Shown here one piece after another: positions 1 through 64,000 of a stretch of 64,000 nt of DNA (the first letter of the stretch is position 1; each line of letters opens with the position of its first letter). The notes beneath the pieces were generated by a model that was given only the letters and a program-made list of their open reading frames with translations, made no database searches and was not told where the DNA came from. A program made the position numbers and the translations under genes. Source of the DNA: Roseithermus sacchariphilus (GTDB lineage: Bacteria; Bacteroidota; Rhodothermia; Rhodothermales; MEBIC09517); assembly GCA_003285105.1 (NCBI GenBank), contig CP030158.1, forward strand, positions 4,140,449 to 4,204,448. The letters run 5' to 3'.

Positions 1-11
1 GCGCCGCCGGC

Positions 12-995
12 TCAACTCAGTAACTGCGTCAGCTTCAGGAGCTCGTAGTTGATGTTCTTTTTACGGCTCCACACGTTTCGCATGGAGGTCAGTTTCACCT
101 CGTTGTTCACGATGCCCACCATCACCCCGGAGTGCCCTTCGAGCAGCGCCTCGACGGCGGCGGCGCCGAGCCGGCTGGCGAGCACCCGGTCCCGCGCCGT
201 GGGCGAGCCGCCGCGCTGGGTGTGGCCGAGGATGCAGACGCGGATGTCGATGTGGGAGAACGCGCCGTCTTCGAGCAGGGCCTGCTCGATCCGTTGCGCC
301 CCGCCGAGTTCCTCGCCCTCGGCGACGACGACGATCGAAGACCGCGTCTGCGCCGACATCAGCGAGTGGATACGCTCCTTGATCTCGTCCAGTTCGACGA
401 GTGTTTCGGGGATCAGCACCAGCTCCGCCCCCCCGCCGATGGCGCAGTTGAGCGCGATGAAGCCGGCATCTCGCCCCATGACCTCGACGAGGAACAGCCG
501 GTCGTGCGCATCGGCGGTATCTCGAATACGGTCGATGTTCTCCAGCGCCGTGTTGAGGGCCGTGTCGTACCCGATGGTTTCGTCCGTCCCGAACAGGTCG
601 TTGTCGATGGTACCGGGGCAGCCGACGATGGGGATATGGTGTTCTTCGGTGAAGATGGACGCTCCGCGGAGCGTTCCGTCGCCGCCGATGGCGACGAGGC
701 CCTGCACGCCGGCCTCGCGCAGATTGGCTGCCGCGCGGGCACGGCCTTCGGGCGTCTGAAAGCGTTTGGAGCGGGCACTTTTCAGGATGGTGCCGCCCTG
801 CTGCACGATGTTCGAAACCGAACGGCCGTCGATCTCCACGAAATCCCCCTCGATCATCCCGGCATAGCCGCGCCGGATGCCGATGACCTCCAGATCGTGA
901 GCGGCAGCGGTTCGCACGACGGCCCGCACACAGGCGTTCATGCCGGGCGCATCGCCGCCGCTGGTGTACACACCGATCCGTTTCAGGGTGTCCAT
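12..995 (-). CDS. pfkA: ATP-dependent 6-phosphofructokinase
   Basis: Cytoplasmic glycolytic enzyme converting fructose-6-phosphate and ATP to fructose-1,6-bisphosphate. 327 residues, close to the usual 320. The N-terminal GGDAPGMN loop (residues 13-20) is intact. The GGDGT and PGTIDND motifs carry Gly where PPi-dependent enzymes carry Asp and Lys, which points to ATP as phosphoryl donor. The catalytic TIDND segment and a GHTQRGG effector/substrate segment are present. The ATG start gives a standard N-terminus. It stands alone, 120 bases from the next gene. The first 11 bases of the window hold nothing recognisable. Confidence 0.96.
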   Translation of the reverse strand: MDTLKRIGVYTSGGDAPGMNACVRAVVRTAAAHDLEVIGIRRGYAGMIEGDFVEIDGRSVSNIVQQGGTILKSARSKRFQTPEGRARAAANLREAGVQGLVAIGGDGTLRGASIFTEEHHIPIVGCPGTIDNDLFGTDETIGYDTALNTALENIDRIRDTADAHDRLFLVEVMGRDAGFIALNCAIGGGAELVLIPETLVELDEIKERIHSLMSAQTRSSIVVVAEGEELGGAQRIEQALLEDGAFSHIDIRVCILGHTQRGGSPTARDRVLASRLGAAAVEALLEGHSGVMVGIVNNEVKLTSMRNVWSRKKNINYELLKLTQLLS

Positions 996-1115
996 ACGTG
1001 GTGGGGAGTTGATTGGGGGAAGAAAAGAAGCGCCCAGAAGCCGGATCTCCGGCCGCCGGGGCGGGCCCTCCGGGCCGCCCTCCCGTGCAGGCTATCCCTT
1101 CGTGCGGTCAGCAGC

Positions 1116-2030
1116 TCACCCACGCGGCGCCAGCGGGCGCGCTACCACAATGCCCACCTGGATCGTGTTGTTCTCCACGTAGGTTTGAAGATCCGGCGAA
1201 ACCTTGACGGCGCCCGAGGTGGAGGCATGCAGCAAACCGGTCCGTCCCCGGGCGTCCCGGTAGACCAGGCCGGTGTGTGTGACGTCCAGCCCCTCCAGGC
1301 TCGTCGCCAGCGCCACGATGTCGCCCGGCTCCAGGGCGGGATACACCTCGCGGATGCGGTCCTGGGGGATGTAGTAGAGCGCCAGGTCCGCCAGATCGGC
1401 TTCCATGGCCCGGATGCCCTGAAACAGCGAATCGTCGGCCGCAAAGCGGGGGTAGCTGTCTCGATGGCGGCTCATGAAGTTGAGCTGCTTCTCCAGCGGC
1501 TCACCGCCCAGTTCGGCGGTGATGTTTCGCACGATGCCCCGCGCCTCGTTGTCTGCGATCCACTCGGAGAAGTAATGCAGCCGGCTACAGTAGCCGTTCA
1601 TCCGGCCGTCGCGGTAGCGCTGCTCTTCGATGTGCCGGGCGAAGGTGTCGAAGCGATAGTCCTGCCGGGCAATGCCGCGAGCCATCGCCAGCACGGTTTC
1701 GACGAAGAGCACGCAGTCGAATCCGTCGAAGCGGAGCACCAGGCGCTCCTCGGGCGGCTCGTCCAGCAGGCCGGCCCGGTACGGCGTGCCCACGAACTGC
1801 TCGCCGACGCGTTGCATGATCTCGCCGATGGGGCGCTCGTGCAGCGCGTGCTCGCGGGCATACGCCATCACCCGCCGGAACGCCTCCCGGTCCGCGTCGG
1901 ACGCGACGGCCGCGGGCAGCGCCGCCGGGACGACGCGACCCGCCTCGCCGCCGGGGGCGGGCGTCTGCGGCCGGCACCCGACCAGCGCGACGAGGGAAAC
2001 CAGGATCGTACCGAGCAACAGGGCGCGCAT
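1116..2030 (-). CDS. DUF1460 (amidase-like, NlpC/P60-related) lipoprotein
   Basis: Predicted envelope lipoprotein of 304 residues. The ORF is open further upstream, but only the ATG at 2030 gives a signal peptide ending in a lipobox (LVGC, lipidated Cys19) and avoids overlap with aat. The body matches the DUF1460 family, which has an NlpC/P60-like fold and is linked to cell-wall peptide or amide hydrolysis. The likely catalytic Cys lies in FDGFDCVLFVE and a His in VTHTGLV. Substrate is not determinable from sequence. It sits 38 bases downstream of aat on the same strand and may be co-transcribed. Confidence 0.8.
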   Translation of the reverse strand: MRALLLGTILVSLVALVGCRPQTPAPGGEAGRVVPAALPAAVASDADREAFRRVMAYAREHALHERPIGEIMQRVGEQFVGTPYRAGLLDEPPEERLVLRFDGFDCVLFVETVLAMARGIARQDYRFDTFARHIEEQRYRDGRMNGYCSRLHYFSEWIADNEARGIVRNITAELGGEPLEKQLNFMSRHRDSYPRFAADDSLFQGIRAMEADLADLALYYIPQDRIREVYPALEPGDIVALATSLEGLDVTHTGLVYRDARGRTGLLHASTSGAVKVSPDLQTYVENNTIQVGIVVARPLAPRG

Positions 2031-2068
2031 GAGGCAGCGGATGGCGGATGGAACGGATGGCGGTGGGG

Positions 2069-2650
2069 TTACCAGGAGGCGGCTACCCGCAGCGCCTGGC
2101 GCAGGCGGCGGAGGTAGTCCTCCCGCGGGATCTCGATGCCGCCGAAGCGGGCCAGGTGCTCCGTCCGGTACTGGGTATCGAGCAAGACGAACCCGCCTCG
2201 CCGGAGCCGGTGCACCAGATGGACCAGCGCCACCTTCGAGGCATCCCGCACACGGTGAAACATCGACTCCCCGAAAAAGGCTCCCCCCAGCGCCACGCCG
2301 TACAGCCCCCCCGCCAGTTCCCCGCCGTGCCAGCACTCAATGCTGTGCGCATGGCCGAGGACGTGCAGCCGCTCGTACGCGGCGATGAGCTCCGCAGACA
2401 GCCAGGTCTCCTCCCGATCGGCACAGGCACGGATGACGGCCCCGAAGGCCTCATCCGCCGTCACCTCGAAGCGCTCCTGACGCACGAGGCGCGCCACGGA
2501 CCGGGGTACGTGGAAGGCGTCGAGGGGGAGGATGCCCCGCGGGTCGGGGGCAAACCAGTAGACGGCGTCCTCCTCGTCGGGGTCCGCCATGGGGAAAAGG
2601 CCGTTCGCATAGGCATAGAGCAGCCGTTCAGGCATCAAGTCGAGCACCAT
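2069..2650 (-). CDS. aat: Leucyl/phenylalanyl-tRNA--protein transferase
   Basis: Adds Leu or Phe from aminoacyl-tRNA to N-terminal Arg/Lys of proteins, creating N-degrons. 193 residues, shorter than the E. coli enzyme (about 234) but typical of other phyla. Diagnostic segments are YANGLFPMAD near the N-terminus, WFAPDPRGILPLD, and GESMFHRVRDASKVAL (tRNA/aminoacyl pocket). An alternative start at MPERLL would shorten it by 5 residues. The N-degron adaptor clpS is at 63104, so both ends of the Leu/N-degron route are in this window. Confidence 0.93.
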   Translation of the reverse strand: MVLDLMPERLLYAYANGLFPMADPDEEDAVYWFAPDPRGILPLDAFHVPRSVARLVRQERFEVTADEAFGAVIRACADREETWLSAELIAAYERLHVLGHAHSIECWHGGELAGGLYGVALGGAFFGESMFHRVRDASKVALVHLVHRLRRGGFVLLDTQYRTEHLARFGGIEIPREDYLRRLRQALRVAASW

Positions 2651-2750
2651 GGCCCCGTATCCGTCGGCTTTTCACAGGGAAGGTCTGCGTGTGAATCAGC
2701 CGTTTGTATCTTGACGACAGCCACCAGGTTCACCACAACCGCCCGCTCCC

Positions 2751-3269
2751 GTGTCGACCCATCCCCTGCCCGACGGAACCTACCGCGCTGAGGTAGGCGA
2801 CCGCACCTTTGATCTGCGCCTGGAGGGAGGCACCCTCTTCATCGACGACCGCCCTGTCTCCTATTCGTTCGAGCCGCTGTCCGACGCCTGTTTCTCGCTG
2901 CTGCTGGAAGGCCGCAGCCTGCCCGTCGTCGTGGAGGAACTGCCCGGCGGCCGGCTGCGCGTCACCGCACGCGGCCGGCGGGCGGAGGTCCGGGTGAAAG
3001 ACGAGCAGGACCTGCTGCTGGAGCGCTTCGGCATGGCCGGTGGGAGCACGGCGGCGGAACGCGAGGTCCGCGCCCCCATGCCGGGCCTGGTGCTCTCGGT
3101 GCAGGTGGAAGCCGGACAGACGGTTCGCAAAGGCGATACGCTGCTGGTGCTCGAAGCGATGAAGATGGAGAACGAACTGCGGGCACCGGGGGAAGCCGTC
3201 GTGGCCTCCGTGCACGTCGCACCGGGCGACGCCGTCGGGAAGAACGCCTTGCTCGTCACCTTCGCATAG
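2751..3269 (+). CDS. Biotin/lipoyl attachment-domain protein (biotin carboxyl carrier)
   Basis: 172-residue biotin carrier. The last 75 residues form a biotinyl domain with the EAMKMEN biotinylation motif (Lys modified), preceded by APMPGLV. The first 90 residues resemble the subdomain that precedes the biotinyl domain in acyl-CoA carboxylase alpha chains and stand-alone BCCPs. Start is GTG ([12 protein letters not shown]); no ATG is available nearby. A TATCTTG at 2707-2713 could be its -10. The likely partner carboxylase/carboxyltransferase genes are not in the window. It is followed after 13 bases by the SDR gene, suggesting an operon. Confidence 0.85.
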
Positions 3270-3282
3270 CCCTCACACGCCC

Positions 3283-4272
3283 GTGTCGATCCTCGTCACC
3301 GGTGCCACCGGGTTTCTCGGGGCCGAACTGACACGCCAGCTCGTGCATGAGGGCGCCCGCGTGCGCATCCTGTGCCGCCCGACGTCGCGGCTGGACCTGC
3401 TCGGCGAGGCCGCCGCACACGTGGAGGTGGCCGAGGGCGACGTCACCGACCCGACCAGCCTGCCCGCGGCGCTGCACGGCATCCGGCAGGTCTATCACGT
3501 GGCCGGCTACGTCGGCATGGGCGGGCGGCGCGACCGCGAGCGGCTCTTCCGGGTCAACGTCCGGGGCACGGCGCACGTGGTCGATGCCGCCCTGGCGGCG
3601 GGGGTGGAGCGGCTGGTGCACACGTCGAGCATCGCCACGCTGGGCAGCCCGGCCATCCCGCAGGACGGCGACGCGCTCCTGGACGAGACGGCGACGTGGC
3701 AACCGGGCCGCTCCGCCACGGTCTACGGCTGGTCGAAGTACCAGGCCGAGTTGGAGATCCATCGCGGCATCGCCGAGGGGCTGGACGCCGTCATCGTCAA
3801 CCCGTCGCTCATCTTCGGTCCGGGCCGCCCCGGCGAGAACACCATGCGGATCGTAGAGCGCGTGCGGCGCGGTACGCTGCCGGGCATCCCGCCGGGCGGC
3901 ACCAACGTGGTCGACGTCGCCGACGTCGCCGCCGGGCACCGTCTTGCGATGGCCCGCGGCCGCACCGGCGCCCGCTACATCCTCGGCAGCGAGAACCTGT
4001 CCTGGGCGGCCATCCTCGGCACGCTGGCCGAGGCCTTCGGCGTCGAGCCGCCGCGCTTCCGGCTCCCCGGGACGCTGCTGCTGGCCTCGGCGGTGCTGGC
4101 CGAGGCCACCGCCTGGCTCACGCGCCGTCCCGCCCCCCTCACGCGCGAGACGGCCCGTACGGCCATTCAGACGCGGCGATACAGCAACGCCCGGGCCGTG
4201 CGCGAGCTGGGCTGCTCCTTCCGCCCGTTCCGGGATACCGCCGCCCGCCTGGCCGCTGTCCTGAACGCCTGA
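3283..4272 (+). CDS. NAD(P)-dependent epimerase/dihydroflavonol-4-reductase-like SDR
   Basis: 329-residue extended short-chain dehydrogenase. GTG start 13 bases after the biotin-carrier gene. Rossmann glycine motif GATGFLG at residues 7-13; catalytic YGWSK (YxxxK) near residue 150; HTSS upstream as the catalytic Ser region. The family includes dihydroflavonol-4-reductase-like and hopanoid-associated sugar epimerases; substrate cannot be told. Possible co-transcription with the biotin carrier does not by itself define a pathway. Confidence 0.82.
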   Translation: MSILVTGATGFLGAELTRQLVHEGARVRILCRPTSRLDLLGEAAAHVEVAEGDVTDPTSLPAALHGIRQVYHVAGYVGMGGRRDRERLFRVNVRGTAHVVDAALAAGVERLVHTSSIATLGSPAIPQDGDALLDETATWQPGRSATVYGWSKYQAELEIHRGIAEGLDAVIVNPSLIFGPGRPGENTMRIVERVRRGTLPGIPPGGTNVVDVADVAAGHRLAMARGRTGARYILGSENLSWAAILGTLAEAFGVEPPRFRLPGTLLLASAVLAEATAWLTRRPAPLTRETARTAIQTRRYSNARAVRELGCSFRPFRDTAARLAAVLNA

Positions 4273-4284
4273 AGCCGATCGCGC

Positions 4285-4623
4285 TCAGGGCGCCAGCTGC
4301 ACCTCCACGCACCGCGGGCAATCCAGCCAGGGCTCGGCCGGAATGTGGGGCAACGCCCGCGGACTGACGCCGCGCTCGAACACCGGCCGGAACAGCACCT
4401 CCCCCTCCTGGTGCGCCTCGCCGCAGGTATGGCAGGCCGCCCGGCCTTCGAGCCGGACGGGCGTGTACCCCGCCACCACCCAGCCATCGTGCCCGACGTG
4501 CGTCGCCAGGCTCTCCAGCGCCGCCCGCACCGTCTGCGATTTGTTTCCGCCGTAGTAGGTCCTGGCCAGCCGTTCCAGCAGTTCCACCGTGGCGGCGTCC
4601 AGCGTAAAGTTGAGCCGCTTCAT
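4285..4623 (-). CDS. Ribbon-helix-helix protein with Cys-rich C-terminal half
   Basis: 112 residues. Residues 1-40 (KRLNFTLDAATVELLERLA...) fit a CopG/Arc-type ribbon-helix-helix DNA-binding fold. The C-terminal half has CHTCGEAH and CPRC, a likely zinc or metal site. The upstream in-frame sequence belongs to the MerC-like region, and ATG 4623 is preceded by CGGAGGA, a good ribosome-binding site that is tandemly duplicated (4627-4662). It lies 77 bases downstream of the MerC-like gene on the same strand. A metal-responsive repressor of that gene is plausible but not demonstrated. Confidence 0.65.
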   Translation of the reverse strand: MKRLNFTLDAATVELLERLARTYYGGNKSQTVRAALESLATHVGHDGWVVAGYTPVRLEGRAACHTCGEAHQEGEVLFRPVFERGVSPRALPHIPAEPWLDCPRCVEVQLAP

Positions 4624-4626
4624 GGG

Positions 4627-4662
4627 TCCTCCGGTTGATCGGTGTTCCTCCGGTTGATCGGT
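4627..4662 (-). repeat. Tandem duplication of the RHH gene ribosome-binding site
   Basis: The 17-base block TCCTCCGGTTGATCGGT occurs at 4627-4643 and again at 4646-4662 (period 19). On the minus strand each copy supplies a GGAGGA Shine-Dalgarno-like core, one directly before the ATG at 4623 and one 19 bases further upstream. Confidence 0.85.
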
Positions 4663-4700
4663 TCTTGATGCCACACGGGATACCCGGAATGCCCGGGACC

Positions 4701-5123
4701 TCAGGCCACCGCCGACGCGGCCTTCACCCGGCAGGCGTGACGTCGTTGCCAGTTGCGCCCGTGCCCGGCAATCAACAACACGCTGCCGATCAGCGTGAGG
4801 CCGGTGCCCCACCCGTCGCCCAGCACGTCGTGCCCCAGCAGGGCCGCCGCCACGATGATCGCCAGCCCGCTGCTCAGCAGGCCGAGCACGCCGCGGTCGC
4901 GGTGCTGCCGGTATCCCGAACGGGCCGCCAGCGCGGTCGTCGGGACCAGCAGCACGGCCAGCACCAGGTGGAACCCGTCGTGCACCGCCGCCAGCGTGGA
5001 CCACAGCGGAGCCACCGCCAGCGCCACGGGAAGCAGCAGACAATGCACGATGCACAGCCCGGACAGGGCGATGCCGAGGCGATCCCAGCCACTCCACTTG
5101 ATGCGGATTCCAGACGAGGCCAT
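4701..5123 (-). CDS. MerC-domain integral membrane protein
   Basis: 140 residues, four predicted membrane helices. The first helix carries SGLCIVHCLLLPVALA, matching the paired-Cys helix of MerC, and the protein ends in a short basic tail containing one more Cys. MerC transports mercuric ions in mer operons, but MerC-domain proteins in Bacteroidota are often outside mer loci and may handle other metals. No other mer gene is nearby. A perfect palindrome lies 40 bases upstream of the ATG (5163-5183), and the RHH gene follows downstream. Confidence 0.75.
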   Translation of the reverse strand: MASSGIRIKWSGWDRLGIALSGLCIVHCLLLPVALAVAPLWSTLAAVHDGFHLVLAVLLVPTTALAARSGYRQHRDRGVLGLLSSGLAIIVAAALLGHDVLGDGWGTGLTLIGSVLLIAGHGRNWQRRHACRVKAASAVA

Positions 5124-5162
5124 GAGTCAAGACGGGGTCTACGCGGATGCCACATGCGCCAA

Positions 5163-5183
5163 AGTGTGTACTCAATACACACT
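5163..5183. promoter_or_regulatory. Perfect 8-5-8 palindrome, probable operator
   Basis: AGTGTGTA at 5163-5170 is an exact inverted repeat of TACACACT at 5176-5183, with spacer CTCAA. It lies in the 146-base gap between the oxidoreductase stop and the MerC-like start. Its size and symmetry fit a dimeric metalloregulator (Fur/Zur-type) or RHH operator; which protein binds is unknown. Confidence 0.55.
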
Positions 5184-5269
5184 GCGCGGTCTACGCTCCG
5201 CCACACACCCGGATCCCGTCCGGCCGTCCTCGCCGATGCAGATGGCGTGAATCCCCGCAGGAACCCGAT

Positions 5270-6676
5270 TCAGCCCGGGACGCGCATGGCGACGGGATCC
5301 CACCGGATGGGGTGGCCGTCGCGGTAGCTGAGGTTGGAGAGCAACGCCGGCGCGGCGGCCCGGTACCCGAAGACGGCATCTTCGAAGACCGGCCGGCCGT
5401 TGCGCATGGCCTCGAAGAAGTAGGTGAAATGGTCGAAGCGGTCGTCGTAGCCGCGCGGCACGCGGTAGGTGCCGGCGGCCTCCACCTCGGGCGCCACCGG
5501 CCGCGGGTGCGTGGCCCGATACTGTTCGGCGAAGGCCTTCTGCTGCGCCTCGGAGAAGGTCCGCACGGAGTTGTAGCCCTCCAGCACCTCCTGCGCCGTA
5601 TGCCGGTGCATACCGACCTGCGACAGACGCAACTCACCCCAGTCCACCTCGATCATCCCCTCGTCGCCGATGAACCGGAAGCTGGAGCCACCGCCCCCGC
5701 CGTCGACGAAGTTGACCTGGAGCGCCAGCGTGAACGGCGGATGGGCCGGCGCCTCGGGATAGTCGAACAGCGCCATGTGCACGTCCGGCACGTCGCGGCC
5801 GTCTTTCCAGTGGCGGAGCCCGCCCGTCGCCATCACGCGGGTCGGGCCGAGGGCGTCGAGGACGTAGTGAATGGCGGTGAACAGATGCACGTACAGATCG
5901 CCGGCGACGCCCGTGCCGTAGTCCCAGTAGTTGCGCCAGCGGAAGAAGCGGACCGGGTCGAACGGCCGCTTCGGAGCCGTCCCCAGGAAGCGGTCCCAGT
6001 CGACCGTCTCCGGCGAGGCGTCGGTGGGGATCGAGTACTGCCAGGCTCCAATGGACGAGTTCCGGTTGTACCGGGCCTCGACCATGTTGAGGGTGCCGAT
6101 GGCCCCGCCGGCAATCAGGTCGCGCACCTTTTCGTAGAGCACCGAACTGGCGAACTGGCTGCCCACCTGGAACACCTGCCCTGTCCGCTGCTGTGCCTGG
6201 ATGACCGCCGGCCCCTCCTCGATGGTGTGCACCATCGGTTTCTCGCAGTAGACGGCTTTGCCCGCCTCCATCGCCTCGATGGAGATCGGCCGGTGCCAGT
6301 GATCGGGCGTGCAGACCAGCACGGCGTCCACGTCGTCGCGGGCCAGGATCTCCCGGTAATCGACGTACGTGGCGACGTCGGGGCCATACACCTCCCGCGT
6401 GCGCACCCGCCGGCCCTCGTAGAGATCGGCCACCGCCACCAGCTCGACGCCGGGCACCTGGAGCGCGGTGTCCGTGTCGATGAAGCCGATGATGCCCATC
6501 CCGATCGTCGCGATCCGGATGCGGTCGTTCGGGGCCACCACCGGCATCGGGCGGCGATCCAGCGTGCGGGTTCGGCTCGCCCAGGCCGTGTAGCCCAGGC
6601 CGGAGGTGACGACGGTCGTCGCAGCGATCTTCTGCAGGAAGCGACGGCGCGAGGCGGAGGGATCAGCGGTGTTCAT
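5270..6676 (-). CDS. Gfo/Idh/MocA-family oxidoreductase, Tat-exported
   Basis: 468 residues from the ATG at 6676. An upstream in-frame ATG exists, but 6676 places a twin-arginine signal (SRRRFLQK followed by a hydrophobic stretch) at the N-terminus. Rossmann motif IGMGIIG near residue 60; CTPDHWH and EKPM match the family's nucleotide-binding and catalytic region. Exported Gfo/Idh/MocA proteins are typical of Bacteroidota and Planctomycetes and usually act on sugars or cyclitols; substrate unknown. Followed by a 147-base gap with nothing recognisable. Confidence 0.87.
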   Translation of the reverse strand: MNTADPSASRRRFLQKIAATTVVTSGLGYTAWASRTRTLDRRPMPVVAPNDRIRIATIGMGIIGFIDTDTALQVPGVELVAVADLYEGRRVRTREVYGPDVATYVDYREILARDDVDAVLVCTPDHWHRPISIEAMEAGKAVYCEKPMVHTIEEGPAVIQAQQRTGQVFQVGSQFASSVLYEKVRDLIAGGAIGTLNMVEARYNRNSSIGAWQYSIPTDASPETVDWDRFLGTAPKRPFDPVRFFRWRNYWDYGTGVAGDLYVHLFTAIHYVLDALGPTRVMATGGLRHWKDGRDVPDVHMALFDYPEAPAHPPFTLALQVNFVDGGGGGSSFRFIGDEGMIEVDWGELRLSQVGMHRHTAQEVLEGYNSVRTFSEAQQKAFAEQYRATHPRPVAPEVEAAGTYRVPRGYDDRFDHFTYFFEAMRNGRPVFEDAVFGYRAAAPALLSNLSYRDGHPIRWDPVAMRVPG

Positions 6677-6823
6677 GGAAGCCGGGGCATCGTGACGGGG
6701 ACACAGTGCCCGGCCGGAGCCGCAATGCCCGGCCGGTTTCGCTATGTACGATGCACACGGCACCTCTGCAAGCCGTCACCCCCGGCCCCGCCGGGGCCGG
6801 CACGGTGCCGGCTGCGTGCCGGC

Positions 6824-7207
6824 TCAATCCGGGCTCTCGAAGAAGATGTACGAGGTGGAGTAGTCGCTGAACTCGAAGTAGACGCGCTTCTCCCCGTCAT
6901 CGACGACGCCGTTCAGGTTTTCGTCGAGCACCCCGTAGCCGAAGCGATACGGGCGCGACTCCTGCCCGCGCGTCGCCGTGGCGGTCGTGAGCTTGTCGAT
7001 CTTCAGGAAGCGCCGGACGAGCACGTGACCGGCGTAGACCTCCAGCACCCCGTCCGTGCCGGTCCAGTTCTGGATCGAGCGGCCGATGCGGTTCTGCGAT
7101 TCCTGCGTGCAACCGGGCGCGGCGGCCAGCATCAGCAGCAGGCCCGGCAGCAACACGACCGGCCGCCGCAGACCCGGCCACCGGCATCTCTGGTTCGTCA
7201 TGTTCAT
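6824..7207 (-). CDS. Hypothetical lipoprotein
   Basis: 127 residues. Basic N-terminus, hydrophobic helix and an AAPGC lipobox near residue 33 predict a lipoprotein. The mature part contains LDENLNGVVDDGEKR, a dockerin/EF-hand-like Asp/Asn loop, and no family I recognise. An alternative start two codons in (MTNQ) is equally possible. It is the last gene of the same-strand metal-type cluster, 25 bases after the DUF3299 gene, so it is probably co-transcribed. Confidence 0.6.
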   Translation of the reverse strand: MNMTNQRCRWPGLRRPVVLLPGLLLMLAAAPGCTQESQNRIGRSIQNWTGTDGVLEVYAGHVLVRRFLKIDKLTTATATRGQESRPYRFGYGVLDENLNGVVDDGEKRVYFEFSDYSTSYIFFESPD

Positions 7208-7232
7208 GGGATGATCCGATGGGTTGAACGGT

Positions 7233-7655
7233 TCAGCGCACGACGCGGGCGTCGCGGAGGCGGTAGTACATGCCCATCGGATCGTCCTCCAGCAGCTCCA
7301 GCGTGCCGATGACTTCGATGGGGTCGTAGGTGAACGGCACGGCCTCCGTCGCCACCACTTCGATGAGCGACTCGGGACCGCCGGGCATGCAGAAGAAGCA
7401 GTTGGCGACGGGCGCCGCGCTGAGGATGAAGTGCTGCTGTTCGGCCGCCTGGTCCAGCGGCATCATGAAGCCGTTGAGCCGGACTTCCTTCCCGGCCAGG
7501 GCCTGCACGGGCGGCTCGAACCGGGGCACGAACTGCTCCTGCTCGCCCCGGACGATCTGCACCTGGGCCAGCGTATCCCAGGAGATCTGCTGCTGGGCCA
7601 GCACGGCACCGGGGGCCAGCCCGAGCGCCATCACGAGAAGCCAGATTCGATGCAT
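7233..7655 (-). CDS. DUF3299 secreted protein
   Basis: 140 residues from the ATG at 7655, which gives a clean Sec signal peptide ending in VLAQQ. The mature part (VRLNGFMMPLD, NCFFCMPGGPES, PFTYDPIEVIGTLEL) matches DUF3299. Members are found beside MacB-like ABC transporters; in Vibrio the zinc-regulated zrgABCDE cluster includes one. FFCMPG supplies a possible metal-binding Cys pair with the preceding NC. It lies 127 bases after the ABC permease gene. Confidence 0.72.
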   Translation of the reverse strand: MHRIWLLVMALGLAPGAVLAQQQISWDTLAQVQIVRGEQEQFVPRFEPPVQALAGKEVRLNGFMMPLDQAAEQQHFILSAAPVANCFFCMPGGPESLIEVVATEAVPFTYDPIEVIGTLELLEDDPMGMYYRLRDARVVR

Positions 7656-7782
7656 AGCGTGGTCGATGCCTTCGGTTAAGGTACGCGCTGGCCGTTCCAA
7701 CCGCCGACCCGACGGAAGGCTCCGGCATGAAGCAAACAGTTCCAACGCCGTTCCCCCGGACAGCCGCCTCCGCCCGCCCCGT

Positions 7783-8997
7783 TCACCCCCGGGCCAGCGT
7801 CCGGGCAATGTCGGCCCGGTACGCCTGGAGGGCCGGGATCAGCGCGGCCACCAGGCCGACGGCGACGGCCAGGAGGATCAGCGCGCCCTCGGCGTCCACC
7901 CACGTCCAGCCGGTCAGGTCCATCTGCTGCGCCTGGCGGACGCGCGCGCCCAGGGCGGCGGCGGCGCCATGCCCCAGGAGCAACCCGACCGCGGTGCCGG
8001 CCAGCGACAGCATCACGCCTTCGAGCAGGATGTGCCCCATCAACATCGCCCGCGAGGCCCCGAGCGTCCGCATCATGGCGAGGTCGTACCGGCGTTCCTG
8101 CAACGCGGTCGTCAGGGCGACGAAGACGCCCAGCGCGGCCGCGACGATCAGCAGGATGCCGAACGCCCGGATCGCCTCGATGCCGACCCCGAGCAGGTTC
8201 GTCAGCCGGCTGATCTCGAAAGCCGGGACGGCGGCCTGCAGGTTGGTCTGGCTGTTGATGAACCGGGGGAAGAGCGCCTGCGCCATGGGCGAGCTGTACT
8301 GAATCAGCAGGGCGGTGTATTCCCGACCGGGGCGGTGGGCCGCGGCTCCCGCGCCGTCGCCCGGATGAGTGCCGGCCGCTTCGTCCCCGTGCAGCGCCCA
8401 GACCGTCTCGGTGCCGGTGAGCACGAGGCGATCCAGCACAGTGCCGGTGGGCGCCAGGAGGCCCACCACACGGAGCGGGTGGGCTCCGTGGGCCTCGCCG
8501 CCTGCGGACAGGCCATGAGTGCCGGCGAAGGTGTCGCCCACGGTCAGGCCGGTCTCGGCGGCCACCCGCGCGCCGAGCACCGCCTCGTACGGCGCCTCCC
8601 ACAGCGTGCCCGCCGCCACCTCCGCGCCGTAATGCTGCGGATAGGCGTGCGTCGTCCCCACGATGCGGTAGCCCCGGAAGCTGTCGCCCAGCGAGAGCGG
8701 AATGGCCTGCCGGACGGCCCGGTTCTGCATCACCGCCTGCGCCTCGCGGACGGGGATGTTGCCCGTGGGCGCATCCATGTGGTAGATGCTCGCGAGGATG
8801 AGCTGGAGCGGACTCCCCTTGGCGCCGACGACCAGGTCGATGCCCTGCGCGTTCCGCGTGAGCCGATCCTCCACCTGCCGCCCCAGCAGCAGGAGGACCA
8901 CGATGGTCGCCAGACCCAGGGCGAGCAGCAGCACGTTCAGCAGCGTCAGCAGCGGCCGGCGGCGGAGATAGGAGAAGCTGAGCGAGAACAGGTTCAT
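7783..8997 (-). CDS. MacB/FtsX-like ABC transporter permease
   Basis: 404 residues with one N-terminal helix, a large periplasmic domain (about residues 45-240) and three C-terminal helices, the MacB/FtsX topology. The final block (GASRAMLMGHILLEG, then VAALIPALQAYRADIARTL) is the family's C-terminal signature. It follows the ATPase gene by 36 bases. Such permeases act as mechanotransmission systems or lipoprotein/substrate movers, not as classic importers. Neighbours suggest metal acquisition. Confidence 0.85.
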   Translation of the reverse strand: MNLFSLSFSYLRRRPLLTLLNVLLLALGLATIVVLLLLGRQVEDRLTRNAQGIDLVVGAKGSPLQLILASIYHMDAPTGNIPVREAQAVMQNRAVRQAIPLSLGDSFRGYRIVGTTHAYPQHYGAEVAAGTLWEAPYEAVLGARVAAETGLTVGDTFAGTHGLSAGGEAHGAHPLRVVGLLAPTGTVLDRLVLTGTETVWALHGDEAAGTHPGDGAGAAAHRPGREYTALLIQYSSPMAQALFPRFINSQTNLQAAVPAFEISRLTNLLGVGIEAIRAFGILLIVAAALGVFVALTTALQERRYDLAMMRTLGASRAMLMGHILLEGVMLSLAGTAVGLLLGHGAAAALGARVRQAQQMDLTGWTWVDAEGALILLAVAVGLVAALIPALQAYRADIARTLARG

Positions 8998-9033
8998 GAC
9001 ATCGCAAAAGACACGATCAACGGGACGATCTCG

Positions 9034-9687
9034 TCAGGCCGAAACGGGGGGCGCCAGTTCAATCCGTCGCTCGAAGCGCTCCTGCACGCGCCGGTCGTGC
9101 GTGGTGACGATGAGCGTGGCCCCGATGGCCTCGGCTTCGCGGAAGAGCAGGTCCAGCACGCGGGCGCTGCGGACGTCGTCGAGGCTGGAGGTCGGCTCGT
9201 CGGCCAGGAGCAGGCGGGGGCGGTTCATCACCGCCCGGGCGATCCCGACGCGCTGCCGCTGGCCGGTGCTGAGTTCGTCCGGGAAGGCGCCGGCCCGGTC
9301 TTCGAGGTCGAGGTGACGGAGCACCTCACGCACGCGGGCGCGATCCTGCGGAAGCCCGGCCAGGTAGGGCGCCAGCAGCAGGTTCTGCTCCACCGTCAGC
9401 GTCGGCAGCAGGTGGTTCTCCTGGAACACGATGCCGATGTGCCGCCCCCGGAAGCGATCCAGCGCATCCTCCCGTAACGCCCCCAGGTCCTGATCCGCCA
9501 CGACGACCGTCCCCTGCGTGGGCCGCAACAAGCCTCCCAGGATGTGCAACAGCGTCGTCTTGCCGCTTCCGGAAAGCCCCAGCACCAGCCAGCGCTCTCC
9601 CTGGGCGACCTCGAACCGGGGCAGATCGAGCACCGGTGTGGTGCCGTACACGTGACGAACCTGATGAAGACGTACCATACGAAGCAT
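9034..9687 (-). CDS. ABC transporter ATP-binding protein (LolD/MacB type)
   Basis: 217 residues from ATG 9687; an ATG at 9678 is also possible, and the longer upstream reading lacks family similarity. Walker A GLSGSGKTTLL, Q-loop FQENHLLPTLTVEQN, signature LSTGQRQRVGIARA, Walker B LLLADEPTSSLD and H-loop VTTHDRR are all intact. It pairs with the permease encoded 36 bases downstream. Confidence 0.92.
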   Translation of the reverse strand: MLRMVRLHQVRHVYGTTPVLDLPRFEVAQGERWLVLGLSGSGKTTLLHILGGLLRPTQGTVVVADQDLGALREDALDRFRGRHIGIVFQENHLLPTLTVEQNLLLAPYLAGLPQDRARVREVLRHLDLEDRAGAFPDELSTGQRQRVGIARAVMNRPRLLLADEPTSSLDDVRSARVLDLLFREAEAIGATLIVTTHDRRVQERFERRIELAPPVSA

Positions 9688-9745
9688 CGCGCCCGCCGCG
9701 CCCGCCCCGGTCCCCGAGGCGGGCGCCGGCGGTCGCCGGGCTGGA

Positions 9746-10333
9746 TCAGTCGGTGATGACGAGCGGGAAGTCAACCTGTACGTCCGTCTCCCCGGCATCG
9801 TTCTGCTTGGGGGTGGGGTTGTCCGGGGCGGCTTCGTCGTAGTGACGCAGCACCACCCGCAGCGCCGCCCCGCCGGACGCCGTCGCATCGCCCGCCACGG
9901 TGAGGGTGAACGTCAGCCCGAGGGGCAGGTTGTTGCGGTCCAGATCGCGGTCCGACACGGTCACACCCGTCGCACCGGTCACGGTGTACTGGAACTGATG
10001 GGCGTAGTCCTCCTCTTCCACCTCCTCCGTGATGTTCTCCGGCGGATCCTCCAGGTCGTTGTACAGAGCCACAGACCCGGTGTAGGTCTGTCCGGCCGTC
10101 AGCGTGAGGGTCTGGATGTTGTCGATCACCGTATCGCCGTTGGAATCCTCGGCCGTCACGGTGATCGTCCGGGTCGAGGCCCCCGCCTCGGTGAGCGACA
10201 GCACGACGCGGGTGATGAGTTCGCCCTCGCCGGCATCGTCTTCGGGCTCGGTCGTGTCGCACCCGGCCAACAGGACGCCGGCGACGAGCAGGGGAAGCAG
10301 CAGGATGTGGGATGTGCGGATGACGTATGGCAT
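9746..10333 (-). CDS. Lipoprotein partner of the TonB receptor
   Basis: 195 residues from ATG 10333, with lipobox LLAGC near residue 22. The mature part is acidic and beta-rich. The stretch EDPPENITEEVEEEDYAHQF resembles a Bacteroidota lipoprotein family commonly encoded beside TonB receptors and sometimes called type 1 periplasmic-binding-fold protein. Function is unknown; a surface or periplasmic substrate-handling role is inferred from position. It starts 75 bases after the receptor's stop codon. Confidence 0.65.
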   Translation of the reverse strand: MPYVIRTSHILLLPLLVAGVLLAGCDTTEPEDDAGEGELITRVVLSLTEAGASTRTITVTAEDSNGDTVIDNIQTLTLTAGQTYTGSVALYNDLEDPPENITEEVEEEDYAHQFQYTVTGATGVTVSDRDLDRNNLPLGLTFTLTVAGDATASGGAALRVVLRHYDEAAPDNPTPKQNDAGETDVQVDFPLVITD

Positions 10334-10407
10334 GGTTCTATGAGTCGTTGTCTGGCAATGAGAGGGACATCGTGAGGCAGCGCGGGCACCGTCGGTCGGC
10401 GCCCCGC

Positions 10408-12735
10408 TCACTCTCCGATCGGGACCTGCACACGCACGATGACGTTGCGGCCCGGATCGTCGATGAAATAGCGGAAGCGACTGAGATAGTCGCGGTAGGT
10501 GGTGTTCAGCAGGTTTTCGATCTCCAGGCTGAACGCGATGGGAACGGATCCCAGCCTCCATTCCGTGCGGTAGCCAAGGCCGAAGAGCGCGTACCCGTCG
10601 GGCGGCGGAGCAAAGTCTGCGCCCTCCGGGTAGCGGGTCTGCCGGCGGACGAGCCGGGCCGTGGCCTCCAGTTCCGAGGCCGGCAGCACCCTCCAGCGCG
10701 GCAGGCGCCAGGTGGTCCGCAGGCCGAGGCGGTCGGCCGGCATGTAGATCAGCGGCTCGCCTGTGTCGAGGTTGTCCCCGCGGAGCAGCGACGCCGAGAG
10801 CCCCACGTCCAGGAACGGCGCGAGCGTGTAGGAGAAGGCGCCGTCGACGCCGCGCAGGACGGCATCGGCCTGGGCATACCGGAACGCCGGGAAGACGCCG
10901 CGGATGGTCACCTTCGGCTCGGCTTCCGGGAAGGGGAAGATGAAGCCCTGCATCCGGTTGTGGAACAGGCTCACCTCCAGCCGGCTGCGAGCCCCGATGT
11001 GGCGGAGCGTCGCATCGACGTTGAGGCTGCGCTCGGTCGTCAGATCCGGGTTGCCCACCTCGAACTGCGCCGTGCCGTGATGCACGCCGAAGTTGTAGAG
11101 TTCGTTGACGCCGGGCGGCCGCCAGGCCGACCCCAGGTTCATCGCTACGGACCAGGTCGGCGCGAACTGCCAGATCAGCCCGAGCACGCCGGTGACGCTC
11201 TGGTAGCGATGGGTCCGTGCCACGAAGCCACCGCGCTGCCCGTTCTCGCGCGGGTAGGCCCGCAGCCAGCGGTAGTCGTAGCGCAGCCCGGCGTCGACGG
11301 TCCAGCCGCCCCGCACCCAGGTCTCATGCGCGAAGACCCCGCCCGTCACGGCCCGGAAGTTCGGGATGAGGTAGCCCACCTCGTTGTTCACGTTGGCCTG
11401 GTTCATCACGCTCAGGCCAACGGTCCCGAACACCTGCCCCACGGGTCGGTGCTTCAGCTTCGCGTCGAGGGTGTGCGTCTCCAGCGTCAGGTCGAAGGCC
11501 GGTTCGCGGCCGGGGTCACCCGAGCGGCTGTGTGCGTCAAACTCCTGCCGGTGGTTCTGCTGGAAGCCGTAATGCACCTCCAGCCGGTCGCCGGCGGGGA
11601 ACCGGTAGTGGCTCTTGAAGGCGAGCAGGTTGTGGCGGATGGTCTGCCGGGGCGGTTCGATGTCGAACGAGAAATCGTACTCGACGGCCGGAGCGCCCCG
11701 CTCGATGGCGGCCCGGAGATCCTCCAGGTTGCCGATGTGCGCGCCCTTGTAGATGCCGAGATCCGTGCCGAAGTGGCTGACGTCCGCTTCGAAGCCCCAG
11801 GGGCCGGCGTGATAGCCCAGCGCGACCGACAGATCGCGCTCCTCGAAGGCCGAGTTGCGGATCACGTAGTCGGGGGTGTGGGCATCGCCGGCACGGCGGT
11901 AGCTGGCCTGCACGCGCGCGCCCAGGCCCGGCACCGCGCGGGAGCCCCCCTCGATCAACAGCGACCCGGCGCCCTGCCGGTTGTTCGAGTAGGCGTTCAG
12001 CATGGCCAACCCGTTCAGCCCCGGCACCTCGGGCAACTCGCGCGGCTCCACGCGGATGACACCGCCGATGGCCCCGATGCCGTACTCGACGCCGGCAGCC
12101 CCGCGCACCACTTCGATGCGGGCGGGCGAGAACGGGTCGATCTCCGGGGCGTGCTCTCCCCCCCATTGCTGCCCTTCCTGCGGCACCCCGTTGTTGAGCA
12201 CCAGCACCCGCTGGCTATGCAGCCCCCGCACGACCGGCTTCGAGATCGCCGGACCGGTCTCCATCGTCGTCACGCCGGGCAGGTCTTCGAGCGTCTCACC
12301 CAGCGTCTGCCCCCGCGCCCGGTTCAGCGCTTCGGCCTCCAGCACCGAGACGGACCGCTGCGAGTACGTGAGTTCGTCCTGCGCGTCGCGCTCGGAGGTC
12401 ACCACCACTTCCTCGCCCTCGATGACGTCGGGCTGCAGGAGCACCGTCAGCCGCACGTTGTCCGTGCCGAGGTCGAGCGTCCGCGTCTCGGTGCGGAAGC
12501 CGACGTAGCTGAAGGTGAGCGTGTAGGTGCCGGGCTCCAGCGGTGCCAGCACGAACCGGCCGTCCTCGTTGGTCACGGTGCCGCGCTGGAGCGCCGGGAT
12601 GACCACGTTCACCCCCGGCAGGGGGGCTCGGTCGTCACGGCTGAGCACCTGTCCGGTGATGGCCTGCGCCACCACCGCACCCGGCACGAAGGCGCACATC
12701 GCGGCGAGCGCGATGGCCAGGGCGTTGTGTCTCAT
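10408..12735 (-). CDS. TonB-dependent outer-membrane receptor
   Basis: 775 residues from ATG 12735, which gives a signal peptide ending VVAQA. Residues about 23-110 form a carboxypeptidase-regulatory-like domain (ITGQVLSRDDRAPLPGVNV). The plug domain follows (VSVLEAEALNRARGQ, DLPGVTTMETGP, VVRGLHSQRVLVLNNGVPQ, with WGGEHAPEID as in zinc-type receptors), then a beta-barrel ending RNVIVRVQVPIGE. Substrate is not proven; the ABC/DUF3299 and Cys/His neighbours make a metal, perhaps zinc, the best guess. Confidence 0.9.
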   Translation of the reverse strand: MRHNALAIALAAMCAFVPGAVVAQAITGQVLSRDDRAPLPGVNVVIPALQRGTVTNEDGRFVLAPLEPGTYTLTFSYVGFRTETRTLDLGTDNVRLTVLLQPDVIEGEEVVVTSERDAQDELTYSQRSVSVLEAEALNRARGQTLGETLEDLPGVTTMETGPAISKPVVRGLHSQRVLVLNNGVPQEGQQWGGEHAPEIDPFSPARIEVVRGAAGVEYGIGAIGGVIRVEPRELPEVPGLNGLAMLNAYSNNRQGAGSLLIEGGSRAVPGLGARVQASYRRAGDAHTPDYVIRNSAFEERDLSVALGYHAGPWGFEADVSHFGTDLGIYKGAHIGNLEDLRAAIERGAPAVEYDFSFDIEPPRQTIRHNLLAFKSHYRFPAGDRLEVHYGFQQNHRQEFDAHSRSGDPGREPAFDLTLETHTLDAKLKHRPVGQVFGTVGLSVMNQANVNNEVGYLIPNFRAVTGGVFAHETWVRGGWTVDAGLRYDYRWLRAYPRENGQRGGFVARTHRYQSVTGVLGLIWQFAPTWSVAMNLGSAWRPPGVNELYNFGVHHGTAQFEVGNPDLTTERSLNVDATLRHIGARSRLEVSLFHNRMQGFIFPFPEAEPKVTIRGVFPAFRYAQADAVLRGVDGAFSYTLAPFLDVGLSASLLRGDNLDTGEPLIYMPADRLGLRTTWRLPRWRVLPASELEATARLVRRQTRYPEGADFAPPPDGYALFGLGYRTEWRLGSVPIAFSLEIENLLNTTYRDYLSRFRYFIDDPGRNVIVRVQVPIGE

Positions 12736-12933
12736 GGGGCAAGGGGCGTATCGGATCGCAACCGATCCCGAGACGATCGCCAGGGGCACGGGCACCGCAT
12801 CGGGACGATCGCCCCGACATGCCTGTGACCTGTGCGAACGACATCGGACGTGGCGTCCGGCCTCGGAAAAAGCCGGAGCGCCGCTCCATCCGGCAGGCGG
12901 GCCGCTCGGCCCATCTGCTACCGACGGAATGGA

Positions 12934-13308
12934 TCAGCCCCGTGCCGGCGGCCCCCGGATCAGCACCCGGATGGGCCCGGCATCCCGCGGGCGGGGGGCC
13001 TCCGGGAGATGGTGGGTGAGGGCGACGGGCGCCGCGGCCACCACCGGATCCGGCAGTACCGCGCGCAGGAGGACGCCGGCGCACAACGTGCAGACCGGAG
13101 GCTCGTAGGCCTCATCCCCCAGCAGAAACCCGCCCTCGTGCCCGCCGTGCGGACAGAGCTCCGCCAGCCGCGCGGTCCAGGCATCCTGCAAGCCCTGCCA
13201 TACGAGTGCGTGCTGCACCCGGTGCGCCATGGGGGCCAGCAGGCCCCCCAACAGAAAGGCCCCGAGCAGCAGCCGGGCCATCTGTCGGCGTCGGTGTAAG
13301 CCGGGCAT
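12934..13308 (-). CDS. Small Cys/His-rich envelope protein
   Basis: 124 residues if started at ATG 13308; starts at 13281 or 13344 are also possible. A hydrophobic N-terminal segment (ARLLLGAFLLGGLLAPMA) is followed by a candidate metal site, CPHGGHEGG, then VCTLCAG, and a His pair in LTHHLPE. It is the first gene of the same-strand cluster running to 6824. No named family recognised; DUF2946-like metal-handling proteins have a similar plan. The IS630 element ends 95 bases upstream and may have changed its expression. Confidence 0.55.
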   Translation of the reverse strand: MPGLHRRRQMARLLLGAFLLGGLLAPMAHRVQHALVWQGLQDAWTARLAELCPHGGHEGGFLLGDEAYEPPVCTLCAGVLLRAVLPDPVVAAAPVALTHHLPEAPRPRDAGPIRVLIRGPPARG

Positions 13309-13403
13309 GAGCGGCAGGAGTCGGAATGGCGAGGCGGCAGGCAAGCCCCCTCACAACGCGCCATCAGGGGCCCGGGGTTCCACCGCCGCCACGTCCGCTG
13401 CTA

Positions 13404-14616
13404 GTGCCGTGTCAAGGATCATCTGCCGGGTAGGATGGTAGCTTCAACAATCGCTCACTCCTGAAGCTACTTCCTGCCATGGCCAAAAAATACTGCGTCA
13501 CGCTCAATGACAACGAACGTCAGCACCTCAATGGCCTCATTGAGCGGCGTTCAAAAAGCGCCTCGCCCGTCAAACGAGCCTTCATGCTGCTCAAAGCAGA
13601 TCAGAGCCAGGGCGCACCGGCCTGGACCGATGAACGCATCGCCGAAAGCTACAACGTCAGTGTCCGAACCGTCGAGCGCTTACGCCGGCGCTTCATCGAA
13701 GAAGGCTTCGAGGTGGCTCTCTACGGCAAAAAACGCGAACCGGTTAAAGAGAAGATCTTCGACGGGCAGGTCGAGGCTCATCTGGTGGCCCTGCGCTGTT
13801 CAGAGCCGCCGGAAGGCTTTGCCCGGTGGTCGCTTCGACTTCTGGCTGACCGTATGATCGAACTCGGTTACGTCGAATCGATCTCGCATGAGAGCGTGCG
13901 GCAGTTGCTTAAAAAAACGAACTCAAGCCCTGGCGCGTTAAGTCGTGGGTAATTCCTCAAGCCGATGCCGCCTTCGTCTGCCAGATGGAGCAAGTGCTCG
14001 ATGTCTACGCCCGGCCCTACGACCCGCTCCGACCGGTTGTGTGCCTCGATGAAGCCCGCAAGCAACTCATCAGCGAGGTGCGGCAGCCCTTCACGAGGGC
14101 CGACGGGGTGCGGCACGTGGATTACGAGTACAAACGCGAAGGGACCCGCACGCTCTATATGCTCTGCGAGCCGCTGGGCGGCTTCCGGAAGGTGCTCGTC
14201 ACGGAGCGTCAGGACCGTTTGACGTGGGCTCGTGTGGTGGCCCACCTCGTTGAAGACCTCTATCCAGACGCCGAGACGATCACGCTGGTTCAGGACAACC
14301 TCTCCGCGCACACCGTCTCGGCGCTCTACGAGGTCTTCGACGCCGAGCGCGCCCGGCGCATCGTGCGCAAGTTGGAGGTGGTCCCGACGCCGGTGCATGG
14401 TTCGTGGTTGAACATGGCCGAGATCGAGCTTTCGGTGCTGGTTCGTCAGGGTCTCTGTCGCCGCATCGGCAATGCATCGCAGTTAGAGGGCGAGATCGCC
14501 GCCTGGTACGAGGCGCGCAACGCAAAGCAGCGGGGTGTAGACTGGCAGTTCACCACGGCGGATGCGCGGGTGAAGTTGAAGCGGCTATACCCGTCGATTA
14601 TAACTTGACGCAGCAC
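13404..14616 (+). mobile_element. IS630-family insertion sequence
   Basis: 1213-bp element. Its ends are imperfect inverted repeats (left GTGCCGTGTCAAG, right reverse complement GTGCTGCGTCAAG) and it is flanked by TA at 13402-13403 and 14617-14618, the dinucleotide target duplication of IS630/Tc1-mariner elements. The right TA forms part of the def stop codon. It carries one transposase read through a -1 frameshift. Ends and catalytic residues look intact, so recent and possibly active. Confidence 0.9.
13479..14608 (+). CDS. IS630-family transposase (two frames, -1 frameshift)
   Basis: About 376 residues if read through a -1 slip at the A7 run 13911-13917. The first frame (13479-13952) encodes the helix-turn-helix region (IAESYNVSVRTVERLRRRF) and ends soon after LLKK. 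The second frame continues KNELKPWRVKSWVIP and encodes the DDE domain: Asp in VCLDEARKQL, Asp in VQDNLSAH, Glu in NMAEIELS. Slippery A-runs at this point are common in the family, so this is probably programmed frameshifting and not a pseudogene. Confidence 0.85.
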
Positions 14617-15191
14617 TAGCGCATCTTCGCCTCGCCGGGGGGCAGGGCCAGGGCGTAGTCGGCCTCCACCTCGCCGCGGGCCATCTCCCGCAGCCGCCGC
14701 TTCAGGAGCTGCCGGCGGAACGCGCTGATGTGGTCGACGAACAGGATGCCGTCCAGATGGTCGAGTTCATGCTGGATCACCCGCGCCAGCAGGCCATCGG
14801 CCTCCAGCACCTGCGGGGTAAAGCTACGATCCCGGTACTCGACGCGGATGCGTTCCGGCCGCCGCACGATCTCCCGGATCTCGGGGATGGACAGGCACCC
14901 CTCCTCGAACTCGGTCGTCTCCTCGCTCTCCTCCGTGATCGTCGGGTTGATGAAGACCATCGGCTGAGGCGGCACCTCCTCGTCGACCTCGTCGGCCATG
15001 GGCGTCAGATCGACCACGAAGAGGCGCTCCGTCCGTCCGACCTGAGGCGCGGCCAGCCCGATCCCGGAGGCGCCATGCATCGTCTCGATCATGTCCTCGA
15101 TGAGCTGCTGCAACGCCGGGCCGTTTTCTTCGACGGGATCCGCCGGACGGCGGAGGATGGGGTCACCGTAGACGTGGATGGGAAGCACCAT
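14616..15191 (-). CDS. def: Peptide deformylase
   Basis: 191 residues. Removes the N-formyl group from nascent proteins. All three motifs are present: GIGLAAPQV (motif 1), EGCLSIPE (motif 2, metal Cys) and QHELDHLDG (motif 3, two metal His and catalytic Glu). The stop codon TAG is formed by the TA target site plus the terminal G of the IS630 element; the pre-insertion sequence would also read TAG, so the protein is unchanged. Confidence 0.95.
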   Translation of the reverse strand: MVLPIHVYGDPILRRPADPVEENGPALQQLIEDMIETMHGASGIGLAAPQVGRTERLFVVDLTPMADEVDEEVPPQPMVFINPTITEESEETTEFEEGCLSIPEIREIVRRPERIRVEYRDRSFTPQVLEADGLLARVIQHELDHLDGILFVDHISAFRRQLLKRRLREMARGEVEADYALALPPGEAKMR

Positions 15192-15284
15192 GACGCGTTC
15201 TGACAGGGAATGGGGAGGGGCAAACGGCCGCCCGCATTAACGAGCATGCGCCCGAAAGGTGCCGGGCAGGGGCCGCGTCGCCGA

Positions 15285-15704
15285 TCAGGCGTCCAGGTAC
15301 TCCTGGAGCAGGATCGCGGCGGCGGCGGCATCGACGCGGGCCTTGTCGCGCCGGGCCTTGCGGCGGGCGCCGGCCTCCAGAATGGCCTGCCGCGCGCGCT
15401 GCGAGGTGAACCGCTCGTCCCACTTGACGATCTCGACGCCGCGAAGCACCTTGCGCAGCCGGTTGATGAACGCCTGCACGGCCTCCGTGGCCTCGCCCTC
15501 CTCCCCCTCCGGCGTCAGCGGCCAGCCGACGACCAGCACCTCGATGCCCTCCTCGTCGTGCAGTTGCCGCAGCGCCGCGACGGCCGCCTCCGGGGCGTAC
15601 GTGCCGTAGGGGCGGGCAAAGAGCCGCAGCGGATCGGCCACGGCGATGCCCACCCGCCGCCGCCCGTAATCCACGCCGACCAGTCGCGGAGGAGGAGGAA
15701 GCAT
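15285..15704 (-). CDS. ruvX: YqgF/RuvX-family RNase H-fold nuclease
   Basis: 139 residues from ATG 15704. GVDYGRRRVGIAVADP is the first RNase-H-like motif (catalytic Asp), VVGWPL follows the second strand, KWDERFTS the third, and DKARVDAAAAAILLQEYL the C-terminal Asp motif. The family was named a putative pre-16S rRNA nuclease/Holliday junction resolvase and acts in rRNA maturation. It lies 93 bases upstream of def on the same strand. Confidence 0.9.
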   Translation of the reverse strand: MLPPPPRLVGVDYGRRRVGIAVADPLRLFARPYGTYAPEAAVAALRQLHDEEGIEVLVVGWPLTPEGEEGEATEAVQAFINRLRKVLRGVEIVKWDERFTSQRARQAILEAGARRKARRDKARVDAAAAAILLQEYLDA

Positions 15705-15828
15705 ATTCAACCGGGATGAGACGTGACGGGGCATCCCGCGCCGCGACCGGAGCGCGTGCCGCACGCCAACGGATTTCTGCCGTCCCTCTCGACCACCCCC
15801 TCGTCCACCCGCCCCTCGCGCACGCCGC

Positions 15829-16242
15829 TCACGCCGTAAGGTTCGCTGCCTGCCGGGCCTCGGCATGGTGCCCGTCGCCCGCTGCACCGGCATCGGCGCT
15901 GCCATCGGGAACGTCATAGTCCAGTTCGGCGAGCGGCTGCTGTAGTACCTGCTTGATCCGCTTGCTGGGCTTGAAATGCGTCTTGCGCCGACTCGGGATG
16001 AAGACCGTTTCGTTCGTCTTCGGGTTGCGCGCCTTGGGCTTGGCCTTCGTCTTCTTGACCTCGAACACGCCGAAGTCCCGCAATTCGATACGCACCTCCG
16101 GGTCGGCTTCGATCATCATGGCCCCGAGCGCCTCGATGACGGCATTGACCCAGGGCTCGCTCTTGTAGATCGGTTCGTTCATCAACTCCGCCACGCGGCG
16201 CGAGACGTCTTTCTTGGTGAGGGTGTCCATTCGTTTTGACAT
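15829..16242 (-). CDS. HU/IHF-family DNA-binding protein
   Basis: 137 residues from ATG 16242 (MSKRMDTLTKKDV); an ATG at 16230 would also work. Residues about 5-95 match the HU fold (TKKDVSRRVAELM, VRIELRDFGVFEVKKTKAK, ARNPKTNETVFIPSRRKTHFKPSK). NP(K)T at the DNA-intercalating loop is retained. About 40 residues of acidic, Ala/His-containing tail are added after the HU domain. Preceded by a 272-base gap containing a plausible promoter. Confidence 0.9.
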   Translation of the reverse strand: MSKRMDTLTKKDVSRRVAELMNEPIYKSEPWVNAVIEALGAMMIEADPEVRIELRDFGVFEVKKTKAKPKARNPKTNETVFIPSRRKTHFKPSKRIKQVLQQPLAELDYDVPDGSADAGAAGDGHHAEARQAANLTA

Positions 16243-16430
16243 GACGCGGATTCCTTGTTCGGGTAGCGGCTTCTGGAGTCGAATCGAGGATCTGAAAGAG
16301 ACAGCGACAAGGGACGTGCTCGCGCCGCCCCCGCCCGACATGGATGGAAGTCAGCCGATCCGGGACGGGGAGGATACCACGCATTAACCGGTTAAAAGCC
16401 CGGCCCTTGAGGCAAAAGGATACCTCACCC

Positions 16431-16458
16431 AATCTACAATCCTATCACACAGAATCAA
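16431..16458 (-). promoter_or_regulatory. Candidate promoter of the HU-like gene
   Basis: On the minus strand TTGATT (16453-16458) is followed after 16 bases by TAGATT (16431-16436), which extends to TAGATTGG, close to the Bacteroidota TAnnTTTG element. It would give a leader of about 185 bases before ATG 16242. The rest of the 16243-16514 gap shows nothing else recognisable. Confidence 0.35.
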
Positions 16459-16514
16459 GCGCCGGCACGGACGGGCTTCCACGCTCCGACCGCCGGCGGG
16501 CTCTCTTTCTTCCG

Positions 16515-18764
16515 TCACTCCTCGAACCGGTACACCCCGTAGATGCCCGGGATGCGCTTGAGCCGCTCGATGAGCCGCCGCAGATGCTCCAGGTCGCTGA
16601 CGTACAGCACCACCGTTCCTTCGAAGACACCGTCTTCCGACTCCACCGTGATCGAGCGGATGTTGGTCTTGAGGTTCTTCGAAATGACCGTGGTGATGTC
16701 GCTGACGATCCCGACCCGGTCCTCCCCCATGATGCGGAGCGCCGAGACGAAGTGGACGTCCTTCTGCCGGCTCCACTCGACCGGCACGACCCGGTCCGGG
16801 TGGTTGATGAGCAGGTTCGGGGCATTGCGGCAGTTGACGCGGTGGATCTTGATGCTCCCGTTGCGGCTGACGTACCCGAAGACGTCATCGCCGGGGATCG
16901 GGTTGCAGCAGGAGGCATAGCGGGTGACGATGTCCGTATGCGGCTCCCCGTCGATCATGAGCGCCGGCTGCCCGTTCGACTGGGCCGAATCCAGGAAGTC
17001 CTGATACTCCAGCCGCAGCGTCGGCTCGGGCGTCGAGGCACGCGCCTCCTCATCTGCGGCGCGCTCCGTCTCGCCCTTCTTGATGAAGCGAATCAGGTCC
17101 TCGACGTCGTAGAGCCCGCTGCCGATCTCGTAGAAGAGTTGCTGCGTGTCGGGGAATTTGAGCTGCGTGGCGTAGCGATGGAGCATCTGCTCGTCCACCT
17201 GCAGGTGCGCACGCCGGGCCTTCTTCGTCCAGAGCTCCCGGCCCACCTCGACGGCCTTCCGGCGCTCCTCGTTGATCCAGTGACGGATGCGGCTCTTGGC
17301 CTTGTGGGTGACCACGAACTTCATCCAGTCCTTGTTCGGCGTCTGCTTCTTCGAGGTGATGATCTCGACCTGGTCGCCGCTCTTGAGCTTGTAGGAGAGC
17401 GGGACCATCTTGCCGTTGACCTTCGCCCCGATGCAGTGGAACCCCACCTCCGTGTGCACCTGGAAGGCAAAGTCGACGGGCGTGGCGCCGCTGGGCAGGC
17501 TGAGCAGATCGCCCCGGGGCGTAAAGACGTAGATCTCCTCCTGGTAGAGGTTGAGGCGGAATTCCTTGACGAACTCCGTGGCCTGCTCCGGGCGCGGGTT
17601 TTCGAGCAAGTCACGCACCCACGAGAGCCATTGTTCGAACTGCGGGTCGGCCTGCTGGACGCCCTCCTTGTACTTCCAGTGGGCGGCCACACCGCGCTCG
17701 GCCACCGCGTGCATCTCCTGCGTGCGGATCTGCACCTCCACGCGGCGCCCTTCCGGACCCAGCACGGTGGTGTGGAGGCTCTGGTAGCCGTTGGACTTGG
17801 GGACCGAGATGAAGTCCCGGAAACGCTCCGGGAGCGGCTTGTACAGATCCGTCACGATGGAGTACGCCCGCCAGCAGTCCTCCTTGCCCTGACGGTCGCC
17901 GCGCTGCAACACGATGCGGATGGCGAACAGGTCGTAGACTTCTTCCAGCGGCTTGTTCTGCCGCTTCATCTTGCGGTGGATAGAGTAGATGTTCTTCGAG
18001 CGGCCGTAGATCTGGAAGGCCAGGCCGTGCTCTTCGAGGCGCTGCTTCAGCGGCTCGATGAAGCGGCGGATGTAGGCTTCCCGCTCGGCCCGGGTGGCCT
18101 GCAAGCCGTTGACGATGGCGTAGTAGGACTCGGGATCGAGCACCTTCAGCGCCAGATCCTCCAGCTCGCTCTTGATGGCGAACAGACCGAAGCGATGGGC
18201 CAGCGGCGCGAACAACTCGAGCGTCTCGCTGGCGATCTTGAGCTGCTTCGGCTTGGGCAGGGAGTCGATGGTGCGCATGTTGTGGAGCCGATCCGCGAAT
18301 TTGACCAGGATGACGCGGATGTCCGAGGCCATCGAGAGCATCAGCTTCTTGACGTTCTCGGCCTGGCCCAGCTCCCGGCTGTCGAACACGTCCCGGATCT
18401 TCGTCAGCCCGTCGATGATCCCCGCGATCGTCTCGCCGAATTCGGCCCGGATGAACTCCAGGTCGATCTCGGTGTCTTCGACCACGTCGTGCAGCAACGC
18501 CACGGCCACGCTGACGTCGTCGAAGCCGATGTCCTTCGCCACGATGGTGGCCACCTCCAGCGGATGGCTGATGTACAGCTCGCCGGAAGCGCGTCGGTCG
18601 TTGCGATGCGCCCAGTAGCTGATCCGAAAGGCGCGGCGAATCAGCGCTTCGTCGAAGCCCGGAAGGGTTTCCCGGCACACCTTCAGCAAGGCATCGAACT
18701 GTTCCTGATACTCCGGGGCAATCGTCAGGTCGCTGCCCTTCAAGATGGTGGAGGCCTCGATCAT
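16515..18764 (-). CDS. Bifunctional (p)ppGpp synthetase/hydrolase, RelA/SpoT family
   Basis: 749 residues from ATG 18764. Order: HD hydrolase domain with HPLEVA and LLHDVVEDT (catalytic HD pair intact), synthetase domain (VYDLFAIRIVL, PKSNGYQSLHTTV), TGS domain (VFTPRGDLLSLPSGATPVDFAF), helical/zinc-finger-like region with YASCCNPIPGDD, and a C-terminal ACT domain. The intact HD motif and the usual synthetase region indicate both activities, as in the single Rel of many phyla. The end of the rplQ gene lies 176 bases upstream. Confidence 0.93.
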   Translation of the reverse strand: MIEASTILKGSDLTIAPEYQEQFDALLKVCRETLPGFDEALIRRAFRISYWAHRNDRRASGELYISHPLEVATIVAKDIGFDDVSVAVALLHDVVEDTEIDLEFIRAEFGETIAGIIDGLTKIRDVFDSRELGQAENVKKLMLSMASDIRVILVKFADRLHNMRTIDSLPKPKQLKIASETLELFAPLAHRFGLFAIKSELEDLALKVLDPESYYAIVNGLQATRAEREAYIRRFIEPLKQRLEEHGLAFQIYGRSKNIYSIHRKMKRQNKPLEEVYDLFAIRIVLQRGDRQGKEDCWRAYSIVTDLYKPLPERFRDFISVPKSNGYQSLHTTVLGPEGRRVEVQIRTQEMHAVAERGVAAHWKYKEGVQQADPQFEQWLSWVRDLLENPRPEQATEFVKEFRLNLYQEEIYVFTPRGDLLSLPSGATPVDFAFQVHTEVGFHCIGAKVNGKMVPLSYKLKSGDQVEIITSKKQTPNKDWMKFVVTHKAKSRIRHWINEERRKAVEVGRELWTKKARRAHLQVDEQMLHRYATQLKFPDTQQLFYEIGSGLYDVEDLIRFIKKGETERAADEEARASTPEPTLRLEYQDFLDSAQSNGQPALMIDGEPHTDIVTRYASCCNPIPGDDVFGYVSRNGSIKIHRVNCRNAPNLLINHPDRVVPVEWSRQKDVHFVSALRIMGEDRVGIVSDITTVISKNLKTNIRSITVESEDGVFEGTVVLYVSDLEHLRRLIERLKRIPGIYGVYRFEE

Positions 18765-18862
18765 CGGCGGGCTCTCATTGGCTCCTGCAAAAACGGAAAC
18801 GGTATGTCTTGTACTCCCGAGGGGGGGGCAGTTTCCGCACGCAGCCGCCCGGCCCCGAACGA

Positions 18863-18897
18863 GAAAAGGCACCGCCGCCGCAGCGACCGTGCCTTTT
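18863..18897 (-). terminator. Rho-independent terminator after rplQ
   Basis: Inverted repeat AAAAGGCAC (18863-18871) / GTGCCTTTT (18888-18896), a 9-bp stem with a 16-base loop. On the minus strand it ends in CCTTTT. It lies 44 bases past the rplQ stop and closes the ribosomal array. Confidence 0.7.
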
Positions 18898-18940
18898 TCC
18901 CGAAGCAGGGTAGAGCAGGGCAGCGGAGCGGGTCCGCGCC

Positions 18941-19693
18941 TCAGCCGTCCTTCTTCTCGTCGTCCGCCTCCGGCGCTTCCTCGTCGGACGCTTCGGGCGC
19001 TTCGGGCGCTTCCGCCTCGGGCGCTTCCGCCGCGGGCGAATCGACTTCCTCGGCGGCGGGCGTCTCCCGGGCCGCTTCCGTCTGCTCGGAGGCCGGCGCC
19101 TCCGTGGCCGGCGCCTCCGTGGCCGGCGCCTCCGTGGCCGGCGCCTCCGTGGCCGCCTCAGTGGCTGCGGCGTCCTGCACGGCCTCTACGGCGTCCTCGG
19201 TCGCCTCCGGGGCTGCGGTGGCGGTGGCCGCCGCGGCGGGCGCGGCGGCGGCACCGGACCGGCGCCGGCGGCCCCGGCCGCCTCCGCGCCGCGTGCGCTT
19301 GCGCCCGCTGCCGGCGCTGCCCTCCGGCTTGACGTCGTTATAGTCCACCAGCTCGATGATGGCCATCTCGGCACCGTCCCCGGCACGCTGGCCGAGGCGC
19401 ACGATGCGCGTGTACCCGCCCGGACGGTCGCCGATCTGCGTGGCGATCTCGCCGAAGAGTTCTTTGACGGCCGCCTTGTTCTGCAGGTGACGGAAGACCT
19501 CGCGGCGGTTGTGCGTCGAGTCCACCTTGGCGCGGTTGATCAGCGGCTCCACGTACATACGAAGCGCCTTGGCCTTGGTCACCGTCGTCGTGATCCGCTT
19601 GTGCTCGATCAGGGCCGTCGACAGCGCGGCCAGCGTCGCCTTGCGGTGCGCGCTCGTCCGCCCCAGCTTGTATCCTTTATTACGGTGTCGCAT
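18941..19693 (-). CDS. rplQ: 50S ribosomal protein L17 with long variable tail
   Basis: Residues 1-122 are ordinary L17 ([33 protein letters not shown]). About 128 further residues follow: an Arg/Gly block ([15 protein letters not shown]) then an Ala/Pro/Glu-rich acidic region with a fourfold ATEAP repeat encoded by a 15-base DNA repeat near 19097-19155. L17 usually ends near residue 120-140, so the protein is nearly twice normal size. Last gene of the alpha operon. Confidence 0.93.
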
Positions 19694-19763
19694 CGGAAAT
19701 ATCAGGTTTCAGCTGCCAGCAACCGGCCGGCTCGTCTCCAACCGCCGACTCCTGCGCTCGGGG

Positions 19764-20744
19764 TTAGGGGGTTTTCTCCATGTACTTTTCGACGTCCATG
19801 CCGAAGTGCAGCCCCCGCTCGTCGAGGACCTGCACCAGTTCCATGAGCGACTTGCGCCCGAAGTTGCGGAACTTCAGCATCTCGGACTCTTCCCGCCGCA
19901 CCAGGTCGCCGATGTTCTTGATGTTGGCGGCCTTGAGGCAGTTGTGCGCACGCACCGAGAGGTCCAGCTCGTCCACCGGCTGGGCCAGCAATTCACGGAT
20001 ACGCTGCACCTCGGCATCGACCTCCTTCTCCTCCGGCGCGGGCTGCGGCTCGCTGTCCATCTGGATGAAGAGGTTGACGTGATCGCGCAGGATGGCGGCG
20101 GCCTGGGCGAGGGCTTCTTCCGGCTCCACCGAGCCGTCCGTGGTGATCTCCAGCACCAGGCGCTCGTAGTCGATCTTCTGCCCGACGCGGGTGGGCTTGA
20201 CCACGTACTTCACGTTCACGATGGGCGTGAAGATCGCATCGATGGCGATGATGCCGATGGGGTCGTCGTCCTGCTTGTTTTCATCGGCCGGGACGTAGCC
20301 GCGGCCGCGGCCCATGCGCAGTTCGATGCTGAGGCGGGCATCGTCGGCCAGCGTGGCGATGTGATGCTCCGGGTTGAGCACCTCGTAGTCGTTCGTGGCC
20401 TCCCCGATGTCGCGAGCGGTGAAGTCCCCCGGGCCTTCCAGGACGAGATGGATGTTGCTGTCCATCGCTTCGTTGGCCTTGAAGCGGACGCCCTTCAGGT
20501 TCAGGATGATTTCCGCTACGTCTTCGGTAACGCCGGGGATGGTCGAGAACTCGTGTTGAACGCCATCGATCTTGATCGCCGTGATGGCGACGCCTTGCAG
20601 CGAGGACAGCAGCACCCGCCGCAGCGCATTGCCGATGGTGACGCCGTAACCACGCTCCAGGGGCTGCACCACGAACCGTCCGTAGGTTCCGGTGGCTTCT
20701 TCTACCTGGACACCGTCCGGCATCTGAATCGCGTAGTTGCTCAT
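19764..20744 (-). CDS. rpoA: RNA polymerase alpha subunit
   Basis: 326 residues. N-terminal dimerisation/assembly domain (GYGVTIGNALRRVLLSSLQG, DDDPIGIIAIDAIFTPIVNVKY) and C-terminal domain (LDLSVRAHNCLKAANIKNIGDL) that contacts DNA and activators. Lies between rpsD and rplQ, the standard alpha-operon position. Confidence 0.97.
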   Translation of the reverse strand: MSNYAIQMPDGVQVEEATGTYGRFVVQPLERGYGVTIGNALRRVLLSSLQGVAITAIKIDGVQHEFSTIPGVTEDVAEIILNLKGVRFKANEAMDSNIHLVLEGPGDFTARDIGEATNDYEVLNPEHHIATLADDARLSIELRMGRGRGYVPADENKQDDDPIGIIAIDAIFTPIVNVKYVVKPTRVGQKIDYERLVLEITTDGSVEPEEALAQAAAILRDHVNLFIQMDSEPQPAPEEKEVDAEVQRIRELLAQPVDELDLSVRAHNCLKAANIKNIGDLVRREESEMLKFRNFGRKSLMELVQVLDERGLHFGMDVEKYMEKTP

Positions 20745-20861
20745 ATCAAGTTTAACCAGCTTTGTGGTTGCATGGAAGCGACCGAAGGCGGGCCCTCGGT
20801 CCGGGTCCTCGCCGTGCCACCGCGCAGCCCCCCCAGCGGAGGGTTGCGGCCCGGGTCATCC

Positions 20862-21464
20862 CTACTTGGAGTACAGCTCGACGATGAGCTGCTCGCGGAT
20901 GTTCTCCGGGATGTCCTCGCGATTCGGCATGTCCAGGAACTTACCGGTCATGGTGTCCCGGTCCACTTCCAGCCAGGGGTACGTACGGCGGCTCCGCTGG
21001 ACGGACTCCACGATGGCCGGAACGCGGCGGCTCCGGGGCCGGACGGCCACGATGTCGCCGGGACGCAGCTGGTACGAGGGGATGTTGACGACCTGGTCGT
21101 TGACCAGGATGTGCCCGTGGCTGACGAGCTGCCGGGCCTGCCGGCGCGTGCGGGCAAAGCCCAGGCGGTACACCGTATTGTCCAGGCGAGCTTCCAGAAA
21201 CTTCAGCAGGTTCTCGCCGGTGACGCCTTTCTTGCGTGACGCCTTCTCGAAGAGGTTGCGGAATTGGCGTTCCAGCAGCCCGTAGGTGTACTTGGCTTTC
21301 TGCTTCTCCTTGAGCTGGACGGCATACTCGCTCTCTTTCTGCCGGCGGCCACGGCCGTGCTGGCCGGGCGGGTAGGGCTTGCGTTCCAGGGCCTTGCTCG
21401 GCCCGAAGATCGGCTCTTTGAACCGACGCGCAATCTTCTGTTTGGGGCCTCTGTATCGGGCCAT
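20862..21464 (-). CDS. rpsD: 30S ribosomal protein S4
   Basis: 200 residues. N-terminal [42 protein letters not shown] split across the usual 16S-binding region, and an S4 RNA-binding domain ([37 protein letters not shown]). It has no Cys, so no zinc site. Second-to-early gene of the alpha operon and, in other bacteria, its translational repressor. Confidence 0.97.
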
Positions 21465-21608
21465 GTTGGGTCTCCTCTCGTTTGTCTAAACGGTGAATGC
21501 GGGACAAACGTACGAACGCGCCCACGGCGCATCCGTAACCGGTCTCATGCCAAAGCGACCCCGACTCACCGACCCGCAGGGGCACAGAGAGCCGGAGGCG
21601 AAGCGTCC

Positions 21609-22010
21609 TCAGACGCGGCGGCGCTTCGGCGGCCGGCAGCCGTTGTGTGGAATGGGGGTTACGTCGCGGATCGAGGCGATCTCCAGCCCGACGCCGGCCA
21701 GCGCACGGATGGCCGATTCGCGGCCGGAACCCGGGCCTTTCACATAGACATCGACCCGCCGGAGGCCGAGATCATAGGCTTCCTGCGCCGCGGCCGAAGC
21801 GGCCACCTGCGCCGCATAGGGCGTGTTCTTGCGGCTGCCCTTGAAGCCCATCTTCCCGGAGCTGGCCCACGAGATCGTGTTGCCGTACTGGTCCGTCAGG
21901 GTCACGATGACGTTGTTGAAGGTCGCCTGGATGTGGGCCTGCCCGTTCTGTTCGACGACGACGTTCTTCTTGCGAACGGCGCGGCCTCCTTTTCTCTGTC
22001 GTTTCGCCAT
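21609..22010 (-). CDS. rpsK: 30S ribosomal protein S11
   Basis: 133 residues, basic N-terminus ([15 protein letters not shown]), [19 protein letters not shown] and the C-terminal [18 protein letters not shown] that are highly conserved in S11. Between rpsM and rpsD. Confidence 0.97.
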
Positions 22011-22020
22011 GGTAGGGATA

Positions 22021-22040
22021 AGCTGTCAGCGTTCAGCATG
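22021..22040 (-). repeat. Heptamer-phased intergenic repeat (rpsM-rpsK gap)
   Basis: AGCTGTCAGCGTTCAGCATG is a short degenerate run of 7-base units of the CAGCNNT type, matching similar runs at 34642, 35741, 47622 and 59419. Confidence 0.55.
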
Positions 22041-22094
22041 GGACGATCAGCCGCCGCCCCCCGTAACGGACGGCTGGGCGCTGATCGCGCAGCA

Positions 22095-22475
22095 TTACTT
22101 CTTCGGTGCCTTCTTCTTGCCGGCAACCGTCTTGCGGCGGCCCTTGCGCGTACGCGCGTTCGTCTGGGTACGCTGCCCGCGCACCGGCAGGCCGCGGCGG
22201 TGGCGCAGCCCCCGGTAGCACCCGATGTCCATCAGCCGCTTGATGTTCATCTGGATCTCCGTACGCAGCTGCCCTTCGACCAGGTACTTGTCTTCCACCA
22301 GACGCCGCACCTGGCGCGTCTGCTCATCGGTCCAGGTCTCCGGCTTGGCATCGGGGTCGATGTCACACCGCTCCAGGATCTCTCGGGCCCGGGAACGGCC
22401 GACGCCGTAGATCGCCGTCAGCGCAATCTCGCCGCGCTTGTGGTTGGGGACGTCAACTCCAGCAATACGAGGCAT
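22095..22475 (-). CDS. rpsM: 30S ribosomal protein S13
   Basis: 126 residues from ATG 22475 ([19 protein letters not shown]); the ORF is open upstream but this is the conserved start. [13 protein letters not shown]-type helix region, [17 protein letters not shown] and a lysine-rich tail are diagnostic. Contacts S19 and tRNA in the head of the 30S subunit. Confidence 0.96.
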
Positions 22476-22559
22476 AGTTGAATGTCGATTGGCGAATGAC
22501 ACGGCCGAACGGACGCGCGCCGCCCGGAATCTCGTCGTCACTCGGGATTCGTCAGTGGG

Positions 22560-22676
22560 TTATCCCTGCCGCTGCTTGTGCTTCGGGTTCTTCTTGTTGA
22601 TCACGTAGATGCGGCCCTTTCGGCGAACGATCTTGTCGTCGCTGCTCCGCTTCTTGACGCTGGCTTGGACTTTCAT
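22560..22676 (-). CDS. rpmJ: 50S ribosomal protein L36, zinc-free type
   Basis: 38 residues ([20 protein letters not shown]...). Normal L36 length, but the usual Cys3His zinc site is absent: there is no Cys at all. This is the C-minus paralogue type. Upstream in-frame codons are not part of it; ATG 22676 is the conserved start. Confidence 0.93.
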
Positions 22677-22824
22677 GAGGATCTCGGTTCGACTGGTCGA
22701 CGGTTGATCGATTGTGTGCCCGGCAAAGCCTTTGCTGAACGCATCGGACACCGATTGGTTCGAACAGGGGCTTCAGCCCGGCCCTTTCATCAGAATTTCG
22801 CGCAGGTCCGGCCGCAGCCGGGGC

Positions 22825-23043
22825 CTACTTGTATCGGTACACGATCCGCCCCTTGGACAGATCGTAGGGGGACAACTCCACCTTGACCCGATCGCCCGGC
22901 AGGATCTTGATGAAGTGCATCCGCATCTTGCCCGAGAGCAGCCCCAGGATCTCGTGCCCGTTTTCCAACCGGACCCGGAACTGGGCATTGGGCAGGGATT
23001 CGATGACTTCCCCGTCCTGCTCTATGGCCTTTTGCTTAGCCAT
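22825..23043 (-). CDS. infA: Translation initiation factor IF-1
   Basis: 72 residues, S1/OB fold ([49 protein letters not shown]). Its start overlaps the map stop by 8 bases (23036-23043), indicating translational coupling. An unremarkable 148-base gap separates it from rpmJ. Confidence 0.97.
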
Positions 23044-23857
23044 GACTCACCTGTGCCTCCGCTGTATAAGGAGCCTCGATGTGTTCTTCGATGTAGGCGA
23101 ACGTGCTCAGCACCTCGGGCTGCCCGCGCCGCACCACCACCATGTGCTCGTAGTGCGCCGAGGGCAGGCCGTCCGCCGTGCGCACCGTCCAGCCGTCCGG
23201 GTCGGTCACTACCTCGGGAGTACGCTGGTTGATCATCGGCTCGATGCACAGCGTCATGCCCTCCTTCAGCTTCCGCCCCGTCCCGCGCCGCCCGAAATTG
23301 GGCACCTGCGGGTCTTCGTGCAGCTTCCGCCCGATGCCGTGCCCCACCAGATCCCGCACGACGCCGTAGCCGCGGGATTCGCAGTAGTCCTGCACCGCCG
23401 CCGAGATGTCCCCGACGCGATGGCCGTGGACGGCCCGGGCGACCCCTTCGAGCAGCGCCTCGTACGTCACCCGGCACAGGGCCGCCTTCTCCTCGGAGAT
23501 GGAGCCGACGGCAAACGTGTAGGCATAATCCCCGTAGTAGCCGTCCAGCTCCACGCCACAATCCACCGAGAGCAGATCCCCCTCCTGCAGGACGTACGGC
23601 CCGGGGATGCCGTGCACCACCACGTCGTTGACCGAGACGCACAGCGTACCGGGAAACGGCGGCAGGTTGCCCACCCGGTAGCCTTTGAAAGCGGGACGCC
23701 CATTGTGGGTCCGGAGGTAGTCTTCCGCGATCGCGTCGAGCTCCGCCGTCGTCACGCCCGGGCGGATGTGCCGCGCCACCTCTCCGAGGGCGCGCCCGAC
23801 CAGGTCGGCGCTGGCCCGCAGGCGGTCGATCTCGCGTTCGCTTTTGATGTGTACCAT
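23036..23857 (-). CDS. map: Methionine aminopeptidase, type I
   Basis: 273 residues. Removes initiator Met after deformylation. Metal-binding pattern intact: DVVVHGIPG and [19 protein letters not shown] (two Asp ligands), [12 protein letters not shown] (His ligand), TLCIEPM (Glu ligand). It sits between secY and infA, as in many bacteria; its substrate-preparing partner def is at 14616. Confidence 0.96.
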
Positions 23858-23885
23858 CCGTCTCCGTCGTCTGGCAAGGCCGGGG

Positions 23886-25202
23886 TTACATGCGGCGTCC
23901 GCGCACGCGCCCGCCTTTCATGAAGCCGTCGTAGTGCCGCATCAGCAGGTGGCTCTCGATCTGCTGGAGGGTGTCCAGCGTCACCTGGACCATGATCAGC
24001 AGGCTGGTGCCGCCGAAGAACGTGGCGAAGCCCGGCGTCACGCCCGCCTGTGCGGCCAGCGCTGGCATGATGGCCACGAAGCCCAGGAAGATGGCCCCCG
24101 GAAGGGTCACGCGCGTCAGGATGTTGTCGATGAACTCGCTCGTCTGCTTGCCCGGCCGGATGCCCGGCACGAAGCCGCCCTGGCGCTTCATCGTGTCCGC
24201 CATCTCCTTCGGGTTCACCGCGATGGCGGTGTAGAAGTAGGTGAAGAACACACAGATGAAGAAGAAGATGAGCGAATAGCCCAGCCCGAAGATGTCGGTG
24301 AACCAGCCGCCGAACTGCTGCCAGAACGCGCTCTCCGGGAAGAACTGCGCCACGGTGGCGGGCACGAACATGATGGCCTGGGCAAAGATGATGGGCATGA
24401 CGCCGGCGGCGTTGACCCGGATCGGCAGGTACTGCGTGGCCCCGCCGTAGACCTTCCGCCCGACGACGCGCTTGGCGTACTGGACCGGGATCCGGCGCGT
24501 GCCGCTCGAGACCAGGACGATGAAGGCCGTCACCAGCGTGAAGGCGGCGATCTCCAGCAGGAAGATGAAGAAGTTGGCCTTCAGCTCGAACTCGTTGAAG
24601 AGGGCCTGCGGGAAGAACGCGATGATGCTGGCGGTGATGATCAGCGAGATCCCGTTTCCGATGCCGTTCTCCGTGATCCGCTCGCCGAGCCACATGACGA
24701 AGACGGTACCGGCCGTGAGCACGATGACCGTGGTGATCATGAAGAAGGTGGGGCCGATCACCACGGCCTGGCCGGTGGCGCCGTACTGCAGGTTGATGGC
24801 GTAGCCGATGGACTGCAGGGCGGTGATACCGACGGTGCCGTAGCGCGTCCACTGCGTGATCTTGCGCCGGCCCTCCTCGCCTTCTCGCTGGAGCTTCTGG
24901 ATGCTGGGCAGCACGGCCCCCAGCAGCTGAATGATGATCGACGCGGTGATGTAGGGCATGATACCCAGCGCGAAGATCCCGGCCTGCGTGAAGGCGCCTC
25001 CCACGAAGAGGTCGATGAAGCCGAAGATGTCGTTCGGGTCGCGGTTGGCGTTGACCTCTGCCAGCACGGCCGCGTCCACCCCGGGCAGCGTCACGTACGA
25101 CCCGATGCGGTACACAATGAGCAGCCCCAGCGTGTACAGGATACGCCGGCGCAGCTCCTCGATCTTCCAGATGTTTCGAAGGCTCTCGGCTAGCCCAGCC
25201 AT
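23886..25202 (-). CDS. secY: Protein translocase subunit SecY
   Basis: 438 residues from ATG 25202 (MAGLAESLRNIWKIEELRRR). Ten membrane helices of the SecYEG channel. Recognisable segments: LPGVDA plug region, GIFALGIMPYITASIIIQLL, FYTAIAVNPKEMADTMKRQGGF split around the C5/C6 loop, and a C-terminal RHYDGFMKGGRVRGRR. In spc-operon position after rplO. Confidence 0.96.
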   Translation of the reverse strand: MAGLAESLRNIWKIEELRRRILYTLGLLIVYRIGSYVTLPGVDAAVLAEVNANRDPNDIFGFIDLFVGGAFTQAGIFALGIMPYITASIIIQLLGAVLPSIQKLQREGEEGRRKITQWTRYGTVGITALQSIGYAINLQYGATGQAVVIGPTFFMITTVIVLTAGTVFVMWLGERITENGIGNGISLIITASIIAFFPQALFNEFELKANFFIFLLEIAAFTLVTAFIVLVSSGTRRIPVQYAKRVVGRKVYGGATQYLPIRVNAAGVMPIIFAQAIMFVPATVAQFFPESAFWQQFGGWFTDIFGLGYSLIFFFICVFFTYFYTAIAVNPKEMADTMKRQGGFVPGIRPGKQTSEFIDNILTRVTLPGAIFLGFVAIMPALAAQAGVTPGFATFFGGTSLLIMVQVTLDTLQQIESHLLMRHYDGFMKGGRVRGRRM

Positions 25203-25240
25203 AACGAACTCACGGTTGTGCCCCACCCGGGGCCGGTGAT

Positions 25241-25705
25241 CTACTGCTCGACGATCGTGGCGCTACCGCCGGCCGCCTCGAGCTTTTCGCGCGCGGTGGC
25301 GCTGAAGGCGTGAGCCGACACCTGCAACGCTGCGCTGAGATCCCCGCCTCCGAGGATCTTGACCAGGTCGCTTTTGCGGGCCACCCCGGCCTGCACCAGC
25401 ACCTCCGGCGTGACGGGCTCGGCCGGATCCAGCCGGCCGTCGTCGACCAGGCGCTGCAGCATGGAGACGTTCACTGCCCGGTACTCCGTGCGGAACCGGT
25501 TCTTGAAGCCGAACTTCGGCACCCGCCGCTGCAGCGGCATCTGGCCGCCTTCAAACCAGGCCGGGATGCTGGCCCCGGACCGGCTGCGCTGTCCTTTGGT
25601 GCCGCGCGTGGCGCTGTGGCCGCCTCGCCCGGAGCCTACGCCGCGCCCGATGCGCTTACGCTTCTTCGTTGCGCCCTGTGCGGGCTTCAGTTTGCTCAGA
25701 TCCAT
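25241..25705 (-). CDS. rplO: 50S ribosomal protein L15
   Basis: 154 residues. N-terminal LSKLKPAQGATKKRKRIGRG and GRGGHSATRGTKGQRSRSG are the conserved Gly/Arg-rich rRNA-binding part; the C-terminal half has VSAHAFSATAREKLEAAGG. Directly upstream of secY with 38 bases between. Confidence 0.97.
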   Translation of the reverse strand: MDLSKLKPAQGATKKRKRIGRGVGSGRGGHSATRGTKGQRSRSGASIPAWFEGGQMPLQRRVPKFGFKNRFRTEYRAVNVSMLQRLVDDGRLDPAEPVTPEVLVQAGVARKSDLVKILGGGDLSAALQVSAHAFSATAREKLEAAGGSATIVEQ

Positions 25706-25787
25706 GTCGTTCTCGGCTAATGCGCCCGCTCGCTCCGCCCCCCCGCGGGGTCGGCGGCCACGAGACGGACTCGCGTGATGACAGACG

Positions 25788-25973
25788 TTATCCTTCGACT
25801 TCTTCGACCGAGACGAGGTGGTGCACCTTCTCGATCATGCCCCGAAGCTGGGGCGTATCCTCGTGCACGACGCTCTGGTGCATCCGGCGGAGGCCCAGCG
25901 CCTGCATCGTGCGCTTCTGCGACGCCATCTGGCGGATGACGCTGCGCACCTGGGTGATCTTCAACTTGGCCAT
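25788..25973 (-). CDS. rpmD: 50S ribosomal protein L30
   Basis: 61 residues, normal for bacterial L30. LKITQVRSVIRQMASQKRTM and LGLRRMHQSVVHEDTPQLRGMI fit the family. Between rpsE and rplO. Confidence 0.95.
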   Translation of the reverse strand: MAKLKITQVRSVIRQMASQKRTMQALGLRRMHQSVVHEDTPQLRGMIEKVHHLVSVEEVEG

Positions 25974-26065
25974 GGGGTCGCTGTCAGCTTGCAGCCGCCG
26001 GCCGCCCCGAACCCCGCCGGAACGCTGCCGCGCAGCGCCGGGGCCCGACCGGCCGAGGGCACGGG

Positions 26066-26599
26066 TTATCCTTCAAATACTTTCTTCAGCGGAACGCCAC
26101 GCCGACGCGCCACTTCCATCGGGTCCTCCAGGTTGGACAGCGCGTCGATCGTCGCCGCCACCTGGTTGTGCGGGTTGCTCGACCCGAGGGACTTCGAGAG
26201 GATGTCCGTGATCCCGGCGCATTCCAGCACGGCGCGAACGCCGCCACCGGCAATCACCCCGGTCCCCTGAGCGGCGGGCTTGAGCAGCACCTTGCCGGCA
26301 TCCTGCCGCCCGACCACCGGGTGCGGGATTGTCCCGCCCTTGAGCGGCACCGAGATCAGGTTCTTCTTGGCATCCTCGGTGCCCTTGGCAATGGCATCGG
26401 CCACCTCATTGGCCTTGCCCAGCCCGGCCCCGACGTGCCCCTGCCCGTCTCCGACCACCACGACGGCGTTGAACGAAAAGCGGCGACCGCCCTTGACGAC
26501 CTTCGCCACGCGGTTGACGGACACGAGGCGCTCCACCCAGTCCCGCTGGGCTTCTGTCTCACGCGCCCGGCGACGGTTTTTCCCTCTACCTTTTGCCAT
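26066..26599 (-). CDS. rpsE: 30S ribosomal protein S5
   Basis: 177 residues. Double-stranded RNA-binding-like N-domain ([40 protein letters not shown]) and C-domain ([36 protein letters not shown]). Standard spc-operon order. Confidence 0.97.
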
Positions 26600-26637
26600 A
26601 TCGAACGATTCTCGTTACAGCGTTCAATGAAGTATGC

Positions 26638-27000
26638 TTAGAATTGCAGACCGCCTTCACGCGCTCCCTCGGCCAGCGCGCGAACGCGGCCGTGGTAGCG
26701 ATACCCGTTCCGGTCGAAGACGGCCCGCTCGATGCCCGCTTCCCGGGCCCGCTCGGCCAGACGCTGCCCGACGATCTTGCTGACCTCCACCGGCTTGGCG
26801 CTGGTATCCACGCCCTCTTCCAGGCTGGAGGCCGCCGCCAGCGTATGCCCGGCGAGGTCATCGATCAACTGGGCATAGATATGCTTGTTCGAACGGTAGA
26901 CCGACAGCCGGGGCCGCTCGGGCGTACCGCTGATCTTGCCGCGCACGCTTCGCTTGACCCGAAGCCGACGCGCCCATTTCTTCTTGAGTTGCGTTGCCAT
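26638..27000 (-). CDS. rplR: 50S ribosomal protein L18
   Basis: 120 residues, binds 5S r[40 protein letters not shown] and [26 protein letters not shown] are diagnostic in two separate blocks of the chain (each shortened here to position, residues 10-46 and 95-120). Confidence 0.97.
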
Positions 27001-27099
27001 CTCGTTCTGTGCTGTGCCGGAAGATTGCCGACCCTCCGGCGTGGATGCCTGCGAATGCGGGATGAGGACAAGGCCTCGATACCGTTACGGACGATGCCG

Positions 27100-27657
27100 T
27101 TACCGGGCCGCCGTCTTACCGGCTTTCCGACGGACGTACTCGCCCACGTACCGGACGCCTTTGCCTTTGTAGGGCTCCGGCGGACGCAGCGCGCGGATCT
27201 TGGCCGCCACCTGCCCCACCATCTGCTTGTCGATGCCTTCGACCACGATGATCGGGTTCTGGCCGCGCTTGACCTCCGCCACCGAGATCGTAATGCCCTC
27301 GGGCGGCAGGAAGTAGATCGGATGCGAGTACCCGAGCGCCAGCTCCAGCACGCCGTTGGACATGGCGGCGCGGTAACCCACCCCGATCACTTCGAGTTCC
27401 TTGCGGTAGCCCTCGGTCACGCCGGTGACCATGTTCTGCAGGAGCGACCGATAGAGGCCATGCATGGCCCGGTGGCGCTTCTGGTCGGTGGGCCGTTCCA
27501 CCAGCACCTCACCGTCTCCGACGCGCACCGTGATGTCAGGATCCACCTGCAGGCGCAGCTCGCCCTTCGGCCCCTTCACCGTAACCGTGTTGTCCGGCGC
27601 CACGGTGACCGTCACCTTATCGTTCGTCGCTATCGGCAGCTTGCCAATACGAGACAT
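27100..27657 (-). CDS. rplF: 50S ribosomal protein L6
   Basis: 185 residues, two L6 repeats. Conserved SRIGKLPIATNDKVTV at the N-terminus, and PPEPYKGKGVRYVGEYVRRK at the C-terminus, the sarcin-ricin-loop-binding end. Confidence 0.97.
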   Translation of the reverse strand: MSRIGKLPIATNDKVTVTVAPDNTVTVKGPKGELRLQVDPDITVRVGDGEVLVERPTDQKRHRAMHGLYRSLLQNMVTGVTEGYRKELEVIGVGYRAAMSNGVLELALGYSHPIYFLPPEGITISVAEVKRGQNPIIVVEGIDKQMVGQVAAKIRALRPPEPYKGKGVRYVGEYVRRKAGKTAAR

Positions 27658-27707
27658 TGTTCACCTCTTTTATCGCTAATGGTAAAAGACCGCGCGGCGC
27701 GCCGGGT

Positions 27708-28109
27708 TCAGAAGACCTCGGCCAGCACTTCACCGCCCACGTTGATGCGACGGGCTTCCTTGTCCGTCATCACCCCCTGGGAGGTCGACACGATGGCGAT
27801 ACCCAGCCCGTTGCGGACCCGCGGCAGCGCATCGGCACCGACGTACTTGCGCAGGCCGGGCCGGGAGACGCGCTTGAGGGTCTGAATGGCGGGGTTGCCG
27901 TCCCGGTCGTACTTCAGGTAGAGCCGCAGCAGGCCCTGCTTGCCGTCATCGACGTTCAGGTAGTTGCGGATGTAGCCTTTGTCCATCAGGATCTGCGTGA
28001 TGGCGCGCTTGAGCTTGGACGCCGGGATGTCCACGTGCCGATGACGCGCCATCTGGGCGTTCCGGATGCGGGTCAGGTAATCGGCTACCGGATCAGTGAT
28101 GCCACTCAT
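27708..28109 (-). CDS. rpsH: 30S ribosomal protein S8
   Basis: 133 residues from ATG 28109 ([19 protein letters not shown]); upstream in-frame codons lack family similarity. C-terminal [20 protein letters not shown] is the conserved 16S-binding loop. In other bacteria S8 represses translation of the spc operon. Confidence 0.96.
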
Positions 28110-28189
28110 ATGCTGTTGCGGTTGGGGAGCGCCGAGAGCCACGGCCGGAAGCACGCACGCCGGCCGCCCGCCTCGCCACCCGAAATGAA

Positions 28190-28459
28190 TTACCAGCTCG
28201 ACTTGCGGACGCCCGGGATCTTCCCTTCGAGCGCCATCTCACGAAAGACGATGCGGGAGACGCCAAACTGGCGAAGGTAGCCCCGCGCCCGGCCCGAGAT
28301 CGCGCACCGGTTGCGGATGCGCACCGGGCTGGCGTTCCGGGGAAGCTTCTGCAGGCTCTCCCAGTCACCGGCCTCCTTCAGGCGGCGGCGCTTCTCCGCG
28401 TACTTGGCGACGAGGCGGCGGCGCTTACGATCGCGAGCCATCCAGCTTTTCTTGGCCAT
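28190..28459 (-). CDS. rpsN: 30S ribosomal protein S14, zinc-free long form
   Basis: 89 residues ([20 protein letters not shown], then [20 protein letters not shown]). The long form lacking the CxxC pairs of zinc-binding S14; one Cys remains. Between rplE and rpsH. Confidence 0.96.
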
Positions 28460-28506
28460 AACGTTGCTCTATGGAATCGATGCTACAGGTTCGAGGGAGT
28501 GCCCGG

Positions 28507-29076
28507 TCAGGCGGCTGCCTCCGCTTCGCGCCGGACGAACGGCATACCCAGCGCCTTGAGCAGGGCATAGGCTTCCTCGTCCGTCCGCGCCGTCGTCACG
28601 AAGGTGACGTCCAGCCCGCTGATGCGGTCGATGCTGTCGACGCTCAGTTCCGGGAAGATGATCTGCTCCTTGATGCCGAGCGTGTAGTTGCCACGGCCGT
28701 CGAAGCTGCGATCCGGCACGCCGCGGAAGTCGCGCACGCGCGGCAGGGCGAGCGTCACCAGGCGGTCGAAGAACTCGTACATGCGGTCCCCCCGGAGCGT
28801 CACACTCACACCGACGGGCATGCCTTCGCGGATCTTGAAGTTGGAGACGCTCTTGCGGGCCCGGCGCACCGTCGGGTGCTGCCCGGTCACCCGGCGCAGC
28901 TCGTCGATGGCGTCGTCGAGCACCTTCTTGTTCTGCGCGGCCTCACCGACGCCCTTGTTGACGGAGATCTTGACCAGGCGCGGCACCTGCATCGGGTTGT
29001 CGTACCCGAATTGCTTCATCAGCTCGGGGACGATCTCCTCGCGGTACCGCTGTTTGAGTCGGGGAATGTATGCCAT
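28507..29076 (-). CDS. rplE: 50S ribosomal protein L5
   Basis: 189 residues, 5S rRNA-binding. [46 protein letters not shown] region and a C-terminal [15 protein letters not shown] block match L5. Confidence 0.97.
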
Positions 29077-29119
29077 GACGATAGATGCTTTACCAGGCGG
29101 TGATGCCGGCCGGGCAGGG

Positions 29120-29473
29120 TCAGTCGAGCTCCTGGCCGGTCGTTTTCGCGTAGCGGATCCAGTGGCCGCGGCCCGTCTCCGGGTCTTCGATCCACTTGCG
29201 GCCCACCCGCGTCGGGTTGCCGTCGCCGTCGAGCGGCATCACGTTGGACACGTGGATCGGCGCCTCCTGCTCGACGCGGCCGCCCTGCGGCAGCGCCGGC
29301 GTGGGCTTGCGGTGACGGATGCGCATGTTGACGCCTTCGACGATGACGCGCTGCTTGCGGGGATACACGCGGAGGACTTTGCCTTCTTTCCCCCGGTCGT
29401 TGCCCGCAATCACGCGGACCATGTCCCCTTTGCGCACGTGCAGCTTATTCTGCTTGTTGCTAGTTCTCGGCAT
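29120..29473 (-). CDS. rplX: 50S ribosomal protein L24
   Basis: 117 residues. KOW motif [20 protein letters not shown] near the N-terminus, followed by [18 protein letters not shown]. An assembly-initiating protein of the large subunit. Confidence 0.96.
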
Positions 29474-29550
29474 GGTTCATTGTGGGATGTTGACGAGGGG
29501 CCTGCGGTGCGGATTCCTGCCGGTCGAGGACGCCGGACGCCGCGGCCCCA

Positions 29551-29919
29551 TCAGAGGACTTCGGGGGCGAGGGAGACGATGCGCATGAACTGCTTCTCGC
29601 GCAGCTCGCGCGCCACCGGGCCGAAGATACGCGTGCCGCGCGGCTCGTCCTGCTGGTTGAGCAGCACCGCCGCGTTCTCGTCGAACCGGATGTAGGAGCC
29701 GTCGCTGCGGCGATACTCCTTCTTGGTGCGCACCACCACGGCGGTGGAGACGTCGCCCTTCTTGACGTTGCCGCCCGGAATGGCGGACTTGACCGAGACG
29801 ATGATCTTATCGCCGACACGCGCGTAGCGCCGGCCACTCCCGCCGAGCACGCGAATGCACAGCACCTCTTTGGCTCCGCTGTTGTCGGCTACGTTGAGTC
29901 GGGTTTCCTGCTGAATCAT
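29551..29919 (-). CDS. rplN: 50S ribosomal protein L14
   Basis: 122 residues. [19 protein letters not shown] at the N-terminus and [20 protein letters not shown] at the C-terminus are the highly conserved L14 ends. Confidence 0.98.
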
Positions 29920-29933
29920 GGCCTATCACGTTT

Positions 29934-29998
29934 CGATTGTCGAATGTCGTTCGTCGAATGGAGCCATTCGCCCTTCGACATTCGGAATTCGACAATGA
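29934..29998. repeat. Heptamer-phased CGAATGT-type repeat with dyad symmetry (rpsQ-rplN gap)
   Basis: CGATTGTCGAATGTCGTTCG and the following CGAATGG step at 7-base intervals from 29936. The right half (TTCGACATTCGGAATTCGAC) is a near inverted copy of the left, so the transcript could fold into a stem around GGAGCCATTCGCC. A second family of the period-7 intergenic repeats; a shorter version is at 22479-22500. Confidence 0.55.
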
Positions 29999-30002
29999 GG
30001 GT

Positions 30003-30266
30003 TTACTTCGCGCGTTCGATGACTTCGACCAGGCGCCAGCGCTTGTTCTTGCTCAGCGGGCGGGTCTCCATGATGCGCACGAGGTCCCCCTCGTGGGCCT
30101 CGTTGTTCTCGTCGTGCGCCATCAGCTTGGTCGTCTTCTTGATGAACTTCCCGTAGATCGGGTGTTTCACCTGCCGCTGGATAGCGACCGTGATGCTCTT
30201 GTTCATCTTGTCGCTCACGACGAGGCCGATGCGCTCTTTGCGTGCGTTGCGGGTCGGTTGTTCCAT
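30003..30266 (-). CDS. rpsQ: 30S ribosomal protein S17
   Basis: 87 residues. [20 protein letters not shown] and [20 protein letters not shown] with [16 protein letters not shown] are diagnostic of S17 (OB fold, primary 16S binder). Confidence 0.97.
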
Positions 30267-30349
30267 GGGAGTCTGTGTCTGGCTTGGTGAGCCGTGAACC
30301 GTTTCCTCACCAACTACCGGTGACGCCGGCGTTCAGGCACGAGGCCTGT

Positions 30350-30553
30350 TTACTGGCCGGCGGGTTGACGGGTACGCTCGTTCAGGATGGTCTGGAGGCG
30401 AGCTACCAGGCGCCGCTTCTGGCGCAGCACCATCGGGTTCTCCAGCCGGGCAATGGCATGCTGGAACCGCAGCTGCTCGAGCTGCTCCTGCTCTTCCCGG
30501 ATGCGTTCGGCGATCTCTTCGGTGCTGAGTTCGCGAATCTCTTTTGCCTTCAT
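30350..30553 (-). CDS. rpmC: 50S ribosomal protein L29
   Basis: 67 residues, two long helices: MKAKEIRELSTEEIAERIRE and LRFQHAIARLENPMVLRQKR. Lies at the peptide exit with L23. Between rplP and rpsQ. Confidence 0.95.
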   Translation of the reverse strand: MKAKEIRELSTEEIAERIREEQEQLEQLRFQHAIARLENPMVLRQKRRLVARLQTILNERTRQPAGQ

Positions 30554-30610
30554 CGGATGTCTCGGATTGCGGCTGCCGGCAGGGGCAGCCGGTTCTCGGT
30601 CAGCGCTCGG

Positions 30611-31054
<444 letters not shown>

Positions 31055-31154
31055 AAGGGTACCTCGCTGTCTTTCAGGGAGGGCCGGCGGGCCGGCCTTC
31101 GCGTCTCAGTCGTTTGCTCGTAGGCGTTTGCTGGCAGGAACGTGCCGGAAGGGC

Positions 31155-31898
31155 TCAGGACGAACTGCGGTCCCGGCGACCCCGCCCGCCACCGCGCCCC
31201 CGGCGCCGGCGCTCGGGCTGCATCTGCTGCATCTGCTGGCGCTGCGCCTGCACATTCGGGCTCAGATCCGGCTTGCCGATGATCTCACCGCGGAAGATCC
31301 AGACCTTGACGCCGCAGGTGCCGTAGATCGTGTAGGCCGTCGCCTCGGCGTAGTCGATGTCCGCGCGGACGGTGTGCAGCGGCACACGGCCTTCCAGGTA
31401 CTGCTCCACGCGGCCCATCTCGGCCCCGCCCAGGCGTCCGGCCAGGCGGATGCGGATCCCCTCCGCCCCCATGCGCATGGCCGCCGTCATGGCCTGCTTC
31501 ATCGCCCGGCGGAAGGAGACACGCCCCTCCAGCTGCTGCGCGATGTTCTGCGCCACCAGGCTGGCGTCCAGCTCCGGCCGCTTGATCTCGTTGATGTTGA
31601 TCTGGATGTCCTTGTTCGTGAGCTTCTTCAGCTCCTCACGCAGCTTCTCCACCTCGCTACCGCCACGGCCGATGACCACACCGGGCCGGCTCGTGTGCAG
31701 CGTGAGGATGACCCGCTTCGGCGTCCGCTCGATGACGACCCGGCTCAGCCCGGCGCGCCGCAACCGCGCGTTGAGATAGCGACGGATCTCCTCGTCCTCG
31801 ACCAGCTTCTCCGGCAGGTCTTTCTCTGCGTACCAGTTCGAGTCCCAGCCCCGGATGATGCCGAGACGAAAACCGACGGGATGCGTTTTCTGGCCCAA
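31155..31898 (-). CDS. rpsC: 30S ribosomal protein S3 with Arg/Gly-rich tail
   Basis: 247 residues. [20 protein letters not shown] start, KH domain with [20 protein letters not shown], and the C-terminal domain ([17 protein letters not shown]). After residue 215 a tail rich in Gln then Arg/Gly ([18 protein letters not shown]) is added, similar to the RG block in L17. Confidence 0.97.
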
Positions 31899-31951
31899 TG
31901 GTATACCCCTTACAATCTAGAGTTCGTGGCTGTCGGGAATCGCGCGGGCGG

Positions 31952-32317
31952 CTACTCCTCCGCCCCGGCAAGCTCGTCGACCGTGCCGACGACGACGGTC
32001 AGGTGGCTCGTCCGCTTCCGGATCCGGTGCGCACGGCCGCGCGGGGCCGGACGGTACCGCTTGAACTGCGGCCCTTCGTCCACGCGGATCTCGCGGATGA
32101 CCAGATCCCCCTCGTCGAACCGCTCCTCCCGATACTTGTCCATCAGGTTGTAGACGGCCGAGCGGATGGTGATCTCGATCGGACGGGTGGCCTTGTGCGG
32201 CATGAAGTTCAGCGCGTTCAGCGCCTCGGCGACCCGCTTGCCCCGCACCACGTTGACGACGGCGCGCATCTTTCGCGGCGAGCTTCGGATGTATTTACGT
32301 ACCGCTCTTGCTTCCAT
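31952..32317 (-). CDS. rplV: 50S ribosomal protein L22
   Basis: 121 residues. [20 protein letters not shown] and [20 protein letters not shown]-type hairpin ([20 protein letters not shown]) that lines the exit tunnel. Confidence 0.97.
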
Positions 32318-32365
32318 GATTCTCTGGGTCCTTGGCTGCCCGCAGGCAGCACATGACGGGAATGA

Positions 32366-32650
32366 CTACCGTTTACCTCGCTTGTCTCGCTTGTCGCCGG
32401 CATGACCGCGGAACGACCGCGTCGGCGCAAACTCACCCAGCCGGTGCCCCACCATGTTCTCGGTCACGTAGACCGGGATGAACTGCTTGCCGTTGTGTAC
32501 GGCAAAGGTGTGCCCGACGAACTCGGGGGTGATCATGGAGGACCGGCTCCACGTCTTGACCACCTTCTTCTTCCCCGACTGGTTCAGGGCGTCCACCTTA
32601 CGCTGGAGCTTGTAGTAAACGTAGGGGCCTTTTTTCAGCGAACGTGCCAT
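32366..32650 (-). CDS. rpsS: 30S ribosomal protein S19
   Basis: 94 residues. [40 protein letters not shown]-type centre ([19 protein letters not shown]) and [20 protein letters not shown]. Partner of S13 in the 30S head. Confidence 0.97.
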
Positions 32651-32743
32651 ATTCAGCGTGTAGCTTTCAGCCGTCAGGTCTCGGCCGCCATCTGCAGTAG
32701 CCCGGGAAGGACGAACCGCAGATAGCGGATCCCTGACCGCTCC

Positions 32744-33571
32744 TTATTTCTGTTTGCGGCGGCGGATGATGTACTTGTTCGACTGCTTGCGCTTCTTGCG
32801 CGTCTTGAAGCCTTTGGCCGGGATGCCGTGGGGCGAGCGCGGGTGCCCGCCGGAGGCCTTGCCTTCACCGCCGCCCATCGGGTGGTCGATCGGGTTCATC
32901 GCCACGCCGCGGGTCTTCGGCCGCACGCCCAGCCAGCGGTTCCGGCCGGCCTTGCCCAGGTCGATGTTCATGTGATCGGGGTTGCTCGTCGTCCCGATCG
33001 TCGCCATGCACGTCGCCAGCACCATCCGCGTCTCGCCCGAGGGCAGCTTGAGCGTGGCATACTTGCCCTCCCGGGCGGTCAGCTGGGCGTAGGTGCCGGC
33101 CGAGCGCGCCAGCTGCGCCCCTTTGCCCGGCTTCAACTCGATGGCGTGCACCGTCGAACCGACGGGGATGTTCGCCAGGGGCAGGCAGTTACCCGGCTCC
33201 GGCAACGCATCGGGGCCGTTGGAGACGGTCTGACCCACCCGGATCTCGTTGGGCGCGATGATGTAGCGCTTCTCGCCGTCGGCGTAGACCAGCAGGGCAA
33301 TACGTGCCGAGCGGTTCGGATCGTACTCGATGCTGGCGACGCGAGCCGGCACGCCGATCTTGTCGCGCTTGAAGTCGATGATGCGATAGCGGCGCTTGTG
33401 GCCGCCGCCCTGGTGGCGCGTCGTGATGCGCCCCCGGTTGTTGCGCCCGCCTTTTTTCTTGAGCGGGGCCAGCAGGCTTTTCTCCGGTGTGCTCTTGGTG
33501 ATGTCCTCGAAGGAATCCACCGAGCGCGCCCGCTGCCCGGGCGTGACGGGTTTGAGTTTTCGGATACCCAT
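32744..33571 (-). CDS. rplB: 50S ribosomal protein L2
   Basis: 275 residues. [20 protein letters not shown] near residue 40 and [20 protein letters not shown] near residue 220 (the conserved His needed for peptidyl transferase-centre assembly). C-terminal [20 protein letters not shown]. Confidence 0.98.
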
Positions 33572-33666
33572 GGAAGTCTGGTCGCTGAGGGCTTACTTGC
33601 TACGATCGGTGCGACGCCGAAGGTGCTTTGCGCCCCGGGTTGGCAGGGAAAACGAACGCCGCCGCA

Positions 33667-33969
33667 TCAGACGTTCTCGAAGAAGTCGATCTCCTGGCTG
33701 TCCGGCTCCAGGGTGACGACGGCTTTCTTGAAGGACGCCGTCCGCCCTTCCATCAGGCCGCGCTTGGTGAACTGGCGGCGACGCTTGCCGCGCACCACCA
33801 TCGTCCGCACTTCTTTGACCCGGACGCCCGGATAGCGCTCTTCGACGGCCTTGCGGATCTCGATCTTGTTCGCCCGCCGGTCCACCACGAAGGCGTAGTG
33901 CCGATCCTCCATCAGGCTCGACATCTTCTCCGTGACGTAGGGGCGAATCAGGATGTTCTTCTTGCTCAT
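33667..33969 (-). CDS. rplW: 50S ribosomal protein L23
   Basis: 100 residues. [20 protein letters not shown] and [20 protein letters not shown] fit L23, the exit-site docking protein for trigger factor and SRP. 20 bases downstream of rplD. Confidence 0.95.
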
Positions 33970-33989
33970 GACGTAGCGTCGTTATCGGA

Positions 33990-34634
33990 TTAGTGGGCCG
34001 CTTCGGCAGCGCCGAGCTGCTCGGTCAGGACGGCCAGCGCGCCCTCCTGGAGCACGATCACCGCCGCGTCGAGCAGGTCGACCGTCGACGCGTTGCGGGC
34101 CTCGCGCACCGTCACACCCGGCACGTTGCGGGCCGAGTAGTAGACGTTGGGCGCGTGCGAGCCGGTGAGGATGAGCACCTTCCGCCCCTCCAGCTCCAGC
34201 GCCTGCAACAGCGCGCGCAGGTCGCGGGTGCGAGGCTGCTCGTAGTCGAAGTCCTCGACCACACGGAGGGCCTCCTCCCGCGCCTTATAGGTCAGCGCGG
34301 AGCGACGCGCCAGCTGCTGCGTCTTCCGGTTGATCTTGATGCCGTAGGTGCGCGGCCGCGGGCCGAAGATGGTACCGCCCCCCTTGCGGATCGGGGACTT
34401 GGCATCGCCCGCGCGGGCGTGGCCGGTGCCCTTCTGGCGGTACAGCTTGCGGGTGCTCCCGGCCACCTCGCTGCGCTCCTTCGCCTTGTGCGTCCCCTGG
34501 CGAGCATTGGCCTGGATCCGGCGCACGTCCAGCCAGAGCACGTGGTCGTTGGGCTCGACGTCGAACACGGAAGCATCCAGTGTGACCGTCCGCCCGGCCT
34601 CCTGGCCATCCGCCTTGTATACGTTCAGTTCCAT
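33990..34634 (-). CDS. rplD: 50S ribosomal protein L4
   Basis: 214 residues. The tunnel loop region KLYRQKGTGHARAGDAKSP, then RKGGGTIFGPRPRTYGIKIN, is intact. In E. coli L4 represses the S10 operon by attenuation; no equivalent leader is evident here. Confidence 0.97.
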   Translation of the reverse strand: MELNVYKADGQEAGRTVTLDASVFDVEPNDHVLWLDVRRIQANARQGTHKAKERSEVAGSTRKLYRQKGTGHARAGDAKSPIRKGGGTIFGPRPRTYGIKINRKTQQLARRSALTYKAREEALRVVEDFDYEQPRTRDLRALLQALELEGRKVLILTGSHAPNVYYSARNVPGVTVREARNASTVDLLDAAVIVLQEGALAVLTEQLGAAEAAH

Positions 34635-34641
34635 GATTCTG

Positions 34642-34671
34642 CAGCTGTCAGCGTTCGGCTGTCAGCTATGA
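34642..34671 (-). repeat. Heptamer-phased intergenic repeat (rplC-rplD gap)
   Basis: Units CAGCTGT, CAGCGTT, CGGCTGT, CAGCTAT follow at exact 7-base spacing, the same CAGCNNT series as at 35741 and 47622. Confidence 0.6.
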
Positions 34672-34725
34672 GCACCCCGCCGGCCCGCACACACGCGAGC
34701 CCCGAGGCCGCCGATAGCTGGTCGC

Positions 34726-35355
34726 TCACTTTTTCTTGTAAATCTCGACGATACCGTTCTTCGCCCCCGGCACGGCGCCGCGGATCAGAATCAGGTTGTG
34801 ATCCGGCAGGATCCGCACCACGCGCAGGTTCTTGACCTTGACGCGGTCGTTGCCTTTGCGCCCCGCCATGCGCGTCCCCTTGAACACGCGCGAGGGATCG
34901 GACGACTGCCCGATCGAGCCCGGCGCACGCTGGCGGTTGTGCTGGCCGTGCGTCCGCATGCCCACCCCGCCGAAACCGTGGCGCTTGACGACGCCCTGGT
35001 GTCCTTTGCCCTTGGACACCCCGACGACGTCCACGACTTCGCCTTCCTGGAACAGATCCTCCACGCGCACCTCGTCGCCCAGGCTCACGTCGAGCGCGAA
35101 GCCGCGGAACTCCTTCACGACCCGTTTGGGCGTGGTCCCGGCGCGCTCGAAATGGCCCTGCAGGGCCCGCGAGGTCCGCTTCGGTTTCTTGTCGAAGGCC
35201 GCCAACTGCACGGCGTCGTAGCCGTCGCTGCCGTCCTGCGTCTTGATCTGGGTGACCACGTTGGGCAGCGCTTCGATGACGGTGCACGGGATGCTCGTCC
35301 CGTTCGCATCGAAGATGCTGGTCATCCCGACCTTTCGTCCAATGATTCCGCTCAT
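34726..35355 (-). CDS. rplC: 50S ribosomal protein L3
   Basis: 209 residues. [20 protein letters not shown] start and [16 protein letters not shown] with [20 protein letters not shown], the conserved loop reaching the peptidyl-transferase centre. Confidence 0.98.
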
Positions 35356-35426
35356 TGTAATCCGTGCTTGAGGCCGCCCCTTGCGGCCGGATTAAGTTAA
35401 GCGTGTGCGGTGCGGCAGCGCGCCAC

Positions 35427-35735
35427 TCACACCTTGATCTCCACGTCGACGCCGCTGGGCAACTCCAGCTTCATCAGGGCATCGACGGTCTTGCTGCTCG
35501 TCGAGAGGATGTCGATCAACCGCTTGTGGCTGCGCGTCTCGAACTGCTCGCGGCTCTTCTTGTCCACGTGCGGGCTCCGCAGCACGGTGTAGATCGACTT
35601 CTGCGTGGGCAGCGGGATCGGCCCGCTGACGACCGCACCGGTCGACTTCACCGTGCGGATGATCTTCTCCGCGCTCTTGTCGATCAGCGTGTGATCGAAC
35701 GACTTCAGCTTGATACGAATCTTCTGGCTGGCCAT
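35427..35735 (-). CDS. rpsJ: 30S ribosomal protein S10
   Basis: 102 residues. [20 protein letters not shown] and [20 protein letters not shown] with [18 protein letters not shown] are diagnostic. 75 bases downstream of tuf, the gap holding a heptamer repeat. Confidence 0.98.
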
Positions 35736-35740
35736 ATATA

Positions 35741-35770
35741 GCGTTCAGCATTCAGCCGTCAGCGGCCAGC
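35741..35770 (-). repeat. Heptamer-phased intergenic repeat (tuf-rpsJ gap)
   Basis: GCGTTCAGCATTCAGCCGTC AGCGGCCAGC region: CAGCATT, CAGCCGT, CAGCGGC, CAGCGCG at 7-base steps. Lies between tuf and rpsJ. Confidence 0.6.
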
Positions 35771-35810
35771 GCGCCCGGAAGCCGGGTGCCGACCGCCAAC
35801 CGCTCGTTCA

Positions 35811-37007
<1,197 letters not shown>

Positions 37008-37060
37008 GGTATTGGTCTCAGATCTGAGCTAGAAAAAACGGTTCGCTAGGAAAAGGGGCG

Positions 37061-39160
37061 TCAGGCTGCGGTGGCCCCGACCGAGGCCGAGATCACCTCG
37101 TCGGCGACCGACTTGGGCACCTCGGCGTAGTGATCGAACTGCATCGAGTAGATGGCACGGCCCTGGGTGATCGAGCGCATGTCGGTCGAATACCCGAACA
37201 TCTCGGAGAGCGGGACGAGCGCCTTGATGACCTGGGCGTCCCCGCGCTGCCCCATGCTCTCGATGCGGCCGCGGCGGCTGTTGAGGTCGCCGATCACATC
37301 GCCCATGTACTCCTCGGGCGTCACCACCTCGACGGCCATGATGGGCTCCATCAACACCGGACGCGCCTTACGGGCTGCGTTGCGGAAGGCCATGCGCCCG
37401 GCGATCTCGAAGGAGATCTGGTCGGAGTCGACGGCGTGGAACTTGCCGTCGTAGAGCCGCGCCTTGACGCCTTCCACCGGATAGCCGGCCAGCGGCCCCT
37501 GATCGAGGGCGGACTTGATGCCCTTCTCGACCGACGGAATGAACTCCTTCGGAATGGCGCCGCCGACGATGTCGTTGACGAACTCGAAGCCCGTGCCGCC
37601 TTCGAGCGGGCTGAACTCGATCTGGACGTGAGCAAACTGCCCACGGCCACCCGTCTGCTTCTTGTGGGTGTAGGTCTCGTCCACCGTGGCCCGGATGGCT
37701 TCGCGGTAGGCCACCTGCGGCTTACCCACGTTGGCCTCCACCTTGAACTCGCGCCGCAGCCGGTCGACGATGATCTCCAGGTGCAGCTCGCCCATGCCGG
37801 CGATGATCGTCTGCCCCGTTTCTTCGTCCGTGGAGACCTGGAAGGTGGGGTCTTCCTCGGCGAGCTTCTGCAGACCCACGCCGAGCTTGTCGCTGTCGGC
37901 TTTCGTCTTGGGCTCGATGGCGATGCGGATGACCGGCTCGGGGAACTCCATCTTCTCGAGCACGATCGGGTGATCCGGGTCGCAGAGCGTATCGCCGGTC
38001 TTGACGTCCTTCAGCCCCACGGCCGCCGCGATGTCCCCGGCCCGCACGACCTCCACGTCTTCGCGCGAGTTGGCGTGCATGAACAGGATGCGCCCGATGC
38101 GCTCGCGCTTGCCGGTCGTGGCGTTCCACACGTACGACCCCTTCTCCAGCGTGCCGCTGTAGACGCGGAAGAAGGTCAGCTTCCCGACGTAGGGGTCGGT
38201 CATGATCTTGAAGGCCAGCGCGCTGAACGGCGCATTGGGATCGTGCGGGCGCGTATCCGGCTCGTCGGTCCCCGGCTTGTGCCCGGTGACGGGCGGCAGG
38301 TCCGCCGGGCTGGGCAGATAGTCGATGACGCCGTCGAGCAGCCGCTGAACGCCTTTGTTCTTGAAGGCCGAGCCGCAGAAGACGGGCGTGATGTCGAGCG
38401 CGATGGTCGCCTCGCGAACGACGGCGCGGATCTCGTCGGAGGTGATCTCCTCTCCTTCGAGGTACTTCATCAGCAGCTCGTCGTTGTGCTCGGCGACAGC
38501 CTCCAGCAGGTGGATGCGCCAGTGACGCGCCTCTTTCTGGAGATCGGGCGGGATGTCGATCTCATCCCAGGTAGCGCCCTGCGTCTCGTCGTGCCAGATG
38601 ATCGCCTTGTTCAGGATCAGGTCGATCACGCCGCGGAACATGTCGCCCTCGCCGATGGGGATCTGCACCGGGATGGGATTGACCTTCAGCCGCTCGCGCA
38701 TCTGGTTGATGGCCCCCTCGAAGTTGGCCCCCGTGCGGTCCATCTTGTTGACGAAGGCGATCCGGGGCACCTTGTACTTGTTCATCTGGCGCCACACCGT
38801 CTCCGACTGCGGCTCGACGCCACCGACGGCACAGAACAGCGCAATGGCCCCATCGAGCACCCGCAGGGCGCGCTCCACCTCCACGGTGAAGTCGACGTGG
38901 CCGGGCGTGTCGATGATGTTGATGCGGTGGTCCTTCCAGAAGCAGGTCGTGGCCGCACTCGTGATGGTGATGCCTCGCTCTTTCTCCTGCTCCATCCAGT
39001 CCATCGTCGCACCGCCCTCATGGACCTCCCCCATGCGATGGAGGCGACCCGTGTAGAACAGGATGCGCTCGGTGGTCGTGGTCTTCCCCGCGTCAATGTG
39101 AGCCGAGATCCCGATGTTGCGGGTCCGCTCGAGCGAGTACTGTACGTTATCGTTCGCCAT
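37061..39160 (-). CDS. fusA: Elongation factor G
   Basis: 699 residues. G1 [50 protein letters not shown] and NKMDRTGA, then domain II, the [16 protein letters not shown] block and domain IV/V ([22 protein letters not shown]). Catalyses tRNA translocation. Between rpsG and tuf. Confidence 0.98.
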
Positions 39161-39213
39161 AGTGCGTGTTTCTCAGGGTTCGCGGTTCGCCGTCCGTGGC
39201 AGCGAAACCCCAC

Positions 39214-39681
39214 CTAGAAGCGGAAATGGGCAAAGGCCTTGTTGGACTCCGCCATGCGGTGGGTATCGTCTTTCTTCTTGATGGCTCCCCCATCGCCCCG
39301 GGCCGCAGCCTGCAGCTCGTTGGCCAGGCGGATGGCCATACTCTTGTCGCTACGCGCGCGGGCGTACTGGATGATCCAGCGGAAGGCGAGGGCCATCCGG
39401 CGGTCCGGACGCACCTCGATGGGCACCTGATAGGTCGCCCCGCCCACCCGGCGACTGCGCACCTCCACGAGCGGGGCCACGTTGTTGACGGCCTTCTTAA
39501 AGACCTCCACCCCACTCTCGCCGGTGCGCTCCTCGAGCACATCGAAGGCTTCGTAGACGATGCGCTGCGCCACGTTCTTCTTGCCGTCGCGCATCACGTA
39601 GTTCACGAAGCGGGCCACGAGTTCGTCGTTGTAGATCGGGTCCGGCGTTACCGTCCGCTTTTCTGCTCTTTTTCTACGCAT
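39214..39681 (-). CDS. rpsG: 30S ribosomal protein S7
   Basis: 155 residues. [40 protein letters not shown] and [20 protein letters not shown] are diagnostic; the C-terminus NKAFAHFRF is normal for S7. Confidence 0.98.
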
Positions 39682-39785
39682 AGCTTAATTCGGGCTCAGC
39701 CGCACGCGGCGGCCTGGCATTCGGGATCAACCTGGAACGTGCGCGCCGGACCGGGCGGCCTCCGACCGCCCGACCGGCACCTGGC

Positions 39786-40160
39786 TTACTTCCGGGGCCG
39801 CTTGGCGCCGTACTTCGAGCGCCCCTGCCGGCGGTCGGACACGCCCGCCGTGTCGAGCGCACCCCGCACGATGTGATACTTCACACCGGGCAGGTCCTTC
39901 ACACGTCCACCGCGCACCAGCACGATGGAGTGCTCCTGCAGGTTGTGCCCCTCCCCCGGGATGTAGGCAATCACCTCGATCCCGTTGGTCAGACGCACCT
40001 TGGCAACCTTCCGAAGCGCCGAGTTCGGCTTCTTCGGCGTCGTCGTGTACACGCGCGTGCAAACACCACGCTTCTGCGGGTTCGCCTGCAACGCCGCGGA
40101 CTTCGTCTTCTTCACCTTGGGCCGGCGGCCCTTGCGTACGAGCTGTTGGATGGTAGGCAC
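39786..40160 (-). CDS. rpsL: 30S ribosomal protein S12
   Basis: 124 residues from a GTG start at 40160 ([20 protein letters not shown]); the ORF extends upstream without family similarity. [19 protein letters not shown] and [20 protein letters not shown] include the streptomycin-determining lysines in wild-type form. First gene of the str-S10-spc-alpha array. Confidence 0.95.
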
Positions 40161-40222
40161 GACAGCGTCCCTGAATGTCTGAGTATTCGCATCTGCGCGG
40201 CGCACCGCGCATTTTTCCGGAG

Positions 40223-40258
40223 CCGTGCAATATAAGATGGCACGGATATTATGTTCAA
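40223..40258 (-). promoter_or_regulatory. Promoter of the str-S10-spc-alpha array with overlapping dyad
   Basis: On the minus strand TTGAAC (40253-40258) is followed by 17 bases and TTATAT (40230-40235), reading on as TATATTG, a TAnnTTG element. The -10 lies within the loop of an inverted repeat CCGTGC (40240-40245) / GCACGG (40223-40228). About 70 bases separate it from the GTG of rpsL. It is the only convincing promoter seen ahead of the ribosomal genes. Confidence 0.65.
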
Positions 40259-40371
40259 TCTCTTCGATCAAGAAAAGATTAATAGCACGCTACAGACGGG
40301 TGTTTTCCGCACGATCGGCCCCAACACTCGATCTATTGATCTATCTCCATATACCGCGACGCGCTCGACAC

Positions 40372-40399
40372 AAAAAAGGACGGCAGGGCCGCCGTCCTT
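40372..40399 (-). terminator. Rho-independent terminator after ftsH
   Basis: Stem AAGGACGGC (40376-40384) / GCCGTCCTT (40391-40399), 9 bp with a 6-base loop. On the minus strand it is followed by a run of T (40372-40377). 35 bases past the ftsH stop. Confidence 0.85.
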
Positions 40400-40434
40400 C
40401 CTCGTGGCTCCGTCTAGCCCGGCGCTGGCCGGGG

Positions 40435-42543
<2,109 letters not shown>

Positions 42544-42779
42544 GAAAATCCAGGTATTGGGCAGCCACGACCCGGCATCCAACCGTCGAAAAAACGGACA
42601 CCGCACACCGGGGGCCGGCAGACCGGCACGGGATCAGAGGCGGTGCAGAAGGGCCGTCGCAGCGGAAAATTGGGTGTGCGTGTGGGTCTGATGCCGAACC
42701 CCCTTCGTTCGGCATTGGTTCCGTCCGCCCGGCGCGCGGACCGGGCCGGGCGGCGCGGCCTCACGGGTCGGAGGACGGG

Positions 42780-45700
42780 TCAGAGGTCGACCTCGACGGG
42801 CATGACCCAGTGGTCTTCCGGCCAGAGGGCTTCCGGCATTCGTTGTCCCAGTTGACGAGCCAGGCTCTCGGCCTGCTGCTCGGACGTGAACCGGCCGATG
42901 CCGACGCGGTAGCGCACCCCGGTTTCGGTCTCAGCCGGGTAGACGGCTACCGGGTAGCCCTGCTCGCGGACGTACTCGCGGTACGCCTCGGCGCGAGCGG
43001 CTGCTTCGCTCTCGACCTCCTCGGACGCCACGACGATGGTCCACAACGTGATCGTACGGCGGACCGGCCCGGCTTTCCTCGGGGGTGCCGTCTCCGCCGC
43101 CACCTCGGCCGGCGTATCGACAGGTACCGCCCCCACATCGGCCGGGGCCGCCAGCGTATCCGACGAGGCAACCCGCGTATCCACCGGAGACGCCAGCGTA
43201 TCCACCGGAGCCGCCAGCGTATCCGACGGGGCCGCCAGCGAGTCCGACGGGGCCGCGAGGCGGGCGAGGGAATCGGCGCGGGCCAGCGAGTCGGCCCGCA
43301 GGGCGGCTCGCCGCTCGGCGAGGGCGTCGAGCAACACCTGCGCCCGCTCGGCCTGAGGCGTGCGCGGGTAGCGGCTCACGATGCGGCGGTACAGGTCGGT
43401 CAGATTCAGCGACCGCTCACGGGCGGCCAGGCCGTCGGCGACCAGGCTGTCGGCGACCAGGCTGTCGGTAACCAGGCTGTCGGTAACCAGGCTGTCGGTG
43501 ACCAGGCTGTCGGCGGCGTCGAGGCTGTCGCGGGCGATCGGCGGGAGCGAGGCCAGGGTGTCGGCGGACGTCGGGTCGGCCGTGGGGATCGTCCACTCCC
43601 CTGCGGGTGGGGTGGGGTTGGCAGCGGTCGGGGTTTCGACGAGGTAGGTACGTTCCAGCAGGGAATCCGGGAGGGCCAGCGGCAACCGGCCGAACAGGTC
43701 CAGCGCCTCGTGCCGGGCCCATTCCATATAAATAGAGCCGGCCGCGAGCATGGCCCGCGGGGCGACCGTCGTCGCGGGATAGCGGGCGGCGACGCCGAGC
43801 ATCTCGTTCAGGGCGTCCGGGTAGGCTTCCTCGACCCGCAGCGGGGGGAGGTACCAGGGCAACACAGCCAGCACGTCGTTGAGCGCGGCGGCAAGCCCGG
43901 CCTGTTGCCAGCGCCGGTAGGCCTCGGCGTAGGCGCGTTCGGCCTGGGCCAGCGAGTCGGCCGGGAGCGGCTCCTCGGCCGCGCGGGTCCCGGCGCGGAG
44001 GCGACGCGCCAGCTCGGAGTCGGGATACGTCGTCAGGATGTACTGATTGAGCCGCCGCGCGGCCAGGGTGTCGCCCAGCGCTCGCTGCACCTCGGCCAGG
44101 GCATAGTAGGCCCGTTGCGCCACGGGCTGATCCTGGTCTTCTTCGATCACGAGGCGGTACCAGGCCGCGGCCGAGTCGGGCCGGGCCATGGAGAGGAAGA
44201 GGATGTTGCCCAGCTCGTAGCGGGCCATGGCGCGTTCGGCGCGCATGGCCGCGCGGCGGAGCGAATCCCGCGGCACGGCCGAGACGTCGATCTGCGGCAG
44301 GCCGGCGGCCGGGTCGAGCGCGGCGGGTCCGGCGATGAAGGCGTCATCGCCTTCGGCTCCCCGCCCTTCGCTGACGGCGAGCGCCACGGCTTCTTCCCGG
44401 CGCCAGTTGGGGACGAGCGGGCGGTTACCCCAGCGATTGATGAAGGTGATACGCCCTTCCTGCACCCGGGCCGGGTCGTTATGGAACAGGAACCCGGCCT
44501 CGCCGCCCGTACCGGCGGCGTCGGGCCCCGGATTGCCGCCGGCGCGGCCGGGGCGAGTGACGGCGGTGTTCTGGAAGCGCTGCTGCGCCTGCTGGCGTTC
44601 CAGCTCCCGCTGCTGCGCAGCCAGCTCCTCGGCCCGCGCCCGGCGCAGTTCCAGGATGCGATCCTGAAACGCCTCCTGGTCCAGCGATCCCAGGTAGAGC
44701 AACGAATCCAGTTCACTCACCTTCCGGGCCATGGCGGCAAACGTCCGGAACACCTCGGCCTGCTCGTCAGCGTCGCGGATGGCCGCCGGCGCCGGGAGGT
44801 CGGCCGCAGCCCGTCCGGCCTGGGCGCCGCCTGAGCGTCCACCGGACCGCAGCGCGGTGGCGGCCGTGTCGAAGTGAGCCGACGCCATCAGGAAATCCCT
44901 GTAGGCATCCCGGTAGAGCTCGCCCAGGGCATAGTGTACCCGCCCGCGCACCCCGGTGATGTTCATGTTCGGGTCCGCGTCGTAGAGCAGCTCGTCGTAG
45001 GTGACGAAGGCGTCATCGGCCAGGCCCATGGCCTGATAGATGCGGCCCCGCAGGTAGGCCAGCTCGGCGCGGTTGGTGAAGTTCTTGTCGTCCCGCTCCA
45101 TGCGGCGGAGATCCCGGAGCGCGCGTTCCGGATCGCCGTGCTCACCTTCGACGCGGATCGCGCTGACCTGCGCGGCATAGGACAACTCGTAGAGCGGGCG
45201 GTACCGGTCGACGCGGCGATAGGCCTCCGCGGCCTGTTCGTAGGCCCCCAGCGTCTCGTAGACCTGAGCCAGCAGGAACTGGGCACGAGCGCCCAGCTCC
45301 CGATCCCGCACGCGCGAGAGGCCCTCTTCCAGCTCCGCGACGGCCTCCGTCCAGGCCTGCTGTTGCACGTACAACTCGCCCAGCGCCAGCCGCAGCATCG
45401 GCTCCCATCGGTCGGAGAGGGCCTCTCGGGCCAGACTCAGCCGGAGATGCTCGGCGGCCGCCTCGTACGACCCGCCGGCAATCAGCGTGCGCGCCAGCCA
45501 GAACCGGGCCTCGTCCTCCAGCGCCGACCCCAGGCTGATGACCTCCTGGAATTTCTGCTCGGCGCCGACGTAGTTCTTCAGGTAGAAATAAGATTTGCCG
45601 ATGAGCAGCAGCGCATCATCCACCCACTTCGATTCGGGGTGGTCGCGCAGCACGTCCGCGCTCTTGCGGATCGCCGCGTCGAAGTCACGCGTGTTGGAGA

Positions 45701-45932
45701 CGCGGTCCGGCGTCGTGAACAGCGGCAGGTAGTGATCTCGGTCGACCGGATCGTTCTGCCGCTCGATGGCTTCGATACCGCGTTCGTAGGCCTTGCGGGC
45801 GTTGTAGAAGGTGTTGTAATACGCCGTGAAGTTGTCGTAGCGGCTGCTAACGAACGGGATGCGGCTGCAGCCGACGAGCCAGAGGCACAACAACACCAGG
45901 AGCCACCGAACCGGAAGCGACCGACGTACCAT
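42780..45932 (-). CDS. PorW/SprE-like TPR lipoprotein with SPOR domain
   Basis: 1050 residues. Lipobox LVGC near residue 22, then YDNFTAYYNTFYNARKAYER, a start typical of the type IX secretion lipoprotein PorW/SprE. Many TPR-like helical repeats fill residues 40-760. A low-complexity linker follows, with DSLVT/DSLVA repeats (a 15-base DNA repeat near 43434-43510) and further (A/S)P(S/V)DTLA repeats. The last 75 residues (TIVVASEEVESEAAARAEAY...GVRYRVGIGRFTSEQQAES) form a peptidoglycan-binding SPOR domain, not usual in characterised PorW. Assignment is by similarity of the N-terminus and architecture only. Confidence 0.65.
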   Translation of the reverse strand: MVRRSLPVRWLLVLLCLWLVGCSRIPFVSSRYDNFTAYYNTFYNARKAYERGIEAIERQNDPVDRDHYLPLFTTPDRVSNTRDFDAAIRKSADVLRDHPESKWVDDALLLIGKSYFYLKNYVGAEQKFQEVISLGSALEDEARFWLARTLIAGGSYEAAAEHLRLSLAREALSDRWEPMLRLALGELYVQQQAWTEAVAELEEGLSRVRDRELGARAQFLLAQVYETLGAYEQAAEAYRRVDRYRPLYELSYAAQVSAIRVEGEHGDPERALRDLRRMERDDKNFTNRAELAYLRGRIYQAMGLADDAFVTYDELLYDADPNMNITGVRGRVHYALGELYRDAYRDFLMASAHFDTAATALRSGGRSGGAQAGRAAADLPAPAAIRDADEQAEVFRTFAAMARKVSELDSLLYLGSLDQEAFQDRILELRRARAEELAAQQRELERQQAQQRFQNTAVTRPGRAGGNPGPDAAGTGGEAGFLFHNDPARVQEGRITFINRWGNRPLVPNWRREEAVALAVSEGRGAEGDDAFIAGPAALDPAAGLPQIDVSAVPRDSLRRAAMRAERAMARYELGNILFLSMARPDSAAAWYRLVIEEDQDQPVAQRAYYALAEVQRALGDTLAARRLNQYILTTYPDSELARRLRAGTRAAEEPLPADSLAQAERAYAEAYRRWQQAGLAAALNDVLAVLPWYLPPLRVEEAYPDALNEMLGVAARYPATTVAPRAMLAAGSIYMEWARHEALDLFGRLPLALPDSLLERTYLVETPTAANPTPPAGEWTIPTADPTSADTLASLPPIARDSLDAADSLVTDSLVTDSLVTDSLVADSLVADGLAARERSLNLTDLYRRIVSRYPRTPQAERAQVLLDALAERRAALRADSLARADSLARLAAPSDSLAAPSDTLAAPVDTLASPVDTRVASSDTLAAPADVGAVPVDTPAEVAAETAPPRKAGPVRRTITLWTIVVASEEVESEAAARAEAYREYVREQGYPVAVYPAETETGVRYRVGIGRFTSEQQAESLARQLGQRMPEALWPEDHWVMPVEVDL

Positions 45933-46005
45933 CGGAAAGGACGGGGATCGAGAATCGAAGGGGAGCCCGGCCAGGACCGGGGACGCGATCGTATCAGTCC
46001 ATCAT

Positions 46006-46037
46006 AGGCACGAAGCCGTCACAGGCACGAAGCCGTC
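46006..46037. repeat. Direct repeat of AGGCACGAAGCCGTC
   Basis: The 15-mer occurs at 46006-46020 and 46023-46037 in the gap between the PorW-like gene and pyk. Role unknown. Confidence 0.6.
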
Positions 46038-46083
46038 CATCCTGTCGGATTCACCCGGTCGGTGCAGCGTCCCGGCGGCGAGG

Positions 46084-47508
46084 TCAGATCCGGCTGACGT
46101 GGACCATGTTGGTGCGGCCCTTGGCCGGGAGGGGCATCCCCGCCGTGATGACGATCAGATCACCGGGGTAGGCCAGCCCGCGCTCGGTCAGCACCCGGTG
46201 CACGCTGCCGACCCCCTGGTCGGTGTCTCGCTGGAAAGGGATGGCAAAGGCTTTTGTTCCCCAGATCAGCATGAGCTGCCCGACGAGGCGAGGGTCGTCG
46301 GTGAAGGCGTAGACGGGCATCCGGGGGCGGTGCCGGGCGATGGCGCGGGCCGTGGCGCCGGTGGCCGTCAGGCAGGCGATGGCGCGCGCGCCGACCTGCT
46401 CGGCCAGCTCCACCGCCGTGTAACTGACCGACTCGGTCACGTCCTGCGATTCGGAGTTCCACATCGGCTTGCCGGAGCCGGCGTCGTACTGATGCTGGAA
46501 GGCCTCGGCCTCGCGGATGATCTTGTCCATCGCCTCGACCACCCGCGGCGGGTGCTTGCCCACGGCCGTCTCCCCCGAGAGCATCAGGGCATCGCTGCCG
46601 TCGAGCACGGCGTTGGCCACGTCGCTGGCCTCGGCCCGCGTCGGGCGGGGGTTGTCGATCATGCTCTCGAGCATCTGCGTGGCCGTGATGACGGGCTTGG
46701 CCGCCGCCAGGCATTTGCGGATGATGATCTTCTGCGTCTGAGGCACCCTGGACAGCGGCATCTCGATGCCCAGGTCGCCGCGGGCCACCATGATGCCGTC
46801 GGCCTGGGCCAGGATCTTGTCGATGTTGTCGACGGCCTCGGGCTTTTCGATCTTGGCGATGACGCTGACGCGCTTGCCGGAGGCCCGCACCCGCTGCATC
46901 AGGTTGGCCACATCCTCCTCGCTGCGCACGAACGAGAGGGCGATGATGTCGACGTCCATCTCCAGACCGAACTCCAGATCCTGGATGTCCTTCTCGGTCA
47001 GCGCGGGCGTGGAGGTGCGGATGTGCGGGAGGTTGACGCCCTTGCGCGAGCGCAACGGACCGCCGACGACCACCTCGGTCACGACCTCCCCATCACGGGC
47101 TTCGAGGATCTTGAGCTCCAGCATCCCGTCGTCGATCAGGATGTGATTGCCGGGATCGACGTCCTGGGCCAGCGTCGGGTAGTTGACGTAGACGCGGTGG
47201 CGGTCTCCGTACTCGATGGGCTCGGTCGTCAGCACGAGGCGCTGGCCCTTGTGGATGAGTACCCCGCCGTTCTGCATCTTGCCAATGCGGATCTTGGGCC
47301 CCTGCAGGTCCTGCAGGATCGGGATGGGGCGATCCATCTCGGCGGCGGCCTCGCGTACGAATTCGATGACGCGGCGGTGGTCCTCGTGGCTGCCGTGGGA
47401 GAAGTTGAGCCGGGCCACGTCCATCCCGGCTTCGATCAGGCGGCGGATGGTGCCTCGATCCGACGAAGCCGGCCCGAGTGTGCAGATGATCTTGGTCTGG
47501 CGTTCCAT
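46084..47508 (-). CDS. pyk: Pyruvate kinase
   Basis: 474 residues. Converts phosphoenolpyruvate and ADP to pyruvate and ATP. TKIICTLGPASSDRGTIRRL start, RLNFSHGSHEDH, LQDLQGPKIRIG, ARGDLGIEMP (metal/PEP site) and MLSGETAVGKHPPRVVEAM are all present; C-terminal allosteric domain complete. It is the last ordinary gene before the mobile block. Confidence 0.97.
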   Translation of the reverse strand: MERQTKIICTLGPASSDRGTIRRLIEAGMDVARLNFSHGSHEDHRRVIEFVREAAAEMDRPIPILQDLQGPKIRIGKMQNGGVLIHKGQRLVLTTEPIEYGDRHRVYVNYPTLAQDVDPGNHILIDDGMLELKILEARDGEVVTEVVVGGPLRSRKGVNLPHIRTSTPALTEKDIQDLEFGLEMDVDIIALSFVRSEEDVANLMQRVRASGKRVSVIAKIEKPEAVDNIDKILAQADGIMVARGDLGIEMPLSRVPQTQKIIIRKCLAAAKPVITATQMLESMIDNPRPTRAEASDVANAVLDGSDALMLSGETAVGKHPPRVVEAMDKIIREAEAFQHQYDAGSGKPMWNSESQDVTESVSYTAVELAEQVGARAIACLTATGATARAIARHRPRMPVYAFTDDPRLVGQLMLIWGTKAFAIPFQRDTDQGVGSVHRVLTERGLAYPGDLIVITAGMPLPAKGRTNMVHVSRI

Positions 47509-47621
47509 ACGCGAGGGGTGAGTTCCTGGTCCTGCGACGGAGGAAAGGTAGCCGAAACCGGGTCCGGCTTCAACACGCCGGCGGTATCGGGCTTGCCCCG
47601 CGATGATTAAGAAATGACGTA

Positions 47622-47649
47622 GCTGTCAGCCGTCAGCCGTCAGCGGTCG
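47622..47649 (+). repeat. CAGCCGT heptamer repeat left of the IS256 element
   Basis: GCTGT then CAGCCGT, CAGCCGT, CAGCGGT at 7-base spacing. The matching run at 59419-59470 lies on the other side of the IS256 element, so the element appears to have entered such a repeat. Confidence 0.75.
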
Positions 47650-47705
47650 AGATATAGTCAAATGTTGTGGATGAGGCCTTCAGGTAGCGCATCCTGTTGC
47701 TCGGT

Positions 47706-47892
47706 TCAAGCGGCCTGTCTGGCGGCATCAATTGGTTCGCCATCGACGAAGGTCACTCCGTGAAGGATCATCATAATCGTCTTGTAGCCGTCTAGTCGGT
47801 GCCAGTGCTTTTCGGCTTCTCGCACCAACTTGTAGACCATCGACAGGGCTGCTGCTCTGGATCCGCAGCCCTTCGTCTGCCTGGTACGGTGC
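47706..47892 (-). pseudogene. IS256-family transposase, C-terminal fragment
   Basis: Encodes the last 60 or so residues of a mutator-type transposase (HRTRQTKGCGSRAAALSMVY, then a tail ending DGEPIDAARQAA). It is the missing end of the gene at 58024-59295: joining the two across one copy of GCAC restores TVRH-RTRQTKG in frame. The apparent small ORF beginning in the IS copy is fortuitous. Confidence 0.85.
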
Positions 47893-47921
47893 TGGAATGC
47901 CCCCATTTTTGGTACCAGGGG

Positions 47922-48838
47922 CTATGTTAGTGCAGGCACCGGTTCGTGCTTCTGTTCTTTGACCTTGTGGTCGTTGTTGAACTGTGGAGATGGAGGCAAC
48001 GGGGCTGCCCCCATCTCCACAGCCTGATCGCCGACCGCGTCGCGCTCGGCGGTGGCATAGGCCGACGGCGTCTGGTAGCCCAGCGCGCTGTGCGGGCGGT
48101 ACGTGTTGTACTTCCGTCGATACTGCTCGCTGAGCACCTCGGCCTCCAGCACGGTTGCGAACAGCTCCCGGTCGAGCAGTTCGTTCCGGAACGTCGCATT
48201 GAACGACTCAATATAGCCGTTCTGCCACGGCGCACCCGGCTCGACGTAGCGCGTCTCGACCTGCACCGCCGCCAGGTGCGTCCGCAGCGCCTCGGCAATG
48301 AACTCCGGGCCGTTGTCCATGCGCACATGCGCCGGCGTTCCATGCTCAGCGAAGAGGCCCTCCAGCACTTCAGTTACACGCTCGGCGGTGATACTGCGCC
48401 CCACCTCGATCCGATGACACTCCCGCGTGTACTCGTCGAGTACGGGCATGAACTTCACCTGACGACCGTCCTCGGTCGTGTCGAATCGGTCGTGTCGAAG
48501 AGGAAGTCGATGCTCCAGACGTGGTTCGGGCAGGTCGCCTTCAGCCGCGTGCAGCCATGCTCGCTGCGGCCCAACCGGCGTCGTTTGCGCTGTCGCTGTG
48601 GCACCTGCAGCCCGGCCTGCTTCCACAGACGGTGCACGCGCTCTGGGTTGACGTGCCAGCCGTCACGGCGCAGAAGCCGCGTGATCATGCGGTAGCCCGC
48701 ACGTGGGTTCGCTTCGGCCAGTTGGTGCATACGTTTGGTCAAGGGACGATCCTGCTGCGGTTTCTTCGAACAGTAGCGCTGCGTCGAACGCGGCTGTTGG
48801 AGGGCTCGGCAAGCCCGCCGCTCGCTGACACCGAGCAC
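47922..48838 (-). pseudogene. IS3-family transposase orfB, copy A, frameshifted
   Basis: DDE integrase-type transposase read in two frames. The upstream part (VLGVSERRACRALQQ to NHVWSIDFLFDTT, carrying the first catalytic Asp) and the downstream part (RMDNGPEF with the second Asp, WQNGYIESFNATFRNELLD with the Glu) are separated by an exact 14-base tandem duplication (48472-48485 and 48486-48499). Removing one copy restores VWSIDFLFDTTEDGRQVKFM. The same lesion is in copy B. Confidence 0.85.
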
Positions 48839-49179
48839 GTCCTGGACGTGGCGTACGGCATCGCGGCGACGCGACGGGCTCTATGGGAGATCTCATGAGA
48901 TCCCCCCTTTCCCCTGGCGACCTCCTTGAGGATGTCGATGTCGAGAGCTTGCTCAGCGACGAGCTTCTTCAAGCGGGCATTCTCCTTCTCCAGCTCTTTG
49001 AGGCGTTTAACCTCACTGCGATCCATGCCGCCGTACTGCTTCTTCCAGCGATAGATGCTCTGCTCGGAGACGCCGACGTGTTTGGCGGCCTCGGCGATGG
49101 TTGCGCCCTCAGCGGTGAGAGCCTCGACGCGGCGGAGCTTGGTGACAATCTGTTCAGGGGTGTGTTTTTGCTTCTTCAT
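48739..49179 (-). CDS. IS3-family transposase orfA, copy A
   Basis: 146 residues. Residues 1-50 form a helix-turn-helix (MKKQKHTPEQIVTKLRRVEA, AAKHVGVSEQSIYRWKKQYG) followed by a leucine-zipper-like helix (KRLKELEKENARLKKLVAEQ). The part after residue 95 overlaps orfB in another frame and is probably not meaningful protein in the -1 frameshifted product. Confidence 0.8.
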   Translation of the reverse strand: MKKQKHTPEQIVTKLRRVEALTAEGATIAEAAKHVGVSEQSIYRWKKQYGGMDRSEVKRLKELEKENARLKKLVAEQALDIDILKEVARGKGGSHEISHRARRVAAMPYATSRTCSVSASGGLAEPSNSRVRRSATVRRNRSRIVP

Positions 49180-49263
49180 TGTACTGCGTAATTGGGGTGC
49201 AGCACAAATCGAAGATTCCCGCAGGAAACATAAGGCCTGGATCAGTTTTCTGGGGGCAATCCA

Positions 49264-49391
49264 TGGGCGGCCGGCCAAGCGGCCGGTTCTGATTCCCTCC
49301 CGCGGCCGAACCCGCTACGCAGCGCACGCTGCGCGGCTTGCTGCGCTGCGGGCCCGGCCCTGCCAGCGTAACAGGGTAACAGCGCTCAGCG
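49264..49391 (-). other. DGR-like downstream region: hairpins after the kinase stop codon
   Basis: 128 bases between the kinase stop and IS copy A. Minus strand begins with TGTTACCCTGTTACGCTGG, then holds two inverted repeats, CGCAGCGCACGCTGCG (49318-49333) and CCGGCCAAGCGGCCGG (49271-49286). DGR targets need GC-rich and hairpin elements just past the variable region. If the cargo was circular the second hairpin would be followed, after CCGCCCA, by the T7 run now at 56662-56668, giving a terminator-like structure. Confidence 0.4.
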
Positions 49392-51464
49392 CTACTCCGC
49401 GCTCCTCACCAGACGAAAACCGAGAAGGCTGTTGCGAGCGCCCAGCGAAGACCTGCTGCGAGACGCCGAACGCAGGCTGAAGGCATTGCCGCCCCAACTG
49501 CCGCCACGTTTGACCCGGGCCGCGCCGGAACCCGGGCCTGCGGGGTCCACACTCGGGCTGCTGCTGTAGTACGTGCTCGAATACCAGTCCTGAACCCATT
49601 CCCACACGTTCCCGTGCATGTCATACAGACCCCACGCGTTCGGACGCTTCTGACCCACCGGGTGAGTAGTCCCACCCGAGTTACTCCTGTACCACGCATA
49701 GTCCCCTAACTGGCTCTCGTCATTACCGAACGAGTACTTCGTCGTCGTGCCGGCACGGGCCGCGTATTCCCACTCCGCCTCCGTGGGCAGGCGGTAGGCC
49801 GTCGTCCCCTCCCTCACGTTCAGCGCCTCGATGAACGCCTGCACGTTGTCCCACGAAACCTCCTCCACCGGGCAGTCCCCGCCGCACTCGTCGAAGTAGC
49901 TCGGGTTGCGCCCCATCACCGCCTCCCACTGCCGCTGCGTCACCTCGTATTTGCCCATGTAGAAGTCCTTCGTCAGCGTCACCGTGTGCACCGGGCTTTG
50001 GTCGATACCCCCCCCGCCCTGGATGTCGCCCATCTGGAACGTGCCGGCGGGGATGCGGATGAACGCCATGCCCAGGCTGTTGGTGAAGGTCTTGCCGGTG
50101 GACTGTGCAATACGCCGCTGCTCCGCCAACTCCGCCTCTCGACGCCGCTGCTGCTCGGCCAACGCCTCCGCCTGACGCCGCCGCTGCTCCGCCAACTCCG
50201 CCTCTCGACGCCGCTGCTGCTCGGCCAACGCCTCCGCCTCTCGCCGCTGCTCCGCCTCACGGTTCGCTACCCACGAACCGTAACCGATCAAAATCAAAGA
50301 CACCACCAGCGCGCCCAACAACCACCAGCGTCGCTCGTGTATCCTCCCCTGACCTGCCCATCCCCCCGAAAAAACCTCGTCGCCCCCCCCCCCGACTGTC
50401 CTTTCTCCAGTCGATACACCCGCATTCCAACGGCCGGCCTCTCGCTCCCCAACTCCGCCACCCACCATCGCGCGCTCACGCTCTTCCTCCACAACCACCG
50501 CCGCGCTCAGCAGTGCCTGAAACGCTTCCGCCGTCTCCAATCGGTCCTCCACTCGGACCGCCAACGAACGCATCACCGCCGCGCTCACGCTCGACGACAA
50601 ACCTCCTACACTTTGATCCGGAGGCTCGAGACGATCCTCCACGATACGCTCCGCCGCGTCCTGCGGCACACGTCCCGTCAACATCCGGTAGAGCGTCGCT
50701 CCACAACCGTACACGTCCGTCCACGGACCCTGGCGGCCCCGTCGATGATACTGCTCATACGGCGCATATCCCGGCGTCATCACCACCGACAAACTCCGGC
50801 TGCGCTCCCCCATCGCCATGCGTGCCGCCCCAAAATCAATCAGCACCGGACGGCCCTCCCGCGTCAGGTACACGTTCGAGGGCTTGATGTCCCGGTGCAG
50901 ATAACCCCGACCATGCACCTCCCGCAACCCATCGAGCAGGCGAAGCATGATCTCCACGGCCAGACGCTCGGCAATGCGTCCCTCCGGCTGCTCCTTCAGG
51001 TACTGATCCAGCGTCTTCCCCTCGTAGTACTCCATCACCAGGTACGCCGTACCGTTGCTCTCGAAAAAGTTCAGCACCCGTACGATGTTCGCGTGGTCGA
51101 ACTGTGCCAGCGCCTGCGCCTCCTGGAGAAATCGTGCCTTGCCGTAGCTGAAAAGATCGCTCTCGTCTCGGGAGTAGAGCACCACCGAGCGCCCGTCCGT
51201 GTGCCGGCCGGCCAGGTCGCGCGGCAGGTACTCCTTCACCGCCACGCGCTTGTGCAGGCGCAGGTCGAGCGCCAGGTACGTGATGCCGAAGCCGCCGGGC
51301 TTGCCCAGCACGTGGCCTATCGCGTAGCGCTCGTCGAGCAGCGTGCCCAGCGGCAGCACCAGCGGGTTGCGCGCCAGACCGGCGTGGTAGCCACAGTGAG
51401 GGCATTCGGCAGCGGTGCCACGCTCGAGGAAACAACCCGGACACAGGGCCTCGATATCGGGCAT
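49392..51464 (-). CDS. Zn-ribbon Ser/Thr kinase - TM - coiled coil - FGE/SUMF1 fusion, probable DGR target
   Basis: 690 residues. Zinc ribbon (CPGC 8-11, CPHC 21-24). Ser/Thr kinase about 47-320 with Lys77 (VAVKEYL), HRDIKPSN at 190-197 and DFG at 211-213, so likely active. Membrane helix about 379-400. Charged coiled coil 401-452 built from a repeated EALAEQQRRREAELAEQRRR unit. FGE-sulfatase/C-type-lectin fold 460-690 (IPAGTFQMGD, RLPTEAEWEYAARAG, DMHGNVWEWVQDW, RGGSW, GFRLVR). The usual FGE catalytic Cys pair is not evident; this fold is the common scaffold of DGR variable proteins. Kinase inside, FGE domain outside would make a sensor kinase. Confidence 0.85.
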   Translation of the reverse strand: MPDIEALCPGCFLERGTAAECPHCGYHAGLARNPLVLPLGTLLDERYAIGHVLGKPGGFGITYLALDLRLHKRVAVKEYLPRDLAGRHTDGRSVVLYSRDESDLFSYGKARFLQEAQALAQFDHANIVRVLNFFESNGTAYLVMEYYEGKTLDQYLKEQPEGRIAERLAVEIMLRLLDGLREVHGRGYLHRDIKPSNVYLTREGRPVLIDFGAARMAMGERSRSLSVVMTPGYAPYEQYHRRGRQGPWTDVYGCGATLYRMLTGRVPQDAAERIVEDRLEPPDQSVGGLSSSVSAAVMRSLAVRVEDRLETAEAFQALLSAAVVVEEERERAMVGGGVGEREAGRWNAGVSTGERTVGGGGDEVFSGGWAGQGRIHERRWWLLGALVVSLILIGYGSWVANREAEQRREAEALAEQQRRREAELAEQRRRQAEALAEQQRRREAELAEQRRIAQSTGKTFTNSLGMAFIRIPAGTFQMGDIQGGGGIDQSPVHTVTLTKDFYMGKYEVTQRQWEAVMGRNPSYFDECGGDCPVEEVSWDNVQAFIEALNVREGTTAYRLPTEAEWEYAARAGTTTKYSFGNDESQLGDYAWYRSNSGGTTHPVGQKRPNAWGLYDMHGNVWEWVQDWYSSTYYSSSPSVDPAGPGSGAARVKRGGSWGGNAFSLRSASRSRSSLGARNSLLGFRLVRSAE
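49395..49517 (-). other. Candidate DGR variable region
   Basis: The final 41 codons (residues 650-690) keep the invariant frame RGGSW...LRSA.R...GFRLVR. The interposed codons are GGC GGC AAT, TTC AGC, TCT, AGC, TCT, GCT, AAC AGC CTT CTC: nearly all NNY, as expected if AAY codons of a template were changed at their A positions. Invariant codons between them end freely in G (CTG, TCG, GCG). AGG and TCG are exceptions. Confidence 0.65.
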
Positions 51465-51522
51465 AAGCGTACTTGTTGGTGGGTCATGGTCTCAAGGGGT
51501 CAGTATCCGGCCCTGCCGAATG

Positions 51523-52980
51523 CTATCGTCTGGTAGCCCCTCCGGGAAGTGTAATCCGTAGCTCCGTACGACCGATCAAAATACGATCGCCATCTTCGAG
51601 TCGATACGAGCCACTTATGGGTACACCATTTACATACGTGCCGTTCATGGAATCTAAATCACGTAAATATACCCCCCCATCCTTTTTGACCAGCACACTA
51701 TTCTTTCGGGAAGCCTCTTCATCGTCAGGAAACGCGACGTCACAGTCACCACGACTACGTCCCAGTATAATCTGGTCATGGAGTGACACATCATAGACCT
51801 CACCAGACCGCGCTCCTCCTACAATGGTCAGCCGAATGGGCATTCCTTCTGGCTTTTTCTTCGGTGGAATCGGTTGTACGATCGGGGGCAGTTCGCCAAG
51901 ATTCAACCTGTTGCGACGTCTGTAAATGAACACCCCGGACCCCGTTGCAAGCCCTACCAGAAGAAGACCAGCGAGCGTATACACCCACCATGGGTAGTGC
52001 AAAAGAAATTCGAAGGGTCCATCCGGAACGCTAGTACCCGTGTTTGTCGCTACCGGTCCTGCATACATATGGATGTTTGCTTCGTCAAACATCGATATCC
52101 CCCCGGCAGTGATGCCAATTCGCAGGGGCCGTTCGCTTCCGTCTGTTGCACAGGCGGCACAGGTCAGCCGAACCACCCATACATCCCGAATATGCTCTCG
52201 GAGCGTCTCGTATACATCTGAAAGCGGGTTTTGCCCGGCTTCGAAATATTTCCCGCCCGAGGCCCGGGCAAAAGAGCCCAGCTTGCGAAGCGCTTCCTCT
52301 TTCTTTTCCGTACGAGGTGGATTGAAAAGGCCAATTGCATAGATCGGCATGTTGCTATTATGGATGCGGTCCATGACCTCTTCTCTCATCATGCCTCCCG
52401 GAAAGTCGTCCATGCCGTCGGACAGCACAACGATAGCGCGTCGGTCGGGTAACGCTTCGTCGGTGCGCCGCCCCAGTTCCAGGGCCTTCGCCAATCCAAG
52501 GTGAAGCTGCGTCTTGTTATCTGTTGTTTCAAACCCTTCGATGATCTGGCGTAGTTGCGCCTTATCCCCGGTAAAGTCCTGCATGAGCACCACCCGTTCG
52601 CCGAACGTGATTATTGCTGCCCGATCAACCGGCTCCATGGCCTCTACCCACCCCAGAAGCGCCTCCCTCATCTGATTAAGCTGGGCCCGCCGGAGCGATT
52701 TCGACTTATCCACAAGAAAAACATAACCGATTCCTTCTTTGGCTTCCCGAAAGGGCTGTACACTCACTACTTTTGCGGAATCCGCTCCTACCAGGGCGGT
52801 TATCTGTTCAGGATGGATGTCTACTGCGGGCCTCTCGAGGGCATCACGTACGTCAAGGTAGACGGTGATCTCGGGCAGTACCGTTCTGGTCTGGCTGATG
52901 CGAAGTGTCGCAATCTGTTGGGCGTGTGCCCAAGAGGCGCTGGAGAGAAGACCCAGCATAAACAGGAGATAGATACGCAT
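51523..52980 (-). CDS. VWA-FHA membrane protein
   Basis: 485 residues. Sec signal peptide (1-20, ending AHAQQ). A beta-rich segment, then a von Willebrand A domain with MIDAS DKSKS at residues 91-95 and a second acidic loop LSDGMDDF. Membrane helix about 332-354 (WWVYTLAGLLLVGLATGSGVF). Cytoplasmic FHA domain about 378-480 with ILGRSRGDCDVAF and LRDLDSMNGTYVNG, a phosphothreonine-binding pocket. It ends 58 bases before the kinase start on the same strand. Inferred role: extracytoplasmic ligand or adhesion sensing relayed by phospho-dependent binding. Confidence 0.85.
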   Translation of the reverse strand: MRIYLLFMLGLLSSASWAHAQQIATLRISQTRTVLPEITVYLDVRDALERPAVDIHPEQITALVGADSAKVVSVQPFREAKEGIGYVFLVDKSKSLRRAQLNQMREALLGWVEAMEPVDRAAIITFGERVVLMQDFTGDKAQLRQIIEGFETTDNKTQLHLGLAKALELGRRTDEALPDRRAIVVLSDGMDDFPGGMMREEVMDRIHNSNMPIYAIGLFNPPRTEKKEEALRKLGSFARASGGKYFEAGQNPLSDVYETLREHIRDVWVVRLTCAACATDGSERPLRIGITAGGISMFDEANIHMYAGPVATNTGTSVPDGPFEFLLHYPWWVYTLAGLLLVGLATGSGVFIYRRRNRLNLGELPPIVQPIPPKKKPEGMPIRLTIVGGARSGEVYDVSLHDQIILGRSRGDCDVAFPDDEEASRKNSVLVKKDGGVYLRDLDSMNGTYVNGVPISGSYRLEDGDRILIGRTELRITLPGGATRR

Positions 52981-52989
52981 GGTGAGAGC

Positions 52990-53559
52990 TTACCACTGGA
53001 AGGTGTCCCCACAGAATGGGATGAACATCAATTTGGTCTGCCCCATTTCTATGATGTCGTGTTGTTTCAACGAGGCAGGCTGGTAGAGCGCTTCCTGGTT
53101 CAAATACACCAGTTCTCTGCCCTCTCCGGGAAGCAAGGTAAACGCATTTTTCTTGGGGTCGTAAGCCAGTGCTGCATGATTTTCCCGAGATATGGCGTCA
53201 TCTCCGGCGATGCATATATCCATATGCCGGGCACGTCCAACTACATTTCGACCACTACGGATGCGGTAATCACGTCCTTTCTCGGCTCCCTCTATACAGA
53301 CCAGCCATCCGACCACGGGGTCGATGCCTTTTTCCTTGACCATCAACCCGACGGTACGCAGATCCTCATCTCGCTGTCCTCCTTTCTCACCTGCGACCCG
53401 GGGTCGGGTCAACGCCTCCTCGCCATAAGAGGCTTTCTCTACCGTTTGAGTATGCGCGCGGGTAGGGCCGGGATCAAAGTTGGAGATACCACAATAAGGG
53501 CAACTCGTGTACTTTTTTGAGTCAAAGGCGTGCCCGCGCTCACATCGCTGCATGGCCAT
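52990..53559 (-). CDS. Zn-ribbon FHA protein
   Basis: 189 residues. N-terminal zinc-finger-like CERGHAFDSKKYTSCPYC, a linker with several Thr (possible kinase targets, TQTVEK), and a C-terminal FHA domain (NVVGRARHMDICIAGDD, ISRENHAALAYD). The typical FHA Arg and Ser-Arg-x-His are present. Starts 9 bases before the VWA-FHA gene, so translationally close. G+C is clearly lower than in host genes. Confidence 0.82.
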   Translation of the reverse strand: MAMQRCERGHAFDSKKYTSCPYCGISNFDPGPTRAHTQTVEKASYGEEALTRPRVAGEKGGQRDEDLRTVGLMVKEKGIDPVVGWLVCIEGAEKGRDYRIRSGRNVVGRARHMDICIAGDDAISRENHAALAYDPKKNAFTLLPGEGRELVYLNQEALYQPASLKQHDIIEMGQTKLMFIPFCGDTFQW

Positions 53560-53617
53560 ATAACACCTCCGTCAAGCGTCTGAATAAAGTCAACCGTTGT
53601 TTGCGTTCAACAAGGCC

Positions 53618-54298
53618 TTAGATAGCCTCAAACATCGAGACCAACAAAAGAAAGAAGAACACACCAAGAGCCAAGTGCACATACAAAAGAGTGATGAGGC
53701 ACCCACGCCCGGGAGGAGAATGAGCGATGATCTTCTTTGTGCGATTGGCATCGGATAAAAAAGCTATATTGGCAATCAAGCCTATGAAGAAGAAGCCGAT
53801 ATAGTACAAAAAAAGACAAAGAAAGGCCTTGCCGGTGTAAGACTTGTTGAGGTGGATGGCATAGCCCAGTTCGCTCCCCAGTCCCTTGTGGGGTAACGCC
53901 TGAGAATCCGGCTTTTGAAGCTGCAGGGCGGACTCATCGGGGAGCGTTGGCTTCCGGTGATGAGGTCCTTGCCTGCTCACTACAACCGCTGAGGTGCTTG
54001 GGTTTAAAGATTGAACGGTTGACCATTCCAGCGGTACCTCACCTGCAAGTAATATTTGAGAGGAAGAATCTATGTGGATACGCACACCGGGCGGAATGCG
54101 CTTCCCATTGATGAAGGTTCCATTCGTTGATCCAAGATCTTCAAGCCATACCTCTTCACCATCAAAGACCAGTTTACAGTGCCTCCGAGAAAGGCGATCG
54201 AAAGCCATTGGAAAGTCGCACTGTGCCGATGTACCAATGATCACGTCCTTCATATCCGATACCTGGCAGGCAGAATCTTTTGCCTCTAGCCTGAGCAA
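53618..54298 (-). CDS. FHA protein with two C-terminal membrane helices
   Basis: 226 residues. FHA domain at residues 15-95 (VIIGTSAQCDFPMAF, LSRRHCKLVF, EDLGSTNGTFING); IGTS replaces the usual GRS so the first phosphate-contact Arg is missing. A linker of 45 residues precedes two helices (LCLFLYYIGFFFIGLIANIA and LITLLYVHLALGVFFFLLL). The 155-base gap to the PP2C gene holds a possible TATAATTCG element and no ORF. AT-rich relative to the host. Confidence 0.8.
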   Translation of the reverse strand: MLRLEAKDSACQVSDMKDVIIGTSAQCDFPMAFDRLSRRHCKLVFDGEEVWLEDLGSTNGTFINGKRIPPGVRIHIDSSSQILLAGEVPLEWSTVQSLNPSTSAVVVSRQGPHHRKPTLPDESALQLQKPDSQALPHKGLGSELGYAIHLNKSYTGKAFLCLFLYYIGFFFIGLIANIAFLSDANRTKKIIAHSPPGRGCLITLLYVHLALGVFFFLLLVSMFEAI

Positions 54299-54453
54299 GA
54301 ACCTTCATAAAGCAATTAATGTCAAGACGTAGGCCATGAAAAGGCAGACCTAGCTTTCTTATCCAACAGGGCGTTGCTCATGCGGTGGTCTTTTGGGGAT
54401 ATAATTCGACCTTTTCCTGTCGGGGGAGCCAGGATAGGGGCCTACTCAGGAGC

Positions 54454-55233
54454 TTACTTCTCCCGGTTACGACGGGTCAACCAGAAGCGAAAACGGTTTC
54501 GCTTTTCTTCACAGCAGACTGCTATTGCGGTATAGTTGTCGAACTCTCCGATGGCACGTTCTCTGATCTTATTTTCCATTTTCTGCATCCAGGCTTTGGG
54601 CGTGCCAGCCTCGATGCAGGCCTTCTCCATTTCCGGTTCCGTAATGTGTTCCCAGAAACCATCTGTACACAGTAGAAACGCATCGTGCGGCTCAATCGGC
54701 ACAGGCTCCTTCCGCACCTCGGGCTGCCAGTGATCCTCCTGTCCCATCACCCGCAGCAAGCGGTTCCGGTCTGTATGAAACCGGATCTCCTCTGGTGCAA
54801 TATCGCCGGCGGCAACCAGCACCTGTGGCACACTATGATCTTTCGTTTGAAAAATGATTCTGCCCTTTCGGAAATGGTATAGTCGCGAATCGCCGACGTG
54901 CGCCCACAAAGCAGAATGCTGATCGCATAAGAGAAGCACCAGCGTCGTCCGCATCGAGGCGAGCAGAGGATCTTCTGCCTGGCGCTGCACCACTGCCATC
55001 TGGGCGGCATCCAGATGGGCCTCTATAGCAGCAGGAGATAGTACCGGATTATTCCGAAACGATGTGAGCACCTGCTCCACCGCAAGGCGAGAGGCCACCT
55101 CTCCACCCCGGTGCCCCCCCAGTCCGTCGGCAACAACCCAGCATGCAACGTCCTCGAGGAGAACGTAGTCGCACGTATCCTGGTTTGCTTTGCGTCCCCC
55201 GGTACTGGTCAGGCTAAACGTCTTAAAGGTCAT
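54454..55233 (-). CDS. PP2C-family Ser/Thr phosphatase
   Basis: 259 residues. PPM/PP2C metal motifs intact: RKANQDTCDY, VVADGLGGHRGGEVAS, HVGDSRLYHF, LLCTDGFWEH, and FDNYTAIAV at the C-terminus. Cytoplasmic. Presumed to reverse phosphorylation by the kinase at 49392. It begins 35 bases after the next phosphatase gene ends. Confidence 0.9.
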   Translation of the reverse strand: MTFKTFSLTSTGGRKANQDTCDYVLLEDVACWVVADGLGGHRGGEVASRLAVEQVLTSFRNNPVLSPAAIEAHLDAAQMAVVQRQAEDPLLASMRTTLVLLLCDQHSALWAHVGDSRLYHFRKGRIIFQTKDHSVPQVLVAAGDIAPEEIRFHTDRNRLLRVMGQEDHWQPEVRKEPVPIEPHDAFLLCTDGFWEHITEPEMEKACIEAGTPKAWMQKMENKIRERAIGEFDNYTAIAVCCEEKRNRFRFWLTRRNREK

Positions 55234-55268
55234 CGGTCACTCATCTCCATTGAATGGTTCAGCAACGG

Positions 55269-56642
55269 TCAGGCACAGTCTATTATCATCACAGTTATGT
55301 TGTCCTGGTGCCGTTTACCCTTTTCCAGTGCACACCGGACCAGTGCCTCCGCGGCAGTCTGGGCGTCCTGATCCAGCGACTGCAACATCTCCGCTTCCAG
55401 CAGGCTTCCGTACAACCCATCGCTGCACAACAGGACCCGATCTCCGGCCTGAAGTGAGTGCGGTTCCTCACATTGGTCAACGGCAATCAGCTTGGGAAGG
55501 CCCAGGTAGCTCGTCAGGGCATGGCGGTCCGGATGCTGATCGGCTTCCTCCTGCGTGATCTTACCCTCCGCCACCTCCTTTTCCAGTTCGTGTCGGTACA
55601 CGTGATCCCGGGTCAGTAGTGTCAGTTCTTGATCTCGAATCCGGTATATACGGCTGTCCCCGACCGAAAGCCAGTATAGGTCTTTGTCATGAAAGACAGC
55701 GGCTGCCAGTGTAGTCCCGACCGCTCCCTCCTTGTCAGCATCACCGGCAAGCTCCAGCACGGCTCGATTGGCCTTGCCCAGTGCCCGATTCAGTCGTTGC
55801 ATGATACTACCTTCTGCCCCTTGATCGTGATAGCCGGCCAGGAAGGCCTTTACAGCCGCATTACTCGCCTCGGCACCCAGTTCCATACCGCCCATACCAT
55901 CGGCAACCACAGCGAGAATTCCATACTTCGCTACAAAGTCACGGTTTTCGGGATCAGAGAAACCAAAGGCATCCTGCTGTTGCGCTCTCTCACCGATGTG
56001 TTGTGCATTGCCGATACGCAGGCTGCCCGACGGCAATCGCACGAGAAAAGAAGCCCTGTTCTGCCGCCTTTGTTTTGATCGTTTCTTATACATAAAAGCG
56101 ACAACAAAAAGCCCAACCACGAGGGCAATTCCGCCCGTCTGGATCCACCACGGCAGACGTTCCAACCGACCACGAATCCGGTCCAATGTCGTTTGTTCAT
56201 CCGGCATGGAAGACCCCGGCACATGCAGCGAATCTCTCTGCAACAGATTCGCTGCCGATGTATCGCGAACTGCCTGCACCGTGTCCGGCAATACCTGTTG
56301 CAGCCATTCTTCTGCCGGGGCGATGTAAATTCCAATGCCAGACTGCTTGTAGTACAAGTGCCCCGTTTCCGGTGGGCCTCCCTTTCGGGTAAACGAACTA
56401 TAACAACAAGATAAAGAGAGCAACAACACCAGTATCTGCCGAAGCAACAAGACCGACTGGAAAGGAGCAACGCTCCTGAAGAGTGTGCCCAACGGCAGCC
56501 GGTCGCGGGGCCGCCCCTGCCGCTCGAAGTACTGCTGCGCCACGTCATGGACCTGCTTGTCCCTGATGAACGCCTGCAGCGGCCCATCATCGAAACCCTG
56601 GCACCGCTCCTCGAACGGCAGCGTGATCGCCTTCACCTGCAT
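55269..56642 (-). CDS. Membrane PP2C phosphatase fused at its N-terminus to a foreign fragment
   Basis: 457 residues as read. Residues 1 to about 55 (MQVKAITLPFEERCQGFDDG...) differ in base composition (GC-rich) and look like the start of another protein, by recollection the HRDC-type accessory protein of DGR cassettes. From about residue 58 (DNA near 56470) the sequence becomes AT-richer: hydrophobic LLLRQILVLLLSLSCC (signal peptide or lipobox), an extracytoplasmic part, a membrane helix about 168-186, then PP2C about 208-457 with VADGMGGMELGAEAS, VGDSRIYR, LCSDGLYG and HQDNITVMI. The native N-terminus of the phosphatase has probably been lost. Confidence 0.75.
   Translation of the reverse strand: MQVKAITLPFEERCQGFDDGPLQAFIRDKQVHDVAQQYFERQGRPRDRLPLGTLFRSVAPFQSVLLLRQILVLLLSLSCCYSSFTRKGGPPETGHLYYKQSGIGIYIAPAEEWLQQVLPDTVQAVRDTSAANLLQRDSLHVPGSSMPDEQTTLDRIRGRLERLPWWIQTGGIALVVGLFVVAFMYKKRSKQRRQNRASFLVRLPSGSLRIGNAQHIGERAQQQDAFGFSDPENRDFVAKYGILAVVADGMGGMELGAEASNAAVKAFLAGYHDQGAEGSIMQRLNRALGKANRAVLELAGDADKEGAVGTTLAAAVFHDKDLYWLSVGDSRIYRIRDQELTLLTRDHVYRHELEKEVAEGKITQEEADQHPDRHALTSYLGLPKLIAVDQCEEPHSLQAGDRVLLCSDGLYGSLLEAEMLQSLDQDAQTAAEALVRCALEKGKRHQDNITVMIIDCA
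56471..56642 (-). pseudogene. Truncated N-terminus resembling a DGR accessory (HRDC-type) protein
   Basis: About 55 residues beginning MQVKAITLPFEERCQGFDDG and containing LQAFIRDKQVHDVAQQYFER. The pattern (K.x.TL.F...GFDD..L..F..DKEV......F) is what I recall from small HRDC-domain proteins encoded next to DGR reverse transcriptases. The C-terminal HRDC part is absent. GGAGCAACGCTCC, a short palindrome, sits at the junction (56463-56475). Confidence 0.45.
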
Positions 56643-56661
56643 GGCGCAAAATAATTGGACG

Positions 56662-56668
56662 AAAAAAA
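56662..56668 (-). other. T7 tract at the inner edge of IS copy B
   Basis: Seven A on the plus strand (T on minus) immediately before the shared TGGG. On a closed circle it would follow the hairpin at 49271-49286 and precede the accessory-like ATG at 56642 by 19 bases. Confidence 0.5.
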
Positions 56669-56701
56669 TGGGTGGAATGCCCCCATTTTTGGTACCAGGG
56701 G

Positions 56702-57618
56702 CTATGTTAGTGCAGGCACCGGTTCGTGCTTCTGTTCTTTGACCTTGTGGTCGTTGTTGAACTGTGGAGATGGAGGCAACGGGGCTGACCCCATCTCCAC
56801 AGCCTGATCGCCGACCGCGTCGCGCTCGGCGGTGGCATAGGCCGACGGCGTCTGGTAGCCCAGCGCGCTGTGCGGGCGGTACGTGTTGTACTTCCGTCGA
56901 TACTGCTCGCTGAGCACCTCGGCCTCCAGCACGGTTGCGAACAGCTCCCGGTCGAGCAGTTCGTTCCGGAACGTCGCATTGAACGACTCAATATAGCCGT
57001 TCTGCCACGGCGCACCCGGCTCGACGTAGCGCGTCTCGACCTGCACCGCCGCCAGGTGCGTCCGCAGCGCCTCGGCAATGAACTCCGGGCCGTTGTCCAT
57101 GCGCACATGCGCCGGCGTTCCATGCTCAGCGAAGAGGCCCTCCAGCACTTCAGTTACACGCTCGGCGGTGATACTGCGCCCCACCTCGATCCGATGACAC
57201 TCCCGCGTGTACTCGTCGAGTACGGGCATGAACTTCACCTGACGACCGTCCTCGGTCGTGTCGAATCGGTCGTGTCGAAGAGGAAGTCGATGCTCCAGAC
57301 GTGGTTCGGGCAGGTCGCCTTCAGCCGCGTGCAGCCATGCTCGCTGCGGCCCAACCGGCGTCGTTTGCGCTGTCGCTGTGGCACCTGCAGCCCGGCCTGC
57401 TTCCACAGACGGTGCACGCGCTCTGGGTTGACGTGCCAGCCGTCACGGCGCAGAAGCCGCGTGATCATGCGGTAGCCCGCACGTGGGTTCGCTTCGGCCA
57501 GTTGGTGCATACGTTTGGTCAAGGGACGATCCTGCTGCGGTTTCTTCGAACAGTAGCGCTGCGTCGAACGCGGCTGTTGGAGGGCTCGGCAAGCCCGCCG
57601 CTCGCTGACACCGAGCAC
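56702..57618 (-). pseudogene. IS3-family transposase orfB, copy B, frameshifted
   Basis: Same two-frame structure as copy A, with the identical 14-base tandem duplication (57252-57265 and 57266-57279) that breaks the gene between the first and second catalytic Asp. One amino-acid difference from copy A near the C-terminus (EMGSAP versus EMGAAP). DDE residues otherwise intact. Confidence 0.85.
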
Positions 57619-57959
57619 GTCCTGGACGTGGCGTACGGCATCGCGGCGACGCGACGGGCTCTATGGGAGATCTCATGAGATCCCCCCTTTCCCCTGGCGA
57701 CCTCCTTGAGGATGTCGATGTCGAGAGCTTGCTCAGCGACGAGCTTCTTCAAGCGGGCATTCTCCTTCTCCAGCTCTTTGAGGCGTTTAACCTCACTGCG
57801 ATCCATGCCGCCGTACTGCTTCTTCCAGCGATAGATGCTCTGCTCGGAGACGCCGACGTGTTTGGCGGCCTCGGCGATGGTCGCGCCCTCAGCGGTGAGA
57901 GCCTCGACGCGGCGGAGCTTGGTGACGATCTGCTCAGAGGTGTGTTTTTGCTTCTTCAT
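57519..57959 (-). CDS. IS3-family transposase orfA, copy B
   Basis: 146 residues, identical to copy A except near residue 8 (TSEQ versus TPEQ). Helix-turn-helix followed by a leucine-zipper-like helix, as expected for OrfA of the IS407 group. Confidence 0.8.
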   Translation of the reverse strand: MKKQKHTSEQIVTKLRRVEALTAEGATIAEAAKHVGVSEQSIYRWKKQYGGMDRSEVKRLKELEKENARLKKLVAEQALDIDILKEVARGKGGSHEISHRARRVAAMPYATSRTCSVSASGGLAEPSNSRVRRSATVRRNRSRIVP

Positions 57960-58023
57960 TGTGCTGCGTGGTTGGGGTGCAGCACTAACATAAGGCCTGG
58001 ATCAGTTTTCTGGAGGCAATCCA

Positions 58024-59295
58024 GTGCCGCACTGTTGCGAAGGTCGATTCGATCGGGTTCGTCGTCCGCAGATGCTTCCAGTGTGCCGCAGGGAAGTCGT
58101 AGAAGGTCAGCAGCACGTCTTGATCCTTGCGCAGGCACGCGACGGCCTTCGCGTACCGGTCGCCGTAGAGCGCCTCGAAGTCATCGAGCGCCTCGAGGGC
58201 CTCACGGCGCGTGGGCGCCTGGTAGATCGCCTTCAGCTTCTGCTTGGCTACGCCCTGGAGCGACTTGGGCATCTTGTCGAGCACGTTGGCCGTCTTGTGT
58301 ACCCAGCACCGCTGATGGCGTGTACTCGGGAAGACCTCCTCGAGAGCCGGCCAGAAGCCAAGGGCGCCGTCTGCGATGGCCAGCAGAGGCGCTTTCTTGA
58401 GCCCACGCCGCTTCAAGTCGAGCAACATCTCCTTCCAGGAGAGCTTGCTTTCTCGCTCGCCATCGAGCAGCCCTACCAGTTCCTTGCGACCGTCGGCGGT
58501 TGCGCCCATCAAGACCAGCATACAAGGTCGCTCGGGTGTCAGGCGCACGTTGAAGTAGATGCCGTCCGCCCAGAGGTAGACGTAGTGCTTCTGCGACAGG
58601 TCGCGCCGGCTCCAGGCCTCGAACTCGGCCTGCCAGGCCTCTTTCAACCGGACGATGTTGGTCGGCGAGAGTCCCGAGGCCCCTTCGCCGAGTATGGCCG
58701 TGAGCGCTTCGCTGAAGTCTCCCGTCGAGACCCCTTTGAGGTAGAGCACCGGGATCAGCGCATCGAGCGAGGGACTACGTCGCAGATAGCGAGGCAAAAT
58801 CGAGCTGGTGAAGTGGTGCCCTTCCCGGCGATCGTGGACCCGCGGCCGCTCAATGACAAGCGGTCCGGCACCCGTGACGATCTCACGAGCCGGCTGGCGA
58901 CCGTTGCGTACGACGAGGCGGTGGCCATGCTCATCGCGCTGATCACGGTGGCGCTCAATGTAGGCTGCTACCTCGTCTTCAATGGCCTTCTCCAGCAGTT
59001 GCTGGGCACCTCGGCGCACGATCTCGTCGAGAACCGACCGGGCCTCTTCCTGCGCGTCTTCCTGCGTACGGGCCTCTTCCTGCGTACGGGCCTCTTCCTG
59101 CGTACGGGCCTCTTCCTGCGTACGGGCCTCTTCCTGCGTACGGGCCTCTTCCTGCGTACGGGCCTCTTCCTGCGTACGGGCCTCTTCCTGCGTACGGGCC
59201 TCTTCCTGCGTACGGGCCTCTTCCTGCGTACGGGCCTCTTCCTGCGTACGGGCCTCTTCCTTCTTAAGCGAAAGAACAGTAGCTTGGTTGTGCAT
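58024..59295 (-). pseudogene. IS256-family transposase, N-terminal and catalytic part
   Basis: 424 codons up to TVRH, where IS copy B begins. Residues 13-78 are eleven EEARTQ repeats; after them VLDEIVRRGAQQLLEKAIED starts the usual mutator-transposase N-terminus. DDE residues: ADGIYFNVRL (Asp), AIADGALGFW (Asp), TTNPIESTFATVR (Glu). With the fragment at 47706-47892 the restored protein would be 484 residues. Now truncated by the composite unit, so inactive. Confidence 0.88.
59061..59258 (-). repeat. In-frame 18-bp tandem repeat, 11 copies
   Basis: CCTGCGTACGGGCCTCTT repeated exactly 11 times (198 bp) within the IS256 transposase gene, encoding (EEARTQ)11. Copies appear identical, implying recent slippage expansion. 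Confidence 0.95.
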
Positions 59296-59418
59296 AAGGC
59301 GTGTCCTGGTTGTGCCCCATCGGGGCGGTTGATGTTAGCCGCAATCAGGATACGCCTTTTTGTGTTCTGCAGCGACGGCCAGGCCGCCTGCTCATCCACA
59401 ACTTTCGATAATACCTCT

Positions 59419-59470
59419 CAGCCGTCAGCCGTCAGCCGTCAGCCGTCAGCCGTCAGCCAGCAGCCGTCAG
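59419..59470 (+). repeat. CAGCCGT heptamer repeat right of the IS256 element
   Basis: CAGCCGT occurs five times in tandem, then CAGCCAG and CAGCCGT. The rest of the gap to mtaB (59471-59611) is GC-rich and unidentified. Confidence 0.85.
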
Positions 59471-59611
59471 GTCGCGCAGCGACGGAGGGGTAGACCCAGG
59501 GCGCTGGCAGCCGTGCGGCGGTCATGACCCCCTTCCCCCTTCGGGGACTTCCCCCTGTGCGGCCGCCGGGGGCGGCCAGGCGGAAGGGCTTGTGGCCGGA
59601 CGACGCAGCGA

Positions 59612-59650
59612 AGCAGCCCTCAGCCAGAAGCCAGAAGCCAGAAGCCGTCA
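59612..59650 (+). repeat. AGCCAGA heptamer repeat before the mtaB stop
   Basis: CCCTCAGCCAGAAGCCAGAA continues as AGCCAGA units (three in tandem) then AGCCGTC, again period 7, running into the last codons of mtaB (59648). Confidence 0.7.
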
Positions 59651-60970
59651 GCCCAGCACGGCCAGCGCCGGGTCCTCGGCCAGGAGGGTACCGCCTCCGG
59701 CCGGCGGGCCGAGCCGGACCGGCTCGATGCGTCCCGCCCGGGCCTCGTCATACGGGCGCTGCACCCGCACGTAGTTGTCGGTGAAGCCCAGCATCGCCCC
59801 ATCCCGCTCCTCGGCCTCCCAGAGCACCGGGCGGACGCGGCCCTGCTGGCTGCGGTAGAAGGCCGCCTGCTTCTTCTCGGACAGCGCCCGGAGCACCCGG
59901 TTTCGGCGGGAGCGCTCGCGCACGGGCACCGGCGCCCCGCCCATCCGCCCGGGCTGCTCGACGGCCGCCGTGCCCGGACGCTCTGAGTAGGTGAACACGT
60001 GCAGGTAGCTCACCGGCAGATCGTCCAGAAACTGCACCGTGTTCTGGAACCGCGCCTCCGTCTCCGCCGGGAAGCCCACGATCACGTCCACCCCGATGCA
60101 GGCGTCGGGCATCCGCTCTTTGATGCGGGCGACGCGCCCGGCGTAGACGTGGCGGCGATAGCGCCGGCGCATCTTGCCGAGGACGGCGTCGTCCCCGCTC
60201 TGCAGGGGAATGTGGAAATGCGGCTGAAAGGCCCGCGACCCGGCCACGAAGTCGATGATGGCATCGGTCAGCAGGTTCGGCTCGATGGACGAGATGCGGT
60301 ACCGCTCGATCCCCTCGACGCGGTCGAGCTCGCGGAGCAGATCGAGCAGGGTGACGCCGTGTTCCTGCCCGTACAGGCCGATGTTGACGCCGCTCAGCAC
60401 GATCTCACGGAAGCCGTCGGCGGCCAGCGCCCGGGCCTGCGCCAGCGTCGCGTCCAGAGGCTGAGAGCGGCTCGCGCCCCGGGCTCTGGGGATGGTACAG
60501 AAGGAGCAGGTGTAGTCGCAGCCGTCCTGGATCTTCAGAAAAGCCCGCGTCCGGCCGCTGGCCGAGAAGGCCGGCCCGAAGGGCGCGTCCGTGTCGATGC
60601 ACGAGACGGCGATCTGCGTCTGCTCGGGCCGCGTGAAGTCGTCGAGGACGTCGAACAGCCGGAACTTCTCCCGGGCGCCGAGCACGGCATCGACGCCCTC
60701 GATGGCGGCGATCTCCTCGGGGCGGAGCTGCGCGTAGCAGCCGGTGACGACGATGAAGCCGTCCGGGTTGGCCCGCCGGGCGCGCCGGATGACCTGGCGG
60801 CACTTGCGCTCGGCCTCGGCCGTGACGGTGCAGGTGTTGACGACGGTCACGTCGGCGGCCTGGCCGAAGGGGACCGCCTCGAAGCCGCGCCCCTCGAAGT
60901 CCCGCTGCAGGGTGTTCGTCTCGGCGAAGTTCAGCTTGCAGCCCAGCGTGTAGAACGAAACGCGCGGCAT
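59648..60970 (-). CDS. mtaB: tRNA t6A37 methylthiotransferase
   Basis: 440 residues from ATG 60970 (MPRVSFYTLGCKLNFAET). Radical-SAM enzyme converting t6A37 to ms2t6A37 of tRNA. N-terminal UPF0004 domain with three Cys (TLGCK, VNTCTVT, VTGCYAQ), radical SAM CDYTCSFC cluster motif, VGFPAET, and a C-terminal TRAM-like domain. LGCKLN distinguishes MtaB from MiaB. The start overlaps, on the opposite strand, the longest reading of psd. Confidence 0.93.
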   Translation of the reverse strand: MPRVSFYTLGCKLNFAETNTLQRDFEGRGFEAVPFGQAADVTVVNTCTVTAEAERKCRQVIRRARRANPDGFIVVTGCYAQLRPEEIAAIEGVDAVLGAREKFRLFDVLDDFTRPEQTQIAVSCIDTDAPFGPAFSASGRTRAFLKIQDGCDYTCSFCTIPRARGASRSQPLDATLAQARALAADGFREIVLSGVNIGLYGQEHGVTLLDLLRELDRVEGIERYRISSIEPNLLTDAIIDFVAGSRAFQPHFHIPLQSGDDAVLGKMRRRYRRHVYAGRVARIKERMPDACIGVDVIVGFPAETEARFQNTVQFLDDLPVSYLHVFTYSERPGTAAVEQPGRMGGAPVPVRERSRRNRVLRALSEKKQAAFYRSQQGRVRPVLWEAEERDGAMLGFTDNYVRVQRPYDEARAGRIEPVRLGPPAGGGTLLAEDPALAVLG

Positions 60971-61109
60971 GGCTCGGGCGTTGGGACGGTGGAACGGAGC
61001 GGGAGGACCCGCCGGAACCGGCTCCCGGCAGGCCCGGCATGCACGTCTGATCGCCCCGAACGTTCCAGTTCGCGTCGTTTTCGCACTCCTTGCCGTCCAT
61101 CTGATCCCT

Positions 61110-61820
61110 GTGTTCGCCAGAGAAGGATACCCCCTCATCGCCGCCGCGCTCGCGCTGTCCATCGCCCTGTTCCTCGTCGGCCACCGGCTCGGCGGGCCGT
61201 GGGAGTGGTCGCTGATCCTGCTCGGGGTCGCCGCGCTGGGCTTCACGCTCTACTTCTTCCGGGACCCGAAGCGCGTGCCGCCGCCCGAAGCAGCCGGAGG
61301 CCGTACGCTGCTGGCCCCCGCCGACGGCAAGGTCGTCGAGGTGCGCGAGACGCAGGAGCCGCTCTACCTCAAGGGGCCCGCCCTCCAGATCTCCATCTTC
61401 CTCTCCCCGCTGGACGTCCACGTCAACCGCGTCCCGGCCGACGGGGTCATCGAGTACGTGGAGTACGTACCGGGGGATTACCTCGTGGCCTGGCATCCGA
61501 AGGCCAGCGAGAAGAACGAGCGCTCGCAGATCGGGCTGCGGCACCCGAGCGGGACGCCGGTGCTCTTCAAGCAGATCGCCGGTGCGGTGGCCCGGCGCAT
61601 CGTGTACCACCTCAAGGAAGGCGACGTGGTGCAGGCCGGCGACCGGTTCGGCATCGTCAAGTTCGGCTCGCGCATGGACGTGCTCGTTCCCCCCGGCACG
61701 CCGGTGCATGTGCAGGTGGGGGATCGGGTGACGGCCGGCGTGTCGATCCTGGGCACGCTCCCGCCGGTCCCGACGGCCGATCCGATCGCGCCCGCGGCCC
61801 ACGAGACGCCGTCCGCATGA
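61110..61820 (+). CDS. psd: Phosphatidylserine decarboxylase proenzyme, short (PSD-A) type
   Basis: 236 residues from GTG 61110 (VFAREGYPLIAAALALSIAL). The ORF is open to an ATG at 60969, but that adds about 47 residues without family similarity; the start is uncertain. Two N-terminal membrane helices; FFRDPKR, LAPADGKVVEV, FLSPLDVHVNRVP, and near the C-terminus KFGSRMDV, where cleavage before Ser makes the pyruvoyl group. Makes phosphatidylethanolamine. Its TGA overlaps the pssA ATG (ATGA). Confidence 0.88.
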   Translation: MFAREGYPLIAAALALSIALFLVGHRLGGPWEWSLILLGVAALGFTLYFFRDPKRVPPPEAAGGRTLLAPADGKVVEVRETQEPLYLKGPALQISIFLSPLDVHVNRVPADGVIEYVEYVPGDYLVAWHPKASEKNERSQIGLRHPSGTPVLFKQIAGAVARRIVYHLKEGDVVQAGDRFGIVKFGSRMDVLVPPGTPVHVQVGDRVTAGVSILGTLPPVPTADPIAPAAHETPSA

Positions 61821-62683
61821 TGCTGCGCAACCGGATCCTCCACCGCCGCTCCCCCGAGCCGGGCCGCAAGCAACGCCGGTTCCGCGAGCGCCTGCAGGCC
61901 TACCGGGCGGCGCGGCGGGGCCGCCCCCGCCGCCAGATCCCCCGGGCCGCCGTGCCCTCTTTCTTCACGCTGATGAACCTGTTCAGCGGGTTCCTGGCGC
62001 TGGTGCAGATCCACGACGGGCAGTTCGCCTACGCCGCCTGGCTGATCGTGCTGGCGGGCTTCTTCGACATGCTCGACGGCATGATGGCCCGGCTCACGAA
62101 CTCGCAGAGCCTCTTCGGCGTGGAGCTGGATTCGCTGTGCGACGTCGTCTCGTTCGGGGTGGCTCCGGCCTACCTGGTCTACGTCTTCGGCCTGAGCGAA
62201 CTGGGCGTGCCGGGGCTGATCGTGGCCTCGCTGCCGGCCCTCTGCGGCGCCGTCCGCCTGGCCCGCTTCAACGTCTCGTTCGACGGCGAGAAGAAGGACT
62301 ACTTCACGGGGCTGCCCATCCCCATGCAGGCCGCGGCCACGGTGGCGCTCATCCTGCACCTGCAGGACGCCTCGTGGTTCGGCGAACCGCCCTTCAGCAT
62401 CCGCAACGTGCTGATGCCAGCCGTGATCGTCCTCTCGGCGCTGATGATCTCGAACATCCCGTTCGACGCCGCTCCCCGCCCCTCCCCCGGCTACATCCGC
62501 GCCCATCCGTACAAGTCGATCGGCTACCTGGGCGGCGTCCTGCTGGTGCTGTTCCTTCAGGCGACGGGCCTCCTGCTCGGGCTGGTCGCCTACCTGCTGC
62601 TCGGCATCGGCCAGGCCGGCTACCGGCTCGTCCGCGCCATCCTGGCGGCCCCCGACCCTACGGACACCGCCGAACCGCCCTGA
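61817..62683 (+). CDS. pssA: CDP-diacylglycerol--serine O-phosphatidyltransferase
   Basis: 288 residues from ATG 61817, overlapping psd by 4 bases. CDP-alcohol phosphotransferase motif DGMMARLTNSQSLFGVELD with the final Asp in DSLCD. Six or more membrane helices; an Arg-rich 45-residue N-terminus precedes the first. Makes the phosphatidylserine used by Psd, so the pair forms the PE branch. Confidence 0.93.
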   Translation: MMLRNRILHRRSPEPGRKQRRFRERLQAYRAARRGRPRRQIPRAAVPSFFTLMNLFSGFLALVQIHDGQFAYAAWLIVLAGFFDMLDGMMARLTNSQSLFGVELDSLCDVVSFGVAPAYLVYVFGLSELGVPGLIVASLPALCGAVRLARFNVSFDGEKKDYFTGLPIPMQAAATVALILHLQDASWFGEPPFSIRNVLMPAVIVLSALMISNIPFDAAPRPSPGYIRAHPYKSIGYLGGVLLVLFLQATGLLLGLVAYLLLGIGQAGYRLVRAILAAPDPTDTAEPP

Positions 62684-62723
62684 TTTCGTGGAAACTACGT
62701 GGCGACAGAGCCCGCCCGGATGG

Positions 62724-62730
62724 TATCTTG
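62724..62730 (+). promoter_or_regulatory. Candidate -10 (TATCTTG) of purS
   Basis: TATCTTG in the 118-base gap before purS resembles the TAnnTTG elements at 2707 and before rpsL. No convincing TTG at -33 was found. Confidence 0.25.
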
Positions 62731-62801
62731 ACACCGGGCTGCGGAACACCCCCGGGGAAACCCGTCGGCCCGCTATCGTCCATCTTCTACCGACCACCGC
62801 T

Positions 62802-63065
62802 ATGTTCAAAGCCCACGTCGCCGTCACGCTGCGTCCCTCCATCCTCGACCCTCAGGGCAAGGCCATCCAGCACGCCCTCCACAACCTCGGGGCCACGGCC
62901 ATCGAGCGCGTGCGCGTCGGGAAATACATCGAGCTGTGGGTCGAAGAAGACGATGAGGCGGCGGCGGAAGCCATCGTCCGGGAGGCCTGCGAGAAGCTGC
63001 TCGCCAACCCGGTGATGGAAGACTTCACGATCGAACTGGAACGCGTCGAAGGCGAACCCGCCTGA
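62802..63065 (+). CDS. purS: Phosphoribosylformylglycinamidine synthase subunit PurS
   Basis: 87 residues from ATG 62802 (MFKAHVAVTLRPSILDPQGK). Small subunit of the FGAM synthase complex (PurS, PurL, PurQ) in purine synthesis. VTLRPSILDPQGKAIQ, RVRVGKYIEL and NPVMEDFTIE match the family. purQ and purL are not in the window. Confidence 0.93.
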   Translation: MFKAHVAVTLRPSILDPQGKAIQHALHNLGATAIERVRVGKYIELWVEEDDEAAAEAIVREACEKLLANPVMEDFTIELERVEGEPA

Positions 63066-63103
63066 ACGCATCCGTATCGTTGCACCCGACATCTCGCTGC
63101 TCC

Positions 63104-63442
63104 ATGACGGTGCCGGTTCCCACGCTGCCCCCCCTGCCCGTCCTGGCCGACGCCCCGCGCCCGGCGGCGCCGGAGACGGACGTCCTCGTCGACGTCGCCA
63201 CCGACGAGCGGCTGGACGACCCCTGGCGCGTCATCCTCTACAACGACGACATCCACTCGTTCGACGAGGTGATCCTGCAGCTCGTCAAGGCGACGGGATG
63301 CACCCCCGCCCGTGCCGAGGAACTGGCCTGGCGGGTGCATACCCAGGGCAAGGCCGCCGTCTTCGAGGGGTCCTTCGAAGACTGCTTCCGCGTGCAGGGC
63401 GTCCTGCGCGAGATCCAGCTCGTCACGGAGATCGAGGGCTGA
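63104..63442 (+). CDS. clpS: ATP-dependent Clp protease adaptor ClpS
   Basis: 112 residues from ATG 63104; a TTG at 63080 would extend it by 8. After a Pro-rich 40-residue N-terminus the core is WRVILYNDDIHSFDEVILQL and KGKAAVFEG-like QGKAAVFEGSFEDC. Delivers N-degron proteins to ClpAP, matching aat at 2069. 38 bases after purS. Confidence 0.92.
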   Translation: MTVPVPTLPPLPVLADAPRPAAPETDVLVDVATDERLDDPWRVILYNDDIHSFDEVILQLVKATGCTPARAEELAWRVHTQGKAAVFEGSFEDCFRVQGVLREIQLVTEIEG

Positions 63443-63453
63443 GACGCACCGCC

Positions 63454-64000
63454 ATGCCTGCTGCTGCCCTGCGCTGCCTCCTGCTGCTCGGCCTGCTCCT
63501 GCCGCCCGCTGCCCTGCACGCCCAGGGCACCCTGCACCGCGCCGACCTGGGCCGCTGCCCGCTCGACGGCGGGGCGGTGCTGGATCCCTGCCTCGTCGGC
63601 TACCGGACCTTCGGCACGCTCGACGCCGGGCGGACGAACGCCATCCTCTTCCCGACCTGGTTCACCGGCACCTCCGAGCAACTCATCGGTCAGCTCGGCG
63701 ACGGCGGTCTGGTGGACACCACCCGCTTCTTCGTGGTGCTGGTCGATGCGCTGGGCAACGGCGTCTCCACGTCCCCCTCGAACAGCCCGACGCAGGCCGG
63801 CGAGGCCTTCCCGACCATCACCATCGGGGACATGGTCCGCGCGCAGGCCCGGCTGGCAACGGAGGTCCTCGGGCTGGAACGGTTGCACGCCGTGATGGGC
63901 ATCTCGATGGGCGGAATGCAGGCGCTGCACTGGATGGTCGCCTACCCCGACCGGGTCGACCGCGTCGTGTCCATCGTGGGGACGCCGGCGCAGACCGGGG
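63454..64000 (+). CDS. Secreted alpha/beta hydrolase, homoserine O-acetyltransferase-like (partial)
   Basis: 182 codons, cut by the window end. Signal peptide (LLLLGLLLPPAALHAQ). YRTFGTL, LVDALGNGVSTSPSNS, and nucleophile elbow GISMGGMQALHWM resemble MetX, but a signal peptide is unusual for a methionine-pathway enzyme; secreted MetX-like hydrolases of unknown substrate exist. 11 bases after clpS. Confidence 0.75.
   Translation, partial: MPAAALRCLLLLGLLLPPAALHAQGTLHRADLGRCPLDGGAVLDPCLVGYRTFGTLDAGRTNAILFPTWFTGTSEQLIGQLGDGGLVDTTRFFVVLVDALGNGVSTSPSNSPTQAGEAFPTITIGDMVRAQARLATEVLGLERLHAVMGISMGGMQALHWMVAYPDRVDRVVSIVGTPAQTG

Follow-up and report, generated by a model that had tools for sequence, protein, structure and literature searches.

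A probable DGR remnant bracketed by two IS3-family copies, with an orphan kinase-FGE target and an accessory stub fused to a PP2C phosphatase

The window analysed here, a 64-kb stretch of DNA, contains a 7.4-kb segment of minus-strand signalling genes that is bracketed by two IS3-family copies and has no megablast match in plasmids. At one end of the segment lies a gene for a Ser/Thr kinase with a C-terminal FGE-sulfatase (C-type-lectin-like) domain (49392-51464; Pkinase E 3e-34, FGE-sulfatase E 5.4e-49). Next to it are genes for a VWA-FHA protein (51523-52980; VWA E 3.5e-14, FHA E 1.7e-15), two FHA proteins (52990-53559, FHA E 3.2e-6; 53618-54298, FHA E 6.5e-17) and a second PP2C phosphatase (54454-55233; NF033484 E 8.5e-50). 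The other end is occupied by a 457-codon ORF (55269-56642), which opens with a minus-strand ATG at 56642, begins MQVKAITLPFEERCQGFDDGPLQAFIRDKQVHDVAQQYFERQGRP, and joins an accessory stub in frame to a membrane-segment-containing, Stp1-type PP2C (PP2C_2 E 9.3e-17, NF033484 E 2.5e-49); the match to both PP2C profiles begins at residue ~214. A preliminary description of this DNA had proposed looking for intact loci with the full order PP2C, FHA, VWA, kinase-FGE, accessory, RT, and this order was found in none of 394 genomes of the phylum and 114 of the order.

The same description had recognized a short reading frame from the ATG downstream of a T7 tract and had likened its start to HRDC-type accessory proteins of DGR cassettes. 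The frame is present at 56642 on the minus strand, and protein comparison bears out the resemblance for codons 1-45 (56508-56642, minus strand). The stub is 50% identical over 44 residues to an accessory encoded by G250, a genome of the same order (BLOSUM62 score 115), and scores 94 against the accessory of the Prosthecochloris aestuarii plasmid pPAES01; 1000 shuffles scored no higher than 41. Seventeen positions are invariant among the stub and these two intact accessories, the conserved N-terminal region thus being present, and in a search of one genome the relative of the stub was found with E 6.5e-9. G250 is the sole other genome among the 394 of the phylum and 114 of the order that encodes such a relative. 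The first 55 residues matched nothing in Pfam, NCBIfam or PHROGs, the homology being detected by protein comparison with intact accessories alone, and the HRDC domain has no match anywhere in the fused ORF. On these comparisons, residues 1-45 are identified as the N-terminal part of a DGR accessory protein of the HRDC type whose HRDC part is absent. The accessory start was thus correctly recognized, but its extent of about 55 residues was not: homology ends at residue 45 (base ~56508), the residues downstream are unrelated, and the frame, which had been said to break off, stays open into the phosphatase. Third-position G+C is 0.91 in the stub, 0.78-0.84 in the kinase gene and 0.54-0.62 in the genes from PP2C to VWA; a drop in base composition does occur along the fused ORF, at about residue 76 and not, as had been claimed, at about residue 55.

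The intact cassettes used for comparison show what follows such a start. The G250 accessory has 177 residues with an HRDC domain (PF00570, E 3.5e-20), and its locus runs from an FGE target through the HRDC accessory, Avd (103.5 bits, cut-off 80), RT and the template repeat to two more FGE targets; the G250 targets carry nSTAND1 and TIR domains. Differences between the template repeat and the variable repeats fall at template A in 16 of 17, 17 of 18 and 16 of 17 cases, and this concentration identifies the G250 locus as a real DGR. By annotation, pPAES01 has the same order (formylglycine-generating enzyme, HRDC, Avd, RNA-directed DNA polymerase), which shows that HRDC-accessory DGRs occur on plasmids. 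An HRDC accessory has also been reported in Treponema denticola DGRs (PMC4891356). Viral contigs scanned with the accessory and the G250 RT yielded no relatives. A scan of genome contigs showed an accessory-like start behind an FGE gene in one Latescibacteria genome (L039, 10001-10150).

The 3' segment of the kinase gene (49404-49514, minus strand) resembles a variable repeat and aligns with the G250 template repeat, and where the G250 template has Asn codons the kinase segment mostly encodes other residues; this assignment was made by resemblance to the G250 template repeat alone, as proof of A-specific change would take a template repeat of the kinase's own. No match to RVT_1 was found in the complete 4.8-Mb genome by a search that detected the G250 RT as a positive control. 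An A-aware pattern of 96 nt, which tolerates a template A at nearly every position, was run against the complete genome with up to three mismatches and matched only the kinase gene itself. With neither RVT_1 nor a matching template repeat in the genome, the kinase-FGE gene is, judged from its sequence, an orphan DGR target, in agreement with the earlier claim that RT and template are gone. A second FGE gene of this genome (G000:C1:2448172-2448897; L037 3444-4901) was considered as a further orphan target and rejected. The gene has a variable-repeat-like C-terminus and shares 68% identity with the FGE domain of the kinase. G008 has identical residues at the variable-like positions, indicating that they are not being diversified, and no hairpin-T element follows the gene.

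The two IS3-family copies, B (47893-49263, 1371 bp) and A (56673-58023, 1351 bp), both on the minus strand and therefore in direct orientation, share the ends TGGAATGCC...GGCAATCCA, which were placed where the inverted repeats lie and where the copies cease to be identical. They are the only full copies of this element in the genome. Over 1208 bases, copies A and B show a single mismatch; the last ~160 bases hold nine substitutions as well as a 20-bp indel. The integrase frame of either copy is disrupted by an identical 14-bp tandem duplication (at 48472 in copy B and 57252 in copy A); in a related IS of G215 this frame is open. The two flanks of a given copy do not match. Instead, the outer flanks match each other (GTGC at 47889-47892 on the left and 58024-58027 on the right), as do the inner ones (TGGG at 49264-49267 on the kinase side and 56669-56672 on the accessory side). 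The outer flanks belong to an IS256-family transposase gene, whose 5' part lies at 58024-59295 (minus strand; NF033543 E 3.7e-93) and whose 3' part lies at 47706-47892 (minus strand). Removal of the segment and of one GTGC yields an uninterrupted frame of 497 codons that continues across the empty site, and its C-terminal stretch reaches position 337/338 of the NF033543 profile (94.6 bits), compared with 312 (79 bits) in the interrupted gene. The restored frame indicates that a resident IS had sat in the IS256 gene. Crossed target-site duplications of this kind are what recombination between a resident IS (GTGC) and the single IS of a circle (TGGG) should leave behind. The pattern of differences between the copies would fit recombination of two IS variants accompanied by a long conversion tract; the divergence of the last ~160 bp needs such a tract and does not by itself demonstrate a crossover. 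The 5' part of the IS256 gene also contains an 18-bp unit repeated about 12 times (59036-59266), which encodes an (ARTQEE)n stretch.

The inner join was examined in the same way. G+C-rich inverted repeats follow the kinase stop (49264-49391), among them the hairpin CCGGCC-GCTT-GGCCGG (49271-49286, minus strand), and a T7 tract (56662-56668, minus strand) lies upstream of the accessory ATG, as the preliminary description had noted. In the present linear sequence neither half forms an element alone. When the inner flanks are rejoined across the IS and one TGGG is removed, a spacer of 154 nt separates the kinase stop from the accessory ATG, with TTACCCTGTTAC near its start, followed by the hairpin, 7 nt, T7 and the ATG. 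Only in this arrangement, and not in the present linear order, does the accessory stand directly downstream of the target, and the G+C-rich kinase and stub are contiguous on the circle. The intact target-accessory spacers, of 204 nt (G250) and 249 nt (pPAES01), contain TTACC blocks and a hairpin of 6-7 bp with T6 after 7-12 bases. The earlier claim that the stub follows the kinase on a circle is thus supported by three independent signs: the crossed duplications, the restored IS256 frame and the rejoined hairpin and T-tract.

A hairpin and T-tract are likewise found behind the targets of Anabaena, Fischerella and Nostoc plasmid DGRs; behind the third G250 target the hairpin is present and the T-tract absent. 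No such element follows the DGR-less FGE genes (L037 of this genome and that of G008), and a hairpin followed by a T-tract has one other instance on the two strands of the 64-kb window. A MAFFT alignment of the three spacers aligned the 5' TTACC block and left the hairpins unaligned, and the hairpins were therefore compared by direct search. Hairpin stability was discarded as evidence, since the hairpins did not exceed composition-matched shuffles in this respect (z -1.1). As a further observation, a hairpin with T5-8 within 4-12 nt occurs behind FGE-type DGR targets at L004 (9610-9813), L034 (7752-8000), L083, L084 and L086. The element behind FGE-type targets may serve as a terminator, as a homing element or in both roles. 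In the BPP-1 DGR, a hairpin just 3' of the variable repeat is required for efficient homing (PMC3240598). In sequence, the present hairpin resembles the hairpin/cruciform described behind DGR variable repeats in being G+C-rich, with a stem of 6-8 bp, and in lying shortly downstream of the target; it differs in that its loop is not GRNA and that a T-tract follows (PMC3240598).

The identity of the stub, the crossed duplications, the restored outer and inner joins and a genome in which no RT or template repeat was detected together make it probable that the segment is the remnant of a DGR with a kinase-FGE target, which was integrated as a circle by way of the IS and whose machinery has been deleted. 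The ancestral locus would have comprised the kinase gene, a spacer with hairpin and T-tract, an HRDC-type accessory and, presumably, Avd, RT and a template repeat downstream. An IS3-family element would have inserted between the hairpin and the T-tract, duplicating TGGG, and a circle that bore the locus together with this IS, whether excised or a plasmid, would then have recombined with the resident copy of the same IS in the IS256 gene (GTGC). The circle would have opened inside the IS, which would leave the kinase at one extremity of the segment and the accessory at the other, as they are now. The HRDC domain, Avd, RT and template would have been lost through a deletion that began at accessory codon ~45 and ended shortly before the PP2C gene. 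It would have left the kinase-FGE target frozen and the accessory stub joined in frame to a phosphatase. The circle may have been excised as a molecule of 8.8 kb, or a larger plasmid may have integrated and been trimmed later; the order of events is likewise a reconstruction. The preliminary description had proposed that a deletion or recombination removing RT and template formed the circle; their absence from the genome is borne out, and the deletion may have either accompanied circle formation or followed integration.

The inner duplications match over 4 bp only, and the near-identical 3' regions of two targets could share the same 4 bp. This leaves some room for a linear history without a circle, in which one DGR target preceded the accessory gene and a second, the kinase, came after it, the IS inserted at the equivalent place behind both, an internal deletion joined codon 45 to the PP2C gene, and the resulting composite transposon entered the IS256 gene. 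In the intact loci (G250 and pPAES01), targets indeed lie to either side of the RT and their 3' hairpins are nearly identical, so that equal inner 4-mers might come from homologous sites, and the outer GTGC fits composite transposition equally well. However, two insertions at exactly equivalent positions would be required of an IS whose other site, GTGC in the IS256 gene, has no similar context. The integrase frame, moreover, is broken in both copies, although this may have arisen later, and with one event more than the circle the linear history is less parsimonious; we regard it as unlikely. Equal inner and equal outer duplications are also predicted by a tandem duplication in a donor chromosome, with its junction between accessory codon 45 and PP2C, after which the IS-bracketed unit transposed as a composite element. 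The IS copies should then be recent duplicates, yet they differ by the 20-bp indel and ten substitutions, nine of them clustered in the last ~160 bp, which makes this history very improbable.

Both of these histories accept the accessory origin of the stub. If the 45 residues were instead the native N-terminus of the PP2C, resembling an accessory by chance, a frame open through both parts would be expected, and such a frame is present. Against this stand the alignment score, far above the shuffle maximum, and the third-position G+C of the stub, which is like that of the kinase and unlike that of the PP2C. Comparison with native PP2C N-termini, which the preliminary description had suggested as a check, also argues against it: in three genomes of the same order (G131, G034 and G096) the PP2C homologues begin directly with the phosphatase domain and have no stub-like N-terminus, and the stub is therefore not that of a native PP2C. 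We consider a chance likeness extremely unlikely. The preferred reading thus remains a DGR remnant integrated as a circle.

A decayed DGR at this locus is a new instance in which well-documented things are combined, and not a new system. The locus shares with pPAES01 an FGE-type target, a spacer with hairpin and T-tract, and an accessory of the same N-terminal sequence family, and differs from it in an accessory truncated at codon 45, in the lack of Avd, RT and template, and in a target with a kinase domain. In Thiohalocapsa PB-PSB1, mobile elements degrade DGR loci, and kinase and vWA domains occur among these loci (PMC10907252). Machinery has been lost through mobile elements there as well, but PB-PSB1 keeps complete loci in its genome, whereas a search of the present genome yielded no RT and its scars speak for integration of a circle IS by IS. 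In Burkholderia thailandensis, IS3-family composite elements form circles with one IS (PMC6350997). As in this IS2-like megacircle, or an IS26 translocatable unit, two directly repeated IS3-family copies bracket a segment that would behave as a circle with one IS; the megacircle was seen by PCR, with a bracket of ~210 kb, while the present circle is deduced from its scars, and neither copy has an intact integrase frame.

The scars at this locus allow one to read, base by base, how a DGR may lose its reverse transcriptase and leave an orphan target, which can be recognized afterwards through the split hairpin-T element and the accessory stub. These two marks suggest a practical search for orphan DGR targets in genomes without a DGR reverse transcriptase. 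It is conceivable, though doubtful, that DGR targets spread without their machinery as IS-bracketed circles, the frozen kinase-sensor being carried as a ready-made receptor with its PP2C, FHA and VWA genes and the accessory start driving translation of the phosphatase. The segment adds a case in which a DGR is associated with signalling genes of the kinase, PP2C, FHA and VWA kinds. Separately, genomes of the same order (L036 and L072) have a native cluster of FHA, FHA, kinase without FGE, VWA-FHA, PP2C, FHA and PP2C genes, related in content to the segment and different in gene order.
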